A stretch of 64,000 bases of DNA from contig NZ_PTLZ01000001.1 in assembly GCF_003293745.1 (NCBI RefSeq), forward strand, positions 558,001 through 622,000. The letters run 5' to 3'. This document shows positions 1-64,000 of this stretch, one piece after another. Every line of letters starts with the position of its first letter. Position 1 is the first letter of the stretch. This DNA is from Herminiimonas fonticola (GTDB taxonomy: Bacteria; Pseudomonadota; Gammaproteobacteria; Burkholderiales; Burkholderiaceae_D). The notes below the pieces were generated by a model, which saw nothing but the letters and a program-made list of their open reading frames with translations, made no database searches and had not been told where the DNA came from. The position numbers and the translations under genes were made by a program.

Positions 1-696
1 CATCGCGCTTTTTACGAGGAAGGCAATCGCAAGTATGGACACACCTATCTTCAATAAAATCAGATCGGTGGCAGCGATGTTCACTAGACGCACGGCCAGA
101 TCAGCCATATTCATCGTGCCGGCGCTGGCGTAAATCAAGGCGACGCCGATCAAAAACAATAGCGATGCTGCCAGATTGACGGCGATGTATTGCATGCCCG
201 CGCGTATGCGGGTGGTGTTGTAGCCGTGCAGTACCAGACCGTAGGACGCGGCCAGCATGACTTCAAAAAACACGAACAGATTGAACAGGTCATGCGTCAG
301 GAAGGCACCGTTAATTCCCATCAGCAGGAACTGGAATAGCGTGTGGAAGTGCACGCCGATTTTGCTCCAGCGCAGCATGGAGAACAGCAATGCTGCAGTC
401 GCCAATACCGCGGTCAGCAATAACATCAGCGATGCCAGTCTGTCCGCGACCAGGGCGATGCCGAACGGTGCCGACCAGTTCGCGGCCAGGTAGACGCCTA
501 TGCCTTCGGTCCAGCGACCGCTGTCGGTCAGATAGATCAGCGCGACCGCAACACAGAGTTGCAGCAACACGGAGGCAAGATTGACGATGAACTTGAACTG
601 ATGGCGTTTCTCGTTAATCAGGATCAGCAATGCGCCGCACAATAGCGGCAACAGCACCGGCAGAATGATCAGGTGTTGCATCCAATCCAGCTTCAT
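1..696 (-). CDS. mrpD: Na+/H+ antiporter subunit D, partial (runs off left edge)
   Basis: N-terminal part of a very hydrophobic protein starting MKLDWMQHLIILPVLLPLL at 696; the frame stays open to base 1, so the C-terminal half lies outside the window. MrpD/PhaD is an NADH-dehydrogenase ND2/4/5-like membrane subunit of the multisubunit Mrp cation/proton antiporter in the inner membrane. The segment around 230-330 encodes the typical FLTHDLFNLFVFFEVML stretch of this family. Its ATG shares one base with the mrpC stop (TGATG), which indicates translational coupling. Naming rests on the family motif and on the neighbouring mrpC and mrpAB genes. Confidence 0.9.
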   Translation of the reverse strand, partial: MKLDWMQHLIILPVLLPLLCGALLILINEKRHQFKFIVNLASVLLQLCVAVALIYLTDSGRWTEGIGVYLAANWSAPFGIALVADRLASLMLLLTAVLATAALLFSMLRWSKIGVHFHTLFQFLLMGINGAFLTHDLFNLFVFFEVMLAASYGLVLHGYNTTRIRAGMQYIAVNLAASLLFLIGVALIYASAGTMNMADLAVRLVNIAATDLILLKIGVSILAIAFLVKSAM

Positions 697-1037
697 CAAT
701 CGGACTCCTCACCATCGACGTGATCGGTGCCGGTCAAGCCGCGCGAACCTATCATGACGACCAGATAAAGAGCGGTAGTCGCGAAGCCGATGACGATCGC
801 AGTCAATACCAGCGCTTGCGGCAAGGGATCGCTGAATAGGGACGGGTCTGGCGTGCCGGTCCCCAGCGTCAGTGGTGGACGATTTACCCACAGCCTGCCC
901 ATGATGAAGATAAACAGATTCACCGCATACGACATCAACATCAATCCGGTCAGTACCTGAAAACTACGCGGGCGCAGGATCAGCCAGATGCCTGATCCGA
1001 ACAGCACACCGATGGCGAGCGAGATAACAATTTCCAT
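696..1037 (-). CDS. mrpC: Na+/H+ antiporter subunit C
   Basis: 113-residue protein with three hydrophobic segments (about residues 3-20, 28-47 and 70-95), the size and layout of MrpC/PhaC, a NuoK-like subunit. The conserved family core GLMLMSYAVNLFIF is present. Start and stop overlap the flanking genes by one base each, so mrpAB-mrpC-mrpD form one coupled operon. It acts in the inner membrane, exporting Na+ or K+ against protons for pH and salt homeostasis. The cation preferred by this system cannot be told from sequence. Confidence 0.92.
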   Translation of the reverse strand: MEIVISLAIGVLFGSGIWLILRPRSFQVLTGLMLMSYAVNLFIFIMGRLWVNRPPLTLGTGTPDPSLFSDPLPQALVLTAIVIGFATTALYLVVMIGSRGLTGTDHVDGEESD

Positions 1038-3967
1038 CAGATGACTCCTCGCTTGTTGCTTGCCGTGCTCGCTTCGCTGGCATTGCCGGCTTGCGGACGA
1101 CGACTACGTATGGATTGATGCGCCAGCGCGACCAGGATCAACATGGTGGCGCCAACCACGACCACGAACACGCCGAGATCGAAAAAGAAAGCACTAGGGA
1201 TGTGTATTTCTCCCAGTACAGGGAAGTTGACGTGCGCCGTGTGACTGGTCAGGAAAGGATAGCCAAGCACGATCGCGCCGAGGCCGGTTGCACATGCAAT
1301 GATCAGTCCGAATGACAGCCAGCGCAGCGGCCGCAGATGCAAGTGCGATTCCAGCCAGGTCGTGCCGGCCAGCATGTATTGCACGATGATCGCGACCGCA
1401 AAGATCAGACCGGCGACGAAGCCGCCACCGGGCAGATTGTGGCCGCGCATGAAAAAGTACATCACGATCATCGCCATGAATGGCAGCAGAAAGCGCAGAT
1501 ACACGCCGGGAATCATCAGGTAACCGCTATCCACCTGTTCTGCGGGGGTTTGTTGTGCAGCCGGGTCGGTGTTGTTGAGTTGCTGCTCAGGCAGCGCTAT
1601 GCTTTCCGGTGTCGGCCGGAAGCGTCGCAGCAAGGCATAGACCGTCAATGCGACGATGGCGAGCACGGTGATTTCGCCCATCGTATCGAAGCCGCGGAAA
1701 TCGACCAGCAAGACATTGACCACATTTGTGCCGCCGCCTTCCGACAAGGCGCGCAGCAGGAAGAAGTCGCCTATGCTCGCCGGTTGCGGATGCATCAGCA
1801 CGATGTAACTGACAGCGGCAATGCTCAGTCCACCGACGATAGCCAGCGCCATATCGCGTGAACGGCGCAACCAGACTGTACGCGGTATCTGCATATTCAA
1901 TTCGCGCGGCACCAGACGTCGTGGCAGCCAGCGCAAGCCGAGCAGGATCAGCACGGTGGTCACGGTTTCCACCATCAATTGTGTCAATGCCAGATCAGGT
2001 GCCGACAGCCACAGGAAGGTCATGCTGACTACCGCGCCAGTGCCGCTGATCAGAATCAAGGCGGCAAGACGGTGATACTTGGCTTGCCACGCGGCGGCAA
2101 CTGCGCAGGCGCAACCGATCAACCACATCATCGCGAACAGTGGATCAATGTCGGCCAGCGATGCCGCAGCCAATGTTGGTAATGGCCTGACGAGTAAAAG
2201 CGGCACTGCAATCATCGCAACTATTATCAAGAATAATTGCGGTTGCAGGCGGCGCGTGCCCAGCCATTTCACCAAAAATGCGGAGCCGGACGCCAAGCGC
2301 AGCATGGTGCTTTCGTAGGCTTGCGCACCGCTCAGTCCGTGAAATACCGGTACGCGATCGCGCGACTGCAGCGTAAAGTATTTACGCAAAATGACATACA
2401 GCAGCACGCCACCGGCGAGTGCGGCAAAGCTCATGGCCAGCGGCAGGTTGAAGCCGTGCCACATTGCCAGATCGTAGACTGGCGCCCGTTCGCCCAGCAC
2501 CGATAACACTGCGCTATCCAGAAACGGTTTGATACTGAGGGCTGGAGCAACGCCGACGATCAGGCAAAGCAGTACCAGACACTCAACCGGGAAGCGCATC
2601 CAGCGCGGCGGTTCGTGCGCGGTCTTGGGTAAATCCGCCGACAGTTTGCCGAAGAACACACTGATAAAACGCAAGGAATAGGTCACGCTGAAAATGCCCA
2701 TCGCGAGGGCGGCATACGACATCCACCAGCTTTCCGTGCCACCGACCAAAGCGGTTTCGGCAAAGAACATTTCCTTGGAAAGAAAACCGTTCAGCAAAGG
2801 CACGCCCGCCATCGCCGCGCTGGCGACAATGGCCAGCGTCGCCGTAATAGGTAATGCATGCCGCAATCCGCGCAGGATACGCATATCGCGGGTGCCGGTT
2901 TCATGGTCGATGATGCCGGCCGCCATGAAGAGCGAGGCCTTGAAAATCGCGTGATTCACAGTGTGGAAAATTGCCGCCACCATGCCGAGCGGTGAACCTA
3001 TGCCCAGCAATACCGTGATCAAGCCAAGATGACTGATGGTGGAATATGCCAGCAAGCCTTTCAAGTCATGCTGAAAAATCGCGACAAAAGAACCGAGTAA
3101 CAGCGTGCAGACGCCGGCACCGGCGATGATCCACATCCATTCTTCGGTGCCGGACAAGGCCGGCCAGAATCGCATCAGCAGGAACACACCGGCTTTTACC
3201 ATCGTCGCCGAATGCAGATACGACGAGACCGGGGTAGGCGCAGCCATCGCATGCGGCAGCCAGAAATGGAAGGGAAATTGCGCACTTTTCGTCAATGCGC
3301 CCAGTGCCACCAGTATCAATGCAGGCAAATACAAGTCGTGCGCGCGAATAAGGTCGCCGGCCTCGAGCACGGTATCAAGATCATAGCTGCCGACGATATG
3401 GCCGATGATCAGTACGCCGCACAGCAGGCACAGACCGCCGGCGCCGGTAACCGTGAATGCCATGCGTGCGCCGCGTCGCGCATCGATACGGTGATGCCAG
3501 TAACCGATCAGCAAAAAGGAGGTAATGCTGGTCAGCTCCCAGAACACCACGAGCTGAATCAGATTGCCGGATAAGACAACACCCAGCATGGATCCCATGA
3601 ACGCCAGCAGGAAAGAAAAGAAGCGCGGCACCGGATCTTTCGGCGACATGTAATAGCGCGCATACAGCACGACCAGCAAGCCTACGCCTAGCACCAGCAT
3701 AGAGAACAGCCACGCCAGCCCATCCATGCGCAACATGAATTCGACACCGAAGGCTGGCATCCATGCCGCTTGATAACGCACGATTTCGCCGGCTCCGACT
3801 TGCTGATACAGGTAGGCAGATCCCAGCAGACCGAACAAGGAGATGCCAGCGGCCAGTATAGATACACGATTGCGGGCGTTGGCCGGCATGCATGCGGCGA
3901 TCACGCTGCCGATGAAGGGCGCGATGACGATGGCGAGTAGCAATATGGCTTCGGGAATTCTGTACAT
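1037..3967 (-). CDS. mrpA: Na+/H+ antiporter subunit A fused to subunit B
   Basis: 976-residue multi-spanning membrane protein. Residues about 1-790 are MrpA: a NuoL-like proton-antiporter core with HFWLPHAMAAPTPVSSYLHS near residues 233-252, then the MrpA C-terminal helices. Residues about 820-950 are MrpB, recognisable by FMRGHNLPGGGFVAGL. This A-B fusion is the usual form in proteobacterial Pha/Mrp group 2 operons, whereas Bacillus has separate A and B genes. A proline- and glutamine-rich linker joins the halves near residue 800. It is the first gene of the operon and continues directly into mrpC. Confidence 0.93.
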   Translation of the reverse strand: MYRIPEAILLLAIVIAPFIGSVIAACMPANARNRVSILAAGISLFGLLGSAYLYQQVGAGEIVRYQAAWMPAFGVEFMLRMDGLAWLFSMLVLGVGLLVVLYARYYMSPKDPVPRFFSFLLAFMGSMLGVVLSGNLIQLVVFWELTSITSFLLIGYWHHRIDARRGARMAFTVTGAGGLCLLCGVLIIGHIVGSYDLDTVLEAGDLIRAHDLYLPALILVALGALTKSAQFPFHFWLPHAMAAPTPVSSYLHSATMVKAGVFLLMRFWPALSGTEEWMWIIAGAGVCTLLLGSFVAIFQHDLKGLLAYSTISHLGLITVLLGIGSPLGMVAAIFHTVNHAIFKASLFMAAGIIDHETGTRDMRILRGLRHALPITATLAIVASAAMAGVPLLNGFLSKEMFFAETALVGGTESWWMSYAALAMGIFSVTYSLRFISVFFGKLSADLPKTAHEPPRWMRFPVECLVLLCLIVGVAPALSIKPFLDSAVLSVLGERAPVYDLAMWHGFNLPLAMSFAALAGGVLLYVILRKYFTLQSRDRVPVFHGLSGAQAYESTMLRLASGSAFLVKWLGTRRLQPQLFLIIVAMIAVPLLLVRPLPTLAAASLADIDPLFAMMWLIGCACAVAAAWQAKYHRLAALILISGTGAVVSMTFLWLSAPDLALTQLMVETVTTVLILLGLRWLPRRLVPRELNMQIPRTVWLRRSRDMALAIVGGLSIAAVSYIVLMHPQPASIGDFFLLRALSEGGGTNVVNVLLVDFRGFDTMGEITVLAIVALTVYALLRRFRPTPESIALPEQQLNNTDPAAQQTPAEQVDSGYLMIPGVYLRFLLPFMAMIVMYFFMRGHNLPGGGFVAGLIFAVAIIVQYMLAGTTWLESHLHLRPLRWLSFGLIIACATGLGAIVLGYPFLTSHTAHVNFPVLGEIHIPSAFFFDLGVFVVVVGATMLILVALAHQSIRSRRPQAGNASEASTASNKRGVI

Positions 3968-4319
3968 GCGCAGGAAATCTTCAGGAAAACGTTCAGCCGA
4001 TATCAGTGCAAATCAGCAGAAATCAGAAAATAAGGCTCGCATCGCATGGGCGCGAGAATTCTTGATTGATAAAAATATCCCCTCAATGTTCAGAGATGAT
4101 TGCGTCGGTCACAGTCCAGGACTGGATACAGCTCTCAACAACCAGACTATAGGCCTGACAGGTTTGCGTTGAGTGCGATGCGTTTAGGCAGCGCAGATTT
4201 GATACTGAAGATTTGATGCGAATATTGCACGCATCAAGTTTTCTTCAGCCAATATTATAAGGGCATGATGAAAATACGCGGGCAGAAAATCATCCGCGTA
4301 TTTTTTTGAGGTTCTATTT
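3968..4319. other. Intergenic region upstream of the mrp operon
   Basis: 352 bases without a convincing gene. It should carry the mrp promoter, but I cannot point to a clear -35/-10 pair. An 8-bp inverted repeat, TTGATGCG (4213-4220) and CGCATCAA (4230-4237), encloses a 9-base AT-rich loop. A second hairpin at 4271-4307 is listed as the copD terminator. Short ORFs here have no family resemblance. Confidence 0.5.
4271..4307 (-). terminator. Hairpin downstream of copD
   Basis: Inverted repeat AAAATACGCGG / CCGCGTATTTT with a 12-base loop, lying 12 bases after the copD stop. T-runs flank both sides (four T in the copD direction, seven T in the plus direction), so it could stop transcription either way. 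Confidence 0.65.
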
Positions 4320-4766
4320 TTACAGTGCGAGTGGTCCCAAGGCACCAATTGCAATCGTCAGCAAGCCGATGACCAGATTGATGGCGACCAGTTTGCGTAT
4401 GGTCGCCATCGCGGCACCGCCAGTTTTCCAGTCCTGCGCTGCGACTGCACGTTTCAAGCGACGATAAGGCGCGAAGAATATGTGAGCAAAGATCAACATC
4501 ATGATCACGCCGAGTACAAACATCAGCATGACGTGCATAGGCGGTTTTCCCATGCCGGCCATCATGGCCATTCCGCTGGCAAAAACCAGTGCGATCGAAA
4601 TCCACACCCACAAGAAAAATTTGGTGAACACACCAGACAGCAAAGTCAGGCGTTGTGGTGGTTCCAATGTCACTGCGACAACAGGACGCAATGCATTGTG
4701 GGCGAAGAACATGCCGCCTACCCACACCGTGAAGCCGAGGATATGAAGAAATTTCGCGATGATCAT
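4320..4766 (-). CDS. CopD-like four-helix membrane protein
   Basis: 148-residue integral membrane protein with four hydrophobic segments (about 1-22, 48-72, 78-98, 122-145). It begins MIIAKFLHILGFTVWVGGMF, the typical first helix of CopD-domain proteins, with a histidine at residue 8 that is often a metal or haem ligand in this superfamily. CopD in copper-resistance operons works in the inner membrane with periplasmic CopC. Here there is no copC, copA or regulator alongside, so a copper role is only inferred. It is transcribed away from the ABC exporter at 4960. Confidence 0.7.
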   Translation of the reverse strand: MIIAKFLHILGFTVWVGGMFFAHNALRPVVAVTLEPPQRLTLLSGVFTKFFLWVWISIALVFASGMAMMAGMGKPPMHVMLMFVLGVIMMLIFAHIFFAPYRRLKRAVAAQDWKTGGAAMATIRKLVAINLVIGLLTIAIGALGPLAL

Positions 4767-4959
4767 GGGATTTTCTTTGAAGAATGAATGTCGGGAACCA
4801 TAGAGTAGCCGATGGACGGCAGATCACAAAGCAGTTCGGCCGCCGACATTGATGTGTCGAGTAGGCGATAATCTGTGTTTGCAAATTTTGCAGCAAGAAT
4901 GAAGTAATGCGATTAAGTAGTTGCGGCGATCCGCGCATGATCGCTATTTGGAGAATGGA

Positions 4960-6816
4960 ATGCTGGGTTGGTTTGAGAAATTGTTGCACCCGTATCAGGA
5001 AGAAGTGCCGGCGACACCGCCGCGCAGCTTCATTGCATTTGTATGGGCTTGCACGAAAGGTGCGCGACGCTACATCCTGGCGATGACGGTGGTCACAGCT
5101 GCGACCGGTGCATTCGAAGCATTGTTGTTCGCGATGATGGGCCGCATTGTCGATTGGTTGGCGCATGTGGAACCGACGTTGTTGTGGAAGCAGGAAGGCG
5201 ACAATCTTTTGTGGCTGGCTGCCATCGTCATGCTGAGCGTGGTGCTGGTTGCGTTGCAGACTTTTTTCAAGCATCAGACGCTGGCTGGTAATTTTCCTAT
5301 GCAGTTGCGCTGGAATTTCCACCGGATGATGCTGAATCAAAGCATGGGCTTTTATCAGGATGAGTTTGCCGGTCGTGTCGCGGCCAAGGTGATGCAAACC
5401 GCGCTGGCTGTGCGCGATGTGTGCATGATCACCGGTGACATTCTGGTGTTCGTGCTGATTTATTTCGTCACGCTGGTCAGCGTAGTCGGTAGTTTCGATC
5501 GCTGGCTGCTGGTGCCGTTTTTGAGTTGGGCATTTTTCTATTTATGCACCTTGCGTTATTTCGTGCCGCGTCTGAGCAAGGTTTCACGCAAGCAGGCCGA
5601 TGCGCGGTCACTGATGACAGGCCGTATCACCGATGCGTATACCAACATCAGCACCGTCAAACTGTTTTCGCACGCTGGCCGCGAAGCCGGTTATGCACGC
5701 AGCGCGATGCAGGAATTCATGGTCTCTGTGCATGGTCAGATGCGTTTGGTCAGCGGTTTTGAAATCGTCAACCACAGTCTCAGCATGTTGCTGATACTCG
5801 GTACTGCCGGCGTCGCGTTATGGCTATGGACGATGGATCAAATTGGTGTCGGTGCAGTCGCTGCCGCGACGGCGATGGCCTTGCGTTTGAACGGCATGTC
5901 GCATTGGGTGATGTGGGAAATGGCATCCCTGTTCGAGCAGGTTGGTACTGTACAGGACGGCATCAATACACTGTCACGTGCACACACGGTGACCGATGCC
6001 GCGGATGCTGCGCCCTTGAAGGTAGTCAAAGGTGAATTGACCTTTGAGCAGATCGGCTTTGCGTATGGCGGCACGCGGTCGGTGATCGATCATATGGATT
6101 TGACCATTCGTGCAGGTGAGAAGGTCGGCCTGGTCGGTCGTTCCGGCGCGGGAAAATCGACGATCGTTAATCTGCTGCTGCGTTTTTACGATCTGGAATC
6201 AGGCCGCATTCTGATCGATGGACAGGATATTGCGCACGTCACGCAAAACAGTCTGCGTGCGCAAATCGGCATGGTGACGCAAGACACCTCACTATTGCAT
6301 CGCTCGGTACGTGACAATATTTTGTACGGTAGGCCCGATGCCAGCGATGCCGACATGATAGATGCGGCGAAGCGCGCAGAGGCGCACGATTTCATCCTGA
6401 ACTTGAGCGATGCAAAAGGCCGCACCGGCTATGACGCTCACGTTGGTGAACGCGGCGTCAAATTATCCGGCGGCCAGCGGCAACGGATTGCGATTGCACG
6501 CGTGATGCTGAAGGATGCGCCGATTCTTTTGCTGGATGAAGCGACCAGCGCACTCGATTCGGAAGTCGAAGCGGCGATCCAAACCAGTTTGTACGAACTG
6601 ATGGAAGGCAAAACCGTGGTGGCGATTGCGCATCGCCTGTCGACGATTGCGGCGATGGATAGATTGATCGTGCTGGATAAGGGGCGCATTGTCGAGCAGG
6701 GTTCGCATCGCGAGTTGCTGCAACAGAATGGCTTGTATGCGCGCTTGTGGGCGCATCAGAGTGGCGGCTTCCTCGGTGAGGAAACGGATGACGATCAACT
6801 GGTTGGCGCTGCTTGA
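4960..6816 (+). CDS. ABC exporter, fused membrane and ATPase domains
   Basis: 618 residues from the ATG at 4960, which has GGAG six bases upstream; an in-frame TTG at 4921 has no such site. The N-terminal half holds about six membrane helices. The C-terminal ATPase has Walker A GRSGAGKST, signature LSGGQ, Walker B ILLLDEATSALDS and switch AIAHRLST. It is a half transporter that should act as a homodimer in the inner membrane, of the MsbA/multidrug exporter type. The substrate cannot be deduced. It stands alone and ends at a strong terminator. Confidence 0.88.
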   Translation: MLGWFEKLLHPYQEEVPATPPRSFIAFVWACTKGARRYILAMTVVTAATGAFEALLFAMMGRIVDWLAHVEPTLLWKQEGDNLLWLAAIVMLSVVLVALQTFFKHQTLAGNFPMQLRWNFHRMMLNQSMGFYQDEFAGRVAAKVMQTALAVRDVCMITGDILVFVLIYFVTLVSVVGSFDRWLLVPFLSWAFFYLCTLRYFVPRLSKVSRKQADARSLMTGRITDAYTNISTVKLFSHAGREAGYARSAMQEFMVSVHGQMRLVSGFEIVNHSLSMLLILGTAGVALWLWTMDQIGVGAVAAATAMALRLNGMSHWVMWEMASLFEQVGTVQDGINTLSRAHTVTDAADAAPLKVVKGELTFEQIGFAYGGTRSVIDHMDLTIRAGEKVGLVGRSGAGKSTIVNLLLRFYDLESGRILIDGQDIAHVTQNSLRAQIGMVTQDTSLLHRSVRDNILYGRPDASDADMIDAAKRAEAHDFILNLSDAKGRTGYDAHVGERGVKLSGGQRQRIAIARVMLKDAPILLLDEATSALDSEVEAAIQTSLYELMEGKTVVAIAHRLSTIAAMDRLIVLDKGRIVEQGSHRELLQQNGLYARLWAHQSGGFLGEETDDDQLVGAA

Positions 6817-6852
6817 CGTGTGCGCTGGTGTGAATTGCCAGTTCAAGAAATG

Positions 6853-6888
6853 AAAAACGGAGCATGTGCGAACATGCTCCGTTTTTTT
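6853..6888. terminator. Strong bidirectional terminator
   Basis: Perfect 15-base arms AAAAACGGAGCATGT and its complement around a 4-base loop, with A and T runs on the outer flanks. It sits between the convergent ABC exporter (ends 6816) and MFS transporter (ends 6912) and can serve both. Confidence 0.92.
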
Positions 6889-6911
6889 ATCAGAACTTAT
6901 TTTCTAAGAAC

Positions 6912-8207
6912 TTATACAGTTTGTTTTTGTTTGCCGACTAACAGTAAAGCAAGCAAGGTCAAAGCAGCAGCGCCGGAAAGATAAAAGCCTACGTAGTGCA
7001 AACCGTAATTAGTTGCCAGCCAGGTAGCGGCATACGGTGCCAGTGATGCGCCAAAAATCCCTCCCAGGTTGAAGGTCAACGAAACACCCGTGTAGCGTAT
7101 CTCTGCAGGGAAGAGTTCAGACAGCATGGTGCCGAGCGGACCGTAAGTCATGCCCATCAGTGCCAAGCCCAGGGAGAGGAAGATCGTCACGCCAACCAGA
7201 CTGTTTGCAATGAACATCGGCGCTATCAACAGGCCGAACAGAATCATGCCTATCGATACCAGAATCATCGTGATGCGGCGGCCGTATTTATCGGCCATCA
7301 AAGCGGAGACTGGAATCGTGATCGCAAAAAATATGACGGCAAACAATTGCAGGATCAAAAATTGTTGACGTGAATAACCGAGCGCCGTCGTGCCCCAACT
7401 CAATGCGAATACCGTCATCAGGTAAAACAGCACGAAGGTGGCGAGCGCGATGATGGTGCCCAAGACCAGCATGCGGCCATGTTCGCTGAAGACAGTCGCG
7501 AGTGGAATCTTGACGCGCTCGCCTTTGTCCAAAACTTTCTGGAAGGCTGGCGTCTCGGTAATTTTCAAGCGCACATACAAACCGACCAGTACCAGCACTG
7601 CGCTGGCGAGAAAGGGAATGCGCCAGCCGTAGCTGAAGAATTGTTCATTGGTCAGCGTTTCGCTGAGCAGCAGGAAGATGCCACCCGACATGAAGAAGCC
7701 CAAGGGTGCACCCAGTTGCGGAAAACAACCGTACCAGGCGATCTTGCCCGGAGGTGCATTTTCCGTCGCCAGCAAGACCGCGCCACCCCATTCGCCGCCT
7801 AGTCCCAAACCTTGACCGAAGCGGCACAAGGCCAGCAACAAAGGTGCGGCGGTACCGATGCTTGCATAGGTTGGCAGCAGGCCGATTGCGACGGTTGAAA
7901 TACCCATAGTCAACAGTGCAGCGACCAGCGTGGCTTTGCGACCTATGCGATCGCCGTAATGACCGAATACTGCAGAGCCGACCGGGCGTGCAAAAAATGC
8001 GATGGCAAAAGTTGCCAGCGATTGCAGTACGGCGGCAGTCGGGCTGGATGAAGGGAAAAACAGATGAGGAAAAACCAGTACCGCCGCTGTCGCGTAGATA
8101 TAAAAATCAAAGAACTCGATCGTGGTGCCGATCAGGCTGGCGAACAAGACATTGGCTGGTGAGTTTACTTTTTTTAAGTCCGCAGTAATGCTGTGACCAT
8201 CGCTCAT
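6912..8207 (-). CDS. MFS transporter, metabolite:H+ symporter (MHS) type
   Basis: 431 residues with about 12 membrane helices. Loop signature GHYGDRIGRK lies near residue 82 and the repeated DKYGRR in the second half; both fit the MHS branch of the major facilitator superfamily (ProP, ShiA, KgtP relatives), which import organic acids or betaines with protons. The substrate is not identifiable. It starts 39 bases after lipA on the same strand and may be read through from it, but no functional link to lipoate is evident. Confidence 0.85.
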   Translation of the reverse strand: MSDGHSITADLKKVNSPANVLFASLIGTTIEFFDFYIYATAAVLVFPHLFFPSSSPTAAVLQSLATFAIAFFARPVGSAVFGHYGDRIGRKATLVAALLTMGISTVAIGLLPTYASIGTAAPLLLALCRFGQGLGLGGEWGGAVLLATENAPPGKIAWYGCFPQLGAPLGFFMSGGIFLLLSETLTNEQFFSYGWRIPFLASAVLVLVGLYVRLKITETPAFQKVLDKGERVKIPLATVFSEHGRMLVLGTIIALATFVLFYLMTVFALSWGTTALGYSRQQFLILQLFAVIFFAITIPVSALMADKYGRRITMILVSIGMILFGLLIAPMFIANSLVGVTIFLSLGLALMGMTYGPLGTMLSELFPAEIRYTGVSLTFNLGGIFGASLAPYAATWLATNYGLHYVGFYLSGAAALTLLALLLVGKQKQTV

Positions 8208-8246
8208 CTTTTTCTTCTTTCATCCCTGCGGCATTGCATGCCGGTT

Positions 8247-9275
8247 TTATTGTTGTGCTTGCTTGAGTAAATCGTTGCCGGCACCGGTCGTCACGCCATG
8301 CGCTTGTTGATCGGCGTGATAAGAGCTACGCACCATCGCACCAACTGCCGCATGCGCAAAGCCCATCTTGTACGCTTCTTCTTCATACATCTTGAAGGTG
8401 TCGGGATGCACATAGCGGCGTACCGGCAAGTGGTCGCCGCTAGGCATCAGGTACTGGCCTATGGTCAGCATGTCGACGTCGTGGGCGCGCATGTCGCGCA
8501 TCACTTGCAATACTTCTTCATCGGTTTCGCCGAGGCCGACCATGATGCCGGATTTGGTTGGCGTGTTCGGATGCATGGCCTTGAAGCGTTTCAGCAAGTT
8601 CAACGAGTATGCATAATCGGAGCCCGGACGTGCTTCCTTGTACAGGCGCGGTGCGGTTTCCAGATTGTGGTTCATCACATCTGGTGGTGCGAGATTCAGA
8701 ATCTCCAGCGCTCTATCCATGCGACCGCGGAAATCGGGCACCAGGATTTCAATCCGTGTATTCGGCGACAGTTCGCGTACGCGGCGTATGCATTCGGCAA
8801 AATGGCCGGCACCGCCATCGCGCAAATCGTCACGATCCACCGAAGTAATAACGACATAACTCAGGCGCAATGCAGCGATGGTTTTCGCCAGATTTTCCGG
8901 CTCATTCACGTCTAGCGGATCGGGCCTGCCGTGGCCGACGTCGCAGAACGGGCAGCGACGTGTGCATTTGTCACCCATGATCATGAAGGTCGCGGTGCCT
9001 TTGCCGAAGCATTCGCCTATGTTCGGGCAACTGGCTTCTTCACACACTGTCACCAGATTGTTGGCGCGCAGGATGTCCTTGATTTCGTAAAAGCGGGTTG
9101 AAGGCGATGCGGCCTTGACGCGTATCCAGTCCGGTTTCGGCAGCCGCTCCATCGGGACTACCTTGATCGGTATCCGTATGGTTTTGGCTGAGCCTTTTTG
9201 TTTTTCGCTTGGGTTGTAAGCGGGCGCAGGTGTTACTGCCGGTGCGGAGGATTCTGGATTGCTGTCGATCGTCAT
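8247..9275 (-). CDS. lipA: Lipoyl synthase
   Basis: 342-residue radical SAM enzyme that inserts two sulfurs into octanoyl groups on lipoyl domains, completing lipoate synthesis in the cytoplasm. The auxiliary 4Fe-4S cluster cysteines are C78, C83 and C89 ([12 protein letters not shown]), and the radical SAM triad is C104, C108 and C111 (CTRRCPFC). The N-terminal 40 residues form a polar extension, common in Burkholderiales. lipB lies upstream on the same strand, so the octanoyl transferase and the sulfur insertase are adjacent. Confidence 0.97.
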
Positions 9276-9440
9276 TGGGCTGGTCGCTCTTCGTCAAGTG
9301 TTGCCATGACAGCGCCGGGTGCAGCGCTGGATAACAACGCGTGGCGCAGACGTTCATCTTTGCCACGATAAAAATGGATACAACGGGTAATCGAAAAAAC
9401 GGTAATGCGAAAACGGTAATACAGGACGTTGATACAGCGT

Positions 9441-10091
9441 CTATCTGGAAAGGCTTTGCGTCAATCTTTCAGCCAGCTCATTTTGTACTGCATCTAGTGT
9501 TGCGTGCGCGCCCAGACTTTGCATGTCTATCGTGGCCAAGCCTTCATAACCGCAAGGATTGATCCACGAAAACGGCGTCAAATCCATCGCGACATTCAGC
9601 GATACGCCGTGATAGGTGCAACCGTTGCCACGTATCTTCAAGCCAAGCGCAGCGATTTTCGCGCCTTGCAGCGGGCCGTCCGACAGATAAATGCCGGGCG
9701 CACCAAGCTTGCGTTCACAGGCAAGATTATACGCCGCCAGCGTATCGATCACCGCCTGCTCGATTTTGTTGACCAGCTCGCGCGCGAAGAGGCGCGCATC
9801 GGCGTGATTGCGGCGCAAATCCAGCAGTAAATAAATGACAACCTGACCCGGGCCGTGATACGTCACTTCGCCGCCTCTATCGGTTTGCACGACAGGGATA
9901 TCGTGCGCGTCGAGTACGTGCTCAGGATCGGCTGCCAGCCCGAGCGTGAAGACGGGCGGGTGTTCGACTATCCACAATTCGTCGGCAGTTTGCGGCGTGC
10001 GCGCATCGGTAAATGCGCGCATCGCTGCGAAGGTGATGTCGTAGGATTCGCGTCCGCGTTGCAGAACGATGGGACGGGTGAGTACGGTCAT
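9441..10091 (-). CDS. lipB: Octanoyl-(acyl carrier protein) transferase
   Basis: 216 residues from ATG 10091. LipB moves octanoate from acyl carrier protein to lipoyl domains, the step before LipA. Conserved blocks are [21 protein letters not shown] with the catalytic lysine, and INPCGYEG with the catalytic cysteine. An in-frame TTG at 10106 would extend it by five residues into ybeD, but the ATG gives the usual family N-terminus and leaves only 4 bases after the ybeD stop. Confidence 0.95.
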
Positions 10092-10095
10092 GCGA

Positions 10096-10401
10096 TTACA
10101 GTACAACCTTTACCATCGGGTGCGACGACAGCGCACGGTACAAATTATCGAGTTGTTCGCGGCTGGTGGCACGCACCGTGACGGTCAGCGCCAGATAGTT
10201 GCCGCCCGAGGATGGGCGCATTTCCAGTTTGCCGGCGTGGAATTCCGGATCGTGCAATGTCACCAGTTCCACTATGGTTTGGGCGAATTGATCCTGCATT
10301 GCACCCATGATTTTGATGGGGAAGTCACTGGGATATTCGATCAGGCTTTCACTTGGGTCAATTGGTTTGGTCAGATCGATTGGTTTAGTCGGTTCAGTCA
10401 T
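10096..10401 (-). CDS. ybeD: YbeD/DUF493 (UPF0250) family protein
   Basis: 101-residue small cytoplasmic protein. The core [18 protein letters not shown] and the C-terminal [15 protein letters not shown] match the YbeD family, which has an ACT/regulatory-like ferredoxin fold. The first 20 residues hold a short imperfect repeat ([12 protein letters not shown]). YbeD is classically encoded between dacA/dacC and lipB, as here. Its molecular function is not established; gene order suggests a link with lipoate or cell wall. Confidence 0.9.
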
Positions 10402-10489
10402 GATGGTGTTCTCTGTAGTTGCCTTTAGTTGCCAAAGCGCGCAACGATATCAATAGGGTGAGTCAGTGATGATGTGAGTCGCGTGCTTT

Positions 10490-11338
10490 TCACGCAATCT
10501 TCGCCGCTTGGTAAGCGCTGTATAACTTCTTGTATATGGGGCCGGGTTTGCCATTTGCTATGGCTAGGCCATCAATGGTAACGACAGGCAGCACTTCTTT
10601 TGAGGCCGAAGACAATAATACTTCGTCAGCCGCAAAAACTTCTGCACGCGAGATACGCTGCACCTTGAAAGGGATGTGGTCGGCGGCGCACAATTCTTCC
10701 ATCAAGCCGTAGCGTATTCCTTCCAGAATCAGGTTGTCGCGTGGTGGTCCGATCAGACAGCCATCCTTGACTACCCACACATTCGAGGCAGAGCCTTCAG
10801 TCAGAAAACCATCGCGAAACTGTATCGTTTCATTCGCGTCATGGGCTGCTGCATTTTGCGCGGCGAGCACATTGCCCAGCAGCGAGGTGGATTTGATTTC
10901 GCAGCGTAGCCAGCGTTTGTCTTCCATCGATACGCAGGCGACGCCGTTTTCGCGCGCGGCATCCGGCAAAGGAATCAGCGGATTACTCATGATGAAAACG
11001 GTCGGTATCGGCTCACTGTTCGGGAAGGCATGTGTGCGTTTGGCAACGCCGCGTGTGACCTGGATATACACCAGTTGATCGGCAGCTGGATGCAGTTGTA
11101 CGACTTCTTCTATCAGGTCCAGCCATTCCCGTTCAGTGTGCGGATTGGCTATGCTGACCGCAGCCAGACCGCGAAACAGGCGTGCCAGATGTTGTTTGGG
11201 GCGAAATAATTTGCGGTCATACACAGGGATGACTTCGTAAATTCCGTCGCCGAAAATAAAGCCTCTGTCCAGCACTGGCACTTTCGCTTCGGAAAGCGGA
11301 GTCAGCGTGCCGTTCAAGTATACGAAGGGATCGTCCAT
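10490..11338 (-). CDS. dat: D-amino acid aminotransferase (fold-type IV PLP enzyme)
   Basis: 282 residues from ATG 11338 (family start MDDPFVYLNG); the longer open frame to 11488 adds an unlikely arginine- and proline-rich leader that crosses the dacC terminator. The block VPVLDRGFIFGDGIYEVIPVYD is that of D-alanine aminotransferase/BcaT-like enzymes, with the PLP-binding lysine in RCEIKSTSLLGN. It probably interconverts D-alanine and D-glutamate for peptidoglycan, which suits its place between dacC and ybeD-lipB-lipA. Confidence 0.88.
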   Translation of the reverse strand: MDDPFVYLNGTLTPLSEAKVPVLDRGFIFGDGIYEVIPVYDRKLFRPKQHLARLFRGLAAVSIANPHTEREWLDLIEEVVQLHPAADQLVYIQVTRGVAKRTHAFPNSEPIPTVFIMSNPLIPLPDAARENGVACVSMEDKRWLRCEIKSTSLLGNVLAAQNAAAHDANETIQFRDGFLTEGSASNVWVVKDGCLIGPPRDNLILEGIRYGLMEELCAADHIPFKVQRISRAEVFAADEVLLSSASKEVLPVVTIDGLAIANGKPGPIYKKLYSAYQAAKIA

Positions 11339-11471
11339 GGCTGGGTTCGAATCGGGATTGAAGGGATGATTTTGGCACAAACGCTGCGGCCGTGCGTTGA
11401 AAACCTTGCAACAATCATGGTGTGCGAGCTTGAAAGGACGGCGCAAATGAGGTGTGCAAAAAACAGGAAGC

Positions 11472-11511
11472 AAAGAAAAGCGGCACATTCAAGCATGTTG
11501 AATGTGCCGCT
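11472..11511 (-). terminator. Terminator of dacC
   Basis: Perfect 14-bp arms AGCGGCACATTCAA and its complement (11479-11492, 11498-11511) with a 5-base loop, followed in the minus direction by TTTTCTTT. It lies 51 bases beyond the dacC stop, so dat is probably transcribed separately. Confidence 0.85.
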
Positions 11512-11561
11512 GAACTTACTGTCGCCGTTGCCTGTTAGTCAGGCAACCATGCCTGACAGCA

Positions 11562-12740
11562 TTAATGTATCCACAAACGGATCGAATCGAATGCGCGACC
11601 GAACAGGCCGGCTTGTCCCACTTGTTCCAGTGCCAGCACCGGCAATTCAGCTATGACTTTATTGTCACCGGACATCACCTTGATGGTGCCAACCTGGCTG
11701 TTTTTGTCGATAGGGGCGACCAGTGGGTCTTTGCGTGCCAGTACCGGTTTGATTTTTGCACCTTGGCCTTTTGGTACGGTTACATAAACATCATGCGTAA
11801 AGCCGATCTTGATACTGTTTTGCGAACCTTTCCAGACATTCGGGGTGGCGATCGCAACATCTTTTGAATACAGTTTTACCGCATCGAAATTCAGGAAGCC
11901 CCAGTTCAGCAGTTTCTGGCTTTCCTGTGCGCGCGACTGATCAGAAGCCGCACCAATCACCACAGAAATCAGGCGACGTTCATTGTTGCCATTCGGACGC
12001 TTGGCGGTAGAGATCAGGCAGTAACCGGCTTCTTGCGTATGGCCGGTCTTCATGCCGTCCACGCTTGGGTCCAGCCACAGCAGGCGATTGCGATTGGATT
12101 GCTTGATCTTGTTGTACGTGAATTCCTTGGTCGAATAAATTTTATAAAATTCTGGATGATCGTTGACCAGATGGGTTGCCAGAGTGGAAAGATCACGTGC
12201 AGTCGAATAATTATTCGGGCTAGGCAATCCATGCGAATTGGCGAAGCGGGTGGACTTCATGCCCATGCGTTCTGCTTCGCGATTCATCAGCACCGCAAAG
12301 GCATCTTCAGTACCGGCAACCGCTTCCGCCAATGCCACTGCAGCATCGTTACCCGATTGCACGATCAAGCCGTACAGCAAGTCGTTAACCGAAACCGGTA
12401 CGCGTGGCTCGATAAACATTTTCGAGCTTTCGGCATCAACCTTCCATGCCTTGGTCGAGACAGTGATCATTTGATTCAGGCTCAGGCGTTTTTCCTGGAT
12501 TGCGGAAAAGGCAATATAAGCAGTCATCAACTTGGTCAGCGACGCCGGTTCTATGCGCATGTCCGGCTCGTTCGATGCCAGAATTTGATTGCTGGTCGAA
12601 TCCAGTAACAGCCACGATTTGGCAGCAATAGTCGGTGCCGGAATGGCTTGTGCAAAAGACGTTTGTGCAAATGCGGTGCCGGTAACTGTGGCAGAAAGTG
12701 CAAGGACGCTGGCTGCGATGACCGCAAATAATTTTTTCAT
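11562..12740 (-). CDS. dacC: D-alanyl-D-alanine carboxypeptidase (PBP5/6 family)
   Basis: 392 residues from ATG 12740, which starts the signal peptide MKKLFAVIAASVLALSATV, cleaved near AFAQ (residue 26). Active-site motifs of a low-molecular-mass penicillin-binding protein are all present: SLTK with Ser67, SGN (YGLIVQSGND), and KTG (VDGMKTGHT). It trims D-Ala from peptidoglycan stem peptides in the periplasm. The C-terminal beta domain and a final amphipathic stretch are retained. The longer open frame to 12839 lacks a signal-like start. Confidence 0.94.
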   Translation of the reverse strand: MKKLFAVIAASVLALSATVTGTAFAQTSFAQAIPAPTIAAKSWLLLDSTSNQILASNEPDMRIEPASLTKLMTAYIAFSAIQEKRLSLNQMITVSTKAWKVDAESSKMFIEPRVPVSVNDLLYGLIVQSGNDAAVALAEAVAGTEDAFAVLMNREAERMGMKSTRFANSHGLPSPNNYSTARDLSTLATHLVNDHPEFYKIYSTKEFTYNKIKQSNRNRLLWLDPSVDGMKTGHTQEAGYCLISTAKRPNGNNERRLISVVIGAASDQSRAQESQKLLNWGFLNFDAVKLYSKDVAIATPNVWKGSQNSIKIGFTHDVYVTVPKGQGAKIKPVLARKDPLVAPIDKNSQVGTIKVMSGDNKVIAELPVLALEQVGQAGLFGRAFDSIRLWIH

Positions 12741-12845
12741 AAGACTTTGTATTGGGCACACGCGATGATGATGCGCATGCTGATTGAAGAAAGAGTGATT
12801 ATAGACTTGCGGCACTTGGACGGACATAGATGGAAACAAGTTCCA

Positions 12846-13469
12846 TCAAGCTCGCCACAATGCGATGACATGATTTTTGATGTGATGCAGCTTGCGACCA
12901 AAAAAATGATCAGCACCAGGCACCACGATTACCGGCAGATCTTGCGGGCGCGCCCATTCGAATACATTCGTCAGAGGGATCGTTTCGTCAAACTCGCCAT
13001 GAATCAGAATGGTATCGGCAGGCACGGTAGGCAAAGGCCATTTGCCCGGCGCAGAACCGACCAGTACCAGACGTTCGGCGGGGGTGCCTTGTTCTTCCAG
13101 ACGTTTTTGCAATTGCGTTTGCACGAAGGTGCCGAAAGAGAAGCCAGCCAGCGCAAACGGCACAGCCGGATATTGCCCACGTATATGCGCCAGCAGTTGC
13201 GCCATGTCGTCGGTTTCGCCCACTCCTTCATCGTATGCACCTTCGGAAGCGCCTACGCCGCGAAAATTCATGCGCACCGCCGCGTAGTTCAGCGCCACGA
13301 ATGCGCGCGCCAGCGTATGCACGACCTTGTTATCCATCGTGCCGCCGAACAGCGGATGCGGATGGCCGATCAGGGCGATGCCGCGCGGTGTCGTTTCAGG
13401 AAGATCCAAGGCGCATTCAAGTGCGCCGGCTGCACCTTGCAGGGAAAAACGTTGGGTTTGGGCGTTCAT
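12846..13469 (-). CDS. Alpha/beta hydrolase
   Basis: 207-residue cytoplasmic protein of the small serine-hydrolase type. It has the oxyanion segment GHPHPLFGGTMDNK, MNFRGVGASEG, the nucleophile elbow GFSFG, the acidic residue in HGEFDETIP, and the histidine in VPGADHFF. The relatives are COG2945-type hydrolases of unknown substrate. It precedes dacC on the same strand with about 105 bases between, so co-transcription is possible. Confidence 0.82.
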   Translation of the reverse strand: MNAQTQRFSLQGAAGALECALDLPETTPRGIALIGHPHPLFGGTMDNKVVHTLARAFVALNYAAVRMNFRGVGASEGAYDEGVGETDDMAQLLAHIRGQYPAVPFALAGFSFGTFVQTQLQKRLEEQGTPAERLVLVGSAPGKWPLPTVPADTILIHGEFDETIPLTNVFEWARPQDLPVIVVPGADHFFGRKLHHIKNHVIALWRA

Positions 13470-13518
13470 GTTTTATCTTGAATGACGGTGTTGCATTTTG
13501 AATATCGAGTGAAGAACT

Positions 13519-13839
13519 TTAGATTTTCAGGCGGGCGACGATTTTTCCACCGACCAGATGTTCATCGATGATTTCATCGATGTCGTGATTGTCGATATAC
13601 GTGTACCAGGTGCCTTGCGGATAAATCACGAGCACCGGGCCTTCTTCGCAGCGACCGAGACAACCGGATTGATTGATGCGCACATCGCCGCTGCGGCTCA
13701 AGCCGAGTTCCTTGATGCGAGCTTTCAGGTGTTGTTGCGCGGCATGCGCACCTTTTTCAGCACAACATTCGCGGCCATCGTCGCGTTGATTCATGCAAAT
13801 GAAAAGATGCTGGCCAAAATGTTGTTTGTTTTCGGTCAT
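13519..13839 (-). CDS. Thioredoxin-like 2Fe-2S ferredoxin
   Basis: 106 residues from ATG 13839 (GAGGA nine bases upstream); the longer frame adds only five residues. Four cysteines suited to a 2Fe-2S cluster are in HLFICMNQRDDGRECC and in SGCLGRCEEGP. This is the Shethna-type thioredoxin-fold (2Fe-2S) ferredoxin family. The electron partner is unknown. It lies between the VanZ gene and the hydrolase gene on the same strand. Confidence 0.85.
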   Translation of the reverse strand: MTENKQHFGQHLFICMNQRDDGRECCAEKGAHAAQQHLKARIKELGLSRSGDVRINQSGCLGRCEEGPVLVIYPQGTWYTYIDNHDIDEIIDEHLVGGKIVARLKI

Positions 13840-13876
13840 CAGGGTGTTCCTCAAAGACCGGAATGATACACCCGCA

Positions 13877-15034
13877 TCATTTTGCTTTCACGCGATGGCT
13901 CGCATGCAGCAGGAACCACAGAGCCGCAAGCGGCCACAGCAGCGATAGAAATTGTGCTGCACCGTTGAAGTTGAGGAATTTCCCTTGCACCCAGGTTTCC
14001 AGCGTGGCAATGAAATAGGGATTGGTCGGTGCCAGATTGATTGCGATCAGCGCGGCAATCAACAAGGCGACGGCACTGCGTCTTTGCGCAGAAGGCGGCA
14101 GGAAAGCAAAGCCGGTCAGCAATCCCATTCCCAGCAGCACGCCGCCTTGTGCACCCGGCGTGATCCAGGTGAAGGCGTTGTCCGGTGTAAAGAATAAAGC
14201 GGTAGCCAGCGTTTTGACTGCCAGTGCCGCGATCAATAATGCAAGCAGCAAAAGTGTGCGCGGAGCCTTGTCGCGCAACATGCTGAGCAAAGCCAGCAAG
14301 GCGCCACTCAGGCTCAATGCAGTAATGATCGTCTCGGCCAGCCAGTATTGTTCGACTGAAAGTTGTGCACCATTGCGCAATAAACTGCCCAGATCGACAG
14401 GCGTTTCCAGCAGCAGCGACAACCAGTCAGACAAAATCGGCAGCATTTGCCCGTTACCGAATAAATAGCTTTGCGGATAAATCTGCGCCAAAGGCCACAG
14501 TGCAAAAATGATCAAGCCGCGACTGGCTTGCGCAGAGAACCAGCGCTGTCGGTAGTAACGCAAGCGACTGCGTTCCAGCACCAGATGACTGCTGGCGCTA
14601 CCGATCAGCGCACCTATCAATGCGCCCAGACTGTTGGTGACGAAATCCAGATTCGACGCGACGCGATTCGGCAACAGGGTTTGCGTTGCTTCCATTGCGC
14701 CGGACAATACGATGCCTAACAGCAGTGCCAATATGACGGCGGCGCTACGCCGAATTTTTGGATGCAGAGAAAAAACAGTCAGGATGCCGAGCGGAATATA
14801 GCCGAGGATGTTGGTGGTGACGTCGAAACCGGTCCAGTAGCGTGGCAGTCCAGCCAGCAAATAGGTTTGCAGCGGCAGCCCCATGCTCTGCCAGCCTGTA
14901 AATGGATACAGGCTCGCATAGACGATCAGCAGTAGATACGCCAGCAAGGCCCCACGCGAAAAAGCCGACGCTTGCGGCGTCGGTGCGAGCGGCGGCAGCG
15001 GGTTTATTTTTTCGGTGGCAGTGTCGCTAACCAT
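13877..15034 (-). CDS. VanZ-like multi-spanning membrane protein
   Basis: 385 residues with about ten hydrophobic segments. The first 150 residues form the VanZ-like domain (NILGYIPLGILTVF, then an acidic/threonine helix GAMEATQTLLPNRVASNLDF). The second half adds further helices without a recognised domain. It overlaps the end of the transport lipoprotein gene by 31 bases, so it is probably translated with the MCE operon. VanZ proteins are membrane proteins of unclear biochemistry, so no activity is assigned. Confidence 0.78.
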   Translation of the reverse strand: MVSDTATEKINPLPPLAPTPQASAFSRGALLAYLLLIVYASLYPFTGWQSMGLPLQTYLLAGLPRYWTGFDVTTNILGYIPLGILTVFSLHPKIRRSAAVILALLLGIVLSGAMEATQTLLPNRVASNLDFVTNSLGALIGALIGSASSHLVLERSRLRYYRQRWFSAQASRGLIIFALWPLAQIYPQSYLFGNGQMLPILSDWLSLLLETPVDLGSLLRNGAQLSVEQYWLAETIITALSLSGALLALLSMLRDKAPRTLLLLALLIAALAVKTLATALFFTPDNAFTWITPGAQGGVLLGMGLLTGFAFLPPSAQRRSAVALLIAALIAINLAPTNPYFIATLETWVQGKFLNFNGAAQFLSLLWPLAALWFLLHASHRVKAK

Positions 15035-15630
15035 ACTGTCATTTCATCGATGATTGCATCACTCGCTACTGCCAATGCAGCAGCGCCACCTTGCGCATCT
15101 GCGCTGGTTGTCGGCACTTGTTTCACAAACATTTTTTGCGCACGCAGAATACGGCCGTCGAATATCGATGCACGCATCGCAATATTCGCGCTGCTTTTAC
15201 CTGCGCTATCGAAGCCTTGCGAAAAGTCATCGGCTTCAATCCGCAAGACTGGCAGATTGACCGCACCATCGGATGCCGGAACCACTACGCCGCCAGCTTG
15301 TGACAGACGCGACTTCAGGCGCAGCAGGAATAACTGGGCTGGCGCCATCGTCCATTTGCTCGCTGAATACGGACGTGGTTGCAAGTCGTTGGCGTAATTG
15401 AGTCTATAAAACATGGCTTGGCTGTCGAGCCAGATCGGTGCCTTGATGTCGGCAATGCTGAGGGCCGGCAGCGGTGCGCTTGCATTCACAGGAGTGTGTG
15501 AGCGCAGCGGGCCGAGATCGAAGAGCGCGGCAGCTTGCTGGTCGGTTGCGCACGCTGCGAGCAGCAAGCTGCTGCTTAATATGAACACAGCAGTGAGCGC
15601 TGTAGAAAATCGGCATGTCATGTTTTTCAT
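15004..15630 (-). CDS. ABC-type transport auxiliary lipoprotein (PqiC-like)
   Basis: 208-residue lipoprotein: lipobox LLLAAC with the lipidated Cys27. The remainder resembles the ABC-transport auxiliary component (DUF330/PqiC) family found at the end of MCE operons, including YSASKWTMAPAQL and EADDFSQGF. It should sit in the outer membrane facing the periplasm and receive or hand over lipid from the MCE protein encoded just upstream (21 bases). Confidence 0.85.
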   Translation of the reverse strand: MKNMTCRFSTALTAVFILSSSLLLAACATDQQAAALFDLGPLRSHTPVNASAPLPALSIADIKAPIWLDSQAMFYRLNYANDLQPRPYSASKWTMAPAQLFLLRLKSRLSQAGGVVVPASDGAVNLPVLRIEADDFSQGFDSAGKSSANIAMRASIFDGRILRAQKMFVKQVPTTSADAQGGAAALAVASDAIIDEMTVWLATLPPKK

Positions 15631-15651
15631 CGTAAGCCTTGAGCAATGATT

Positions 15652-16590
15652 TTATTTACTGGCAGGTGCGGTGAAGCCGGCTTCGCCCGGTCCTGGCTGC
15701 GCCGGCGTGGTGCCAAACAAGATGCTTTGTGGTTGCTGATTGACTGTTTCCAGCGTGCGATTGAGTGCGCGCATGGTGCTGCGGGTTTCATCGATCAGCG
15801 GTACGACTTCGTATTCGACGCGAGAGGCGGCCGAGCCGATATTGTTGACTGCTCCATTGAAACCGTTCAGCGGACCGTCAGGTGCATTCAGTCTGGTCGT
15901 GAGTTCATTCAGATTGCCGGTCAGGCGCGTTGCATCGTCGGACAGTTTATTCAACGATGTCAGCGCGTTGTCGGCCTTCAGCGTCAATGAAGGTAGTTTC
16001 TTGAGTGTAGGTTCCAGCTGATCGGGAATCTTGCCGACTTTGTTGGCGGCGTTGCTGACGTCCTTGAAGGCAGCCAGAATATCTTTCTGATTTTCTTCAG
16101 ACAGGACAGTGTTGAATTTTCCGATCACGACTTCGGTTTGTTTGAGAATTTCCATGCCACGTATCTGCAAGGTATCGAGGAAGCCCGGGCGCAGTTCGAT
16201 GCGCGCCACTTTCTTCGCTGTCGATGGCAGCAATGTTGGCTTGCTACCGTCGTCGTCCAGCTGAACGTAAGCGAGACCGGTGACACCTTGATAGCTGAGT
16301 GTGGCAAAGGTCGATTGCGTGATCGGCGTGTCTTTCGAGACGCTGAAACGGATCAGGATCTGACCAGGTTTTTGCGGATCGAACAGAACGGCATCAACGC
16401 GGCCGACGTCCAGCCCGCGATAGCGCACACCTGCTTGCGGATTGAGGCCAGGTACCGACAGCGTGGTGGCGATTTCGTAGGGAACGCGTTCTACCCGATC
16501 GCGATTGAACCACATGGCAATCAGCACCGCCGCGATCAATAGAAAGATCGTGAAAATGCCAGCCATTAATGCGTGTGCTTTATTTTCCAT
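15652..16590 (-). CDS. MCE-domain periplasmic lipid transport protein (MlaD-like)
   Basis: 312 residues: an N-terminal membrane anchor (about 8-28), one MCE domain (about 38-115, with NPQAGVRYRGLDVGRVDAV), then a long helical region with coiled-coil character. This architecture is that of substrate-binding MCE proteins that form hexameric rings in lipid transporters. It is encoded between the ATPase and the lipoprotein. Because one MCE domain is present and a PqiC-like lipoprotein replaces mlaC, the system resembles Mla/Ttg2 only in part. Confidence 0.9.
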   Translation of the reverse strand: MENKAHALMAGIFTIFLLIAAVLIAMWFNRDRVERVPYEIATTLSVPGLNPQAGVRYRGLDVGRVDAVLFDPQKPGQILIRFSVSKDTPITQSTFATLSYQGVTGLAYVQLDDDGSKPTLLPSTAKKVARIELRPGFLDTLQIRGMEILKQTEVVIGKFNTVLSEENQKDILAAFKDVSNAANKVGKIPDQLEPTLKKLPSLTLKADNALTSLNKLSDDATRLTGNLNELTTRLNAPDGPLNGFNGAVNNIGSAASRVEYEVVPLIDETRSTMRALNRTLETVNQQPQSILFGTTPAQPGPGEAGFTAPASK

Positions 16591-16608
16591 AATTGTTTTT
16601 CAGCTGGT

Positions 16609-17481
16609 TCACGATGCGCTGTCCTGGTGTTGACGTTGCTTTTGTTCCTGACGACTTTCTTCGGATGTATCCGGCATTGCTTCGATGGCGCGCAAACCGC
16701 GCTCACCGCGAAAAAACGTTTCAATAAACGGATGCTTGAACTCGACGACATTTTCCGGTTTGCAGTAGGCAATGATGTGTTTGTCAGCCAGCACGGCGAC
16801 ACGCGATGACAGCGAAAACAGCGTATCCAGATCATGCGTAACCATAACTACCGTCAAACGCATTTCATCGCGCAAGGTGCGTATCAGGTCGACAAAACTC
16901 TCGGATGCATTCGGGTCCAGCCCGGCGGTCGGCTCATCGAGAAACAGTAATTCCGGTTCCAGTGCCAGTGCACGGGCCAGTGCAACGCGCTTGATCATCC
17001 CGCCTGATAAATCGGATGGCATCTTCAGCGCATGTTCCGGGCCGATACCTGCCATTTGCAATTTCAACATTGCAGCTTCGCGTATTAATTGCTTGGGCAG
17101 TACGCGCAATTCGCGCATGGGTTGTGCCACGTTGTCGAACACCGTCAAGGCCGAAAACAGTGCGCCGTGCTGGAACAGCATGCCCCAGCGGTTACGCAGT
17201 TTTTGCAACTCTTGCTGGCTGATCCTGTTGATGTCTTCGCCGAAAATGCGAACTGTACCGCTCGCCGGATGATTCAAGCCCAGCATCTGCCGCAACAAAA
17301 CCGTTTTGCCTGAACCGGAGCCGCCCACTAGCGAAACGATTTCGCCCTGATTGATGCTCAGATTTACATTTTCATGGACGACGACATCGCCGAACTTGGT
17401 GCACAGATTTTCGATCTGGATGATGGGCTGGGCGCTCGTTTCTGCCGCGGGGCAGTCCATCATGTTTTCCGGTTGCTCCAT
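16609..17481 (-). CDS. ABC transporter ATPase (MlaF-like)
   Basis: 290 residues with Walker A GGSGSGKT, signature LSGGM, and Walker B ELLFLDEPTAGLDP, followed by the switch histidine in VVMVTHDL. It resembles MlaF/Ttg2A, the ATPase of phospholipid or toluene-tolerance transporters. Its ATG overlaps the permease stop by one base (TAATG), indicating coupled translation. The last 40 residues are glutamine- and arginine-rich and outside the ATPase fold. Confidence 0.92.
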   Translation of the reverse strand: MEQPENMMDCPAAETSAQPIIQIENLCTKFGDVVVHENVNLSINQGEIVSLVGGSGSGKTVLLRQMLGLNHPASGTVRIFGEDINRISQQELQKLRNRWGMLFQHGALFSALTVFDNVAQPMRELRVLPKQLIREAAMLKLQMAGIGPEHALKMPSDLSGGMIKRVALARALALEPELLFLDEPTAGLDPNASESFVDLIRTLRDEMRLTVVMVTHDLDTLFSLSSRVAVLADKHIIAYCKPENVVEFKHPFIETFFRGERGLRAIEAMPDTSEESRQEQKQRQHQDSAS

Positions 17482-18605
17482 TAAAACCCCACTCCGCTGA
17501 AGATGATGGCAAACACCGCATCCGCCAGAATCACAATGGTGATCGCACTGACGACGGAGATGGTGGTGCCTTCGCCCAGGCTTTCCGTATTCGGTTCTAT
17601 GCGCAAGCCGAAGTGGCAGGCGACTAATGCAATCAAGCCGCCGAATACGACGCCTTTACCCAAACCTATCCAGTAATTTGCCAATGGCACGGCATCCGGC
17701 AATTCGCGAATAAAGTATTTATACGATAAACCAAGTTCCAGATGAGCCGCGACCATGCCACCTATCAAGGCCATCGCATCTGTCCACACCACCAGCAAGG
17801 GCATGGCTATCGCCAGCGCAATGACTTTCGGCATGATCAGCCGGTATCCGTGCTGCAAGCCCATTACCAGCATTGCATCGAGTTCTTCATTGACGCGCAT
17901 CACGCCGAGTTGCGCCGTAATCGAAGAACCGGAACGTCCTGCCACCAGAATTGCTGCCAGCAAGGGGCCAAGCTCGCGTATCACGCTCATGCCCAGAATA
18001 TTGACGAGGAAGATATCGCCACCAAACTGATGCAATTGTTGTGCCGACAAATAAGACAGCACCACGCCAATTAAAAATCCCACCAGCGCAGTAATGCCTA
18101 ATGCTTGGTAACCGGCATGAAAAATATTCGCGGAAATTTCTTTCCACGGGCCACGTGCAGGTTCTTTTGCGAAGCGACCCAGATCAATTACCAGTTGGCC
18201 GATCAGGCTGACGAAGCCGGTCAGATGATCCAGCAACTTGTCCTTGAGTTGCCGCAGGGAAGTGGGTGCGTACCAGTATTTTTTCGGCGGCCTTATTAGA
18301 GCCAGGGTGCCGGTTTCTTCCAGTCTATGGAAAAAATTTTCATGTTGCGGTGCCAGCGTCAATTGCGCCGGACGTTTTTTGCCCCACGCATCCCATAATA
18401 ACTGTGCGCCTATGTAATCCAGCGCGGTCACTTGCGACAGATCCCAACGTACATCGGCTTCTTTGCAAATGGGTTGCAGCGCCGCAGTGATGGTTTGCAT
18501 CGTGTTGCCTTCTGCCAGTGCGCGAACCTGCCACGATCCCGCTAGCGTCGCAGTAGCATTGTCGTTCGGTGTATAACTGAGAGTAGGAGATGCATCGTTG
18601 GGCAT
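17481..18605 (-). CDS. STAS-like domain fused to MlaE-type permease
   Basis: 374 residues from ATG 18605; an in-frame ATG at 18656 would add 17 residues. Residues about 1-100 look like a STAS/anti-sigma-antagonist fold (DVRWDLSQVTALDYIGAQLL). The rest is the MlaE permease domain (GFLIGVVLSYLSAQQLHQFG, then GRSGSSITAQLGVMRVNEEL). In the E. coli Mla system the STAS protein MlaB is separate; here it is part of the permease. It is the first gene of the MCE operon and is divergent from birA. Confidence 0.88.
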   Translation of the reverse strand: MPNDASPTLSYTPNDNATATLAGSWQVRALAEGNTMQTITAALQPICKEADVRWDLSQVTALDYIGAQLLWDAWGKKRPAQLTLAPQHENFFHRLEETGTLALIRPPKKYWYAPTSLRQLKDKLLDHLTGFVSLIGQLVIDLGRFAKEPARGPWKEISANIFHAGYQALGITALVGFLIGVVLSYLSAQQLHQFGGDIFLVNILGMSVIRELGPLLAAILVAGRSGSSITAQLGVMRVNEELDAMLVMGLQHGYRLIMPKVIALAIAMPLLVVWTDAMALIGGMVAAHLELGLSYKYFIRELPDAVPLANYWIGLGKGVVFGGLIALVACHFGLRIEPNTESLGEGTTISVVSAITIVILADAVFAIIFSGVGF

Positions 18606-18707
18606 GCGGGAAGTGTAAGGGAGAAACGCGCGGGCGTCACGTACGGCACCGCACATCCATTAGCTGCATTGGTTCCGTCTGTGTAACCATCCCGCTACAA
18701 TGCGCAC

Positions 18708-19496
18708 ATGACATTGACCAACGCATCGCAAAATCTGGCCGCATTGTGCGAACCCAGTGCACAGAATATTGCCATCCGCATCGTCGCCGAGACGGGTTCG
18801 ACCAATGTCGATTTGCTGGCCGACGTGGCGCGACTCGCCGGCCCGACCTTGTTGTGGGCCGAGTTGCAAACTGCCGGCAAAGGTAGGGCAGGGCGTAGCT
18901 GGCATTCGACTGCCGGCTCTACGCTGACATTTTCTCTTGCGTGGAAATTTGCCTTGCCAGTTCAGGCGCTGGCGGGTTTGCCACTGGCAGTCGGTGTTGT
19001 CGTGGCGGAAACGCTGACATCATTCGGCGTGACTGCGGGGCTGAAATGGCCTAACGATGTATTAAAAGATGGCGACAAGCTGGCCGGCATATTGATCGAA
19101 ACGGCCGCGGATAAAACGGATCGCTCAGCGATCTGGACCATCATAGGAATCGGTATCAATCTTGCGCATGCACAGCAATTAAGCGAACAACTCGGTCGAG
19201 CAGTGGCCGATGCACCAGCGTTGGTAGCGCAACGTGTACAACTGATGGCCGCTTTGCTGAATCGCTTTAGTGTCGCCTTGCCAGAGTTTGAACAAAATGG
19301 ATTTGCTGCGTTTGCAGCAGCGTGGAATGCGCTGGATGCTTACGCCGGATGCAGCGTGAATATTCTGGATCAGGGAAAAATTCTGCATAGCGGAACAGTA
19401 GCTGGCGTCGACGACGCGGGTCGCTTGTTGCTGGATACGGCACAGGGTCGCATTGTGATAGTCGCTGGCGATGTATCGTTGCGAGTTGCAGAGTAA
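18708..19496 (+). CDS. birA: Biotin-[acetyl-CoA-carboxylase] ligase, no DNA-binding domain
   Basis: 262 residues. The catalytic domain has ETGSTN, GKGRAGRSWHS (biotinyl-AMP binding loop) and LKWPNDVL, followed by the C-terminal SH3-like domain. It attaches biotin to the biotin carboxyl carrier protein. The N-terminal winged helix of bifunctional BirA is missing, so it should not repress a biotin operon. The ATG is about 50 to 100 bases from the divergent permease start. coaX follows on the same strand. Confidence 0.93.
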   Translation: MTLTNASQNLAALCEPSAQNIAIRIVAETGSTNVDLLADVARLAGPTLLWAELQTAGKGRAGRSWHSTAGSTLTFSLAWKFALPVQALAGLPLAVGVVVAETLTSFGVTAGLKWPNDVLKDGDKLAGILIETAADKTDRSAIWTIIGIGINLAHAQQLSEQLGRAVADAPALVAQRVQLMAALLNRFSVALPEFEQNGFAAFAAAWNALDAYAGCSVNILDQGKILHSGTVAGVDDAGRLLLDTAQGRIVIVAGDVSLRVAE

Positions 19497-19501
19497 CGCA
19501 C

Positions 19502-19537
19502 AGAGAAATACAAAGAGAAATACAAAGAGAAATACAC
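19502..19537 (+). repeat. Three tandem copies of a 12-bp unit
   Basis: Units AGAGAAATACAA, AGAGAAATACAA and AGAGAAATACAC run head to tail from 5 bases after the birA stop to just before the coaX ribosome-binding site (GGAGG, 19538-19542). The stretch is purine-rich and unstructured. Confidence 0.95.
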
Positions 19538-19551
19538 GGAGGAATAGGGCG

Positions 19552-20331
19552 ATGCTGTTATTGGTCGATGCAGGAAATACGCGTATCAAATGGGCGGTGG
19601 TCGATAGATCCCTCGCACCGATTCCAGACAACTGGCATGCCTCCGGCAGTGTGGCGCGCGCCGATGTCGCGCAACTGGCGCAGGCATGGCGCGACTTCAA
19701 GATCAGCCGTATTCTATTGTCGAATGTGGCTGGCGCAAGCATGCGCGAGGAACTCGAAAAAGCGGTGTCACACTTAACCGGCATCAAGCCGGTCGCGATG
19801 GAATGGTTTGCATCTGCCGCCGTATTGGGCGGCGTGCGCAACCAATATCAGAATCCGACGCAACTCGGCAGCGACCGTTTTGCTGCCGTAATAGGTGCGC
19901 ATGCCTTGTTCCCGAATAAAAATCTGGTAGTCGCGACTTGCGGTACGGCGACCACGATAGATGCCGTGAATGCAGATGGCACGTTTGTGGGCGGCATGAT
20001 TTTGCCCGGCCTGGGTTTGATGGCGTCCTCGCTGGCAAAAAATACTGCGCAGTTGCCGGAAGTTGCCTTGCATGCGAATGCATCGCAGCCGTTTGCCGAT
20101 CATACGGATGCTGCGATAGTCAGCGGTTGTCTGGCAGCGCAAGCGGGTGCGATAGAACGTGCGCTTGCGGCGCACGCAAACGCGCATCCGAACGACGCGG
20201 TTTCCTGTATTCTGGCTGGCGGCGCAGCGGATCTGATTGCGCCGCAGCTAACAATTGCCTATCAGCGCGTCGATAATCTGGTGTTGATCGGTTTACATAC
20301 TGTGGCTACTCAAACTTTACCTACATGCTAA
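19552..20331 (+). CDS. coaX: Type III pantothenate kinase
   Basis: 259 residues from ATG 19552, nine bases after GGAGG. It phosphorylates pantothenate, the first step to coenzyme A. Motifs of the CoaX acetate-kinase-like fold are DAGNTRIKW at the N-terminus, GSDRFAAVIGA, TCGTATTIDAV and GGMILPGLGLM. An upstream in-frame ATG at 19471 would translate the 12-bp repeats into repeated NTKR and is very unlikely. The birA-coaX order is usual in this lineage. Confidence 0.95.
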   Translation: MLLLVDAGNTRIKWAVVDRSLAPIPDNWHASGSVARADVAQLAQAWRDFKISRILLSNVAGASMREELEKAVSHLTGIKPVAMEWFASAAVLGGVRNQYQNPTQLGSDRFAAVIGAHALFPNKNLVVATCGTATTIDAVNADGTFVGGMILPGLGLMASSLAKNTAQLPEVALHANASQPFADHTDAAIVSGCLAAQAGAIERALAAHANAHPNDAVSCILAGGAADLIAPQLTIAYQRVDNLVLIGLHTVATQTLPTC

Positions 20332-21065
20332 AAATTCTGTTCGGCTTACTGTTATTGATCAACGGCGGTTTGTTCGCCTATCAGCAAGGCTATCTGGATA
20401 CCTTGTCGCCATCGAGCCGCGAACCATCGCGGCTGACGCAGCAATTGAATGCCGATAAGCTCAAATTGATTGCAACGACAGTGGCAGTAGCTGCCGACGA
20501 TAAAGCCAGCGCAAAATCGGAAACGAAAGTTGCAGCAGTTGTCGCGCCAGCTGAGCCGGAAAAGAATCTGGCGCGTGCAGACAAGATGTCGAATGGGCTG
20601 GCATGCGCGGAGGTTGGCAATTTCGATACGGTTGAAGCGAAAAAATTCGAAACACAACTGGCTGGACTATCGCTAGGCGATAGATTGACGCGCCGTGCTA
20701 TCCCGGAAAATGCAAGACACATGGTCTACATCCCGCCTTTGGCCAATAAAGAAACGGCCGATAAAAAAGCCGGCGAACTCAAGCGCCTGGGCGTGCAGGA
20801 TTTCTTTGTCATTCAGGATAATTCACCCTTGCAATGGGGGATTTCGCTGGGGATATTCAAATCCGAGGAAGCCGCACGCAATCAACTCGCTGCGTTGAAT
20901 CAAAAAGGTGTGCGTAGTGCACGCGTGGGTGCGCATACGCCAAGCACGACTAAAGTGGCGTTTCAGCTGCGTGGACTGGATGTTGCGGCGAAGAACAGCG
21001 TCGCTAAAATCAAGGAAGCTTTCCCCAAGCAGGAACTGCGTGAATGCAGTGCCGCCGCCGTCTAG
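20325..21065 (+). CDS. SPOR-domain protein with one membrane anchor
   Basis: 246 residues. A hydrophobic N-terminal segment (about 1-20) anchors the protein. After a low-complexity lysine/alanine linker, residues about 90-240 hold a SPOR-like fold (HMVYIPPLANKETADKKAGE and WGISLGIFKSEEAARNQL). SPOR domains bind denuded peptidoglycan at the septum. The ATG overlaps the coaX stop by 7 bases, so the two are coupled. A division role is inferred from the domain only. Confidence 0.85.
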   Translation: MLKILFGLLLLINGGLFAYQQGYLDTLSPSSREPSRLTQQLNADKLKLIATTVAVAADDKASAKSETKVAAVVAPAEPEKNLARADKMSNGLACAEVGNFDTVEAKKFETQLAGLSLGDRLTRRAIPENARHMVYIPPLANKETADKKAGELKRLGVQDFFVIQDNSPLQWGISLGIFKSEEAARNQLAALNQKGVRSARVGAHTPSTTKVAFQLRGLDVAAKNSVAKIKEAFPKQELRECSAAAV

Positions 21066-21086
21066 GTACGATACACCCGCATCGCG

Positions 21087-21311
21087 TTAGCTTGTTAGCG
21101 ATATCTTTTCTTCCTGCAGATGCTGCGCACGTGATGCACGCAGGGCGGACAAACACTTTTCGCACATGCAGGTTTTTGCCCGGCCGTTTGCATCCAATAT
21201 CAACTCAGACTTGCTTGCCGTCGGCAAGGCGGTACACCAACACTGTTGCGTCGAGACTGCATCGACCATGCCGCAAGAAAATTCAATACCGCATTGTGAG
21301 CACTGGCTCAT
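21087..21311 (-). CDS. Small cysteine-rich CWC-family protein
   Basis: 74 residues with eight cysteines, arranged as CSQCGIEFSC near the start, CWC near residue 24, and CMCEKC in the second half. This matches the cysteine-rich CWC family, presumed zinc-binding and of unknown role. It converges on the SPOR gene with only 21 bases between. The start ATG is at 21311. Confidence 0.8.
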   Translation of the reverse strand: MSQCSQCGIEFSCGMVDAVSTQQCWCTALPTASKSELILDANGRAKTCMCEKCLSALRASRAQHLQEEKISLTS

Positions 21312-21522
21312 TGTTTATCCGATCCTGCTTCAAAGTGGGGCGTAAAGCGTAGTCATTGCTTGAGAAATTGGCAGAATGACAGCCGTGCATGATTCCGGGT
21401 TTTTGTCGCATTTTGTCAATCGTGCAATATGTATGCGGAAAATTTGCGGGAATCCAGACAAGAGCCGGGAAAACATTCGGCATTCACTGTAAAATCGCGG
21501 TCATCTATTTTCAGGACTTGCC

Positions 21523-22425
21523 ATGACTGACACGAATGCCGATCTTACTGTAGTTTCGCCACAAATACAGGCGCAAATCCTGGCCGAGGCGCTGCCGTAT
21601 ATCCGCAAATTCCACGGCAAAACCATCGTCGTCAAATACGGCGGCAATGCGATGACCGAAGAGCGCCTGAAGCACAGCTTCGCACGCGACGTAATCCTGT
21701 TGAAGCTGGTCGGCATGAACCCGGTCGTGGTCCACGGCGGCGGTCCGCAAATCGACAACGCACTGAAAAAAATCGGCAAGCAAGGCACCTTCGTCCAAGG
21801 CATGCGCATCACCGATGAAGAAACGATGGAAGTCGTTGAATGGGTGCTGGGCGGTGAAGTGCAGCAGGATATCGTGATGCTGATCAATCACTACGGCGGT
21901 CAGGCTGTCGGCTTGACGGGTAAAGATGGCGGTTTGATACGCGCACGCAAAATGAAAATGCCGGACAAGGAAAACCCGGGTCAGTTTATCGACCTCGGTT
22001 TCGTCGGTGACATTGACGCGATCAATCCAGCGGTGGTGAAAGCCTTGCAGGACGATGCTTTCATCCCGATTATTTCACCTATCGGTTTTGGTGATGACGG
22101 TCAGGCCTACAACATCAATGCCGATGTGGTCGCAGGCAAGATTGCAGAAATCCTGAAAGCCGAAAAGCTGATCATGATGACCAATATCGCCGGCGTACAG
22201 GACAAGCAGGGCAATTTGCTGACCGATTTGTCGGCACGTGAGATTGACGAAATGTTCGACGATGGCACCATCTCTGGCGGCATGCTGCCGAAGATTTCTT
22301 CGGCACTCGATGCCGCGAAATCGGGCGTCAATACTGTGCATATCATTGACGGCCGTATCGAACATTCGCTGTTGCTTGAAGTGCTGACTGAACAGGCTTT
22401 CGGTACGATGATCCGTTCGCACTAA
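21523..22425 (+). CDS. argB: Acetylglutamate kinase
   Basis: 300 residues. It phosphorylates N-acetyl-L-glutamate in arginine synthesis. The family blocks [18 protein letters not shown] and [15 protein letters not shown] are present, and the N-terminal helix ([16 protein letters not shown]) is of the arginine-sensitive hexameric type. It is preceded by about 200 bases without genes and followed by its own terminator, so it is probably a single-gene unit. Confidence 0.97.
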
Positions 22426-22454
22426 ACAGAATTCCGCTTTAGCGTTTTACTTGC

Positions 22455-22494
22455 AAAAAGGCGTGTCGACTTGATAGTCGACACGCCTTTTTTG
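22455..22494 (+). terminator. Terminator of argB
   Basis: Perfect arms AAAAAGGCGTGTCGAC and its complement with a 6-base loop, then a run of six T. It starts 30 bases after the argB stop. Confidence 0.95.
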
Positions 22495-22875
22495 TTGGGC
22501 TCAAGGTTTGCGCATGCTTCGCCCTGCGATATTAATTGCTGAAATCGGGTTAATTAATTTCCGCTGGGAAATATTGAGTAAAGGATAAATGTATTGAACT
22601 GGGGCAAGGATAAAAAGTGTTGCCGTATTTAATTTTTTATATGCTTTCCAAATGAAATGTTGTTCTTTCCTTCCGTAAACATGGGATATTAATGTTGCCT
22701 TCTGTCAGCAATACTGCAAGGCATGTCGTTAGATGGAAGGATTGCGCAATACAGGATTTCAATTCCTTCTTGCGCTTTTCAACTGAACATTTATGACTGG
22801 TGGTCGCGATCAAATTGACTGGATCGCGCGAGATGCCGACGCGGTACAACAATAATTAAAATTTTGGAGATTACT
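22495..22875 (+). other. AT-rich leader region before the chemoreceptor
   Basis: 381 bases with no supported gene. The part 22530-22680 is clearly richer in A and T than the neighbours. A direct repeat AAGGATAAA occurs at 22581-22589 and 22606-22614. TAAATGTA (22586-22593) and AAGGATAA (22606-22613) are arranged roughly like a flagellar sigma-28 promoter, but the spacer is 12 and the match is weak. A 71-residue minus-strand frame (22637-22852) shows no family features. Confidence 0.4.
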
Positions 22876-24474
22876 ATGTCCAGCCTGCAAAAACGCAGTT
22901 CAATGACGATCGCCAAAAAGCTCGGGCTGCTTATCGCCAGCGCCATTCTCGGCATTATTATCCTGACTGCCTTGTCCCTGGTTTCAGAACGAAAACTCAT
23001 CCTTGAAGAACGAAAAAGCAATGTGCGCCAGGTGGTAGAAGCTGCACACGGGATACTCGTTTATTACCAACAGTTGGCGAGCAAAGGCACGCTGACTGAA
23101 ACCGAGGCAAAGCAGCAAGCGATGCAAACGATCAAGGGTTTGCGCTATAGCGGTAACGAGTATTTCTGGATCAATGACATGCAACCGCGCATGCTGATGC
23201 ATCCGATCAATGCCGCGCTGGATGGCAAGGATCTGACAGAGAATAAAGATCCGACCGGGAAGCATCTGTTCGTGGAATTCGTCAAAATCGTCAAGGCGGA
23301 AGGTGCGGGTTTCTTGCCATATATGTGGGCCAAACCCGGCAATCCTGAACCTGTGCCGAAAGTGTCTTACGTCAAAGGTTTTGAACCTTGGGGCTGGATC
23401 ATCGGTTCTGGCGTCTATATGGATACGGTCGAAGCGACGATCGTGCAGCGGCTGATTTATTTCTCTATAGGTGCGGCGATTCTGGCCGTAATCCTTTTTG
23501 CAATCGGCATGGTGATTTCGCGTGGCTTGATCAAACAACTCGGTGGCGAACCGGGCTACGCGGCTGCAATCGCTGGAGATATAGCTACCGGCGATTTGAC
23601 AGTAGATGTCAAAACCAAGCCGGGCGACAGCCACAGTCTGTTATTTGCAATGAAGAGTATGCGCGACAGTCTCGCGAAAGTGGTGGGTGAAGTGCGTGTC
23701 GGTACCGATACCATCGCCACCGCATCGGTACAAATTGCAGCCGGTAATCTGGATCTGTCATCGCGTACCGAGCAGCAGGCAAGTTCGCTGGAAGAAACCG
23801 CATCGTCGATGGAAGAACTAACTTCCACCGTCAAGCAAAATGCAGACAACGCGCAACAAGCCAATCAACTCGCAGCGCAGGCATCTGACGTCGCGCTCAA
23901 GGGTGGTGAAGTTGTGGCGCGTGTGGTCGATACAATGGAATCAATCACAGAGTCGTCGAAGAAGATTGTCGATATCATCAGTGTGATCGACGGTATCGCC
24001 TTCCAGACCAATATTCTTGCCTTGAATGCGGCTGTCGAAGCCGCGCGTGCCGGTGAGCAGGGCCGTGGTTTTGCCGTCGTCGCAACCGAAGTGAGAAATC
24101 TGGCACAGCGCTCGGCCTCCGCAGCCAAGGAAATCAAGAGTCTGATTGGCGACTCGGTCAGCAAGGTCGATTCAGGTAGCCAACTGGTCGCTGAAGCCGG
24201 GGCCACGATGAATGAAATCGTCAGTAGCGTCAGACGTGTGACCGACATCATGGCTGAAATCACTGCGGCAAGCAGAGAGCAAAGTGCAGGTATCGAGCAG
24301 GTTAATCAGGCAATCGCGCAGATGGATCAAGTGACGCAGCAGAATGCCGCATTGGTTGAAGAAGCCGCCGCAGCGGCCGAAGCGATGCAGGATCAGGCGC
24401 ACAAATTAAACGATGTCGTCGGCGTCTTTAAACTGTCCGGGACGAACCAGCAGGCTGCGTTGCAATTGCGTTGA
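22876..24474 (+). CDS. Methyl-accepting chemotaxis protein with periplasmic Cache domain
   Basis: 532 residues from ATG 22876, with TGGAGA five bases upstream. Order: membrane helix (about 12-36), periplasmic single Cache domain (about 40-190, with [17 protein letters not shown]), second helix (about 198-220), HAMP region, then the signalling domain with the hairpin [20 protein letters not shown]. This sCache_2 type often senses small organic acids. No CheA/CheW-binding pentapeptide tail is seen. There are no other chemotaxis genes nearby; it is an orphan receptor. Confidence 0.93.
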
Positions 24475-24481
24475 ACGAAGT

Positions 24482-24521
24482 AAATTTGACCAAAAGCGAT
24501 GGCACTAACGGTCAAATTTTT
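24482..24521 (+). terminator. Terminator of the chemoreceptor gene
   Basis: Arms AAATTTGACC and GGTCAAATTT, 18-base loop, ending in five T; 8 bases after the stop codon. Confidence 0.75.
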
Positions 24522-24593
24522 GAATCGAATCGATAGAAAAGCCACGGCGTCGACAGGATATTTGTCGCGCTGTGCGCTAACGAGAATATCGAC

Positions 24594-25544
24594 TCAATAC
24601 AATTTCTCGACTTTATAGCCGCGCTGTTGCAACAAGGCAGGCACACCTTGAGCGCCGATCAAATGCAATGCACCGACCGCGACAAAAGTCCTTTTGTCGG
24701 TTTTCAATAGCGCTTCAATCTTGTTTGCCATATTCGGATTGCGCTCATCCAGCAGTACGCGCTGCAAGAATTTTGCTGAAGTTGATACTTCGTTTTGCAT
24801 CTCTATCAGTGCAGCTTCCAAAGCCTGGTTGTCTGCATGTTGCCAGGCGGTGATCAAACTTAGTCCTTTCCTGATAGCGCTGCCGTCTGCCAACTGCGCG
24901 AGATTTTCCTGCAGATATTCTTCCTGTTGCGCATCGCTCAGGCCGTTGAATAGCGAGAGTTGGTAGTCGGCAGTTTCCAGCTGCTGTACGGCTTTATTCT
25001 CTTTTTGTGCGACAGACAGAAAATACAGTTCTATACCTTGTTCGGTCGGGTATCCGGCGCGCGCCATTTCTTGCACGATCAGCAGGTTGGTCACCATCCA
25101 GGGTTTCATTCTTGCTACGTTTTCAAAGGGAATGCCGGCGACTTGCAAGGCTAGCTTGAGTTTTTCCAGACTGCCTGCCGACAGGTATTGGGCGATGGTT
25201 TGCCCATCAGGATAAATGCCATGTCGCATGACGGCTTGTTGCAGCATTGCGGTGTCGCGAATATCGGCTTCCAGCACCAGTGTGTCGGCTGTCGACAAGG
25301 CGCGTGTCACTTGTGGTTCGAGTGGGTAGAATGCTGCTTGTCCGACGTGGACGGTGCCGAACAGATAACTGGTGTTGCCGCGATGGCTGACGCGGTATAG
25401 CACGCCACGATTTGGCGCCGTCGATTTGTGTACGTTTTCTGTCGGATTTTTGAGTGCAGTGTTATCAGCGCGATTGTCCGCGTGCGCGAACGAGAAGAAG
25501 CAACTGAACAGTAGACTTACAACAAGAACGAAATGACGATGCAT
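24594..25544 (-). CDS. TraB/GumN family secreted protein
   Basis: 316 residues with a signal peptide cleaved near FAHADN (residue 22). The TraB/GumN family marks are YLFGTVHVGQ in the N-terminal third and AVGALHLIGAQGVPALL near the C-terminus, with conserved histidines thought to bind metal in this Tiki-like protease superfamily. It is predicted to be periplasmic. The ATG at 25544 has GGAG four bases upstream. It is divergent from the nucleotidase gene, with only 40 bases shared as promoter region. Confidence 0.85.
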   Translation of the reverse strand: MHRHFVLVVSLLFSCFFSFAHADNRADNTALKNPTENVHKSTAPNRGVLYRVSHRGNTSYLFGTVHVGQAAFYPLEPQVTRALSTADTLVLEADIRDTAMLQQAVMRHGIYPDGQTIAQYLSAGSLEKLKLALQVAGIPFENVARMKPWMVTNLLIVQEMARAGYPTEQGIELYFLSVAQKENKAVQQLETADYQLSLFNGLSDAQQEEYLQENLAQLADGSAIRKGLSLITAWQHADNQALEAALIEMQNEVSTSAKFLQRVLLDERNPNMANKIEALLKTDKRTFVAVGALHLIGAQGVPALLQQRGYKVEKLY

Positions 25545-25584
25545 GTAACTCCTTTTTCTATGCTGATAATGCGATCACTGCATC

Positions 25585-26310
25585 ATGCGTAAGCTGACCT
25601 GGTTGTTCGATCTGGACAATACGCTGCACGATGCGTCGCATGCGATTTTCCCGGCAATCAATCTCAATATGAATGCCTTCATCGCACAGGTGCTGCACAA
25701 AGGCGGTTTTCCGGCAGACGATGCTGCGGTGAATGCTGCGCGTGTCGCTTACTGGCAGCGCTACGGCGCCACCTTGCTCGGTATGGTAAATCATCATCAA
25801 GTGCGGCCTGAGGATTTCTTGCGTGAGGCGCATCAGTTCGATGATTTGGCGACGATGATACGCGCGGAACGAGGTTTGGGAAAATTGTTGCGCAGGCTTC
25901 CCGGTCGTAAAATCCTGCTGACGAATGCGCCGCGACGTTATTCGCGCGATGTCTTGCGGCATCTTGGTTTGCACAGGCATTTCGCCAAACACATACCGAT
26001 AGAGGCGATGCGCGTGCATGGCCATTTGCGTCCCAAGCCATCGAAGCAGATGCTGCGCAAGCTGCTCGCGCGTGAGCGCATTGCGGCGCGTGATTGCATA
26101 TTGGTCGAGGACACTGTCGCGCATTTAAAAGGCGCGAAGGAGCTGGGCATGCACACAGCCTGGATAACGCAATATCTGGCCAGCGATTCGATCAAAGGCG
26201 GCACAACTGGCACGCACGCAACAGTCGCGAGCACAAAACGCCCTATTTATGTCGATGTCAAAGTAAAATCCGTTGGGCAACTATTCAGGAAGTTGCACCG
26301 ACTGCGCTAG
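25585..26310 (+). CDS. Pyrimidine 5'-nucleotidase (HAD superfamily)
   Basis: 241 residues. HAD motifs are WLFDLDNTLHD (nucleophile aspartate), LLTNAP, and RPKPSKQM...VEDTVAHLKGA. The family is the SDT1/YjjG-like pyrimidine 5'-nucleotidases that dephosphorylate UMP/CMP. The last 40 residues are basic and atypical. slmA follows after 28 bases, and the argB-nucleotidase-slmA order is common in Burkholderiales, although here two extra genes separate argB. Confidence 0.85.
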   Translation: MRKLTWLFDLDNTLHDASHAIFPAINLNMNAFIAQVLHKGGFPADDAAVNAARVAYWQRYGATLLGMVNHHQVRPEDFLREAHQFDDLATMIRAERGLGKLLRRLPGRKILLTNAPRRYSRDVLRHLGLHRHFAKHIPIEAMRVHGHLRPKPSKQMLRKLLARERIAARDCILVEDTVAHLKGAKELGMHTAWITQYLASDSIKGGTTGTHATVASTKRPIYVDVKVKSVGQLFRKLHRLR

Positions 26311-26338
26311 TCCGATTGCTTACCTACCTATAAAAAAT

Positions 26339-26914
26339 ATGGCAACCACCAAACCAGGCGAACGCAAGCTGCAAATACTTCAGACACTGGCGACGATGCT
26401 GGAGCAGCCCAAGGGAGAAAAAATCACGACGGCAGCCTTGGCTGCGCGTGTAGAAGTTTCGGAGGCTGCCTTGTATAGACATTTCGCCAGCAAGGCGCAA
26501 ATGTTCGAAGGCTTGATCGAGTTCATCGAATCGACCGTGTTCGGCTTGATCAACAAGATCACCGAGCAACAGGATAACGGCTTGTCGCAAGTGCAGGCGA
26601 TTGTCGGCATGCTGTTGAACTTTGCCGAACGTAATCCGGGCATGACGCGTGTGATGATAGGCGATGCACTGGTCAATGAAGATGAGCGTCTGCAACTACG
26701 CATGAATCAATTCATCGAGCGCATAGAGCTGGCGATCAAGCAGGCGCTGCGTGTCGCGGCCAGTCAGGGTCAGGCGAGCGAAGCAGAAGTCGCCGCGCGC
26801 GCCAATCTGATTGCGAGTGCAGTACTGGGGCATTGGCAGCGTTATGCCAAGACCGGCTTCAAGCAAAATCCATCCACTTACGCCTCGGCGCAGATCGCGT
26901 TGTTGCTGGCTTAA
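26339..26914 (+). CDS. slmA: Nucleoid occlusion factor, TetR family
   Basis: 191 residues from ATG 26339; the longer frame would run back into the nucleotidase. SlmA binds sites scattered over the chromosome and blocks FtsZ ring assembly over DNA. The N-terminal HTH (ITTAALAARVEVSEAALYRH, about residues 32-51) and the following HFASKAQMFEGLIEFIE are typical of SlmA. The C-terminal domain has the FtsZ-interacting region but I cannot check single residues. Confidence 0.92.
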   Translation: MATTKPGERKLQILQTLATMLEQPKGEKITTAALAARVEVSEAALYRHFASKAQMFEGLIEFIESTVFGLINKITEQQDNGLSQVQAIVGMLLNFAERNPGMTRVMIGDALVNEDERLQLRMNQFIERIELAIKQALRVAASQGQASEAEVAARANLIASAVLGHWQRYAKTGFKQNPSTYASAQIALLLA

Positions 26915-27018
26915 TATCCTGCTCATCGTCGGTTGGTGCAAGCCGACTGACGACTCCGGCAAGCTCTTGCCGCTTGGTCGTACAATAGCGGCTTGCCCAG
27001 CATTGCTCGCCCTGACTT

Positions 27019-28881
27019 ATGTCCCTGTTTGTTCCCGCAGCTCCATCCTCCGACTGCTTTGCTCTGCTCGACGATTCCGATGCAAGCGCGGCAGATCCGC
27101 GCTCGCGACTCTATTCCTCACATATAGGCACTCTGATCTGCGAGAGTGCAGATCAATTTCCAACCATGTTGCAACAGATGCAGCAGGCTTTGCGGCAAGG
27201 CCAGTTCGCGGTCAGCCTGTTTTCCTATGAGCTTGGTGCCGCCATGCATGGCATTGCTCCGCACGCAGGTAGCTTGGATGCGATGGAACTACCTTTGGCA
27301 GAAGTTTTGCTGTTTGAGCGTTGCGACACACTTTCCGCCGGACAGGTGAGTGCATGGCTTGCACGGCATAAATCCTCATCACCGGCCGGGATTGCGAATG
27401 TGCATGCGGATATAACTGAAGAAGCATTCGATAGTGCACTGGCACGCATACATGATTACATCGCAGCAGGCGATACCTACCAGGTCAATTACACCTATCG
27501 TCTGCGCTTCGATGCGTATGGTTCCGTGCATGCGCTATATCGCCGTCTGCGTGAACGTCAGCCAGTGCCGTATGGCGCGTTGATCGTGTTGCCGGATGAC
27601 CGTGCGGTTCTGTCCTTATCGCCGGAATTATTTGTGCGGCATGATGATGGTGTGCTGACTGTACGTCCAATGAAGGGCACAGCTGCTGCCAGCGGTAACG
27701 CGCAGCAGGATGAAGCTTCCGCACATGCTTTGGCCGCCGACCCAAAAAATCGCGCAGAAAATTTGATGATCGTCGATCTGTTGCGCAACGATCTGGGACG
27801 TATCGCCGAAGTGGGTACTGTGGTCGTCGATAAACTGTTCGATGTGCAGCGTTACAGCAGCGTGCTGCAAATGACATCGACCGTGCATGCGCAACTGCGC
27901 GACGGCATTGCGCTGCCTGAGATATTCGACGCTTTGTATCCTTGCGGTTCGATTACCGGTGCGCCCAAGCATAGAACGATGCAAATCATTCGCGAGCTGG
28001 AAGCCAACCCGCGCGGTATTTATACCGGTGCGATAGGCTGGTTCGATCCACCGCAGTCGGCACGTGTCGTCGGCAATTTCTGTTTGTCCGTGCCTATCCG
28101 CACCTTGCAATTGCAGGCGCAAGACGAACTGCAAATTCGGCCGGGCGAAATGGGCGTGGGCGCAGGCATTGTGCATGACAGTGTGGCTTTGGCTGAATAT
28201 GAAGAATGCCGTCTCAAGGCAGGTTTCTTGATCAATATGCCTGCCGAGTTTGAATTGTTTGAAACCATCTATGCGACGCGCGCTGACGGTTGCCGTTATC
28301 TGGACAGGCACTTGCAGCGCTTGCGCGCTTCAGCGGAGTATTTCGGTTTCGCCTCCGATGAAGCCAAGATACGCAAGGCTTTGCATGATGTCTGCTCGCA
28401 ATTTCCTGAGGCGATGCCATATCGCCTGCGTCTTGCCTTGCAATCTGAAGGTACTTACGCCATTCAAACTGCACCCTTATCGGCAATAACAAGTCCGGTA
28501 AAAATTCTGTTGGCACAGACAGCAACAGATGCAGCTGACCTCTTCTTGCGACACAAGAGCACGATCAGAACCAGCTACGATGCGGCATGGCGCGCGGCCG
28601 AGCAGCAGGGCGCCTTCGATCAATTGTTTTGCAATGAAGAAGGCCAATTGACGGAAGGCGGGCGCAGCACAGTGTTCGTCAAACTGGATGGGCAGTGGTA
28701 CACGCCACCTTTGAGCGTAGGAGTTTTACCCGGCGTGATGCGCGCGGTATTGCTGGAAGACACTGCGTGGAATGCAGAAGAAAAGGTATTAAGCCTGAAC
28801 GACTTGCGCAGGGCAGAAGAGGTCATGGTTTGCAATGCCTTGCGTGGCGCATTGCCGGCAACGATCGTCTGGAATAACTGA
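27019..28881 (+). CDS. pabBC: Fused aminodeoxychorismate synthase component I / aminodeoxychorismate lyase
   Basis: 620 residues. Residues about 1-400 are PabB (chorismate to 4-amino-4-deoxychorismate), with RPMKGTAAAS carrying the active lysine, NRAENLMIVDLLRNDLGR and PCGSITGAPK. Residues about 405-620 are PabC, a PLP fold-type IV lyase giving p-aminobenzoate, with FELFETIYATRADG and LTEGGRSTVFVKLDGQW. The fusion channels two steps of folate synthesis. The glutamine amidotransferase PabA is not in this window. Confidence 0.94.
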   Translation: MSLFVPAAPSSDCFALLDDSDASAADPRSRLYSSHIGTLICESADQFPTMLQQMQQALRQGQFAVSLFSYELGAAMHGIAPHAGSLDAMELPLAEVLLFERCDTLSAGQVSAWLARHKSSSPAGIANVHADITEEAFDSALARIHDYIAAGDTYQVNYTYRLRFDAYGSVHALYRRLRERQPVPYGALIVLPDDRAVLSLSPELFVRHDDGVLTVRPMKGTAAASGNAQQDEASAHALAADPKNRAENLMIVDLLRNDLGRIAEVGTVVVDKLFDVQRYSSVLQMTSTVHAQLRDGIALPEIFDALYPCGSITGAPKHRTMQIIRELEANPRGIYTGAIGWFDPPQSARVVGNFCLSVPIRTLQLQAQDELQIRPGEMGVGAGIVHDSVALAEYEECRLKAGFLINMPAEFELFETIYATRADGCRYLDRHLQRLRASAEYFGFASDEAKIRKALHDVCSQFPEAMPYRLRLALQSEGTYAIQTAPLSAITSPVKILLAQTATDAADLFLRHKSTIRTSYDAAWRAAEQQGAFDQLFCNEEGQLTEGGRSTVFVKLDGQWYTPPLSVGVLPGVMRAVLLEDTAWNAEEKVLSLNDLRRAEEVMVCNALRGALPATIVWNN

Positions 28882-28905
28882 ACAAACGATCGTTGCTGCG
28901 CAAAT

Positions 28906-30189
28906 TTATGCCGGCAAGCTCACGTTGAAACAACTGCCGGGTTCGCTACGCGCGACACAAGTAACCTCGCCGCCATGCCGGCGTGCGATTTGGCGCACCA
29001 GACTTAAACCCAGGCCGACACCACCTTCACGCTCGCTGGCACCGGCAACACGATAGAAGGGTTCGAAGATTTTTTCACGTTCTGTAGCCGGAACGCCGGG
29101 TCCACCATCGCATACCTGCAGCAAAACACTATTCCCGCGTATCGACAAGCTCACGTCTATCGGTGTGCCATTGCCATAGCGCTTGGCATTTTCCAGCAGA
29201 TTGCGCACCATGCGGCGCAACAGACGCGCATCGCCGGCTAGTTCAATCGCCTGTGCATCCAGCTGTGCATCGAGGCGTGCACACTCTTCCGCCACCAGTG
29301 CAGTCAGATCGATTTTTTCAAATGCCTGTGCAGTGTCGGCCGTCGCATCGAGTCGGCTGGCGAGCAAAATTTCATCAATCAATTGATCGAGCTCGCCTAT
29401 ATTGCGTTTCAGTTCGCTACGTATTTCCGGTTGCGCCTCGCTACCCATCAATTCGATCGCCATGCGTATGCGTGCCAATGGTGAACGCAACTCGTGTGAC
29501 GCATTCGCCAGCAAGGCTTTTTGCGCATCGACCAATGCTTCGATGCGTGCGGCCGAACGGTTGAAGCTGGTTGCCAGCCGCCCGACTTCATCCTTGCCCT
29601 CGACTGCAATCCGTGTCGATAACTGACCTGCGCCCAGAGCTTCTACGCTGGTTTGCAGACGCTCCAGGCGACGTGTCAAACGACGCACGATGGGATAAGA
29701 GCCTATACCTATCGCCAAGCCTATCAAGATCAGCGTGGTGAAAAAACTGAAAGGTGGTTTGCGTCGTCCCGGATGCTGGCCGACCAGCCATCTATCATCC
29801 GGCAATTTGACTGCAAAGACGGGCGGGCCGCCACCCATCCAGCCGCTGGTAACTTGCGTATCGTCCAGCGGCGGTAATTCGCGTCCGGCCGAGGCGATTT
29901 TTTCACGTTTGGCCGAGTACAAAGTCAGGTCTGCGCGCATGCGTGATTGCCAGCGCGTGAGTGCCTGCTGCTGTTCTTCGTTACTTGCTTCGGGTGGTGG
30001 TAATACGTCGGAGGCAATCGCCGCAAAGGATTCCAGACTCGGGCCGATCTGGCGTGAATCTGCATTCATGCGCCACGCGGCAGCGAACAATAAACCAGCC
30101 ACAGTAAGGCTGATCAGCATCGCCAGATAAATGCGTACGTAAAGCCGGTGCGACCAGCTGAAACGCGATTGTGTTGCTGGTTCAGACAT
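28906..30189 (-). CDS. Two-component sensor histidine kinase
   Basis: 427 residues from ATG 30189; the longer frame to 30264 lies inside the regulator gene. Two membrane helices (about 18-38 and 140-160) frame a periplasmic sensor segment, then HAMP, then the kinase: H-box NASHELRSPLAR, N-box LLENAKRYG, G1 CDGGPGVP, G2 GVGLGLSLVRQIARRHGGE. The start overlaps the regulator stop by 8 bases. The layout and the nearby Spy-like gene suggest a CpxA/RstB-like envelope sensor, but the signal is not known. Confidence 0.92.
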   Translation of the reverse strand: MSEPATQSRFSWSHRLYVRIYLAMLISLTVAGLLFAAAWRMNADSRQIGPSLESFAAIASDVLPPPEASNEEQQQALTRWQSRMRADLTLYSAKREKIASAGRELPPLDDTQVTSGWMGGGPPVFAVKLPDDRWLVGQHPGRRKPPFSFFTTLILIGLAIGIGSYPIVRRLTRRLERLQTSVEALGAGQLSTRIAVEGKDEVGRLATSFNRSAARIEALVDAQKALLANASHELRSPLARIRMAIELMGSEAQPEIRSELKRNIGELDQLIDEILLASRLDATADTAQAFEKIDLTALVAEECARLDAQLDAQAIELAGDARLLRRMVRNLLENAKRYGNGTPIDVSLSIRGNSVLLQVCDGGPGVPATEREKIFEPFYRVAGASEREGGVGLGLSLVRQIARRHGGEVTCVARSEPGSCFNVSLPA

Positions 30190-30901
30190 CTTGCGCCTTT
30201 GCGAATACATAGCCTGCGCCGCGTACGGTAATGATGCGCTTCGGCTGTTTTGGGTCGTCTTCAATTGCGGCGCGCAAGCGGCCTATGTGCACGTCTATCG
30301 ATCTATCGAAGGCTTCCAGCGGTTCGCCCTTGACGGCATCCATCAATTGTTCACGCGATAAAACGCGTCCCGCACGATCAGCCATCGCTGCCAGCAGATT
30401 GAATTGATAGGCAGTCACCGGCTTGTCTTGATCATCGAGGCGAATCACGCGTGCATCCAGATCGATTTCCAAACGGCCGAAACGCAATACGCGGTCGGCG
30501 TTAGTGGCCACGCCTTGTTGACGGCGCAACACGGCGCGCAGTCTTGCCAGTAATTCGCGCGGTTCAAACGGTTTGGGTATGTAATCGTCTGCGCCGAGTT
30601 CAAGTCCGACCACTCTATCCATAGGATCGCCTTTGGCGGTCAGCATGACGATGGGCAGTGCACCGGTTGGTTGCGGCTGCGCGCGTATCTGACGGCAAAC
30701 ATCGAGACCGTCCGCATCCGGCAGCATCAGATCCAGCAGCACAATCGCGAACGCTTGCGTGGCATCGGCTTGCTGCAATTGTTGCAAGCCATCCTTGGCC
30801 GTCGCGCTGTGCTGCACGTCGAACCCATTCTGGTTCAGGTATGTTGCGACCATGCTGGCGAGGCGTTGGTCGTCTTCTATCATCAGTAGGCGTTGTGTCA
30901 T
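30182..30901 (-). CDS. OmpR-family response regulator
   Basis: 239 residues from ATG 30901. The receiver domain has the acidic pair IEDDQR, phospho-acceptor in LLDLMLPDADGLD and the conserved LTAKG; the C-terminal winged helix ends in DVHIGRLRAAIEDDPKQPKRIITVRGAGYVF. It should control transcription with the kinase encoded immediately downstream. The spy-like gene upstream is the obvious candidate target, in line with CpxR-type circuits. Confidence 0.94.
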   Translation of the reverse strand: MTQRLLMIEDDQRLASMVATYLNQNGFDVQHSATAKDGLQQLQQADATQAFAIVLLDLMLPDADGLDVCRQIRAQPQPTGALPIVMLTAKGDPMDRVVGLELGADDYIPKPFEPRELLARLRAVLRRQQGVATNADRVLRFGRLEIDLDARVIRLDDQDKPVTAYQFNLLAAMADRAGRVLSREQLMDAVKGEPLEAFDRSIDVHIGRLRAAIEDDPKQPKRIITVRGAGYVFAKAQDV

Positions 30902-31011
30902 CTTGTTAGTGTAATTCCATTTCGTAATCAAAACGATGTCGTGTTGCCCGGTTCCGCTGGTATGCGTTCGATGCGATTGCGGAATGAAATAATGTGGTGA
31001 ATCACTAAAAG

Positions 31012-31054
31012 AACCAAAAGCGCCAGCACGACCGATCATCCGGTCGTGCTGGCG
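31012..31054 (-). terminator. Strong hairpin between spy-like gene and response regulator
   Basis: Perfect 14-bp arms CGCCAGCACGACCG and its complement (31021-31034, 31041-31054) with a 6-base loop; in the minus direction it is followed by CTTTTGGTTCTTTT. It starts 21 bases after the spy-like stop and about 110 bases before the regulator ATG. It may be a terminator or a partial attenuator. Confidence 0.8.
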
Positions 31055-31074
31055 CGTGCACTGCAAATGATCGC

Positions 31075-31695
31075 TTACGGTTTTGCTGCTGGTGCCGGAC
31101 CGCGACCTTCGCCGTTTCCAGGGCGTTGATCGTGGTGTGGTCCATGACCTCTATGACCAAAGCCATGACCGCGTTTGCCAATTTCTTCCGCAGCTTTCAC
31201 ACGTTGTGCAGGTGTCAGCACTTCGGCTGCATCGGCAAATGCCTGTGTGACGCGACGTGAGCGCTGGTCAGCCAATTGCTGTTGCGTTAGACGGACTTGT
31301 TCAAGCGCATTGCGATCTATCGTCGGTTGAGCCAGCAACTTCACGCCTTGCGCACGTGCTTCGCGGTTTTTTTCCTGGATTGGACGCAAGTCATTGAAGG
31401 CTGCTTTTGCAATGGCGTTGAGTTTGGTTTTTTGTTCCGCGGTCGCATCTGGCACCAAACGTTTCAGCATGTGCTGCATGCGTTTTTCTGCATGTGCAGG
31501 ATCCATTTTTCCGTGCGGACCGAAGTGGCGTTCAGCTTGCGCTGTTTGCGGAGCCTGGCCTTCTTGCGCGTAGCTGACGCCGACGATGGAAAGAGCGCTG
31601 ACCAGAGCAGCACCGGCGGTAATCATGATCATGCGGCGGCCGCGTGAGCTACTTTTCACCAGAGCCGATTTCTTGCTTGGGATTTGCTTGTTCAT
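31075..31695 (-). CDS. Spy/CpxP-like periplasmic protein
   Basis: 206 residues with an N-terminal export segment (about 20-44, cleaved near SYAQE). The middle is helical with the repeated LTXXQ-type motif, seen as DATAEQKTKLNAIAKAAF and LTPAQRVKAAEEIG. The C-terminal 35 residues are rich in His and Gly (GHGFGHRGHGPHHD), suited to binding metal. Spy/CpxP proteins are periplasmic chaperones or feedback inhibitors of envelope stress kinases; the two-component genes downstream support such a loop. Confidence 0.82.
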   Translation of the reverse strand: MNKQIPSKKSALVKSSSRGRRMIMITAGAALVSALSIVGVSYAQEGQAPQTAQAERHFGPHGKMDPAHAEKRMQHMLKRLVPDATAEQKTKLNAIAKAAFNDLRPIQEKNREARAQGVKLLAQPTIDRNALEQVRLTQQQLADQRSRRVTQAFADAAEVLTPAQRVKAAEEIGKRGHGFGHRGHGPHHDQRPGNGEGRGPAPAAKP

Positions 31696-31919
31696 TCAAA
31701 ACTCCTTTGTGTATCAAGTGGTGCCTGCTGTGTTTCGCAGGCATGTAGCTACTGTAGTTCTGCTCTGTTGCGGTCACGCTAGCGAGCGGTAAAGTTATGT
31801 AAAGGTGCTCGCCCGTCTTTGTTGGTGCAAGGGCATGCCGACCAAGCTTGATCACGCACCAATTTGGCGATGGCTGGGGAGTGATGGGTTGGGGTTCGTA
31901 TTGTGTGGGAGGGTGCCGC

Positions 31920-31935
31920 TGGCACATCTTTTGCA
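31920..31935 (+). promoter_or_regulatory. Sigma-54 promoter
   Basis: TGGCACATCTTTTGCA matches the RpoN consensus TGGCAC-N5-TTGCA exactly, with the invariant -24 GG and -12 GC ten bases apart. It lies 68 bases upstream of the PilJ-domain gene. The 100 bases upstream are G/T-rich and could hold an activator site, but I do not recognise one. Confidence 0.85.
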
Positions 31936-32003
31936 GTCAGATATCTATGCCGGTCCTGCCTCGTTACGCGATTCGACTGCAGCCCTAAATAATAAGGAAA
32001 AAA

Positions 32004-32807
32004 ATGAACAGGCGTCACTTTCTCCAAGCCAGTTTGGCTACCAGCGCGAGTTTGCTGGTATTTCCCACCGCTTATGCGGATGGGCCCATCACGCACATTA
32101 ATGATGCCATCAATAAATCCGGCCGCCAGCGCATGCTGTCGCAGCGCTTGGCCAAGAGTTATTTGCAGATTGGCCAGTCTATCGATTTGATGCGTTCGAA
32201 AAAAGTATTCAGTGCTTCCGTTGCGCTGTTTGAGCGTCAACTCGTTGAGCTGGAGGTATATGCCCCGACGTCGGAGAATAAGGTGACGTTGGCGGATCTG
32301 AGAAAGGCTTGGGCAACTTACAAGACCATGTTGGTGAGCAATACACCGAATCGTCAGGATGCGAAAGCGATCATGGTGGTCAATGAGCAAGTCCTGGCAT
32401 TGGCACATGCCTCCACGGTTCAACTGGAAAAATCATCCGGTTCGGTGGCGGCGCGACTGGTCAATATTTCGGGGCGTCAGCGCATGTTGTCGCAACGTAT
32501 GGCGAAGTTTTATCAAGCAATCAATTGGGGTGTCGCCTCGTCCGATGCGTTGATCAATCTGGCCAAGGCGCGAGACGAATTTTTGCTGGCGATGACGGAG
32601 TTATACAGTTCACCCAAGAATACGCCAGCCATCAATGCAGAAATCATGCTGGCGCAACAGCAATGGTTCTTCTTCGATCAAGCCTTGAAGAGCAGTGCCG
32701 ATAGTGTGGAAACCAAGGTGCGTTTTGCGACGAATGTGGCAACTACCAGCGAACGTATTCTGGAAACAATGGACAGGATTACAGGGATGTACGAGCAACT
32801 GGCTTAA
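32004..32807 (+). CDS. Tat-exported protein with two PilJ/NarX-type sensor domains
   Basis: 267 residues. The N-terminus NRRHFLQAS followed by a hydrophobic stretch ending PTAYA is a twin-arginine signal. The mature protein contains two copies of the type IV pilus MCP N-terminal (PilJ) domain; the identical segment SGRQRMLSQR occurs at residues 39-48 and 156-165. In PilJ and NarX this domain is part of a membrane sensor, but here there is no transmembrane, HAMP or signalling part. It is probably a soluble periplasmic protein. It has its own sigma-54 promoter and terminator. Confidence 0.82.
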   Translation: MNRRHFLQASLATSASLLVFPTAYADGPITHINDAINKSGRQRMLSQRLAKSYLQIGQSIDLMRSKKVFSASVALFERQLVELEVYAPTSENKVTLADLRKAWATYKTMLVSNTPNRQDAKAIMVVNEQVLALAHASTVQLEKSSGSVAARLVNISGRQRMLSQRMAKFYQAINWGVASSDALINLAKARDEFLLAMTELYSSPKNTPAINAEIMLAQQQWFFFDQALKSSADSVETKVRFATNVATTSERILETMDRITGMYEQLA

Positions 32808-32820
32808 AGCGTGAATGTCG

Positions 32821-32858
32821 AGTTTGAGTTGTAGTGAGGCTGCAACTCAAACTGTTTT
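32821..32858 (+). terminator. Terminator of the PilJ-domain gene
   Basis: Arms AGTTTGAGTTG and CAACTCAAACT (32821-32831, 32843-32853) with an 11-base loop, then GTTTT. It begins 14 bases after the stop. Confidence 0.8.
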
Positions 32859-32892
32859 GCCGGTTTACTTGTAGCTGAATGAATATCTGAAT

Positions 32893-33645
32893 TTAGTGCG
32901 TATACCCGCAGACGCTGCAGCTGGCATTGCGTGCAAACTTGATACTGCTCCATTCCATCGTGCGCGCATCGAGCAACAGCAGGCGACCGGACAACGATTC
33001 ACCTATGCCTGCAACGACCTTCAATGCTTCAGCAGCTTGCATGCTGCCTATGATGCCAACCAGCGGCGCGAATACACCCATGGTGCCGCAATTCACTTCT
33101 TCAAATTGCTGATCTTCCGGGAACAGGCAGGAATAGCAGGGCGCGTTTTCATCGCGCTTGTCGAACACGCTGATCTGGCCGTCGAACTTGATCGCTGCGC
33201 CAGAAATCAGTGGCACGCGATTCGCAACGCAGGCGCGATTGACTGCATGCCGCGTGGCGAAATTGTCGCTGCAATCCAATACCACCGATGCATTGCGCAC
33301 CAGTTCATCCAGGCGTTCGCCGGATACACGTTCCTTCAATGCGACAATCTGTATGGTCGGATTGATTTCATTCAGCGTCTGCTCTCCCGATAAAACCTTG
33401 GCTTGCCCGACGCGTTCTGTGGTGTGCAGAATCTGGCGTTGCAGATTGGTCAGGTCAACTGTGTCATCGTCGACCAGCGTAATGGTGCCTATGCCGGCCG
33501 AGGCGAGATAGAACGCGGCAGGAGAACCCAAACCGCCTGCACCTATGATCAATGCATGCGCGGCCAACAACTTCTCCTGGCCTTCGATATCGATTTCATC
33601 GAGCAGAATGTGGCGCGAGTAACGCAGTAATTGTTGATCGTTCAT
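32893..33645 (-). CDS. moeB: E1-like adenylyltransferase (MoeB/ThiF family)
   Basis: 250 residues from ATG 33645. The ATP-binding loop is IIGAGGLGSPAAFYLASAG, followed by DDDTVDLTNLQRQ. Two zinc CxxC pairs are PCYSCLF near residue 170 and CSVCGY at the end. MoeB adenylates the C-terminus of the sulfur carrier MoaD in molybdopterin synthesis, and ThiF does so for ThiS. The two cannot be separated by sequence alone. It lies downstream of the ctpA terminator. Confidence 0.88.
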   Translation of the reverse strand: MNDQQLLRYSRHILLDEIDIEGQEKLLAAHALIIGAGGLGSPAAFYLASAGIGTITLVDDDTVDLTNLQRQILHTTERVGQAKVLSGEQTLNEINPTIQIVALKERVSGERLDELVRNASVVLDCSDNFATRHAVNRACVANRVPLISGAAIKFDGQISVFDKRDENAPCYSCLFPEDQQFEEVNCGTMGVFAPLVGIIGSMQAAEALKVVAGIGESLSGRLLLLDARTMEWSSIKFARNASCSVCGYTH

Positions 33646-33728
33646 AAGGAATCCGTGTTGCTTAATAAAAGGCGCATGGGTCACACATCATTTACAGAAC
33701 GGGTGTGAAAAAACACCTTGTTGCAATC

Positions 33729-33758
33729 AAAAAAAGCCGCATCGCTGCGGCCTTTTTT
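33729..33758 (-). terminator. Terminator of ctpA
   Basis: GCCGCA-TCGC-TGCGGC hairpin flanked by A and T runs on both sides, 15 bases after the ctpA stop. Confidence 0.9.
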
Positions 33759-33772
33759 GCGAATGCTGGCGA

Positions 33773-35254
33773 CTATTTCTTGACGTCGGTTTTCGGTTCA
33801 GTTTTTGAATCTGTTTTTGGCTGGTTGATGCCCGCTTCTTTATTCACTTCGACTTTTGCTTTCGAAAGAATCACAGGCAAGCCTTTCAAATGATTCAGCG
33901 CTTGCGCCAACTGGAAGTCGTCTTTGCTGCCGAATTCCAGCGGTTTGCGTTTTTTCTCCAGCGCGGCGATGCGTTGCTCTTCTTCCAGTTCATCAACCGC
34001 AGGACGCGCTTCAGCTTCCTTGTCCTTGTCGTTGGTCAGATGCTTTTGCAGATCGGCTTCACGCAGACGCAAGCCATTCAAGACATCGCCTTCTGCGGTT
34101 TCATCCACCATCAGATCAGGCACGATACCTTTGGCTTGAATCGAACGGCCGCTAGGCGTGTAATAGCGCGCTGTCGTCAACTTGACGGCGGTGTCTGCAG
34201 AAAGCTGACGTATGGTTTGTACCGAGCCCTTGCCGAAGGTTTGCGTGCCCATGATGGTGGCGCGCTTGTAATCCTGCAATGCGCCGGCCACGATTTCAGA
34301 GGCAGAAGCAGAGCCGGAGTTGACCAAGACCACCATAGGGATTTTCTTGATCGCATCAGGCAGCTTTGCGAGTGGATCGCCGACTGCACGCGTTGCATAG
34401 AATTCGCGACGTGCGTAGAAGCTGGCTTTGGAATCCGGCAATTGACCATTGGTCGAAGTAACGACCACGTCTTTCGGCAGGAAGGCAGCAGAAACGCCAA
34501 TCGCACCCGGTAACACGCCGCCCGGATCGTTACGCAGATCCAGTACCAGACCTTTCAGATTAGGGTCTTGCGCGTACAGCGCGGCGATTTTTTTCGCCAT
34601 GTCATCTACCGTCGGTTCCTGGAATTGCGCGACGCGCAGCCATGCATAACCAGGTTCCACGATTTTGGATTTCACGCTTTGTACGCGAATTTCCTGACGT
34701 GTGATCGTGATGATGATCGGTTTGTCTTCGTCTTTGCGCGCAATCGTCAGCGTGATTTTTGTGTTCGGCTCACCGCGCATCTTTTTGACGGCTTCGTCCA
34801 GCGTCAAGCCTTTGACCGGCGTGGAATCCAGACGCGTGATCAGATCGCCAGCCTTGATGCCGGCACGATACGCAGGTGAATCCTCGATAGGCGAAATGAC
34901 TTTGACGTAGCCGTCTTCCATGCCGACTTCAATTCCGAGGCCGACAAACTTGCCTTGCGTACCTTCACGCAATTCCTTGAATGCTTTTTTATCAAGATAA
35001 GCTGAATGTGGATCCAGTGACGAGACCATGCCCGAAATCGCTTCGGTCAGCAGCTTTTTATCATCGACCGGTTCAACGTAATCCGATTTGATGAGACCGA
35101 ATACATCAGCCAACTGCCGCAATTCCTCGAGTGGCAAAGGATTGCCAGCACTTTTCTGTGCCATTGCATCCAGCTGTGTACCCATGCCGATCGCGCCGGC
35201 AACCATGCCTAAACCGATCAATCCGATATTCTTGAGTTTCGTTCCCATGCTCAC
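33773..35254 (-). CDS. ctpA: Carboxyl-terminal processing protease, S41 family
   Basis: 493 residues. An N-terminal hydrophobic export segment is followed by a PDZ domain (about 95-180, EDSPAYRAGIKAGDLITRLD) and the tail-specific protease domain with the Ser/Lys dyad in NSGSASASEIVAGAL and FGKGSVQT. It degrades or matures periplasmic proteins. The last 50 residues are charged and end in a degenerate KTDSKTEPKTDVKK tail. The GTG at 35254 overlaps the envC stop (GTGA); ATG 35248 is an alternative start two codons later. Confidence 0.93.
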   Translation of the reverse strand: MSMGTKLKNIGLIGLGMVAGAIGMGTQLDAMAQKSAGNPLPLEELRQLADVFGLIKSDYVEPVDDKKLLTEAISGMVSSLDPHSAYLDKKAFKELREGTQGKFVGLGIEVGMEDGYVKVISPIEDSPAYRAGIKAGDLITRLDSTPVKGLTLDEAVKKMRGEPNTKITLTIARKDEDKPIIITITRQEIRVQSVKSKIVEPGYAWLRVAQFQEPTVDDMAKKIAALYAQDPNLKGLVLDLRNDPGGVLPGAIGVSAAFLPKDVVVTSTNGQLPDSKASFYARREFYATRAVGDPLAKLPDAIKKIPMVVLVNSGSASASEIVAGALQDYKRATIMGTQTFGKGSVQTIRQLSADTAVKLTTARYYTPSGRSIQAKGIVPDLMVDETAEGDVLNGLRLREADLQKHLTNDKDKEAEARPAVDELEEEQRIAALEKKRKPLEFGSKDDFQLAQALNHLKGLPVILSKAKVEVNKEAGINQPKTDSKTEPKTDVKK

Positions 35255-36711
35255 CTAATAGTTACCCAACCAAGTGGGTCAAACGCGCGACCTTGGTGTC
35301 GCATTTCAAAGTATAAACCTGATTGTTCATTGCCGCCGCTATTACCTGTGCTGGCAATGACTTCGCCAGGTTTGACGGCATCGCCAGCGTGTTTCAAAAC
35401 AGACTGATTATTGCCGTAAATCGTCATGTACTGGCTGCCATGATCAACAATGATCAAATTGCCAAAGCCGCGTAGCCATTCGGCAAAAATGACGCGACCG
35501 GCGGCAATGGCTTTGACTTCCGTGCCTTCTTCGGCGCGTATGAACAAGCCTTTCCAAGTTGGTCCTTCACCGCGTTTGCTGCCGAATTTGGCGGTTACAT
35601 CACCGCGGATAGGTAACCGCAGTTTGCCGCGCAAGGCAGCGAATGCTCCATCTTGGATGCCGGCGTCGGGAGTGAGTTCCGGGGTTATTTGATTACGGGC
35701 GAGCGCCGGGGATGCTTTTTCGCGTCTAGGTGCTTCGTCGTCTTCAATCGCATTCGGATTGGCAATTTTTCCGCTGGACGTTTTGTCATCCGGCGTGCCA
35801 CGTTTTTTTGCCTGTGCCAAACGTTTTTCGCGCTCTTCTCGTTCGCGTGCGGCACGTTCCTGTTTGCGTTTTTCTGCAGCGGCAGCTTCTGCCTTGCGTT
35901 GTTCTTGCATTAACACAGCCAGTTTATCAACCAGGCTCGAGAGTCGTTTTTCGTCGCGTTCTATGTTGCCGATTTCTTTGCGTTGAGTGACGAGCTTGCT
36001 GGATAGTTGCGCGAGCAGAGTGGCGCGTTGCGCTTTTTCTTTTTGCAGGATCGCGTGTTGATCGCGCGCGTCTGCAGCGATTTCATCGAGTTCTTCCTTG
36101 GCGTTGAGTACGTCTGCCTGATTGTCTGCGATCGCTTGCAGATTGGCGCGCAGGGATTCGATCAGTGTGGCTTGCGCGCGCGAGACATAGCCCATGTATT
36201 GCAGTTCGCGATTGATGCGATTGGGGTTGTCACCGGACAGTAGTAATTTGATGCGGTCTTCATTGCCGGCGATATATTGCTCGCGTAGCAATTTGGCGAG
36301 CTGACGTTGCTGCGCTTCGACAATTTTCTTCAATTCGCTTTGCTGGCTGGATAAATCCTTGAGCCTGGCTTCGGTTTTTCGTTGTTCTTCGGACAAATCG
36401 CGCAAATTGCGTTGTGCATCCGATATCGCTTCTTCCGACTTGGCCAGAGCGTCAGCGGCTGAGCTCTTGGCGGTTTCTGTCTTGTCTATGCTGCGCTTGA
36501 GCGTAGTCAGTTTTTGGCGCAGATCGGCGCGCTCGCTTTCAGCGATCTTTTTTTGTTTGCTTCTATCAGTCGTTTTTTGCGCGTATGCATCGGCATGTGC
36601 GCCGGCAAACAGCGTCAGCAAAACGAGCAAAAGCATGCCCGTCAATCGTTGTTGTTGACCGACGGGTATGCGCGAATTGCGTGTGATGGATGATAAAAAC
36701 GAAATCGGCAC
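35251..36711 (-). CDS. envC: EnvC-like murein hydrolase activator
   Basis: 486 residues starting at GTG 36711. An export segment (about 26-45) is followed by a long coiled coil (about 50-270, lysine/glutamate/glutamine-rich), a basic linker and a C-terminal LytM (M23) domain (about 360-486). The LytM zinc ligands are degenerate: the usual HxH reads YGNNQ and the first histidine position reads WKGLF. As in E. coli EnvC, it should activate amidases at the division site and not cut peptidoglycan itself. Confidence 0.9.
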   Translation of the reverse strand: MPISFLSSITRNSRIPVGQQQRLTGMLLLVLLTLFAGAHADAYAQKTTDRSKQKKIAESERADLRQKLTTLKRSIDKTETAKSSAADALAKSEEAISDAQRNLRDLSEEQRKTEARLKDLSSQQSELKKIVEAQQRQLAKLLREQYIAGNEDRIKLLLSGDNPNRINRELQYMGYVSRAQATLIESLRANLQAIADNQADVLNAKEELDEIAADARDQHAILQKEKAQRATLLAQLSSKLVTQRKEIGNIERDEKRLSSLVDKLAVLMQEQRKAEAAAAEKRKQERAAREREEREKRLAQAKKRGTPDDKTSSGKIANPNAIEDDEAPRREKASPALARNQITPELTPDAGIQDGAFAALRGKLRLPIRGDVTAKFGSKRGEGPTWKGLFIRAEEGTEVKAIAAGRVIFAEWLRGFGNLIIVDHGSQYMTIYGNNQSVLKHAGDAVKPGEVIASTGNSGGNEQSGLYFEMRHQGRAFDPLGWVTIR

Positions 36712-36716
36712 GGAGT

Positions 36717-37463
36717 TTATAGTGTCGGTCCGTGGCTGGCGGCGGCTTTGACGGCAGCTGCCAGCGATGCCTGATCGCCCAGGTAATAATGACGTATCGG
36801 TTTCAGATTTTCATCCAGTTCATAGACGATAGGGCGACCGTTTGGAATGCTGAGCGACACGATGTCTTGATCGCTGATGCCATCGAGAATCTTGATCAGC
36901 GCGCGCAAGCTGTTGCCGTGGGCGGAGATGATGATTTTCTTGCCGGCACGTATCGAGGGGGCTATGGTGTCGTTCCAGTAAGGTTCTACGCGCTGCAAGG
37001 TGTCTTTCAGGCATTCACCCAGTGGAATTTCTTCACGCTTCAAACCGACATAGCGCGGATCATCGTACATCGTGCGCGGATCGTCCTCGGCCAGCAGTTT
37101 AGGCGGGGTATCGTAGCTGCGACGCCATTGCAGAACCTGATCGGCACCATACTTCTTCGCCGTTTCTGCCTTGTTCATGCCTTGCAGCGCGCCGTAATGG
37201 CGTTCGTTCAGGTGCCAGTCGCAGACGACTGGTATCCACATCAGATCCATTTCGTCGAGCGTGATCCACATGGTGCGTATCGCGCGCTTCAATACTGACG
37301 AATAAGCAAGATCGAAGGTAAAACCTGCTTCACGCAGCAGTTGGCCGGCGTGCTTTGCTTCAGCACAACCTTTTTCAGTCAAATCGACATCGGCCCAGCC
37401 GGTAAAGCGATTATCGAGGTTCCATGTGGACTCGCCGTGGCGCATCAATACGATTTTGTACAT
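36717..37463 (-). CDS. gpmA: 2,3-bisphosphoglycerate-dependent phosphoglycerate mutase
   Basis: 248 residues. The phosphohistidine motif is [10 protein letters not shown], with [14 protein letters not shown] and the second histidine in [11 protein letters not shown]. It interconverts 3- and 2-phosphoglycerate in glycolysis and gluconeogenesis. It ends 5 bases before envC, and gpmA-envC-ctpA form one operon. It is divergent from the rhodanese gene. Confidence 0.97.
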
Positions 37464-37569
37464 GGTTCTAATAGGTAAGTAATGGTTTTTTGATGCAAAA
37501 TGCCGAATCCGAATTGTATTCGGTCTTCTATTTTATAATGCGAACATTCTTTCTACTCATTGGAACAAC

Positions 37570-37971
37570 GTGAAATTCATCATTGATAACATTTTTCTGA
37601 TTGGCATCGTACTGGTATCCGGCGGCGCATTGGTTATGCACACACTGCAACGCGTTGGTGCAAAAGTTACTCCGTTACAGGCAACCCAGATCATTAATCA
37701 GGGAAAAACCCTGATTCTCGACGTCAGAACTGCAGATGAATTTGCTGCCGGTCACATCCGTGACGCGAAAAACATTCCATTGAAAGAATTGAAAGCACGT
37801 ATTGCCGAGCTGGAAAAATTCAAGGAGCGTCCGGTGATTGTTGTTTGTGCCAAGGGATTGAAATCCGCAAAAGCAACCGCACAACTGAAGAAAGCCGGCT
37901 ACAACGAAGCCGCTAGTTTACTCGGTGGCTTGGATGCATGGCAATCGCAAGGTCTGCCTGTCAGCAAATAA
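37570..37971 (+). CDS. Membrane-anchored rhodanese-like protein
   Basis: 133 residues from GTG 37570 with GGAA upstream. One N-terminal membrane helix (about 5-25) and a single rhodanese domain (about 40-130) with the persulfide cysteine in VVCAKGLKSA. The usual role is sulfur transfer or thiol chemistry, on the face set by the anchor. It leads the rhodanese-grxC-secB-SH3-gpsA cluster. Confidence 0.87.
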   Translation: MKFIIDNIFLIGIVLVSGGALVMHTLQRVGAKVTPLQATQIINQGKTLILDVRTADEFAAGHIRDAKNIPLKELKARIAELEKFKERPVIVVCAKGLKSAKATAQLKKAGYNEAASLLGGLDAWQSQGLPVSK

Positions 37972-38006
37972 GTATCAAGTAACTCACAGGTTAATAAGGA
38001 AAAATT

Positions 38007-38267
38007 ATGACTGCGCATGTGACGATGTATAGCACGGGTGTTTGCCCTTATTGCACGATGGCGGAACGTCTGTTGACTGCCAAAGGCATCGCCAGTATTG
38101 AAAAAATCCGTGTCGATCTCGATCCTGCGCAGCGTGCTGCGATGATGGAAAAAACCGGTCGCCGCACGGTGCCGCAGATTTATGTCGGTGATACGCATGT
38201 CGGTGGTTTCGACGATTTGAACGCGCTGGAACGTGCGGGCAAGCTGGATGCTTTATTACAGGCTTGA
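38007..38267 (+). CDS. grxC: Glutaredoxin 3
   Basis: 86 residues with the dithiol active site CPYCTMAERLL at residues 13-16, the conserved TVPQIYVGDTHVGGFDDLNAL block, and the usual GrxC length. It reduces disulfides and glutathionylated proteins in the cytoplasm with glutathione. AAGGA lies upstream. Neighbours rhodanese and secB are the usual ones. Confidence 0.95.
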   Translation: MTAHVTMYSTGVCPYCTMAERLLTAKGIASIEKIRVDLDPAQRAAMMEKTGRRTVPQIYVGDTHVGGFDDLNALERAGKLDALLQA

Positions 38268-38374
38268 TACGCCTGGCTTGATGCGCGCCGGCGATGCGGC
38301 ATCTGCAAATGAATAAACGGTAACTGTTCGGAGGGCTGATCGCCCTCCATTTTTAATCTGACTGAAAGTGCTTC

Positions 38375-38869
38375 ATGGCTGACGAAAATCTGCAACCTGT
38401 ATTCCAGATCCAACGTGTTTACCTGAAAGATCTGTCGCTGGAACAACCTAATTCGCCGGCAATTTTCCTTGAACAAGAATCGCCTGAAATTGAAGTGGCG
38501 GTTGATGTAGGTGCAGAACAAATCGCTGACGGCATTTTTGAGTCGACCGTCACGATTACGGTTACTGCAAAAATCAAGGACAAGATCGCGTTTTTGGTAG
38601 AGGGCAAACAAGCCGGTATTTTCGAAGCGCGCAACATCCCTGACGAACAACTCGATCCTTTGATCGGCATTGGTTGCCCAAGCACGATTTATCCATATCT
38701 GCGCGCGAATATCGCTGATGCGATCACCCGCGCGGGCTTCCCGCCTGTACATTTGACCGAAATCAATTTCGAAGTGTTCTATCAGCAGCGTCTGGCTGCA
38801 ATGGCGCAGCAACAAGCCGAAAGCAGCTCCGGCATCGTGATGGCTGACGGTTCCATCGCAAAGCATTAA
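38375..38869 (+). CDS. secB: Protein-export chaperone SecB
   Basis: 164 residues, the normal SecB size. Family blocks are [30 protein letters not shown] and [21 protein letters not shown]. It holds precursors unfolded as a tetramer and delivers them to SecA. Its presence between grxC and gpsA is the common proteobacterial arrangement. Confidence 0.97.
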
Positions 38870-38956
38870 TTCAAGCTCGTACAGTACGCGCCCGTTGCGA
38901 TCCTGAATCAAGCGGGCGCGCTGCACTTTTACGAATAATGTCTTGAAGGTGATCGC

Positions 38957-39406
38957 ATGAAATGGTCTTTCCCGGCTTATGCAGCACTGCTGATGTCAAC
39001 ACTGGCGGCGAGTGCCGCGCAGGCGGCTGAATTCAAATCGGTGGGTGCCAATCCTGCCGTTTTGTATAACGCGCCGTCGGAGCGCGGCCGCAAAATATTC
39101 ATCGCACCACGTGGCATGCCGGTCGAAATCATTTTGACGCAAAACGGCTGGAGCAAAGTACGCGATGTGGCAGGCGATTTAGCGTGGATTGATGCATCGG
39201 CATTAAGCGCGAAACGCAATGTGATCGTCACTGCGGCCAATCTCAAACTGCATGCCACGGCGGAAGAAAATGCCGCTGTTGTGGTCACGGTTGATAAAGG
39301 CGTGCTGCTGGAATTGCTGGCGCCGCCAGCCGCCGGTTGGGTCAAACTGAAACACAGAGACGGGCCAAGCGGCTTTGCAAGAATTGCTGAAGTGTGGGGC
39401 GAGTAG
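38957..39406 (+). CDS. Exported SH3-domain protein
   Basis: 149 residues with a signal peptide cleaved near AQAAEF (residue 23). Two bacterial SH3-like modules: VLYNAPSERGRKIFIAPRG...WSKVRDVAGDLAWI and NLKLHATAEENAAVV...WVKLKHRDGPSGFARI. The role is unknown; such domains bind peptidoglycan or proteins in the periplasm. It is placed between secB and gpsA in one direction. Confidence 0.82.
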   Translation: MKWSFPAYAALLMSTLAASAAQAAEFKSVGANPAVLYNAPSERGRKIFIAPRGMPVEIILTQNGWSKVRDVAGDLAWIDASALSAKRNVIVTAANLKLHATAEENAAVVVTVDKGVLLELLAPPAAGWVKLKHRDGPSGFARIAEVWGE

Positions 39407-39496
39407 TTACTATTCCTCGAGTGACAGCGCTGGCGATGAAGGCGTGATCAGCATTTTCAGTCTTCGATATTTAATCCTCTTAAACAAACTCTCTGC

Positions 39497-40492
39497 ATGA
39501 ATATCACAATACTAGGCGCGGGCGCATGGGGTACGGCTTTGGCGATGTCGCTGGCCGAAAGGCATGCGGTTGTGTTGTGGGGGCGCGATACTGCCGTCAT
39601 GCAGGAAGCCGAACAGCGTCGTGAAAATTCTACTTATCTGCCAGGCTTCCGTTTGCCTGACCGCCTGTCTTTAAGTGCTGATTTCTCGGCAGCGATCGCG
39701 CATGCAGGTAGCGATGGTTTGCTCATAGTGGCGACCTCGCTGTCCGGTTTGCGTCCTTTGGCTGAACAGCTGAAGTCGCATGCGATTCCGAATATTGTCT
39801 GGTTGTGCAAAGGCTTTGAAGCCGACACGCATTTGCTGCCGCATCAGATTGTGCGCGAAGTGCTGGGCAAGGATATTCCTGCGGGCGCCTTGTCCGGCCC
39901 CTCGTTTGCGCAGGAAGTGGCGCAGGGCTTGCCATGTGCATTGGCGATTGCATCCGATAGCGCAGCCTTGCGTGAACTGGTTGTCGCTGCAGTGCACGGA
40001 CCGAGCATCCGCGTCTATACGACCGACGACCTGATCGGCGTGGAGGTAGGCGGTGCAGTAAAAAATATTCTAGCGATTGCCACCGGCATTATCGATGGCC
40101 TCAAACTCGGCTTGAATGCGCGTGCTGCATTGATTACGCGCGGACTGGTGGAGATCACGCGCTTTGGCGTTGCATTAGGCGGGCGTGCCGAAACCTTCAT
40201 GGGTTTGGCCGGCATGGGCGATTTGATTTTGACTTGCACCGGCGACCTGTCGCGTAACCGCAAGGTTGGCCTGGGTTTGGCGCAAGGGAAAAAACTGGAG
40301 CAGATCGTGACCGAGTTGGGACACGTTGCAGAAGGTGTGCGTTGCGCGCAAGCCGTGCGCGCATTGGCGATTAAACACGGCATAGACATGCCGATTACGC
40401 ATGCGGTTGCCGCAGTCTTGTTTGACGGCGATTCACCGCGGGCAATGGTCGGACGACTATTGGCGCGCGATGCACGAGATGAAGCCGCCTGA
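39497..40492 (+). CDS. gpsA: NAD(P)-dependent glycerol-3-phosphate dehydrogenase
   Basis: 331 residues. The dinucleotide fold starts with [15 protein letters not shown]; later blocks are [25 protein letters not shown] and [14 protein letters not shown]. It makes sn-glycerol-3-phosphate for phospholipid synthesis. It is the last gene of the secB cluster; no terminator is obvious behind it. Confidence 0.97.
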
Positions 40493-40564
40493 ACCAAAAT
40501 TTTCACATATGCAACGCGGCGATCAATCTAGCTGTCTCAAAGTAGCAGCGTCAAAGTGACGGCA

Positions 40565-40897
40565 TCAATGTTGCTGCAGCAACAGCGTTAACAAAACCGA
40601 CGAATCTTCCAGCGCATGCAATGCATGCGGCTCACCGCCCGCCAGATAAACCAGTTCGCCCGCTTTCACGGTTTGCGTCTTCTGATGTGCGTGCAATTCA
40701 ATCGCGCCTTCCAGGCACTGAATGGTGACTGCACCAGGAACGGAGTGTTCCGGCATGCCTTTGCCGCGTGGCAGCACCAGGCGCATCAATTCTAATTGTG
40801 GGGCTTTAAAAAGTGCGTTCGAAACGGATGCGGTAATCCGTGGACCTAAAGGCCGAACGTCGATCAACTGGCCGGATGTTGCGTGCGGTAGAGCCAT
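40565..40897 (-). CDS. Cupin-domain protein
   Basis: 110 residues, a single cupin barrel. The metal-binding motif 1 region reads MPEHSVPGAVTIQCLEG (with one of the usual histidines) and motif 2 reads GELVYLAGGEPHALHALED. Substrate and activity are not identifiable. It converges on gpsA. The 157 bases upstream of its start hold no gene. Confidence 0.75.
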   Translation of the reverse strand: MALPHATSGQLIDVRPLGPRITASVSNALFKAPQLELMRLVLPRGKGMPEHSVPGAVTIQCLEGAIELHAHQKTQTVKAGELVYLAGGEPHALHALEDSSVLLTLLLQQH

Positions 40898-41053
40898 TAT
40901 CTTCTCCTCAACGTTGTTCCAGTGCGATCAGGGTTTGCATTTCTTGCTTTTGCGATCTCATCTTCGCGATTTCCCCCTTGTTATAACAAACAAATCGCGC
41001 CGAATCAATCGATTGGAAAATCACCAAGAACAGCTATGAGGAAGGTGAGCAAT

Positions 41054-41254
41054 TTATTGCTCGTCGGGAGTAGATAGTTTTTTCTTCAACTGCAGTTTTT
41101 GGATTTGACGCTGCGCCGAGACGGATTTTTGATGCGGCCCGCCGACGCGTTGTCTTGCCGCGAGCGCGACGTGGTTGCGCGGTTTCAACGCCTGTTGCGA
41201 CGGCTCTATGCGTATCGTCAGTTTTTGGCGCTTGGATAGCGCTTTATTGGCCAT
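41054..41254 (-). CDS. Small basic protein of unknown function
   Basis: 66 residues from ATG 41254 (MANKALSKRQKLTIRIEPSQ); the longer frame adds six residues. It is strongly basic (many K, R, Q) with no cysteine, signal or domain that I recognise. It lies 51 bases after hslU on the same strand and may be the last gene of hslVU. Length and composition suggest nucleic acid binding, but this is only a guess. Confidence 0.55.
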   Translation of the reverse strand: MANKALSKRQKLTIRIEPSQQALKPRNHVALAARQRVGGPHQKSVSAQRQIQKLQLKKKLSTPDEQ

Positions 41255-41304
41255 GATGTGAATGGCGCGCATGCGGTAATGCGCGCCTTTTCTCCATGCC
41301 TAGC

Positions 41305-42645
41305 TTACAGCACATACCGCGACAGATCTTCATCGACAGACAATGCGCCCAGTCTTTCATCTACATAAGCGGCATTGATGGTCAGTGTCTGATCCGGGCT
41401 GTCGCTGGCGGAAAAGGAAATTTCCTCCAACAGTTTTTCCATCACTGTATATAAACGACGCGCGCCTATGTTTTCGGTTTTTTCATTGACCGAATAGGCA
41501 ATTTCCGCCATTCGTTGAATGCCATCCTGCGCGAATTCGATTTTGACCCCTTCGGTTTCCAGCAAGGCTTCATATTGCTTGGTCAGGCAGGCATCGGTGC
41601 CGGTCAGAATGCGCTCGAAATCGGCAATAGACAGCGATTCCAGTTCGACACGGATAGGGAAACGACCCTGCAATTCCGGGATCAGATCCGATGGTTTTGC
41701 CAGATGAAATGCGCCGGATGCGATGAACAGAATGTGATCGGTTTTGATCATGCCGTACTTGGTGTTGACGGTCGTACCCTCAACCAGCGGCAATAAATCG
41801 CGTTGTACGCCGGCGCGCGATACTTCGCCGCCGCCGGTTTCCGAACGTGTTGCGATCTTGTCGATTTCATCGAGAAAAACGATGCCATTCTGCTCGACAT
41901 TGTGAATCGCTTTTTGCTTGAGCTCGTCTTCGTTCACCAGCTTGCCGGCTTCTTCTTCGATCAACAGCTTGATGGCTTCCTTGATCTTGATCTTGCGCGC
42001 TTTCTTGCGGCTGCCACCCACGCCGGAAAACATGGACTTGATTTGCTCGGTCATTTCTTCCATGCCGGGCGGCGCCATGATTTCCATAGTCGGGCCGGCT
42101 TCCGCCAGTTCGATTTCAATTTCTGTGTCGTCCAGCGAGCCTTCACGCAAACGCTTGCGGAAAGTCTGGCGTGTCGTGTTGTCGGGCGTGCTGGCACTAG
42201 CAGCTGGTGACGAGGAGAAACCGAAATCACGGGCCGGCGGCACCAGAATATCGATGATGCGATCTTCCGCCGCATCTTCTGCGCGCGCGCGGACTTTGCG
42301 TGTTTCCAGTTCGCGTGTCTGCTTGATGCCGATGTCTATCAAGTCGCGGATGATAGTATCTACATCGCGGCCTACGTAGCCGACTTCGGTGAATTTTGTC
42401 GCTTCGATTTTGATGAAAGGCGCATCTGCCAGTTTCGCGAGGCGGCGTGCGATCTCGGTTTTGCCAACGCCGGTCGGTCCTATCATCAGGATATTTTTGG
42501 GCGTGATTTCGTGACGCAGCGGCTCCTGCACTTGCTGACGGCGCCAGCGATTACGCAGGGCGATGGCAACGGCGCGTTTGGCATTGGCTTGGCCGACTAC
42601 GTGTTTATCCAGTTCGGAAACGATTTCTTTGGGTGTCATGTTCAT
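41305..42645 (-). CDS. hslU: ATP-dependent protease ATPase subunit HslU
   Basis: 446 residues of an AAA+ unfoldase with Walker [15 protein letters not shown], Walker [11 protein letters not shown] and the I-domain inserted between them. It starts [17 protein letters not shown]. It feeds substrates to the HslV peptidase; the hslV gene lies 45 bases upstream. The I-domain contains the usual charged loops. Confidence 0.97.
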
Positions 42646-42690
42646 GATGTGTTCGCCCGAGATCGGACGTTTTCCTGTATTGGTCCGGAA

Positions 42691-43227
42691 TTAGTCCAGA
42701 GTTTCTATCGTGTGCGACAGATTGGTATAAATGCACAGTTCGCCGGCGATGGTCAGTGATTTTTTGACGATTTCCAGCGGTGACAAATCGGTGTTTTCCT
42801 GCAAGGCCTTGGCCGCCGATTGGGCGTAAGTGCCGCCTGAGCCAATTGCGCCTATGCCGTCGTTCGGTTCCAGCACATCGCCATTGCCGGTGATCACCAA
42901 TGTGGTTTCGTGATCTGCGACCAGCAGCATGGCTTCAAGGCGGCGCAGAATGCGATCGGTACGCCAGTCCTTGGCGAGTTCTACCGAAGCGCGCATCAAG
43001 TGGCCCTGATGTTTTTCCAGCTTGGATTCGAAGCGTTCCAGCAAGGTGAATGCATCTGCGGTGCCGCCTGCAAAACCGACCAGTACCTTGCCGTTATAAA
43101 CCTTGCGCACTTTGCGCGCAGTGCCCTTCATGACGATATTGCCTAATGTGACCTGGCCATCGCCCCCTAGTGCGACGATATTGCCGCGTCGCACCGAGAG
43201 TATGGTGGTGCCGTGAAATTGTTCCAT
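42691..43227 (-). CDS. hslV: ATP-dependent protease subunit HslV
   Basis: 178 residues of a proteasome-like threonine peptidase. The catalytic threonine lies in [10 protein letters not shown], so the short leader MEQFHG is removed to expose it. Other family blocks are [16 protein letters not shown] and [19 protein letters not shown]. It works with HslU, encoded directly downstream. I looked for a heat-shock (sigma-32) promoter upstream and saw none. Confidence 0.97.
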
Positions 43228-43334
43228 GCTTGCCTCTGAAATGAAGTGGCTGACTTAATGCAAAATACTGATGCAAAACGGGTGATGTTGGATAAAACTT
43301 GCGCGCTCATGTTGGAAGCATAAGCGGCGTTCTA

Positions 43335-43380
43335 GAAAAAATGGGGGCGGACGATTCGATTGCAAGTCGAAATTTCGTCC
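43335..43380 (-). terminator. Terminator of the STAS-like gene
   Basis: Two-step hairpin GGACGA-TTCGA ... TCGAA-ATT-TCGTCC (43349-43380), with a 3-base bulge, followed in the minus direction by GCCCCCATTTTTTC. It separates this gene from hslV. Confidence 0.8.
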
Positions 43381-43392
43381 TTGATTGCAGAG

Positions 43393-44820
43393 TTAGTTTT
43401 TGCGCGGGACGATACGTACAAGTTCTGCAACGCCCATTACGTGACAAAGCGCGACAATAAAATGATTGGCATTGTGCAATTCGATACTTTTCCCGGCGCT
43501 GACCAAAGGCGTCAGACCGCCAAACAAGCGTCCGGCTGCATTGAAATCCATGCGTGCCAGGCGCGTGCAATCGAGGATGACGGGATTGTGCGTGTGCGCG
43601 TAGGCAGCGATGTTTTGTACGAGTGTATCGGTACGCGCATCGATTACGACAGGCATCATGAAGTGGTCGCTGGCAGTTTCGTCAGGTTCGGCGGTTTCTT
43701 CTGCTGCAGTGACTACCTTGTTTTGCGGTGAAACGAAGGATGGCGGTGATACTTCAAAGGTGACGCAGTAATCGATACTGGTCTCTTCAAAATCGGATTC
43801 GCGATTCAATAAACGCAAAAGCTCCAGCAGCAAAAGCCACGGCGCTTCAGTTTCATCGCGACGGCCTACCATCAGGATCGCGCGGATTTTTTCTGTCAGC
43901 TCGGGTGCGCCGACCAGGATCAGGTTGTGGCCGGATTTTTGCAGTTTCTGCAAAACGCTGAACAACAGGCCGCAACCGACAGGATCGACTTCGGTAACGC
44001 GCGCAAATTCGAGCTTGATGACATTGCTCATTTCCGCCATGTTCTTGATGCGTTCCAATTGCTTGATGCTGGTGGCATCGAGCTTGCCGGAAAACGCAAC
44101 GCCAGGCGTGGTGCCGGCGCGTGGCGCGGCCGCTGCTTGCGGTTTGGATTCGGCGGCGTTGCTGTCTATCCACGCAGGTGGCGACATTTCAAATTTGTTG
44201 GCGTATTCGATGGACAGATTTTCAAACGATACACGCTGACCGGTAATTTGATAAAGATCGAACAACATGCCCCATACGGTTAATGGCGTGTTGCCAAGCG
44301 CATCTTCTGCAATTGCATTCAGCAAGACAGGTTCAACCAGATCGGTCTGACCATTGGCAAACAGGATGGCGGCTTCTTCAATCACCGGTGCAGCTTCGGA
44401 AGTGGATATCGCGACCGGTCCTATGACGGTTTCTGCACCCAGCAGGAAGGCAGTGCTGGCGCCCATGATGTCGGGCAGCATAGACGGTTGATCCAGGGTT
44501 GCGGCATCGGGGCTTTTTGCTTGAGCGCGTGCTGCTGGCAGGCGCTGTGCGGTATCCATGAATTGGCTGGACGGACCAGGCATGGTATTGCCGCTGAAGG
44601 GCAGCGGTTTGACGAACTCGGACGACATTTCAGATTCGATGGCATCGATCTTCATGGCGGTCGCGTGTGCTGCTTTGCGCTGAACTTGTTGCGTTTGTTC
44701 GTTTTCGTTTTTTGTGGCGCGAGCGGCACTATTGTCGCGCTTCTTTTGCGAAGACTCTTGCTCAGTCGGCTTGCGCGCCGACTGGCCGTCCTTCTTTCCA
44801 AATAGCGAAAAAATCCCCAC
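43393..44820 (-). CDS. STAS-like domain protein with disordered N-terminus
   Basis: 475 residues if it starts at GTG 44820 (AGGA five bases upstream), which gives VGIFSLFGKKDGQ; the longer frame to 44949 would add 43 unlikely residues. The first 150 residues are polar and low in hydrophobic content. The rest holds two or three STAS-like alpha/beta units, for example VIKLEFARVTEVDPVGCGLL and VILDCTRLARMDFNAAGRLF. STAS domains act in partner-switching or as nucleotide sensors. No partner kinase or phosphatase is encoded nearby. Confidence 0.72.
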   Translation of the reverse strand: MGIFSLFGKKDGQSARKPTEQESSQKKRDNSAARATKNENEQTQQVQRKAAHATAMKIDAIESEMSSEFVKPLPFSGNTMPGPSSQFMDTAQRLPAARAQAKSPDAATLDQPSMLPDIMGASTAFLLGAETVIGPVAISTSEAAPVIEEAAILFANGQTDLVEPVLLNAIAEDALGNTPLTVWGMLFDLYQITGQRVSFENLSIEYANKFEMSPPAWIDSNAAESKPQAAAAPRAGTTPGVAFSGKLDATSIKQLERIKNMAEMSNVIKLEFARVTEVDPVGCGLLFSVLQKLQKSGHNLILVGAPELTEKIRAILMVGRRDETEAPWLLLLELLRLLNRESDFEETSIDYCVTFEVSPPSFVSPQNKVVTAAEETAEPDETASDHFMMPVVIDARTDTLVQNIAAYAHTHNPVILDCTRLARMDFNAAGRLFGGLTPLVSAGKSIELHNANHFIVALCHVMGVAELVRIVPRKN

Positions 44821-45006
44821 GTCTATCCTGGTGAGCAATGGTGTGCACTCTAACAGTGCGCCAAGTTTATAAAGTGGTGCTATCGGAATTTCTCCAATGG
44901 CAACCATGTAAAAATTCTCGCCTAAAGGTAACACAGGCAGCCAGTACAAAGCGACCCGCAGAGCCTCTGCAGGTCACTAGTGTAGCCAAAAAACCAGGAA
45001 GTATCT

Positions 45007-47028
45007 TTAAAAACTTGTGCGAACGCCAATGATCAGGTTTCTACCCGGCAGTGGAGCTTCTTCGCGCAATACCGAGGTGGATAGACGAATGTCGTCGTTC
45101 AACAGATTCTTGACGATGGCGAACCAGGTTACGTCGTTTGAATTGATGCGTTGCGTGTACGACAAATTGGCGTCGACCTGTGTGTAGGACGGCGTGACGA
45201 AGCTTTCAAAGCTGGCCAGTTTGTCCTGTTCTTGTGCGTGCAATACCTTGACACCCGAGCGCCAGCCGCCTTGACGATAGCCGACTTCGCCGCCGTAACG
45301 TGTCGCCGGTTGCAGTGGCAGATTATCGAGATCGGTCAGCTTGCCGCGCGAGGTGTCGGCAAAGCCACGCCAGGACCAGCCTTCACCCCGCAGGTTGTAG
45401 CTGATTTCTGCTTCGGCACCGCGTATCGTCGCGCTGTTTTGCGACCAGAAGCGTTGCAGGAATTCGTTGTTGGTAGCGATCGGATCGACCACGCCATCTT
45501 CATTCACAGTGGTGCCGTCGGTGCGACCATAGATATAGTTCTTCACGCGAGTCTGGAAGATGTTGGCTTTCCAGCGTATCAAGCCTTCGGTTTTTTGCAG
45601 GCTGATTTCGAAATTGCGTGAGGTTTCCTTGTTCAGATTGTTGTCGCCTATGTCAAAGGTCGCGGTCGATTCATGCGGTCCGTTGGAATACAACTCCTCG
45701 ATTGCAGGTGCGCGTTGCGCAACGGATGCCGTAGCGCCAAGGCCATAACCCGGCGTGAAGGTCCATAGGCCGCCTAATGAATACGAACCGAGGTTGAAGT
45801 CGCGTTGCGTCAATCCCGATACTGCATCCGGCTTGCGTTTGACTGATTCTAGGCGTGCGCCAGCACTGGCACGGAAAGGGCCAAAGTCGCGTTCTTCCAC
45901 CAGGAAGCCGGCGATCGAATCGGTTTTGGTCAGGGGAACGGTTTCCGGTCCGCTGCCATCTGCCGCGAGTGCCGAGAATTCAGAGTTTTCGGTTTGCAGG
46001 CCGAAGGTGCCGCGCCAGCCAGCCATAGGTTTATGCGTCAATTCGATGCGGCTTTCCAGCGCATTGTTTTTGAAATCGGTGGCCGGTGTGCCGTCTTCCA
46101 GATTTTCCGTGTGCTTGTAATCGGTATGGCCTAATTTGAAGCGCAAGGATTCAAAGTTGCCGAATGGTTCCTTGATCAAGCCATCGATATCGAAGCGTGT
46201 TTGTTTCAGCGTGATGAAGGAACGTTCTTCGGTTGGAATGCCATAGCGATCGTCGTTGACGCCGACGGATGCGCCTATGTGGCCCCAGCTTTGAATATAC
46301 GAGGCGCCGAAGCCAAGGCTGTTGGCACGCGCAAATGAGTTGGGCAGACGACCGGAACCCAGACTGGGATCGCTCAGGCTGACATCACCTGGAATTTTAT
46401 AATCGTCGGAATTACGCAGATTGCCATCAATATGCAAACCGATATCGCCAGCGGCACCATCGACAGACAGTGACATGTTCTTCGTGTGATCTACCGTGCC
46501 GTAACGAACTTCGGCGTCACCAGTCGGCTTGGCGTTCAAGACGGTAGGGATGCGGTCATTGATGATGTTGACCACGCCGCCTATCGCACCTGATCCATAC
46601 AGCAATGATGCCGGGCCGCGCAGGATTTCAATCTGGCGCGCAGTCGATGCTTCACCGCCGACCGCATGATCGTTAGACAGGCTGGATGCATCCAGTATGG
46701 ACATCCCGTTTTGCAGAATTTTGACGCGTGGACCTTCCATGCCGCGAATGATCGGACGCGATGCGCCTGCACCAAATGCGGATGCGGAGACGCCGAGTTC
46801 TTGCGACAAGGTATCGCCGAGTGAATTGCCGAGTTTTTCGCGTAACTCGTCGCCGTACACGACTTTGGCTGGCGCGAGTATTTGCGCGCCTTCGTCGCTG
46901 TTGAAAGGGGTGGAGGTGACGACGACGGCGGGCAGGGTTTGCTCTTGCGTTTGCGCAAAAGCAGAGTGTGACAATGTGGCGAGCGCAGACAGAACGGCGC
47001 TTGCCAGCAGGGTGCGTTGAGCGATCAT
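45007..47028 (-). CDS. TonB-dependent outer-membrane receptor, probably for zinc
   Basis: 673 residues from ATG 47028 (GGAAG upstream). A signal peptide (cleaved near AFAQT) is followed by the plug domain (PIIRGMEGPRVKILQNGM, IEILRGPASLLYGSGAIGG) and a beta-barrel ending NLIIGVRTSF with the terminal aromatic residue. The substrate is inferred: the neighbouring Zur-like regulator, COG0523 GTPase and His/Cys protein suggest zinc uptake as in ZnuD. A copper or other metal role is not excluded. Confidence 0.83.
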   Translation of the reverse strand: MIAQRTLLASAVLSALATLSHSAFAQTQEQTLPAVVVTSTPFNSDEGAQILAPAKVVYGDELREKLGNSLGDTLSQELGVSASAFGAGASRPIIRGMEGPRVKILQNGMSILDASSLSNDHAVGGEASTARQIEILRGPASLLYGSGAIGGVVNIINDRIPTVLNAKPTGDAEVRYGTVDHTKNMSLSVDGAAGDIGLHIDGNLRNSDDYKIPGDVSLSDPSLGSGRLPNSFARANSLGFGASYIQSWGHIGASVGVNDDRYGIPTEERSFITLKQTRFDIDGLIKEPFGNFESLRFKLGHTDYKHTENLEDGTPATDFKNNALESRIELTHKPMAGWRGTFGLQTENSEFSALAADGSGPETVPLTKTDSIAGFLVEERDFGPFRASAGARLESVKRKPDAVSGLTQRDFNLGSYSLGGLWTFTPGYGLGATASVAQRAPAIEELYSNGPHESTATFDIGDNNLNKETSRNFEISLQKTEGLIRWKANIFQTRVKNYIYGRTDGTTVNEDGVVDPIATNNEFLQRFWSQNSATIRGAEAEISYNLRGEGWSWRGFADTSRGKLTDLDNLPLQPATRYGGEVGYRQGGWRSGVKVLHAQEQDKLASFESFVTPSYTQVDANLSYTQRINSNDVTWFAIVKNLLNDDIRLSTSVLREEAPLPGRNLIIGVRTSF

Positions 47029-47112
47029 GATACTTCCTTGAAAAATCGAATAGAAGCCGCCGCGCTGAATCGCAATGCGATCAGGCAGGACGGTACAAAC
47101 AGGAAAAATCAA

Positions 47113-47511
47113 TCACGCCGTTGGCGGTGCGCGTGAAGAGAAATGACAGAGAAAGGGTGCGTCCCACGAAGCATGGGCGGCCCACAGCGCCAGAACCTGC
47201 ACGCTGGTTTGCAGAAGAGGAATAAACGGAAGTGCGGGTGCGCTATCGGCCAGCGCCATGCCGTCAAACAAAGTACAGGAATGCGATTTGTCGCCTGCGT
47301 ATTCAGTAGTTGAGTCCGGCGTGGAGTCGAACGTTGACGCGAAAGATGTTTGACTGACAGTTCGCACTGCATGCTGATTATCTATTCTGTCCGCATGCAC
47401 TATCCGATGCTGCAATCCCATCCATTGCGCGAACAATACAGCGATCACCAACAATGCGGCGAAGCAAAGTCGTGTTGCGGCTGGTGTGCGTGATGAGAAT
47501 GCAGGTTTCAA
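47113..47511 (-). CDS. Small exported protein with His/Cys motif
   Basis: 132 residues. One hydrophobic N-terminal segment (about 15-33) followed by HRIVHAD, then SHSCTLFDGMALADSA, and a second hydrophobic segment near the C-terminus (about 93-115). The H-x4-H and SHSCxxxD pattern looks like a metal site. The gene sits 84 bases upstream of the TonB receptor on the same strand, and proteins of this type often accompany metal receptors. No family is firmly assigned. Confidence 0.6.
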   Translation of the reverse strand: MKPAFSSRTPAATRLCFAALLVIAVLFAQWMGLQHRIVHADRIDNQHAVRTVSQTSFASTFDSTPDSTTEYAGDKSHSCTLFDGMALADSAPALPFIPLLQTSVQVLALWAAHASWDAPFLCHFSSRAPPTA

Positions 47512-47645
47512 AAAATACTCGTTCGTTGATACGGTGTGAGCGGCAGGTCAAATACATGCAAAGGCTGTCAATCAATATTCATGATCTGGGCCAAACCGAA
47601 TAAGCCTAAACGCTTGTCGCTTCCAAATCGGAGCGGTAATCGTAT

Positions 47646-47662
47646 ATTGCAACAGAATTGCA
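47646..47662 (-). promoter_or_regulatory. Candidate zinc-regulator operator upstream of the receptor operon
   Basis: ATTGCAACAGAATTGCA, containing TTGCAA-N5-TTGCA. It lies 135 bases upstream of the His/Cys protein start and just downstream of the dksA terminator. 16 of 17 bases equal the site at 50556-50572 read on the minus strand. The regulator assignment (Zur-like) is inferred from the genes that carry it. Confidence 0.55.
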
Positions 47663-47668
47663 TTCTAC

Positions 47669-47708
47669 AAAAAAACAAAGCGCGCGGATAGAGGGCCGCG
47701 CGCTTTGT
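47669..47708 (-). terminator. Terminator of dksA
   Basis: Perfect 13-bp arms ACAAAGCGCGCGG and its complement (47675-47687, 47696-47708), 8-base loop, followed in the minus direction by seven T. Confidence 0.92.
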
Positions 47709-47741
47709 TTGCAAATGAATGGGGATTAATTCCGGCTGGAA

Positions 47742-48728
47742 TCAGTCGCCATACAGTTTTTGTTTCAATTCGCGACGTTGCTGCGCTTCCAGCGACAGGG
47801 TAGCGGTAGGACGTGCCAGCAAACGTGGTACGCCGATAGGCTCGCCGGTTTCTTCGCACCAGCCGTAGTCGCCGGCGTCAATGCTGGCGATCGATTGCTG
47901 TACTTTTTTCAGCAACTTGCGTTCGCGGTCGCGGGTGCGCAATTCCAGAGCATGTTCTTCTTCGATCGTAGCGCGATCGGCTGGATCGGGAACGAGGACT
48001 GTTTCACGCAAATGTTCGGTGGTTTCGTCTGCGTTTTTCAGCAATTCTTTTTCAAGTTGCTGCAGGCGATTCTTGAAGAATGCGAGTTGTGCCGCATTCA
48101 TGTAATCCTTTTCGCCCATCTTGAGGATTTGCGCTTCGGATAACAGAGGACCGTCATTGTCGGCGGTCGGGATTGCTTTTGATTTAGTTGCCACTTCGCG
48201 TACTTTCGAAACTACAGCTTGTTCAATTTTATCTACTGGTGCGGAGACGGCCTTTTTACTGCTGCCTGCTCCAGACCGAGATGCGTCTTTGTTTGCTGTT
48301 ACTGCAGTTGCCTTGGGAGCGCTTGCAGGAACTTTCTTGATTGGTTGTGCTGCTGCTTTCACCGCAGCTTTTTTAACAGCCGCTTTTGCTTTGACTGCAG
48401 GTTTGGCCGCTGGTTTCACATTTTTTGCGGCAGCGGTTTTCTTTGCCACGACTTTTGTTTTTGCAGCGACCTTGGCGGATTTTACCGCACTCTTCGCCGG
48501 CGTTTTCTTTGCGACCTTGGCTGCCGATTTAACAGCAGGCTTGGCCGCCGGTTTGATCACTTTTTTCAGTGCCTTGACGTTTTTTTCTGCAAGTGTTTTT
48601 GTCGCTGACTTTGCAGTTGATTTCGCCGTGGCCGTTTTGCCTGCCGGTTTTGCACGAGCAGTGCTAGCTGCCTTTTTCGTGGCAGTTTTTTTTGCGCTTT
48701 TTGCAGATTTTGCGACGGTTGCGTTCAT
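47742..48728 (-). CDS. dksA: DksA-family protein with histone H1-like N-terminal tail, zinc finger lost
   Basis: 328 residues. Residues about 1-190 are almost only Lys, Ala, Pro, Thr and Val, resembling histone H1 tails. Residues about 195-328 are DksA: a coiled coil (NAAQLAFFKNRLQQLEKELL) and the C-terminal finger region YGWCEETGEPIG...ARPTATLSLEAQ. Of the four zinc cysteines of E. coli DksA only the first is kept (C291); the others are T294, S312 and A315. It should bind the RNA polymerase secondary channel, working with ppGpp, without needing zinc. It is encoded after the COG0523 and Zur-like genes. Confidence 0.88.
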   Translation of the reverse strand: MNATVAKSAKSAKKTATKKAASTARAKPAGKTATAKSTAKSATKTLAEKNVKALKKVIKPAAKPAVKSAAKVAKKTPAKSAVKSAKVAAKTKVVAKKTAAAKNVKPAAKPAVKAKAAVKKAAVKAAAQPIKKVPASAPKATAVTANKDASRSGAGSSKKAVSAPVDKIEQAVVSKVREVATKSKAIPTADNDGPLLSEAQILKMGEKDYMNAAQLAFFKNRLQQLEKELLKNADETTEHLRETVLVPDPADRATIEEEHALELRTRDRERKLLKKVQQSIASIDAGDYGWCEETGEPIGVPRLLARPTATLSLEAQQRRELKQKLYGD

Positions 48729-48843
48729 AGTCCCTTGTCCTCAATGAACTTTCCCACACTCGGATCATATCGTGCTCTGCGTGCGATTTACTGTCTTTCG
48801 CATCGTCCCGGCCGCTCTATCCTGAGCTAAAAACTGGGCTAGT

Positions 48844-49899
48844 TTATACCAAACATTGTTCTAATCCGTAAATAAAAGTTTCTTTTGGCAGATTCTGTCC
48901 GATAAATACCATTTTGTTGGAGCGGATTTCGTCTTCGCCCCATTTGCCTCCTATGTCGGTGCCCATAATTTGGTGCACGCCCTGGAATACCACCTTGCGG
49001 TCGGCACCGTCCATCCACAGCACACCTTTGTAGCGCAACATGCGTGGCCCGAAAACCTGCACGATACCGCCCAAAAATTCATCCAATTTTTCGGTGTTGA
49101 ATGGCCGGTCGCTCTTGAATACGAAGGCTGCGATGTTGTCGCTGTGATGACCGTGATGGTGGTCATGATGATGGTGCTCATGTTCGCCGTCGTGATCACA
49201 GGCTGCATCGCAGGTGTGGTCGTGATTGTGCGCATGTTCTTCTGCCGCGATGAAATCGGGGTCGATTTCCAGCTTGTCATTCAGGTTGAAGCCACGCAGA
49301 TCCAGTACGTCGGCAATCGCGACCTGGCCGAAAGCTATGGTGCTGATAGCGGCGCGTGGATTGATGCGCTTGATGCGTTCGGTCAAAACCTTTAATTCAT
49401 CTGCGCTGACCAGATCGGTTTTCGACAGCAGCAATTTATCGGCAAAACCGACCTGGCGCTGCGCTTCTTCATACGTATCGAGTTGATGCATGGCGTGTTT
49501 GGCATCGACTACGGTGATGATGGCGTCGACCAGATAGTCGGCGGCGACTTCTTCATCGATGAAGAAGGTTTGTGCAACCGGACCAGGATTGGCGAGCCCG
49601 GTGGTTTCGATGACGACATGATCGAACTGCAGTTCGCCATCACGACGGCGTTGCGCCAGTGCAGTCAATGCAACGATCAGATCGCCGCGTACCGTGCAGC
49701 ATATGCAGCCATTGTTCATCTCGACGATTTGCTCGGTGCCGTCCTGCACCAGGATTTCGTTATCGATATTTTCCTGGCCGAATTCGTTTTCTATGACGGC
49801 AATCTTGAAGCCGTGCGGTTCTTGCAGGATGCGATTCAGTAGCGTGGTTTTGCCTGCGCCCAGGAAGCCGGTCAGGATGGTAGTAGGAATGAGTGCCAT
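48844..49899 (-). CDS. COG0523 (CobW-like) zinc-linked GTPase
   Basis: 351 residues from ATG 49899. The G3E GTPase has Walker A GFLGAGKTTLL, the COG0523 metal motif C65-x-C67-C68 (NNGCICCTVRGDLI), and SKTDLV. A His/Cys/Asp-rich loop (about 230-265) can bind several metal ions. The C-terminal CobW_C domain follows. Members next to Zur and DksA usually act as zinc chaperones in zinc shortage, and I prefer that over cobalamin synthesis, for which no gene is nearby. Confidence 0.88.
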   Translation of the reverse strand: MALIPTTILTGFLGAGKTTLLNRILQEPHGFKIAVIENEFGQENIDNEILVQDGTEQIVEMNNGCICCTVRGDLIVALTALAQRRRDGELQFDHVVIETTGLANPGPVAQTFFIDEEVAADYLVDAIITVVDAKHAMHQLDTYEEAQRQVGFADKLLLSKTDLVSADELKVLTERIKRINPRAAISTIAFGQVAIADVLDLRGFNLNDKLEIDPDFIAAEEHAHNHDHTCDAACDHDGEHEHHHHDHHHGHHSDNIAAFVFKSDRPFNTEKLDEFLGGIVQVFGPRMLRYKGVLWMDGADRKVVFQGVHQIMGTDIGGKWGEDEIRSNKMVFIGQNLPKETFIYGLEQCLV

Positions 49900-49973
49900 G
49901 ATTTTTAAGTCGTGCTTTGAATTCGTTTGTTGAAATCGGATACGTAATCGAGCGTTGAAATTCCGTCTTGTCT

Positions 49974-50501
49974 TTAATGCGCGGCGCAGTCTGCGCAAAG
50001 TCCCTTGATGGTGAGTTCTATTTCGTGACTCTGGAAACCTTTTCCTAGTGTGCTTTGCAATACTTTTTGCAGTTGCTGGCGCAGCGTCGCAGTCGATGGA
50101 TTGATGTTGTGTTTGGCGTCGGTAGCGAGCAACTTCTCATCGATATTGTCGATGCAGAAAACCTTGGCACAACGCGTGCATTTGAAGTGACCGTGCTGAT
50201 GTTGTTGCGCATGATGCGTGCCGTGTGCGATCTCTTCCGTTCCTGCGTTATAGCGGAACACGCGATCGTCGCCGGCGATCTTGTGCGCCAGCCCGGCGTC
50301 GGTCAGGCTATCCAGCGCGCGGTACAGCGTGACCCTGTCCATGTCGACCAGCGTGTCCTGTATGTCCTGATGCGAAAACGCATAACGCGCACTGAGCAGC
50401 GCGGCCAAGACCTTGATGCGAGCATCGGTGGCGCGTACCGACGTGGTACGTAACTGGCTTTCAGCCAGTGCCAGAAAATCTGGAGCTGTGGTTTTTTTCA
50501 T
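49974..50501 (-). CDS. zur: Fur-family regulator, Zur-like
   Basis: 175 residues. An N-terminal winged helix (about 20-95, with FSHQDIQDTLVDMDRVTLYRA) is followed by the metal-binding dimerisation domain with HHAQQHQHGHFKCTRC and a C-terminal CADC; these two CxxC pairs form the structural zinc site of Fur proteins. The context (COG0523, zinc-free DksA, TonB receptor) favours Zur over Fur. A possible operator lies 55 to 71 bases upstream. Confidence 0.85.
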   Translation of the reverse strand: MKKTTAPDFLALAESQLRTTSVRATDARIKVLAALLSARYAFSHQDIQDTLVDMDRVTLYRALDSLTDAGLAHKIAGDDRVFRYNAGTEEIAHGTHHAQQHQHGHFKCTRCAKVFCIDNIDEKLLATDAKHNINPSTATLRQQLQKVLQSTLGKGFQSHEIELTIKGLCADCAAH

Positions 50502-50555
50502 GATGATGCGGTGACAAGTTTAATGACGGCGTGATGGCTTGATTATGCCGCAATT

Positions 50556-50572
50556 TGCAATTCAGTTGCAAT
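50556..50572 (-). promoter_or_regulatory. Candidate operator upstream of the Zur-like gene
   Basis: On the minus strand it reads ATTGCAACTGAATTGCA, an imperfect dyad with TTGCAA half-sites. It lies in the 104-base gap between xerC and the zur-like gene, close enough to a promoter for autoregulation. The second copy in the locus is at 47646-47662. Confidence 0.55.
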
Positions 50573-50605
50573 ATATCCGCTTATGCGAAATCTTGTGGAT
50601 GCAGT

Positions 50606-51562
50606 TCAGGGTTTCTTTTTTGCGCGCGGATGTGCGGCGTCGTAGACCTGTGCCAAGCGTTGAAAATCAAGCGAAGTATAAATCTGTGTCGCGGAAATAG
50701 ACGCATGCCCCAGCATTTCCTGTACCGCGCGCAAGTCCCCGGAAGATTGCAAGACGTGCGACGCGAAGGAATGGCGCAACACATGTGGGTGTACATCCAT
50801 AGGCAAGCCAACAGCTTGCGCATGTGCTTTCAGGCGGAGTTGAACCACGCGTGCGGATACGCGTGTGCCGCGTTCACTCAAAAACAATGGATGCAGATCT
50901 AGTTTGACCAGAGTGTCGCGCACGGCAAGCCATGATTTGAGTGCGTCCATGGCTGCTTGTCCGATAGGCACGCTGCGCATCTTGTTGCCTTTGCCTGTGA
51001 CCATGACTTCGTGGGCGTCGAAATCTATCCAGCCGGCTGACGCATAGCGACTTTCCTGTGTATATCTGACGTCCAGTCCAACCAATTCCGAAACCCGCAA
51101 GCCGCTGGAATACAGCAATTCAAACATTGCGTGATTGCATAACTGCATCGCTGAATCTGCATTTCTTCCAGGGCTGGTTTCCGACACCAAACGCACTGCG
51201 TCGTCGGCTGCCAAGGCTTTCGGCAAGGGTTTGTTGCGTTTGGGTGCCTTGATGCCATCGACAGGATTTGACGTGATGGCGTTTTGTTCGGACAGCCAGT
51301 TGAAAAAACCGCGCCATGCAGAAAGTTTGCGTGCAATCGAACGCGCATTCAAACCGTGCGCATGCAATTGCGCCGCGAATTTTCTGATCTGAAAATGATT
51401 GACGGCGCTGATTGATGCATTGCTGTCTGTTGCTGTCGCGAACACGACCAGTTCAAGCAGATCGCGTCGGTAGCTGGTGACGGTGAGCGGCGACAATTGC
51501 CGCTGGCTGATCAGGTTATCGAGATAACCATCCAGATAAGCCTGATTGCCGGCGACGCTCAC
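50606..51562 (-). CDS. xerC: Tyrosine recombinase XerC
   Basis: 318 residues. The N-terminal SAM-like core-binding domain (about 8-95) is followed by the catalytic domain with arginine in YSSGLRVSELVGL, lysine in VTGKGNKMRSVPIG, HVLRHSFASHVLQ, and the tyrosine in SISATQIYTSLD. With XerD it resolves chromosome dimers at dif. It lies next to the DUF484 gene and dapF, as in many gammaproteobacteria and betaproteobacteria. Confidence 0.95.
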   Translation of the reverse strand: MSVAGNQAYLDGYLDNLISQRQLSPLTVTSYRRDLLELVVFATATDSNASISAVNHFQIRKFAAQLHAHGLNARSIARKLSAWRGFFNWLSEQNAITSNPVDGIKAPKRNKPLPKALAADDAVRLVSETSPGRNADSAMQLCNHAMFELLYSSGLRVSELVGLDVRYTQESRYASAGWIDFDAHEVMVTGKGNKMRSVPIGQAAMDALKSWLAVRDTLVKLDLHPLFLSERGTRVSARVVQLRLKAHAQAVGLPMDVHPHVLRHSFASHVLQSSGDLRAVQEMLGHASISATQIYTSLDFQRLAQVYDAAHPRAKKKP

Positions 51563-51571
51563 GATGTTGAT

Positions 51572-52240
51572 TTAGTCGAGCAAACTCGACAGTGCGGCGC
51601 TGGCGGTCTGGCCGATGTTGATCAGGAAATCGGTCGCCATCTCGGATGTAAAGCGATGCGGATCAGACGAGCCGAGCACCAGCAAACCAAACGCTTCCGG
51701 CGCGTCGTCCAAACGCAAAGGCAACAAAGCCAGCGATTGAATCGATGGCGCATCTTCCAACCATGAAGCCGCTTCAAAATCATTGTTGCTGCCGCAGAAC
51801 GGCACGGTCAAGCCATTTGAAAACAGACGTGAATCGGCAGAAACCGGCGCGGCAAACCATGTATGCGCGAATTCTTCCGACACGCCCCACAAACGTAAAG
51901 TAACGTGCGGCACCGAGAACGTGTTTTGCAAACCTGTGGTTAATGTGTGCGGCAAATCGACATCGTTGCGGGCCAATAACAGCGAACGTGTCCATGTATG
52001 AAATTTTTGTGTGATCTGGTCGTTTTCCTGGGCGATGCGGATTAGCTCGGCCAGACGCATTTCCATGATCTTGAACTTTTCACGCATTACGTCCATTTGT
52101 CGCTCTTGCAAAGACAGAGTGCGTCCGCCGAGTGGACTCGACAGTTTTACCTGTGCCAGAACTTCCGCATGTTCTTCAAAAAAATGCGGATTATTCAGTA
52201 AATAGTCGGCGACGGTATTGGAGTCCAGTGGAGATGTCAT
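51572..52240 (-). CDS. DUF484 family protein
   Basis: 222 residues. It starts with VADYLLNNPHFFEEHAEVLAQ, the usual DUF484 opening, then a coiled coil and a GAF-like domain with SLALLPLRLD...GLLVLGSSDPHRF. DUF484 genes are nearly always next to xerC and dapF, as here, but the function is unknown. It ends 9 bases before xerC. The 170 bases upstream, to dapF, hold nothing that I recognise. Confidence 0.88.
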   Translation of the reverse strand: MTSPLDSNTVADYLLNNPHFFEEHAEVLAQVKLSSPLGGRTLSLQERQMDVMREKFKIMEMRLAELIRIAQENDQITQKFHTWTRSLLLARNDVDLPHTLTTGLQNTFSVPHVTLRLWGVSEEFAHTWFAAPVSADSRLFSNGLTVPFCGSNNDFEAASWLEDAPSIQSLALLPLRLDDAPEAFGLLVLGSSDPHRFTSEMATDFLINIGQTASAALSSLLD

Positions 52241-52410
52241 GTGTCGTAATTAAATTTAGAGGAACGTAAAAGATCGTAAGGAATCGCTGTGGCTGAAGGT
52301 GCGCAATCGGGATTGCATCGTTTGCTTATCGAGCAGCCATGAATTGCTCATGATTCTAACCGACATCGGCGCCTGACAAACAATTCTGCAGCGCAGATCA
52401 AGGCTGGATT

Positions 52411-53262
52411 TTAAAGTTCGATTTCGCCTTCGAATACCGTTACGGCGGGGCCGGTCAGCATAACGGACGATGAGTTACCTGCCCATGCAATCGATAATTC
52501 GCCGCCACGGGTTTGTACCTTGACTGGCGATGCCAGCAAGCCACGCCGAATGCCGGATACGACAGCAGCGCAAGCACCGGTGCCGCAAGCCAATGTTTCG
52601 CCGGCACCACGCTCAAATACACGCAACTTGATTTCATGCGCATCGATGATTTGCATGAAGCCGGCGTTAACGCGTTTTGGAAAACGCGGGTGATGCTCGA
52701 TCAGTACGCCATCTTCGCGCACAGGTGCTGTTTCTATATCGGCGACGACTTGTACCGCATGCGGATTGCCCATCGACAATGCAGCGATCCAGTAAGTCTC
52801 GCCCTTGATATCCAAAGGCCACAAGGTTTCTTCGCCCTCGGCTTTGGACAGCAGATCGGTCGTGTCGAAAGGCACATCTTCCGGTGCCAGAATTGGTGGC
52901 CCCATATCGACGGTAATCTGTCCATTCGCTTCCAGTCGCGGCTCGATAATGCCGGACATGGTTTCTACCTTGATCGCATGCTTGCTGGTGAGTTTTTTGT
53001 CAGTGACAAATTTGACGAAGGCGCGTGCGCCGTTGCCGCACTGCTCGACTTCACCACCGTCGGAGTTATAAATGCGATAGCGGAAATCAACGTCGGCCGC
53101 TTGCGGCTTTTCCACTACCAGCATTTGATCGGCACCGACGCCGAAGCGACGGTCTGCCAGATATTGCCATTGGGCCGGAGTGAAAGCTATCGCCTGATTG
53201 ATTGCATCGATGACGACGAAATCGTTGCCGGCACCATGCATTTTTGTGAATTTGATTTTCAT
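52411..53262 (-). CDS. dapF: Diaminopimelate epimerase
   Basis: 283 residues from ATG 53262 ([17 protein letters not shown]); the longer frame to 53319 adds an atypical leader. The two catalytic cysteines are in [13 protein letters not shown] and [13 protein letters not shown]. It interconverts L,L- and meso-diaminopimelate for lysine and peptidoglycan. It lies downstream of the acyltransferase pair on the same strand. Confidence 0.96.
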
Positions 53263-53326
53263 GTGGCGATTATAAAGCCGCTGGCCGTGCGTGGTAAAAA
53301 TGCATGCAGGTATCTGCATTCATGCA

Positions 53327-54226
53327 TTAGTAAGCAGGAGGGGCTTCATCTGATGCATTGGATTCGTAGAAGCTGGCTTCTCCTGCGGGCCGTGTCTTGA
53401 AGCGTTTGTGCGTCCAGAAGTATTCTGCGGGTGCTTCGCGCGCTCTGTCTTCGATGAATGCGTTCATGGTGCGGGTGGCTGCAGTGATATCGTCGCCCGG
53501 AAAGTTTTCCCATGCCGGATAAAATTTGACGGTCCAGCCACGGTAATTCGGCAAGTAGGTGGCGACTACTGGAATCACTTTGGCATGCGTTGCCGCCGCA
53601 ATTCTGGCTGGTGCTGTAAGAGTTGCTGCAGGTACGCCGAAGAAAGGGACGAACTCTGCATCCTTCTCGCCGAAATCCATATCCGGCAGCATGAAGAAAG
53701 GCAAATTTTCACGCATCGCGCGGATGATGGGTTTCACGCCATCACTGCGTGAAAATAATTTGACCGGGCGAAAGCGCGAACGACCCTTGCGCAATACTTC
53801 ATCGAATATCGGATTCAATTGCTGTGTGTAAATAGAGCACAACGATGATTCCAGCATGACGGCGACGCCGGCCACATCCAGACTGACAAAATGCGGGCAC
53901 AACAAAATAGTGGGGCTTGCATTGATGGCATCCAGTGGTACAGATGGTTCAATAATTATCAATCTGCGCAGACGTGCTTCGGATGCCCACCACAAAATGC
54001 CGCGCTCCAGCACGCTGCGTGCATAATTTTGAAAATGTTTTTTCGCGATGCGATGGCGCTCTTCTGGAGTCCACTCAGGAAAGCATAATTCAAGATTGAT
54101 CAGCGTAATAAGCCGCCGTTTTTTCTTGTAGATGAAGAGCAGGCTGCCGATTGCTTCGCCCAGTCGCGCGATGACAGGTAAGGGTAGCCAGTGCAGCAGC
54201 CACATCGATATGACGAGCGCTCTCAT
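53327..54226 (-). CDS. LpxL/HtrB-family lipid A acyltransferase (second copy)
   Basis: 299 residues with an N-terminal membrane helix. The acyltransferase HX4D motif is HFVSLD (near residue 133), and the family block MLPDMDFGEKDAEFVPFFG is intact. It adds a secondary acyl chain to lipid A precursor on the inner membrane. The ATG overlaps the stop of the upstream acyltransferase gene by four bases (ATGA). It may be specific for a different acyl position than its neighbour. Confidence 0.9.
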   Translation of the reverse strand: MRALVISMWLLHWLPLPVIARLGEAIGSLLFIYKKKRRLITLINLELCFPEWTPEERHRIAKKHFQNYARSVLERGILWWASEARLRRLIIIEPSVPLDAINASPTILLCPHFVSLDVAGVAVMLESSLCSIYTQQLNPIFDEVLRKGRSRFRPVKLFSRSDGVKPIIRAMRENLPFFMLPDMDFGEKDAEFVPFFGVPAATLTAPARIAAATHAKVIPVVATYLPNYRGWTVKFYPAWENFPGDDITAATRTMNAFIEDRAREAPAEYFWTHKRFKTRPAGEASFYESNASDEAPPAY

Positions 54227-55095
54227 GACGCGGCCTGGTCTTGGTCGGATGCAGTAACTTCATCTGGTGCAGCGACGCCGGCAGGAATCTTGTAGTGGTT
54301 ATAGCTCCAAAAATATTGTGCCGGACAAAGTGAGATCAGCTGTTCCATCGCGGTATTAATCGCGCGCACCTGCTGTTGCGGTGTCAATTCTGCTGCCATG
54401 CTGAACGGTAGAAAATGCAGGGTGTATCCCTTGCCGCGCGGCAAACGCTCTGCGAACGCGAGAATCATGGTTGCACCGCTCATTTCCAGCATCTTGGCCG
54501 GCAAGGTCATTGTGTAAGCGGGTTTGCCGAAAAAATCAGCCCATATACCTTCACCGTTTTGCGGAACCTGGTCAGGCAATAAACCGATTGCGCCATTCCT
54601 TTTCACGACTTTGAACAAGGCGCGTACGCCGCTCAGATTGGCCGGCGCCAGTGAGAGATTGTGGCGCGCCCGTGCGCCTTCGATCAGCGGCTTCAATGCT
54701 GCTTGCCGTGGTGGGCGGTACATGACGGTTAGCGGCAAGTGTGCAGCGGTAGCTTGTGCGGACACTTCAAAGCAGCCCAGATGCGGCGTCAGAAAAATAA
54801 TCCCGCGTTTGGCATCCTGCGCCTGTTGCACCAATTGCCAATTCTTTATCGTGACGGTTTTCAGTACACGCTGCGGAGAGGCGCACCAGATGAAGGGCAG
54901 TTCCATCATGTTCTTGCCGGCTTCTGCGACCGCAGCAGACAAATGATCGCCAAAGCCGGCTTGGCGAATATTGTCCTGCAAGCGGCGACGATATTGTGAC
55001 GAAGAAAGATAAACAGCCCAGCCGAGTGCGCTGCCGATTGCATGCAAGAGCGGCAAGGGCAAGAATGACAAGAGGCGGAAAATGAGAACTAGCAT
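54223..55095 (-). CDS. LpxL/HtrB-family lipid A acyltransferase (first copy)
   Basis: 290 residues. It carries the same fold as the following gene, but the catalytic motif reads HLGCFE (HX4E instead of HX4D), a variant seen in this family. The block LLPDQVPQNGEGIWADFFG is conserved. It is the first gene of the pair and is divergent from metK, with a 192-base region between them that holds the metK promoter and leader. Confidence 0.9.
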   Translation of the reverse strand: MLVLIFRLLSFLPLPLLHAIGSALGWAVYLSSSQYRRRLQDNIRQAGFGDHLSAAVAEAGKNMMELPFIWCASPQRVLKTVTIKNWQLVQQAQDAKRGIIFLTPHLGCFEVSAQATAAHLPLTVMYRPPRQAALKPLIEGARARHNLSLAPANLSGVRALFKVVKRNGAIGLLPDQVPQNGEGIWADFFGKPAYTMTLPAKMLEMSGATMILAFAERLPRGKGYTLHFLPFSMAAELTPQQQVRAINTAMEQLISLCPAQYFWSYNHYKIPAGVAAPDEVTASDQDQAAS

Positions 55096-55137
55096 GCAAG
55101 TTTTTATACTTATTCGAGCAAGCCCTTAGAAGAGACT

Positions 55138-55166
55138 TTGCCGATTTATTTCAAGAGGCGTAAAAT
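55138..55166 (+). promoter_or_regulatory. metK promoter, sigma-70 type
   Basis: TTGCCG (55138-55143), 17-base spacer, TAAAAT (55161-55166). Transcription should start near 55173, giving a leader of about 115 bases. The ten bases TAAAATAGCA are repeated exactly at 57527-57536, before the ahcY leader. Confidence 0.7.
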
Positions 55167-55177
55167 AGCACAAAGAA

Positions 55178-55232
55178 GTACCCGCCGAGTTAATGACAAC
55201 TTGCGAGGCGGTATATAAATTTCGCTAAAGCG
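55178..55232 (+). promoter_or_regulatory. SAM-II-like riboswitch aptamer upstream of metK
   Basis: A pseudoknot can be drawn as in SAM-II (SAM-alpha) riboswitches. Stem P1 pairs CCGCC (55182-55186) with GGCGG (55207-55211). Its loop begins GAGUUAA and ends CUUGCGA. An A/U-rich strand follows, then the hallmark GCUAAA (55224-55229). The loop end GCGA (55203-55206) pairs with UCGC (55222-55225) as P2, and UU (55201-55202) may pair with AA of GCUAAA. One loop base differs from the GAUUU I remember for the family. The adjacent gene makes SAM, a fitting feedback target. No covariance search was possible. Confidence 0.68.
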
Positions 55233-55290
55233 TCGCAGGTTCACTGAGTTGACCGCGACATCTAACCAACTATAGAAAGAACCTGCGATG
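55231..55290 (+). promoter_or_regulatory. Switchable helix covering the metK start codon
   Basis: CGUCGCAGGUUC (55231-55242) can pair with GAACCUGCGAUG (55279-55290): eleven Watson-Crick pairs and one G-U, including all three bases of the AUG. The same upstream strand can instead form a hairpin GUCGC-A-GGUU...GACC-GCGAC (55232-55259). The two folds exclude each other, as in a translational expression platform. Confidence 0.65.
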
Positions 55291-56451
55291 GCTAATGATT
55301 TTCTGTTTACCTCCGAATCTGTCTCTGAAGGCCACCCTGATAAGGTCGCCGATCAAATCTCCGACGCGATCCTCGATGCAATTTTCCAGCAAGATCCAAA
55401 AGCCCGTGTTGCTGCTGAAACCCTTTGCAATACCGGTCTGGTCGTTTTGGCTGGTGAAATTACAACGTTCGCCAACGTTGATTACATTGAAGTAGCGCGT
55501 CAAACCATCAAACGTATCGGTTACGACAATGCCGATTACGGTATCGATTACAAAAGCTGCGCAGTACTGGTGGCGTACGACAAGCAATCACCGGACATCG
55601 CACAAGGTGTTGATGAGGGCGCTGGTATCGACCTCGACCAAGGAGCTGGTGATCAAGGCTTGATGTTTGGTTACGCTTGCGATGAAACGGCAGAACTGAT
55701 GCCGGCTGCGATTCACTATGCGCATCGCATCGTGGAGCGCCAATCAGAATTGCGAAAAGACGGTCGCCTGCCATGGCTGCGTCCGGATGCAAAATCGCAA
55801 GTCACCTTGCGCTACGTTGATGGTCGTCCTGTTTCCATCGACACCATCGTATTGTCGACACAACACGCGCCGGAAATGCAACACAAAGACATCGAAGAAG
55901 CCGTGATTGAAAGCATCATCAAGCCTGTCGTGCCGGCTGAATGGTTGAAAGACACACGCTTCCTGGTCAATCCAACAGGTCGTTTCGTCATCGGCGGTCC
56001 GCAAGGCGATTGCGGTTTGACCGGTCGCAAGATCATTGTCGATACCTACGGCGGAGCAGCGCCGCACGGCGGCGGTGCGTTCTCCGGCAAGGATCCTTCG
56101 AAGGTCGATCGTTCGGCTGCGTATGCTGGTCGTTACGTTGCGAAAAACATCGTGGCAGCTGGTTTGGCAGAACGTGCGCAAATCCAGATTTCGTACGCAA
56201 TCGGTGTGGCAAAACCGACTTCGGTGATGGTCACCACATTCGGCACAGGAAAAATCAGCGATGAAAAAATCGCTCAACTGGTGCTCGAACATTTCGATCT
56301 GCGTCCAAAAGGCATCGTGCAAATGCTGGATCTGTTGCGTCCTATCTATCAAAAAACCGCAGCATATGGTCACTTTGGTCGCGAAGAGCCGGAGTTTACA
56401 TGGGAACGTACTGACAAGGCCGCAGCATTGCGTGCAGCAGCCGGTCTGTAA
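55288..56451 (+). CDS. metK: S-adenosylmethionine synthetase
   Basis: 387 residues starting [20 protein letters not shown]. It makes SAM from methionine and ATP. The methionine-binding loop GHPDK, the flexible loop region [13 protein letters not shown] and the P-loop [16 protein letters not shown] are conserved. It follows the putative SAM-responsive leader and ends at its own terminator. A weak ribosome-binding site (AGAAAGA) precedes the AUG, which fits tight leader control. Confidence 0.97.
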
Positions 56452-56488
56452 TTAGTCGGTTTGTAAGCAAGTCGTCGTTGTACTTTGT

Positions 56489-56532
56489 GGTCGGATGAAA
56501 TTCATGCAGAATTCATCCGACCATTTTGTTTT
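56489..56532 (+). terminator. Terminator of metK
   Basis: Arms GGTCGGATGAA and TTCATCCGACC with extra ATTC/GAAT pairing inside, then ATTTTGTTTT. It ends 9 bases before the next ATG. Confidence 0.82.
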
Positions 56533-56541
56533 GAGAAGTGA

Positions 56542-57486
56542 ATGTCTATCGTGAATACTGTCAGCCGCATTGTGTTTCCATTATTGGTATTGCTCGGCAG
56601 TACCGTTTCGGCACATGTTGCTGCGACCAATCCAGTTACGCCTGATAAGTCGGCCAAGCTTGATGATTGGTGTAGACGACTGGTGGTTCGCCTGCCTGGC
56701 ATCACGAATCCCATGTGCAGACGCAGTGAGTTGGCACCAACCGGCGTAAATTCCCTGCAGGGTTTTCCTTTGCTGGCGCGGCAAATTCCTGCCCTTAAAA
56801 GTGAAGGTCATACGCATCCGCCATTACGTGTGTTGTTGATGGGCGGCATACATGGCGATGAATTGACTTCTGTCTCTATCGTTTTTCGCTGGCTGGAATG
56901 GATGTCGACGCCGGCTGCTCAGCATTTTGAATGGAGCGTGGTGCCTGTCGTTAATCCCGATGGCTTGCTGGCAACCAAGGCCAAGCGCGTCAATGCAAAC
57001 GGCGTCGATTTGAATCGCAATTTTCCTACTCCGGGTTGGCAGCAGGATGCACCTCGTTACTGGGCCGCCAGAACCAAAAGCGATCCGCGTCGCTTTCCTG
57101 GTCATGCGCCTTTATCCGAGCCGGAAAGCCGCTGGGTGTATGACGAAATGGCAAGGTTCCGCCCGGATGTAATTATTTCCGTGCACGCGCCGTTTGGCGT
57201 TCTTGATTTTGATGGCCCGGCACAACCGCCGCGTCGTTTCGGCCGCTTATTGCTCAATCGCGTAGGGGTTTACCCCGGTTCTTTGGGCAATTACAGCGGC
57301 GTCCATAAAAACGTCCCGGTGATCACGATCGAGTTGCCGAATGCGCAAAAAATGCCATCCGAAGCCGAGGTGAAGCGCATCTGGCTGGATATGCTGGGTT
57401 GGATAAGAGACAACGTTGAGCCGCAGGCAGAAACCGCACGCGTGCACTCGGTATCCTTGTCCAGTTCCGCGCCATTGAAAAAGTAA
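56542..57486 (+). CDS. Exported M14 zinc carboxypeptidase (MpaA-like)
   Basis: 314 residues with a signal-like N-terminus (about 1-28). Zinc and catalytic motifs of the M14 family are HGDE (zinc His and Glu), NPDG, NGVDLNRNFP and SVHAPFG, with the catalytic glutamate in VITIELPNA. Murein peptide amidase MpaA cuts the gamma-D-Glu-meso-DAP bond of muropeptides and is cytoplasmic in E. coli, whereas this one appears exported. Its relation to the SAM cycle around it is not evident. The ATG is only 9 bases after the metK terminator. Confidence 0.8.
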   Translation: MSIVNTVSRIVFPLLVLLGSTVSAHVAATNPVTPDKSAKLDDWCRRLVVRLPGITNPMCRRSELAPTGVNSLQGFPLLARQIPALKSEGHTHPPLRVLLMGGIHGDELTSVSIVFRWLEWMSTPAAQHFEWSVVPVVNPDGLLATKAKRVNANGVDLNRNFPTPGWQQDAPRYWAARTKSDPRRFPGHAPLSEPESRWVYDEMARFRPDVIISVHAPFGVLDFDGPAQPPRRFGRLLLNRVGVYPGSLGNYSGVHKNVPVITIELPNAQKMPSEAEVKRIWLDMLGWIRDNVEPQAETARVHSVSLSSSAPLKK

Positions 57487-57539
57487 TTTTCATTGCGGCA
57501 GCATGGTTTCAGGCATGTTTTTCGATTAAAATAGCAGCC

Positions 57540-57618
57540 GCATCAAGGAGCGTTGCGATAGGTCGTCGAAGCTATAGACCTACCAGGCTTGATGCAGTCA
57601 ATACCAGCAACTGCGCTC
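57540..57618 (+). promoter_or_regulatory. SAH riboswitch upstream of ahcY
   Basis: It matches the S-adenosylhomocysteine riboswitch. P1 is GCATCAAG (57540-57547) with CTTGATGC (57588-57595). The core GGAGCGTTGCGA is followed by stem P2 TAGGTC (57559-57564) with GACCTA (57577-57582), then CCAGGCTTGATG. The 3' strand GCAACTGCGCTCACG pairs back with GAGCGTTGC to form the pseudoknot. This RNA class turns on ahcY when SAH accumulates. A -10 box TAAAAT at 57527-57532 puts the RNA start near 57539. Confidence 0.92.
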
Positions 57619-57649
57619 ACGTTTCTTTTTTTCTAACCGAAAGGAGGGC

Positions 57650-59092
57650 GTGATAAACGCCGCAGTAATGACTTCCTCTACCAAATTCACCGATTACGTT
57701 ATCGCCGACTTGTCCCTGTCCACATGGGGTGACAAGGAAATCAAGATCGCCGAAACCGAAATGCCCGGCCTGATGGCCATCCGCGAAGAATTCGCTGCTG
57801 CACAGCCACTGAAAGGCGCGCGCATCACCGGTTCCATCCACATGACAATTCAAACCGCAGTGCTGATCCAGACTCTGGAAGCATTGGGCGCGAAAGTTCG
57901 TTGGGCATCGTGCAACATCTATTCGACACAAGACCACGCTGCTGCTGCGATTGCTGCTGCCGGCACACCAGTGTTTGCTGTCAAGGGCGAAACGCTGGAC
58001 GACTACTGGGAATACACCCACCGCATCTTTGAATGGCCGAACGACGCCAAAGGCGCGCCGGTTTATTCGAACATGATTCTGGATGACGGCGGCGATGCAA
58101 CCTTGTTGCTGCACCTCGGCACCCGTGCAGAAAAAGACGCATCGGTATTGAATAACCCAGGTTCAGAAGAAGAAATCTGCCTGTTCAATTCGATCAAAAA
58201 ACATCTGGCAGTTGACGCTAACTGGTACTCAAAACGCTTGCCAGAAATTCTCGGCGTGACCGAAGAAACCACCACCGGCGTGCATCGTTTGTATCAAATG
58301 CACAAAGAAGGCAAATTGGCTTTCCCTGCAATCAACGTCAACGACTCCGTTACCAAATCCAAGTTCGACAATCTGTACGGCTGCCGTGAATCGCTGGTCG
58401 ACGGTATCAAGCGCGCGACCGACGTCATGATCGCCGGTAAAGTTGCGGTCATCGCCGGTTACGGTGACGTCGGCAAAGGTTCAGCTCAAGCGATGCGCGC
58501 ATTGTCGGCGCAAGTCTGGGTTACTGAAATCGATCCTATCTGCGCATTGCAGGCAGCGATGGAAGGTTATCGCGTTGTAACGATGGAATATGCTGCTGAA
58601 CACGGCGACATCTTCGTTACCTGTACCGGTAACTATCACGTCATCACGCATGACCACATGGCGAAGATGAAAGACCAGGCGATTGTCTGCAACATCGGTC
58701 ACTTCGACAATGAAATCGAAGTGGCAGCGTTGAAGCAATACACATGGGAAAACATCAAGCCGCAAGTCGATCACATCATCTTCCCGGATGGCAAACGCAT
58801 CATCTTGCTGGCTGAAGGCCGTTTGGTTAACCTCGGTTGCGGTACCGGACATCCGTCGTACGTGATGAGTTCGTCGTTTGCGAATCAAACGATCGCGCAA
58901 ATCGAGTTGTACGCCAACACGAAGAATTATCCAGTCGGCGTCTACACCCTGCCTAAGCATCTGGATGAAAAAGTCGCCCGTCTGCAATTGAAAAAACTCA
59001 ATGCACAATTGACGACGCTGACCACTGAGCAAGCCGATTACATTGGTGTGGCGCAAGTTGGTCCGTACAAGCCTGAGCATTATCGTTACTAA
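57650..59092 (+). CDS. ahcY: S-adenosylhomocysteine hydrolase
   Basis: 480 residues from GTG 57650. It cleaves SAH to homocysteine and adenosine with bound NAD; the block [16 protein letters not shown] is the NAD site, and [12 protein letters not shown] and [14 protein letters not shown] are conserved. The start is uncertain. AAGGAGG (57641-57647) is ideally spaced for the ATA codon at 57653, where relatives start with ATG (MNAAV). GTG 57650 is only 2 to 3 bases from the site and ATG 57668 is 20 bases away. Confidence 0.94.
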
Positions 59093-59243
59093 GAAATTGT
59101 CGGTGCAAGCACAGCAGCCTGATCAGGTTTGCTGTGAAAAGCACCGCTGCTCTCGAGCAGGTGTTTGACATTAGTTGCCGTGCCGTTTCATTGCCTTGCG
59201 ATGGAACGGCGATTTCCTGAAATTGAATTCAAGGAGAAATCAC

Positions 59244-59588
59244 ATGCGCTTATTGTTAATCTGGGCGATCAATGCAGCGGCGCTGTTTGCGCTTCCTTAT
59301 CTGATGACGTCGATCAAGGTCGATAGCGTAGGCACGGCCATCATCGCCGCGCTGGTGCTGGGACTGGTGAACGCGCTAATCCGTCCGATACTCGTTTTGT
59401 TGACCTTGCCCGTGACCTTGCTGACGCTGGGTTTGTTTATCTTCGTCATCAATGGTTTGATGTTCTGGGCGGTATCGCAAATGGTGGGCGGCTTCCATGT
59501 TGCCGGTTTCTGGTCGGCAGTGGGCGGTGCGATCTTGTACAGCATTATTTCGTGGATATTATCCGCGCTCATACTCAAAGAAAAATGA
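59244..59588 (+). CDS. Small four-helix membrane protein, phage-holin-like (YvlD) family
   Basis: 114 residues from ATG 59244, with AAGGAG upstream. Four hydrophobic segments and the block GLVNALIRPILVLLTLPVTLLTLG mark the phage-holin family IV/YvlD membrane proteins. The holin name comes from the fold; no lysis role is implied. Its stop overlaps the metF start by four bases (ATGA), so it is translated with metF between ahcY and metF. Confidence 0.87.
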   Translation: MRLLLIWAINAAALFALPYLMTSIKVDSVGTAIIAALVLGLVNALIRPILVLLTLPVTLLTLGLFIFVINGLMFWAVSQMVGGFHVAGFWSAVGGAILYSIISWILSALILKEK

Positions 59589-60436
59589 ACCAACAGAATT
59601 TCAGCATAGAATTTTTTCCGCCCAAGACACCTGTCGGCGTGGAGAAATTGCGCGTCACCTGCGCCAAGCTGGCCGAATTGAATCCCAAGTATTTTTCGGT
59701 CACTTTTGGCGCCGGTGGTTCGACGCAACACGGCACGCTTGATACAGTATTGGAAATCCGCGGCGCCGGTCATGAGGCCGCACCGCATTTATCCTGCCTG
59801 GGCAGTTCGCGTGAAAACCTGCGATCGATTTTGCAGGAATACAAATCGCATGGCATCAAACGCATCGTCGCCTTGCGCGGCGATTTGCCTAGCGGCTACG
59901 GCGCGATGGATGCCTCGTCCAGCGAATTTCATTACGCCAATGAACTGGTGGAATTCATACGCGCGGAAACCGGCGACTGGTTTCATATTGAAGTTGCGGC
60001 CTATCCGGAAATGCATCCGCAAGCCAAGTCGCCGAATGACGACATTGCCAGCTATGCACGCAAGGTCAAGGCCGGTGCAGATTCGGCGATCACGCAATAT
60101 TTCTACAATGCGGATGCCTACTTCCGCTTTGTCGATGATGCGCGCAAGGCAGGTGCGGACGTGCCGGTGACGGCAGGTGTGATGCCGATTACCAATTACT
60201 CGCAGCTGATGCGTTTTTCGGATATGTGCGGGGCAGAAATCCCGCGCTGGATACGTCTGAAGCTGGCCAGTTATAACGACGACACCGATTCGATACGCGC
60301 CTTCGGCCTTGATGTGGTGACGGATCTGTGCGAGCGTTTGCTGGCTGGCGGTGCGCCAGGTTTGCATTTTTACACCTTGAATCAGGCTGCGGCTACGCAT
60401 GCAATATGGAGTCGCCTGAATCTGTCACAGAAGTAA
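59585..60436 (+). CDS. metF: 5,10-methylenetetrahydrofolate reductase
   Basis: 283 residues from ATG 59585 (MNQQNFSIEFFPPKTP). It reduces methylene-THF with FAD to give methyl-THF for methionine synthesis. The blocks FSVTFGAGGSTQHGT, RGDLPSGYG and TQYFYNADAYFRF are conserved. It follows ahcY and the holin-like gene, completing a set that recycles homocysteine. The terminator behind it is shared with the converging gene. Confidence 0.95.
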   Translation: MNQQNFSIEFFPPKTPVGVEKLRVTCAKLAELNPKYFSVTFGAGGSTQHGTLDTVLEIRGAGHEAAPHLSCLGSSRENLRSILQEYKSHGIKRIVALRGDLPSGYGAMDASSSEFHYANELVEFIRAETGDWFHIEVAAYPEMHPQAKSPNDDIASYARKVKAGADSAITQYFYNADAYFRFVDDARKAGADVPVTAGVMPITNYSQLMRFSDMCGAEIPRWIRLKLASYNDDTDSIRAFGLDVVTDLCERLLAGGAPGLHFYTLNQAAATHAIWSRLNLSQK

Positions 60437-60452
60437 TTTCGCTTGTAAAAAG

Positions 60453-60478
60453 AAAAAGCCGCGTATGCGGCTTTTTTT
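60453..60478. terminator. Bidirectional terminator between metF and the cyclo-ligase
   Basis: AAAAAGCCGC-GTAT-GCGGCTTTTT with T-runs on both sides; it lies 17 bases after metF and overlaps the converging cyclo-ligase stop codon. Confidence 0.9.
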
Positions 60479-61037
60479 ATGTGTGGTCTTGCGCGAATGT
60501 CGCAGTTGGCGTCATCACCATATCCAGCGCAACATCATATGGATCTGCCGCGAAAATGGTTTCTGCATTTGCATAGGCCACGCCTATCGTATACGGCTTG
60601 GGTACTGATGCCAGCGTGCGATCATAAAAACCGCCGCCATAACCCAGTCGAAAGCGTTGCTTGTTAAAACCTACGCACGGGATGATCAATGCCTGCGGCT
60701 GCAGTTCCTTATGCTGGTCTGCCGGCACCGCAGCGCCGTAGCGGTCCTTGATGACAGGATCTCCGGGCGTCCAGGCACAGAACTTTAACGGTGTGTTATC
60801 ACTCACAACTACGGGTAGTGCGAGTTGCACGCCTAATTCAGTCAGTGTCGCATAAGCCGCATTCAAATCAGGTTCGCCGCGCATCGGCCAGTAAACGCCC
60901 ATTGTATGGAAACGTTTGATGGACCAGCATGTCATGACTTTTTCGATAAGTTGCTTATCCCAAAGCAGTTTTTGCTCAGCAGTGATTGCATTGCGTGCTG
61001 TGAGTAATAGTTGCCGTAATTCGCTCTTGTTTTGCAT
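60477..61037 (-). CDS. 5-formyltetrahydrofolate cyclo-ligase
   Basis: 186 residues. It converts 5-formyl-THF to 5,10-methenyl-THF with ATP. The motif LGYGGGFYDRTLA and the N-terminal helix SELRQLLLTARNAI are typical. It converges on metF, so two folate enzymes face each other. E. coli has a distant relative (ygfA). The stop codon lies inside the shared terminator. Confidence 0.9.
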   Translation of the reverse strand: MQNKSELRQLLLTARNAITAEQKLLWDKQLIEKVMTCWSIKRFHTMGVYWPMRGEPDLNAAYATLTELGVQLALPVVVSDNTPLKFCAWTPGDPVIKDRYGAAVPADQHKELQPQALIIPCVGFNKQRFRLGYGGGFYDRTLASVPKPYTIGVAYANAETIFAADPYDVALDMVMTPTATFAQDHT

Positions 61038-61174
61038 GGGATAGGCTAAGAATTTGAAGGAATCGCGTGCTATTCTAGTTATTGTTAATGCGAGCCTGCC
61101 GGTTGAAAAATTATCCGGGCAGCGCTCAGCTCAGTGCTCAGTATACGCAGGGTCAAAAAAAGGTCACGGAATTC

Positions 61175-63124
61175 ATGTTTTCGAATAAATTATTTTCTCG
61201 TATTTTGCTGGTCGCGATGTCAGCGACGTTCTTGTTGCCGCTTGCCCATGCGCAAAAACGCACAACGGGCTTTGCCAGTGACGACGATGCTTTTCTGGCA
61301 TTGCGCGATGCTTCGCGACGTAATGATGCCGGTCGTGCCGCTGATATTGCAGCGAACCTGGGCAACTATCCGATTCCATCTTACGTTGATTATTATCAAC
61401 TGAAGCCGCGCCTCAAGGATGCCTCGCCTAGCGAGTTGCAAGCTTATCTGGCGCGATATAACGGTAGCGCCATCGCTGATCGCTTGCGCAATGACTGGCT
61501 GCTTGATCTCGGCAAACGGCGCGACTGGATCACTTTCGATGAGCAGTATCCACAATTTCAATTGAACGACGATACGCAAGTGAAATGCTATGCGCTGATG
61601 TCGAAAGCGGCGAAAGGGGTCAAGGTCGCGGATGAAGCGCGCGCATTGCTGAACGTTCCCAAGGATTTCGGCGAAGGTTGCGTCGCATTGGTGGCCGCGC
61701 TGATGGAAAACAAGCAGTTTGACGAAGACGATCTGTGGGCGCAGATACGACTCGCATCTGATACCGGCTCCACCGATTATGTGCGCCGCTTTGTGCCATT
61801 GACTGGTATCGAAGACGGCTCCCTGGTTGCGGCAATGGATAAGCCTGCATCCATCGTTGCGCGCGGCGTTGGATTCCGCCGTGTGCGACATGAAGTGTAT
61901 GTCGTCGCGATGGGCCGCATTGCTAAAAACAATCCGGCGCAGGCTGCCGATGTGTTGTCGAACAACACCTTGTTGCTGAACAAAAAGCAGGAAGCATTCG
62001 CGTGGGCACAGATCGCCTATCAGGCCTCGATGAAGCTGGCGCCGGAAGCGGTGCAATACTGGCGCAAGGCGGGTAATGCACCCTTATCGCTGGAAGCGCA
62101 CCAATGGAAAATCCGCGCCGCCTTGCGTGCCGGCGACTGGAAGCTGGTGCAAGCCGGTATCGAAGCGATGCCTGCATCCTTGCGTGATGATGCGGCATGG
62201 ACTTACTGGCTGGCGCGCGCTCTGCGCGAAGATGGCAAGCTCGATGCTGCGAATGCGCGCTTCCAGCTGATTGCGCCGCAAACCAATTTTTATGGTCAGT
62301 TGGCACTGGAAGAGCTGGGACAAAAAATCACGATTCCGCCACGTGCATTGCCGGTGACCGATGAAGAGATCGCACCTATGGCAAGCAATGCCGGCTTCCG
62401 CCGTGCGCTCAAATTCTTCGATCTGGATTTGCGCTTTGAGGGTTACCGTGAATGGAATTGGGAACTGCGCAAGATGAACGACAGGCAGTTGTTGGCTGCT
62501 GCAGAATTCGCCCGTCGCAGCGATGTGCTGGATCGTATGGTCAACACCTCGGATCGCACCAAGACTGAATTCGATTTCACGCAACGTTTTCCTGCGCCGT
62601 ATCGTGACATCATGCGTGCAACGACGCAACGGCAAGGAATGGAAATGGCCTGGGTGTATGGCTTGATTCGTCAAGAGTCGCGTTTCATCATGAATGCACG
62701 CTCGCATGTGGGCGCTTCCGGTTTGATGCAGTTGATGCCGGCTACCGCAAAGCATGTCGCCAAAAAAATAGGCATGACAGATTTTGTACATAGCCAGGTC
62801 AATGAAATCGAAACGAATATCTTGCTCGGCACCAGCTATCTGAACATGGTGTTGAGCGATCTTGAAGGTTCGCAAACCATGGCGACCGCTGCCTATAACG
62901 CAGGGCCGGGGCGGCCGCGCACATGGCGTTCCAGTCTGCCGCGACAGGTTGAGGGTGCAATCTTTGCCGAGTCGATTCCTTTTTCTGAAACGCGCGACTA
63001 CGTGAAAAAAGTATTGTCGAACGCGACCTACTATGCGGCCATGTTCGAAGGTAAGCCGCAGTCATTGAAAGCCCGTTTGGGTAGCGTTGCACCTGCTGCT
63101 TTTGTGCCGACTGATTTGCCGTAA
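61175..63124 (+). CDS. slt: Soluble lytic murein transglycosylase
   Basis: 649 residues from ATG 61175, which begins a signal peptide cleaved near LAHAQK; the longer frame from 61082 has an unlikely leader. A long helical superhelix (about 30-480) is followed by the SLT catalytic domain with the glutamate in GLIRQESRF and SGLMQLMPATAKHVA, then AAYNAGPGR. It cleaves peptidoglycan glycan strands, forming anhydromuropeptides in the periplasm. Confidence 0.93.
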   Translation: MFSNKLFSRILLVAMSATFLLPLAHAQKRTTGFASDDDAFLALRDASRRNDAGRAADIAANLGNYPIPSYVDYYQLKPRLKDASPSELQAYLARYNGSAIADRLRNDWLLDLGKRRDWITFDEQYPQFQLNDDTQVKCYALMSKAAKGVKVADEARALLNVPKDFGEGCVALVAALMENKQFDEDDLWAQIRLASDTGSTDYVRRFVPLTGIEDGSLVAAMDKPASIVARGVGFRRVRHEVYVVAMGRIAKNNPAQAADVLSNNTLLLNKKQEAFAWAQIAYQASMKLAPEAVQYWRKAGNAPLSLEAHQWKIRAALRAGDWKLVQAGIEAMPASLRDDAAWTYWLARALREDGKLDAANARFQLIAPQTNFYGQLALEELGQKITIPPRALPVTDEEIAPMASNAGFRRALKFFDLDLRFEGYREWNWELRKMNDRQLLAAAEFARRSDVLDRMVNTSDRTKTEFDFTQRFPAPYRDIMRATTQRQGMEMAWVYGLIRQESRFIMNARSHVGASGLMQLMPATAKHVAKKIGMTDFVHSQVNEIETNILLGTSYLNMVLSDLEGSQTMATAAYNAGPGRPRTWRSSLPRQVEGAIFAESIPFSETRDYVKKVLSNATYYAAMFEGKPQSLKARLGSVAPAAFVPTDLP

Positions 63125-63196
63125 AAGCGCATTGCATGCTCCGGTGTCTGGAATGCCGGAGCAACATCCGATCACGAATATTTTTCACCGACATTT

Positions 63197-63910
63197 ATGC
63201 AAACCACAGAACTTGATCCTACGCTTTCGCAAACGCTGGGCAATGCAGAAAAGAGTGGCCTCAAACTCGTGATCGCCAATAAGAATTATTCGTCGTGGTC
63301 CATGCGTCCCTGGGTCGTGATGACCGCATTCAATATTCCATTCCAGGAAATTTCGCTACTGCTGGATCGTTCGGATACGGCGGCGCAAATTGCGCATTAT
63401 TCAGCGGCTGGTCGCGTACCGATTCTGCTGGCGGGTGAAACCACGATTTGGGATTCGCTGGCGATTTGCGAATATCTGGCGGAACAATTTCCTGAAAAGA
63501 AAATGTGGCCGGAAGATGTCGCAGCGCGCGCGCTGGCACGTTCGATTTGTGCGGAGATGCATTCCGGTTTTACCGGCGTGCGCTCCGCGATGTGGATGAA
63601 TATCCGTGCAAAATTTCCCGGCAAAGGCCGCAGCATAGATGCGCAGGCTGATATCGGTCGCATCAGCGAGATATGGGAAACCTGTCTTGCGCTATCCGGC
63701 CCCAGCGAATTCTTGTTTGGCGAGTTCTCGATAGCTGACGCTTACTTTGCGCCGGTAGTCATGCGCTTCCGTACGTATGAAGTGGTGCTTGGTCCGGCGC
63801 TCGACGCCTATGTCGAGCGTGTTGCTGCACATCCGGCCGTGGCGCAATGGATAAGCGGTGCCTTGGCCGAGACTGCGCGCATTGAAAAATACGATGTCTA
63901 TCCCGACTGA
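63197..63910 (+). CDS. Glutathione S-transferase-like protein
   Basis: 237 residues. A thioredoxin-fold N-terminal domain (about 22-100) has the serine-containing ANKNYSSWSMRPWVVM, and RVPILLAGETTIWDSLAI with the cis-proline and the glutathione-gamma-glutamyl site. An all-helical C-terminal domain ends DAYVERVAAHPAVAQWI. The first 20 residues are an extension. Substrate unknown. It precedes cca by 26 bases. Confidence 0.85.
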   Translation: MQTTELDPTLSQTLGNAEKSGLKLVIANKNYSSWSMRPWVVMTAFNIPFQEISLLLDRSDTAAQIAHYSAAGRVPILLAGETTIWDSLAICEYLAEQFPEKKMWPEDVAARALARSICAEMHSGFTGVRSAMWMNIRAKFPGKGRSIDAQADIGRISEIWETCLALSGPSEFLFGEFSIADAYFAPVVMRFRTYEVVLGPALDAYVERVAAHPAVAQWISGALAETARIEKYDVYPD

Positions 63911-63936
63911 TCAAATTCGGATTGCATAGCCCTGAA

Positions 63937-64000
63937 ATGAAAACCTATATCGTCGGCGGCGCAGTGCGGGATGAGTTGCTTGGCGTCGCAGTCAAGGACA
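63937..64000 (+). CDS. cca: CCA tRNA nucleotidyltransferase, partial (runs off right edge)
   Basis: Only the first 21 codons are present, reading MKTYIVGGAVRDELLGVAVKD. The block YIVGGAVRDELLG is the nucleotide-binding start of CCA-adding enzymes, which build or repair the 3' CCA end of tRNAs. With so little sequence, the bacterial poly(A) polymerase cannot be fully excluded, but the start at residue 1 favours cca. Confidence 0.85.
   Translation, partial: MKTYIVGGAVRDELLGVAVKD

Follow-up and report, generated by a model that had tools for sequence, protein, structure and literature searches.

Organization of the metK locus

The window analyzed, a stretch of 64,000 nucleotides from the Herminiimonas fonticola contig NZ_PTLZ01000001.1, carries the metK gene, which codes for methionine adenosyltransferase, at 55288-56451 on the plus strand (TIGR01034, 605.8 bits). 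The upstream neighbour of the metK leader is a divergent lipid A acyltransferase-like gene on the minus strand. Downstream, in the same cluster, an SAH riboswitch precedes ahcY at 57539-57625 (+; RF01057, 58.9 bits), about 2.3 kb from the leader element, close to the 2 kb given in the initial annotation of this DNA. A peptidase M14/MpaA-like gene (56542-57486; PF00246, with the NCBIfam cut-off for MpaA not reached) lies between metK and this riboswitch.

The leader element spans positions 55182-55235 (+) and ends 52 nt upstream of the metK start. It follows a promoter-like site, TTGCCG-17-TAAAAT (55138-55166, +), located 15 nt upstream of P1 and identified by a consensus match only (9/12); this site is one of three promoter-like matches in 55050-55320, where 0.4 were expected. 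The sequence GCGTAAAATA, or a close form of it, was found at the same place in many Oxalobacteraceae leaders.

All parts of the element lie on the plus strand. P1 is formed by CCGCC (55182-55186) and GGCGG (55207-55211), both strands being assigned from the sequence, the alignment and the tree, and it encloses the loop L1, GAGUUAAUGACAACUUGCGA (55187-55206; sequence, Rfam alignment and tree), in which G55189 stands at the place of U10 of SAM-II. The loop holds the 5' strands of P2a, UGAC (55194-55197; alignment and tree), and of P2b, UUGC (55201-55204; alignment), the latter being the putative SAM-site strand by analogy with SAM-II. After an A/U-rich joining strand (55212-55223), read from the sequence, come the 3' strand of P2b, GCUAAA (55224-55229; alignment and tree), and that of P2a, GUCG (55232-55235; alignment), which is shared with a competing hairpin and a start-site helix (see below). 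In P2b, UUGC pairs with GC (55224-55225) and AA (55227-55228) and leaves U55226, the equivalent of U44 of SAM-II, unpaired. The initial annotation had read this layout correctly, with P1, the CUUGC loop, the A/U-rich strand and the back-pairing GCUAAA; its end at 55232 falls three bases short of the end of the pseudoknot, which continues through P2a. A single occurrence of the pattern CTTGC-N14..40-GCTAAAGCG was counted in the window, where shuffled sequences gave an expectation of 0.05 (5 of 100 shuffles had one).

Conservation and covariation of the pairing

Among the metK loci fetched, which were the best 80 of a longer match list, 77 had the motif [GA][CT]TAAAGCG at most 350 nt upstream of metK; it was absent from this interval in L049, L051 and L085.

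The window and 56 distinct short-loop leaders were aligned (A1, 57 rows). In P1 and P2, 90.8% of the cells were paired, compared with 84.5% in shuffled alignments and 33.8-41.3% when the partners were slid. Double changes were found in 66 cells, against 25.4 +/- 3.9 in shuffles: C-G was replaced by U-A in P1, G-C by A-U in P2a and, once (L072), C-G by U-A in P2b. For further pair types the count was 13, below the 16.5 of shuffles, and is no point in favour of the fold, and the fourth pair of P2a was without support, with 34 of 56 cells unpaired. RNAalifold, which cannot represent a pseudoknot, predicted small loop pairs without double changes on A1 and was not used. In a second alignment of 30 rows without Oxalobacteraceae (A5), 12 of them common to A1, 96.8% of the cells were paired and 37 carried double changes, against 10.0 +/- 4.8 in shuffles.

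Changes were also counted on a MetK tree of 147 leaders, computed by a quick maximum-likelihood method, five of the leaders coming from outside Burkholderiales. Eight of 159 metK loci could not be parsed; the tree excludes the misread leader L045 and three repeat genomes, and includes three row pairs identical in protein and aptamer. The fifth pair of P1 was standard in all 147 leaders, although each of its sides had changed 12 times or more, and pairs 2, 3 and 4 changed once, twice and once, always staying standard. The ends of the helix are looser: the closing pair was non-standard in 25/147 leaders and pair 6 in 45/147. Pairs 1 and 2 of P2a were standard in 144 and 145 leaders, and pair 3 was G-C in 108, A-U in 27, G-U in 3, U-G in 2 and other in 7, with seven changes among standard pairs. 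When the 3' strands were taken from other leaders, P1 pairs 2-5 were all standard in a mean of 90 leaders (maximum 98) instead of 147, a comparison that leans towards pairing, the P1 register having been picked for each leader as the best one out of four offsets, and in which the shuffled control kept the registers already chosen. P2a pairs 1-3 were all standard in 140 leaders, compared with 112 (maximum 118) after the swap. Covariation in P1 and P2 was thus found both as double changes above shuffles in A1 and A5 and as compensatory changes counted on the tree.

Comparison with Rfam families

The initial annotation had also looked to Rfam, and here the expectation failed: RF00521 (SAM_alpha, the SAM-II family) gave 12.0 bits (E 1.9) for the window element, under the cut-off of 36. 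No match at E 10 or better was obtained in the window leader with SAM-V (RF01826), nor with the SAM/SAH riboswitch (RF01727), whose fold is different from that of the metK element. A minus-strand match to STnc410 (12 bits, cut-off 50) was rejected as chance. In the RF00521 alignment CUUGC and UCGCUAAAG are letter-identical, and GAUUU reads GAGUU in the window. None of 16 metK loci scanned had SAM_alpha at the cut-off; a scan of 20 other metK loci down to E 1 gave one match (22.8 bits) and none over the cut-off.

Covariance models were built from the leaders themselves: R1 was trained on A1, the window included, and R2 was built from A5, without Oxalobacteraceae. In searches of the genome, R2 placed the window element first, with 59.0 bits (E 4.4e-13), ahead of a metX leader (40.3 bits) and a next best match of 15.5 bits; R1 gave 80.8 bits for the window element, followed by 35.2 and 15.6 bits. 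The low Rfam score might suggest that a short GC-rich hairpin resembles SAM-II by chance. The hold-out score of R2, together with the compensatory changes counted on the tree, refutes this, and we regard the probability of a chance match as negligible.

The metX leader found in this genome holds a second SAM-II-like element, of the U10 type (G000:C1:54646-54704; L090 1501-1559, minus strand), 136 nt before metX; SAM_alpha scored it at 27.5 bits.

Distribution of the elements and their target genes

R1 matched 281 of 399 sampled Burkholderiales genomes at E 0.001, whatever the target gene, and had no match at this threshold in the other 118. The 120 loci examined, chosen from the best-scoring matches, comprised 70 metK (one 1.2 kb off), 21 MATE transporter, 16 metZ and 3 AAA ATPase genes and 10 unclassified loci, a context of methionine and SAM genes such as SAM-II has. 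Two distances stood out: that of L141, one of 82 metK matches, 1.2 kb from metK, and that of one metZ match, 676 nt from its gene.

SAM_alpha matched 12 of 20 non-metK R1 loci, with 24.8-42.1 bits, all seven metZ loci scanned being matched over the same range. Two of the 20, L171 (metZ, 42.1 bits) and L198 (MATE, 36.1 bits), passed the cut-off. So did L220 (41.5 bits), which was scanned separately.

In the class sample R1 matched 110 of 323 genomes at E 1e-4, 3 of these belonging to the order of the window, and in the phylum sample 46 of 348, 30 of these in that order. By tblastn, the 55 matches in 45 wider loci were classed as metZ (19, of which 6, at no more than 30-35% identity, could be other PLP enzymes), metK (6), AAA (5) and none (25); among the last, metF, metE and a metN-type ABC ATPase were read by eye. 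SAM_alpha matched 16 of 20 wider Pseudomonadota loci, with 23.3-36.6 bits, L243 (36.6) and L260 (36.0) being at or over the cut-off. Since other leaders matched by R1 score as SAM_alpha, the metK form grades into elements that Rfam recognizes.

A SAM-I/IV riboswitch lies upstream of the R1 element in four of ten wider loci. The distance is 30-31 nt in L213 (3450-3573 with 3358-3418, minus strand) and L214 (6360-6483 with 6269-6329, minus strand), and 370-471 nt in L215 and L222; three of these four loci have an AAA/MoxR-type ATPase gene downstream.

Two SAM-II-like aptamers stand in tandem before a MATE transporter gene in L155, L161, L170, L188, L198, L209 and L120, and several of these tandems combine a GG-type with an A-A-type loop. 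L216 has a small ORF containing MYDC between the tandem aptamers and the transporter; the small ORFs of this type in L136 and L188 had no Pfam family. Such arrangements have precedents, 44 tandem SAM-II and two cases of SAM-I/IV before SAM-II having been reported (PMC9481103).

Further observations concern single loci. The class-sample loci L242, L262 and L263 are metK leaders from outside Burkholderiales with a more canonical SAM-II of the U10 type (27.9-35.5 bits, under the cut-off) and an SAH riboswitch downstream of the leader. Genome G614 has ten R1 matches, several of them paired about 100 nt apart; in L235 and L271 the downstream ORF looked HD-domain-like by eye. Weak matches to Bp2_287 (RF02424; 21.9-30.5 bits, cut-off 70) were found on the opposite strand in L238, L247, L265, L207, L140 and L243, and this sRNA family may be an antisense reading of a SAM-II-like leader.

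The putative ligand site

The nucleotides reported as completely conserved in SAM-II are U10-U12, U20-C23 and G42-A47; the sulfonium of SAM is read by U11 and U21, its adenine by U44 and its amino acid end by A47 (PMC3764141; for U44 also PMC6061858). The window keeps 12 of these 13 (U11, U12, U20, U21, G22, C23, G42, C43, U44 and A45-A47), and U10 is replaced by G. Of the 147 metK leaders, 137 have G at position 10, 9 have U and 1 has A, the A being a shifted reading of L251, and the core is intact in nearly all, with GCUAAA in 143 and UUGC in 146.

A G-G or A-A pair was predicted in the SAM-II loop by Barrick and Breaker in 2007 (PMC2258182). Equating this pair with loop positions 13 and 18, which is our reading, we counted GG 62, AA 94, GA 2 and AG 0 among 194 distinct matches (20 unparsed, 16 with another letter), figures inflated by common ancestry. 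The homopurine preference of SAM-II is therefore present.

By analogy with the SAM-II and SAM-V structures, the adenine of SAM would insert at U55226 (U44) in P2b and the sulfonium would be read by the carbonyls of U11 and U21. In SAM-V, the U equivalent to U10 is the hydrogen-bond donor to O4 of the U that binds the adenine (PMC6061858), and G10 could serve as such a donor to O4 of U44.

The change at position 10 hits the residue that holds the adenine-binding U44 and is near-universal before metK, which might point to a different ligand or selectivity, such as tolerance of SAH or recognition of another adenosyl compound; a SAM-I variant with a changed ligand is known (PMC10853860). We consider this very unlikely: the sulfonium-reading U11 and U21 are among the nucleotides kept, a G may hold U44 as well, both G and U occur at position 10 in MATE leaders, and ahcY is already served by the SAH riboswitch. 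By analogy, we infer that SAM is the ligand.

It is also conceivable that the leader is a conserved structure with no metabolite ligand, serving ribosomal or protein-mediated control or mRNA stability, given that the metK form did not reach the Rfam cut-off in either set of loci (0/16 and 0/20). The preserved SAM-II core, the homopurine positions, the methionine-pathway targets and the arrangement with SAM-I/IV make this highly improbable.

The predicted expression platform

No terminator-like site was found in 55050-55320, and transcription termination was rejected as the mechanism; on this ground translational control is most likely.

The strand GCAGGUUC (55235-55242, +) is complementary to GAACCUGC (55279-55286, +), in the ribosome-binding region just upstream of the start codon. 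The predicted helix has 8 bp (p 0.01 against 100 shuffles), and relatives have the equivalent helices GCAGGC/GCUUGC, GCAAGC/GCUUGC and GCAGGCUC/GAGCCUGC. A competing hairpin is predicted at 55232-55259 (+), formed by GUCGC (55232-55236) and GCGAC (55255-55259) and mutually exclusive with P2a. In the two leader types, GUCGC faces GCGAC or GCGGC in 65/114 leaders and GCGUU faces AACGC in 28/32, a conservation across leaders that partly reflects shared ancestry. Shuffling of single leaders gave weak results, p being at most 0.05 for the sequestering helix in 34/114 and 9/32 leaders and for the competing hairpin in 19/114 and 1/32; the platform draws its support from the conservation.

At high SAM, P2a would form and withdraw GUCG from the competing hairpin; without this hairpin GCAGGUUC would be free to pair with the ribosome-binding region and sequester the start, so that high SAM would lower MetK. 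A comparable effect has been modelled for the Sinorhizobium SAM-II leader, which would hide the metA Shine-Dalgarno on SAM binding and lower translation (PMC9373788). From this model, repression of metK translation by high SAM is the most likely outcome.

The platform step, its sign included, is the least certain part of the mechanism. Equilibrium folding did not support the repressing model: with the P2a 3' strand blocked, the predicted openness of the ribosome-binding region fell in just 12/147 leaders and rose in 39 (changes above 0.05), and control blocks elsewhere gave 4 falls and 50 rises. Of the 99 leaders having the competing hairpin, 26 could form it at a cost of at most 3 kcal/mol relative to the best fold; on average the forced hairpin was less stable (-17.8 versus -23.8 kcal/mol), and in the window it was 7 kcal/mol worse. 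Co-transcriptional folding might settle the outcome, or SAM could act with the opposite sign.

The reverse sign would mean that the same SAM aptamer acts as an ON switch in which SAM binding opens the start site, because the 3' strand of P2a, when free, would base-pair with the start codon. Such a pairing is possible in the window between 55231-55242 and 55279-55290, covering the whole AUG, and in Comamonadaceae-type leaders (L048, L063, L075) GUUCGCC has its partner, GGCGAAC, where the coding region begins. The rise in openness in the 39 leaders would agree with this; however, blocks elsewhere raised it as often. Moreover, the AUG pairing does not extend to Oxalobacteraceae such as L012 and L014, the conserved partner of the competing hairpin would be without a role, and activation by SAM of its own synthesis is physiologically unlikely. 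An ON switch is thus unlikely, and repression by SAM remains the preferred reading.

Relation to known SAM riboswitches

The metK element shares with SAM-II (RF00521) the H-type pseudoknot of P1 and of a P2 between loop and 3' strand, here with compensatory changes in P1, in P2a and once in P2b, as well as the UUGC/GCUAAA core, the homopurine positions, the methionine-gene targets and, in our reading of the Rfam consensus, the two-nucleotide spacing that separates P2a from the core on either side. Unlike SAM-II, it has G10, a P2a of 3-4 bp, a score under the Rfam cut-off, metK as target and probably control of translation by a separate platform further downstream. Given the missing U10 and the score under the Rfam cut-off, it is not filed as a strict SAM-II member; judged by its sequence, it is a diverged SAM-II-like variant. 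Homology to SAM-II is supported by the chain of metZ, metX and other leaders, the shared core and the homopurine positions.

That the metK form is a distinct subclass of SAM-II is a tentative proposal, and one we rather doubt: it would have a rebuilt adenine triple (G10 against U44), its own switching platform and an altered affinity or selectivity, and would act as the principal feedback control of SAM synthesis throughout Burkholderiales.

SAM-V (RF01826) has its ligand site in common with SAM-II and is translational (PMC6061858); its Shine-Dalgarno lies inside P2a, whereas in the metK element that helix ends well upstream of the start codon. The SAM/SAH riboswitch (RF01727) resembles our element in its place before metK, in Rhodobacterales (PMC2864571).

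SAM-II was described before methionine genes of alpha-proteobacteria, in a text that does not use the word metK and has an alignment legend naming Bordetella bronchiseptica (PMC1273637). The view of the initial annotation that SAM-II is mainly alphaproteobacterial agrees with that description, but occurrence outside that class was already on record (PMC2258182, PMC1273637). Leyn et al. (2014) reported SAM_alpha only in Rhizobiales and Rhodobacterales, and a new metXZ RNA element in beta-proteobacteria (PMC4239095). Like the leaders analyzed here, the latter belongs to beta-proteobacterial methionine leaders with a pseudoknot; it differs in being described there with a terminator and without a ligand. 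Our metX and metZ leaders have the core and score as SAM_alpha, and we infer that they are the metXZ element.

Discussion

The proposal that a SAM-II-like riboswitch precedes metK is upheld by the covariation, the hold-out model, the chain of metZ and metX leaders scoring as SAM_alpha and the kept core. Fold, conservation and place before metK are established by comparison of sequences, and the metK-leader RNA is, on these grounds, a real and widely conserved pseudoknot related to SAM-II. It is also a widespread SAM-II-like riboswitch candidate that Rfam does not annotate. We give a probability of about 0.8 to its being an aptamer that senses SAM and acts in cis, a sister form diverged from SAM-II, most likely with translational OFF control.

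Many likely members, some of them in other Pseudomonadota, are left out by the Rfam SAM-II cut-off. As a natural U10-to-G variant, the element lends itself to the study of ligand binding by SAM aptamers.

For beta-proteobacterial metK no methionine regulator was known, and the search for one by Leyn et al. failed (PMC4239095); no paper reporting the element was among those listed in the literature searches, some of which covered the top matches. The leader is a concrete candidate for this missing regulator in a large group, as the number of Burkholderiales genomes matched by R1, all target genes taken together, indicates. Its conserved place before metK suggests control of SAM synthesis, and through the element beta-proteobacteria can probably match their production of SAM to the supply. 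If this is true, the metK element and the SAH riboswitch of ahcY would place both ends of the SAM cycle under the control of RNA in one gene cluster.
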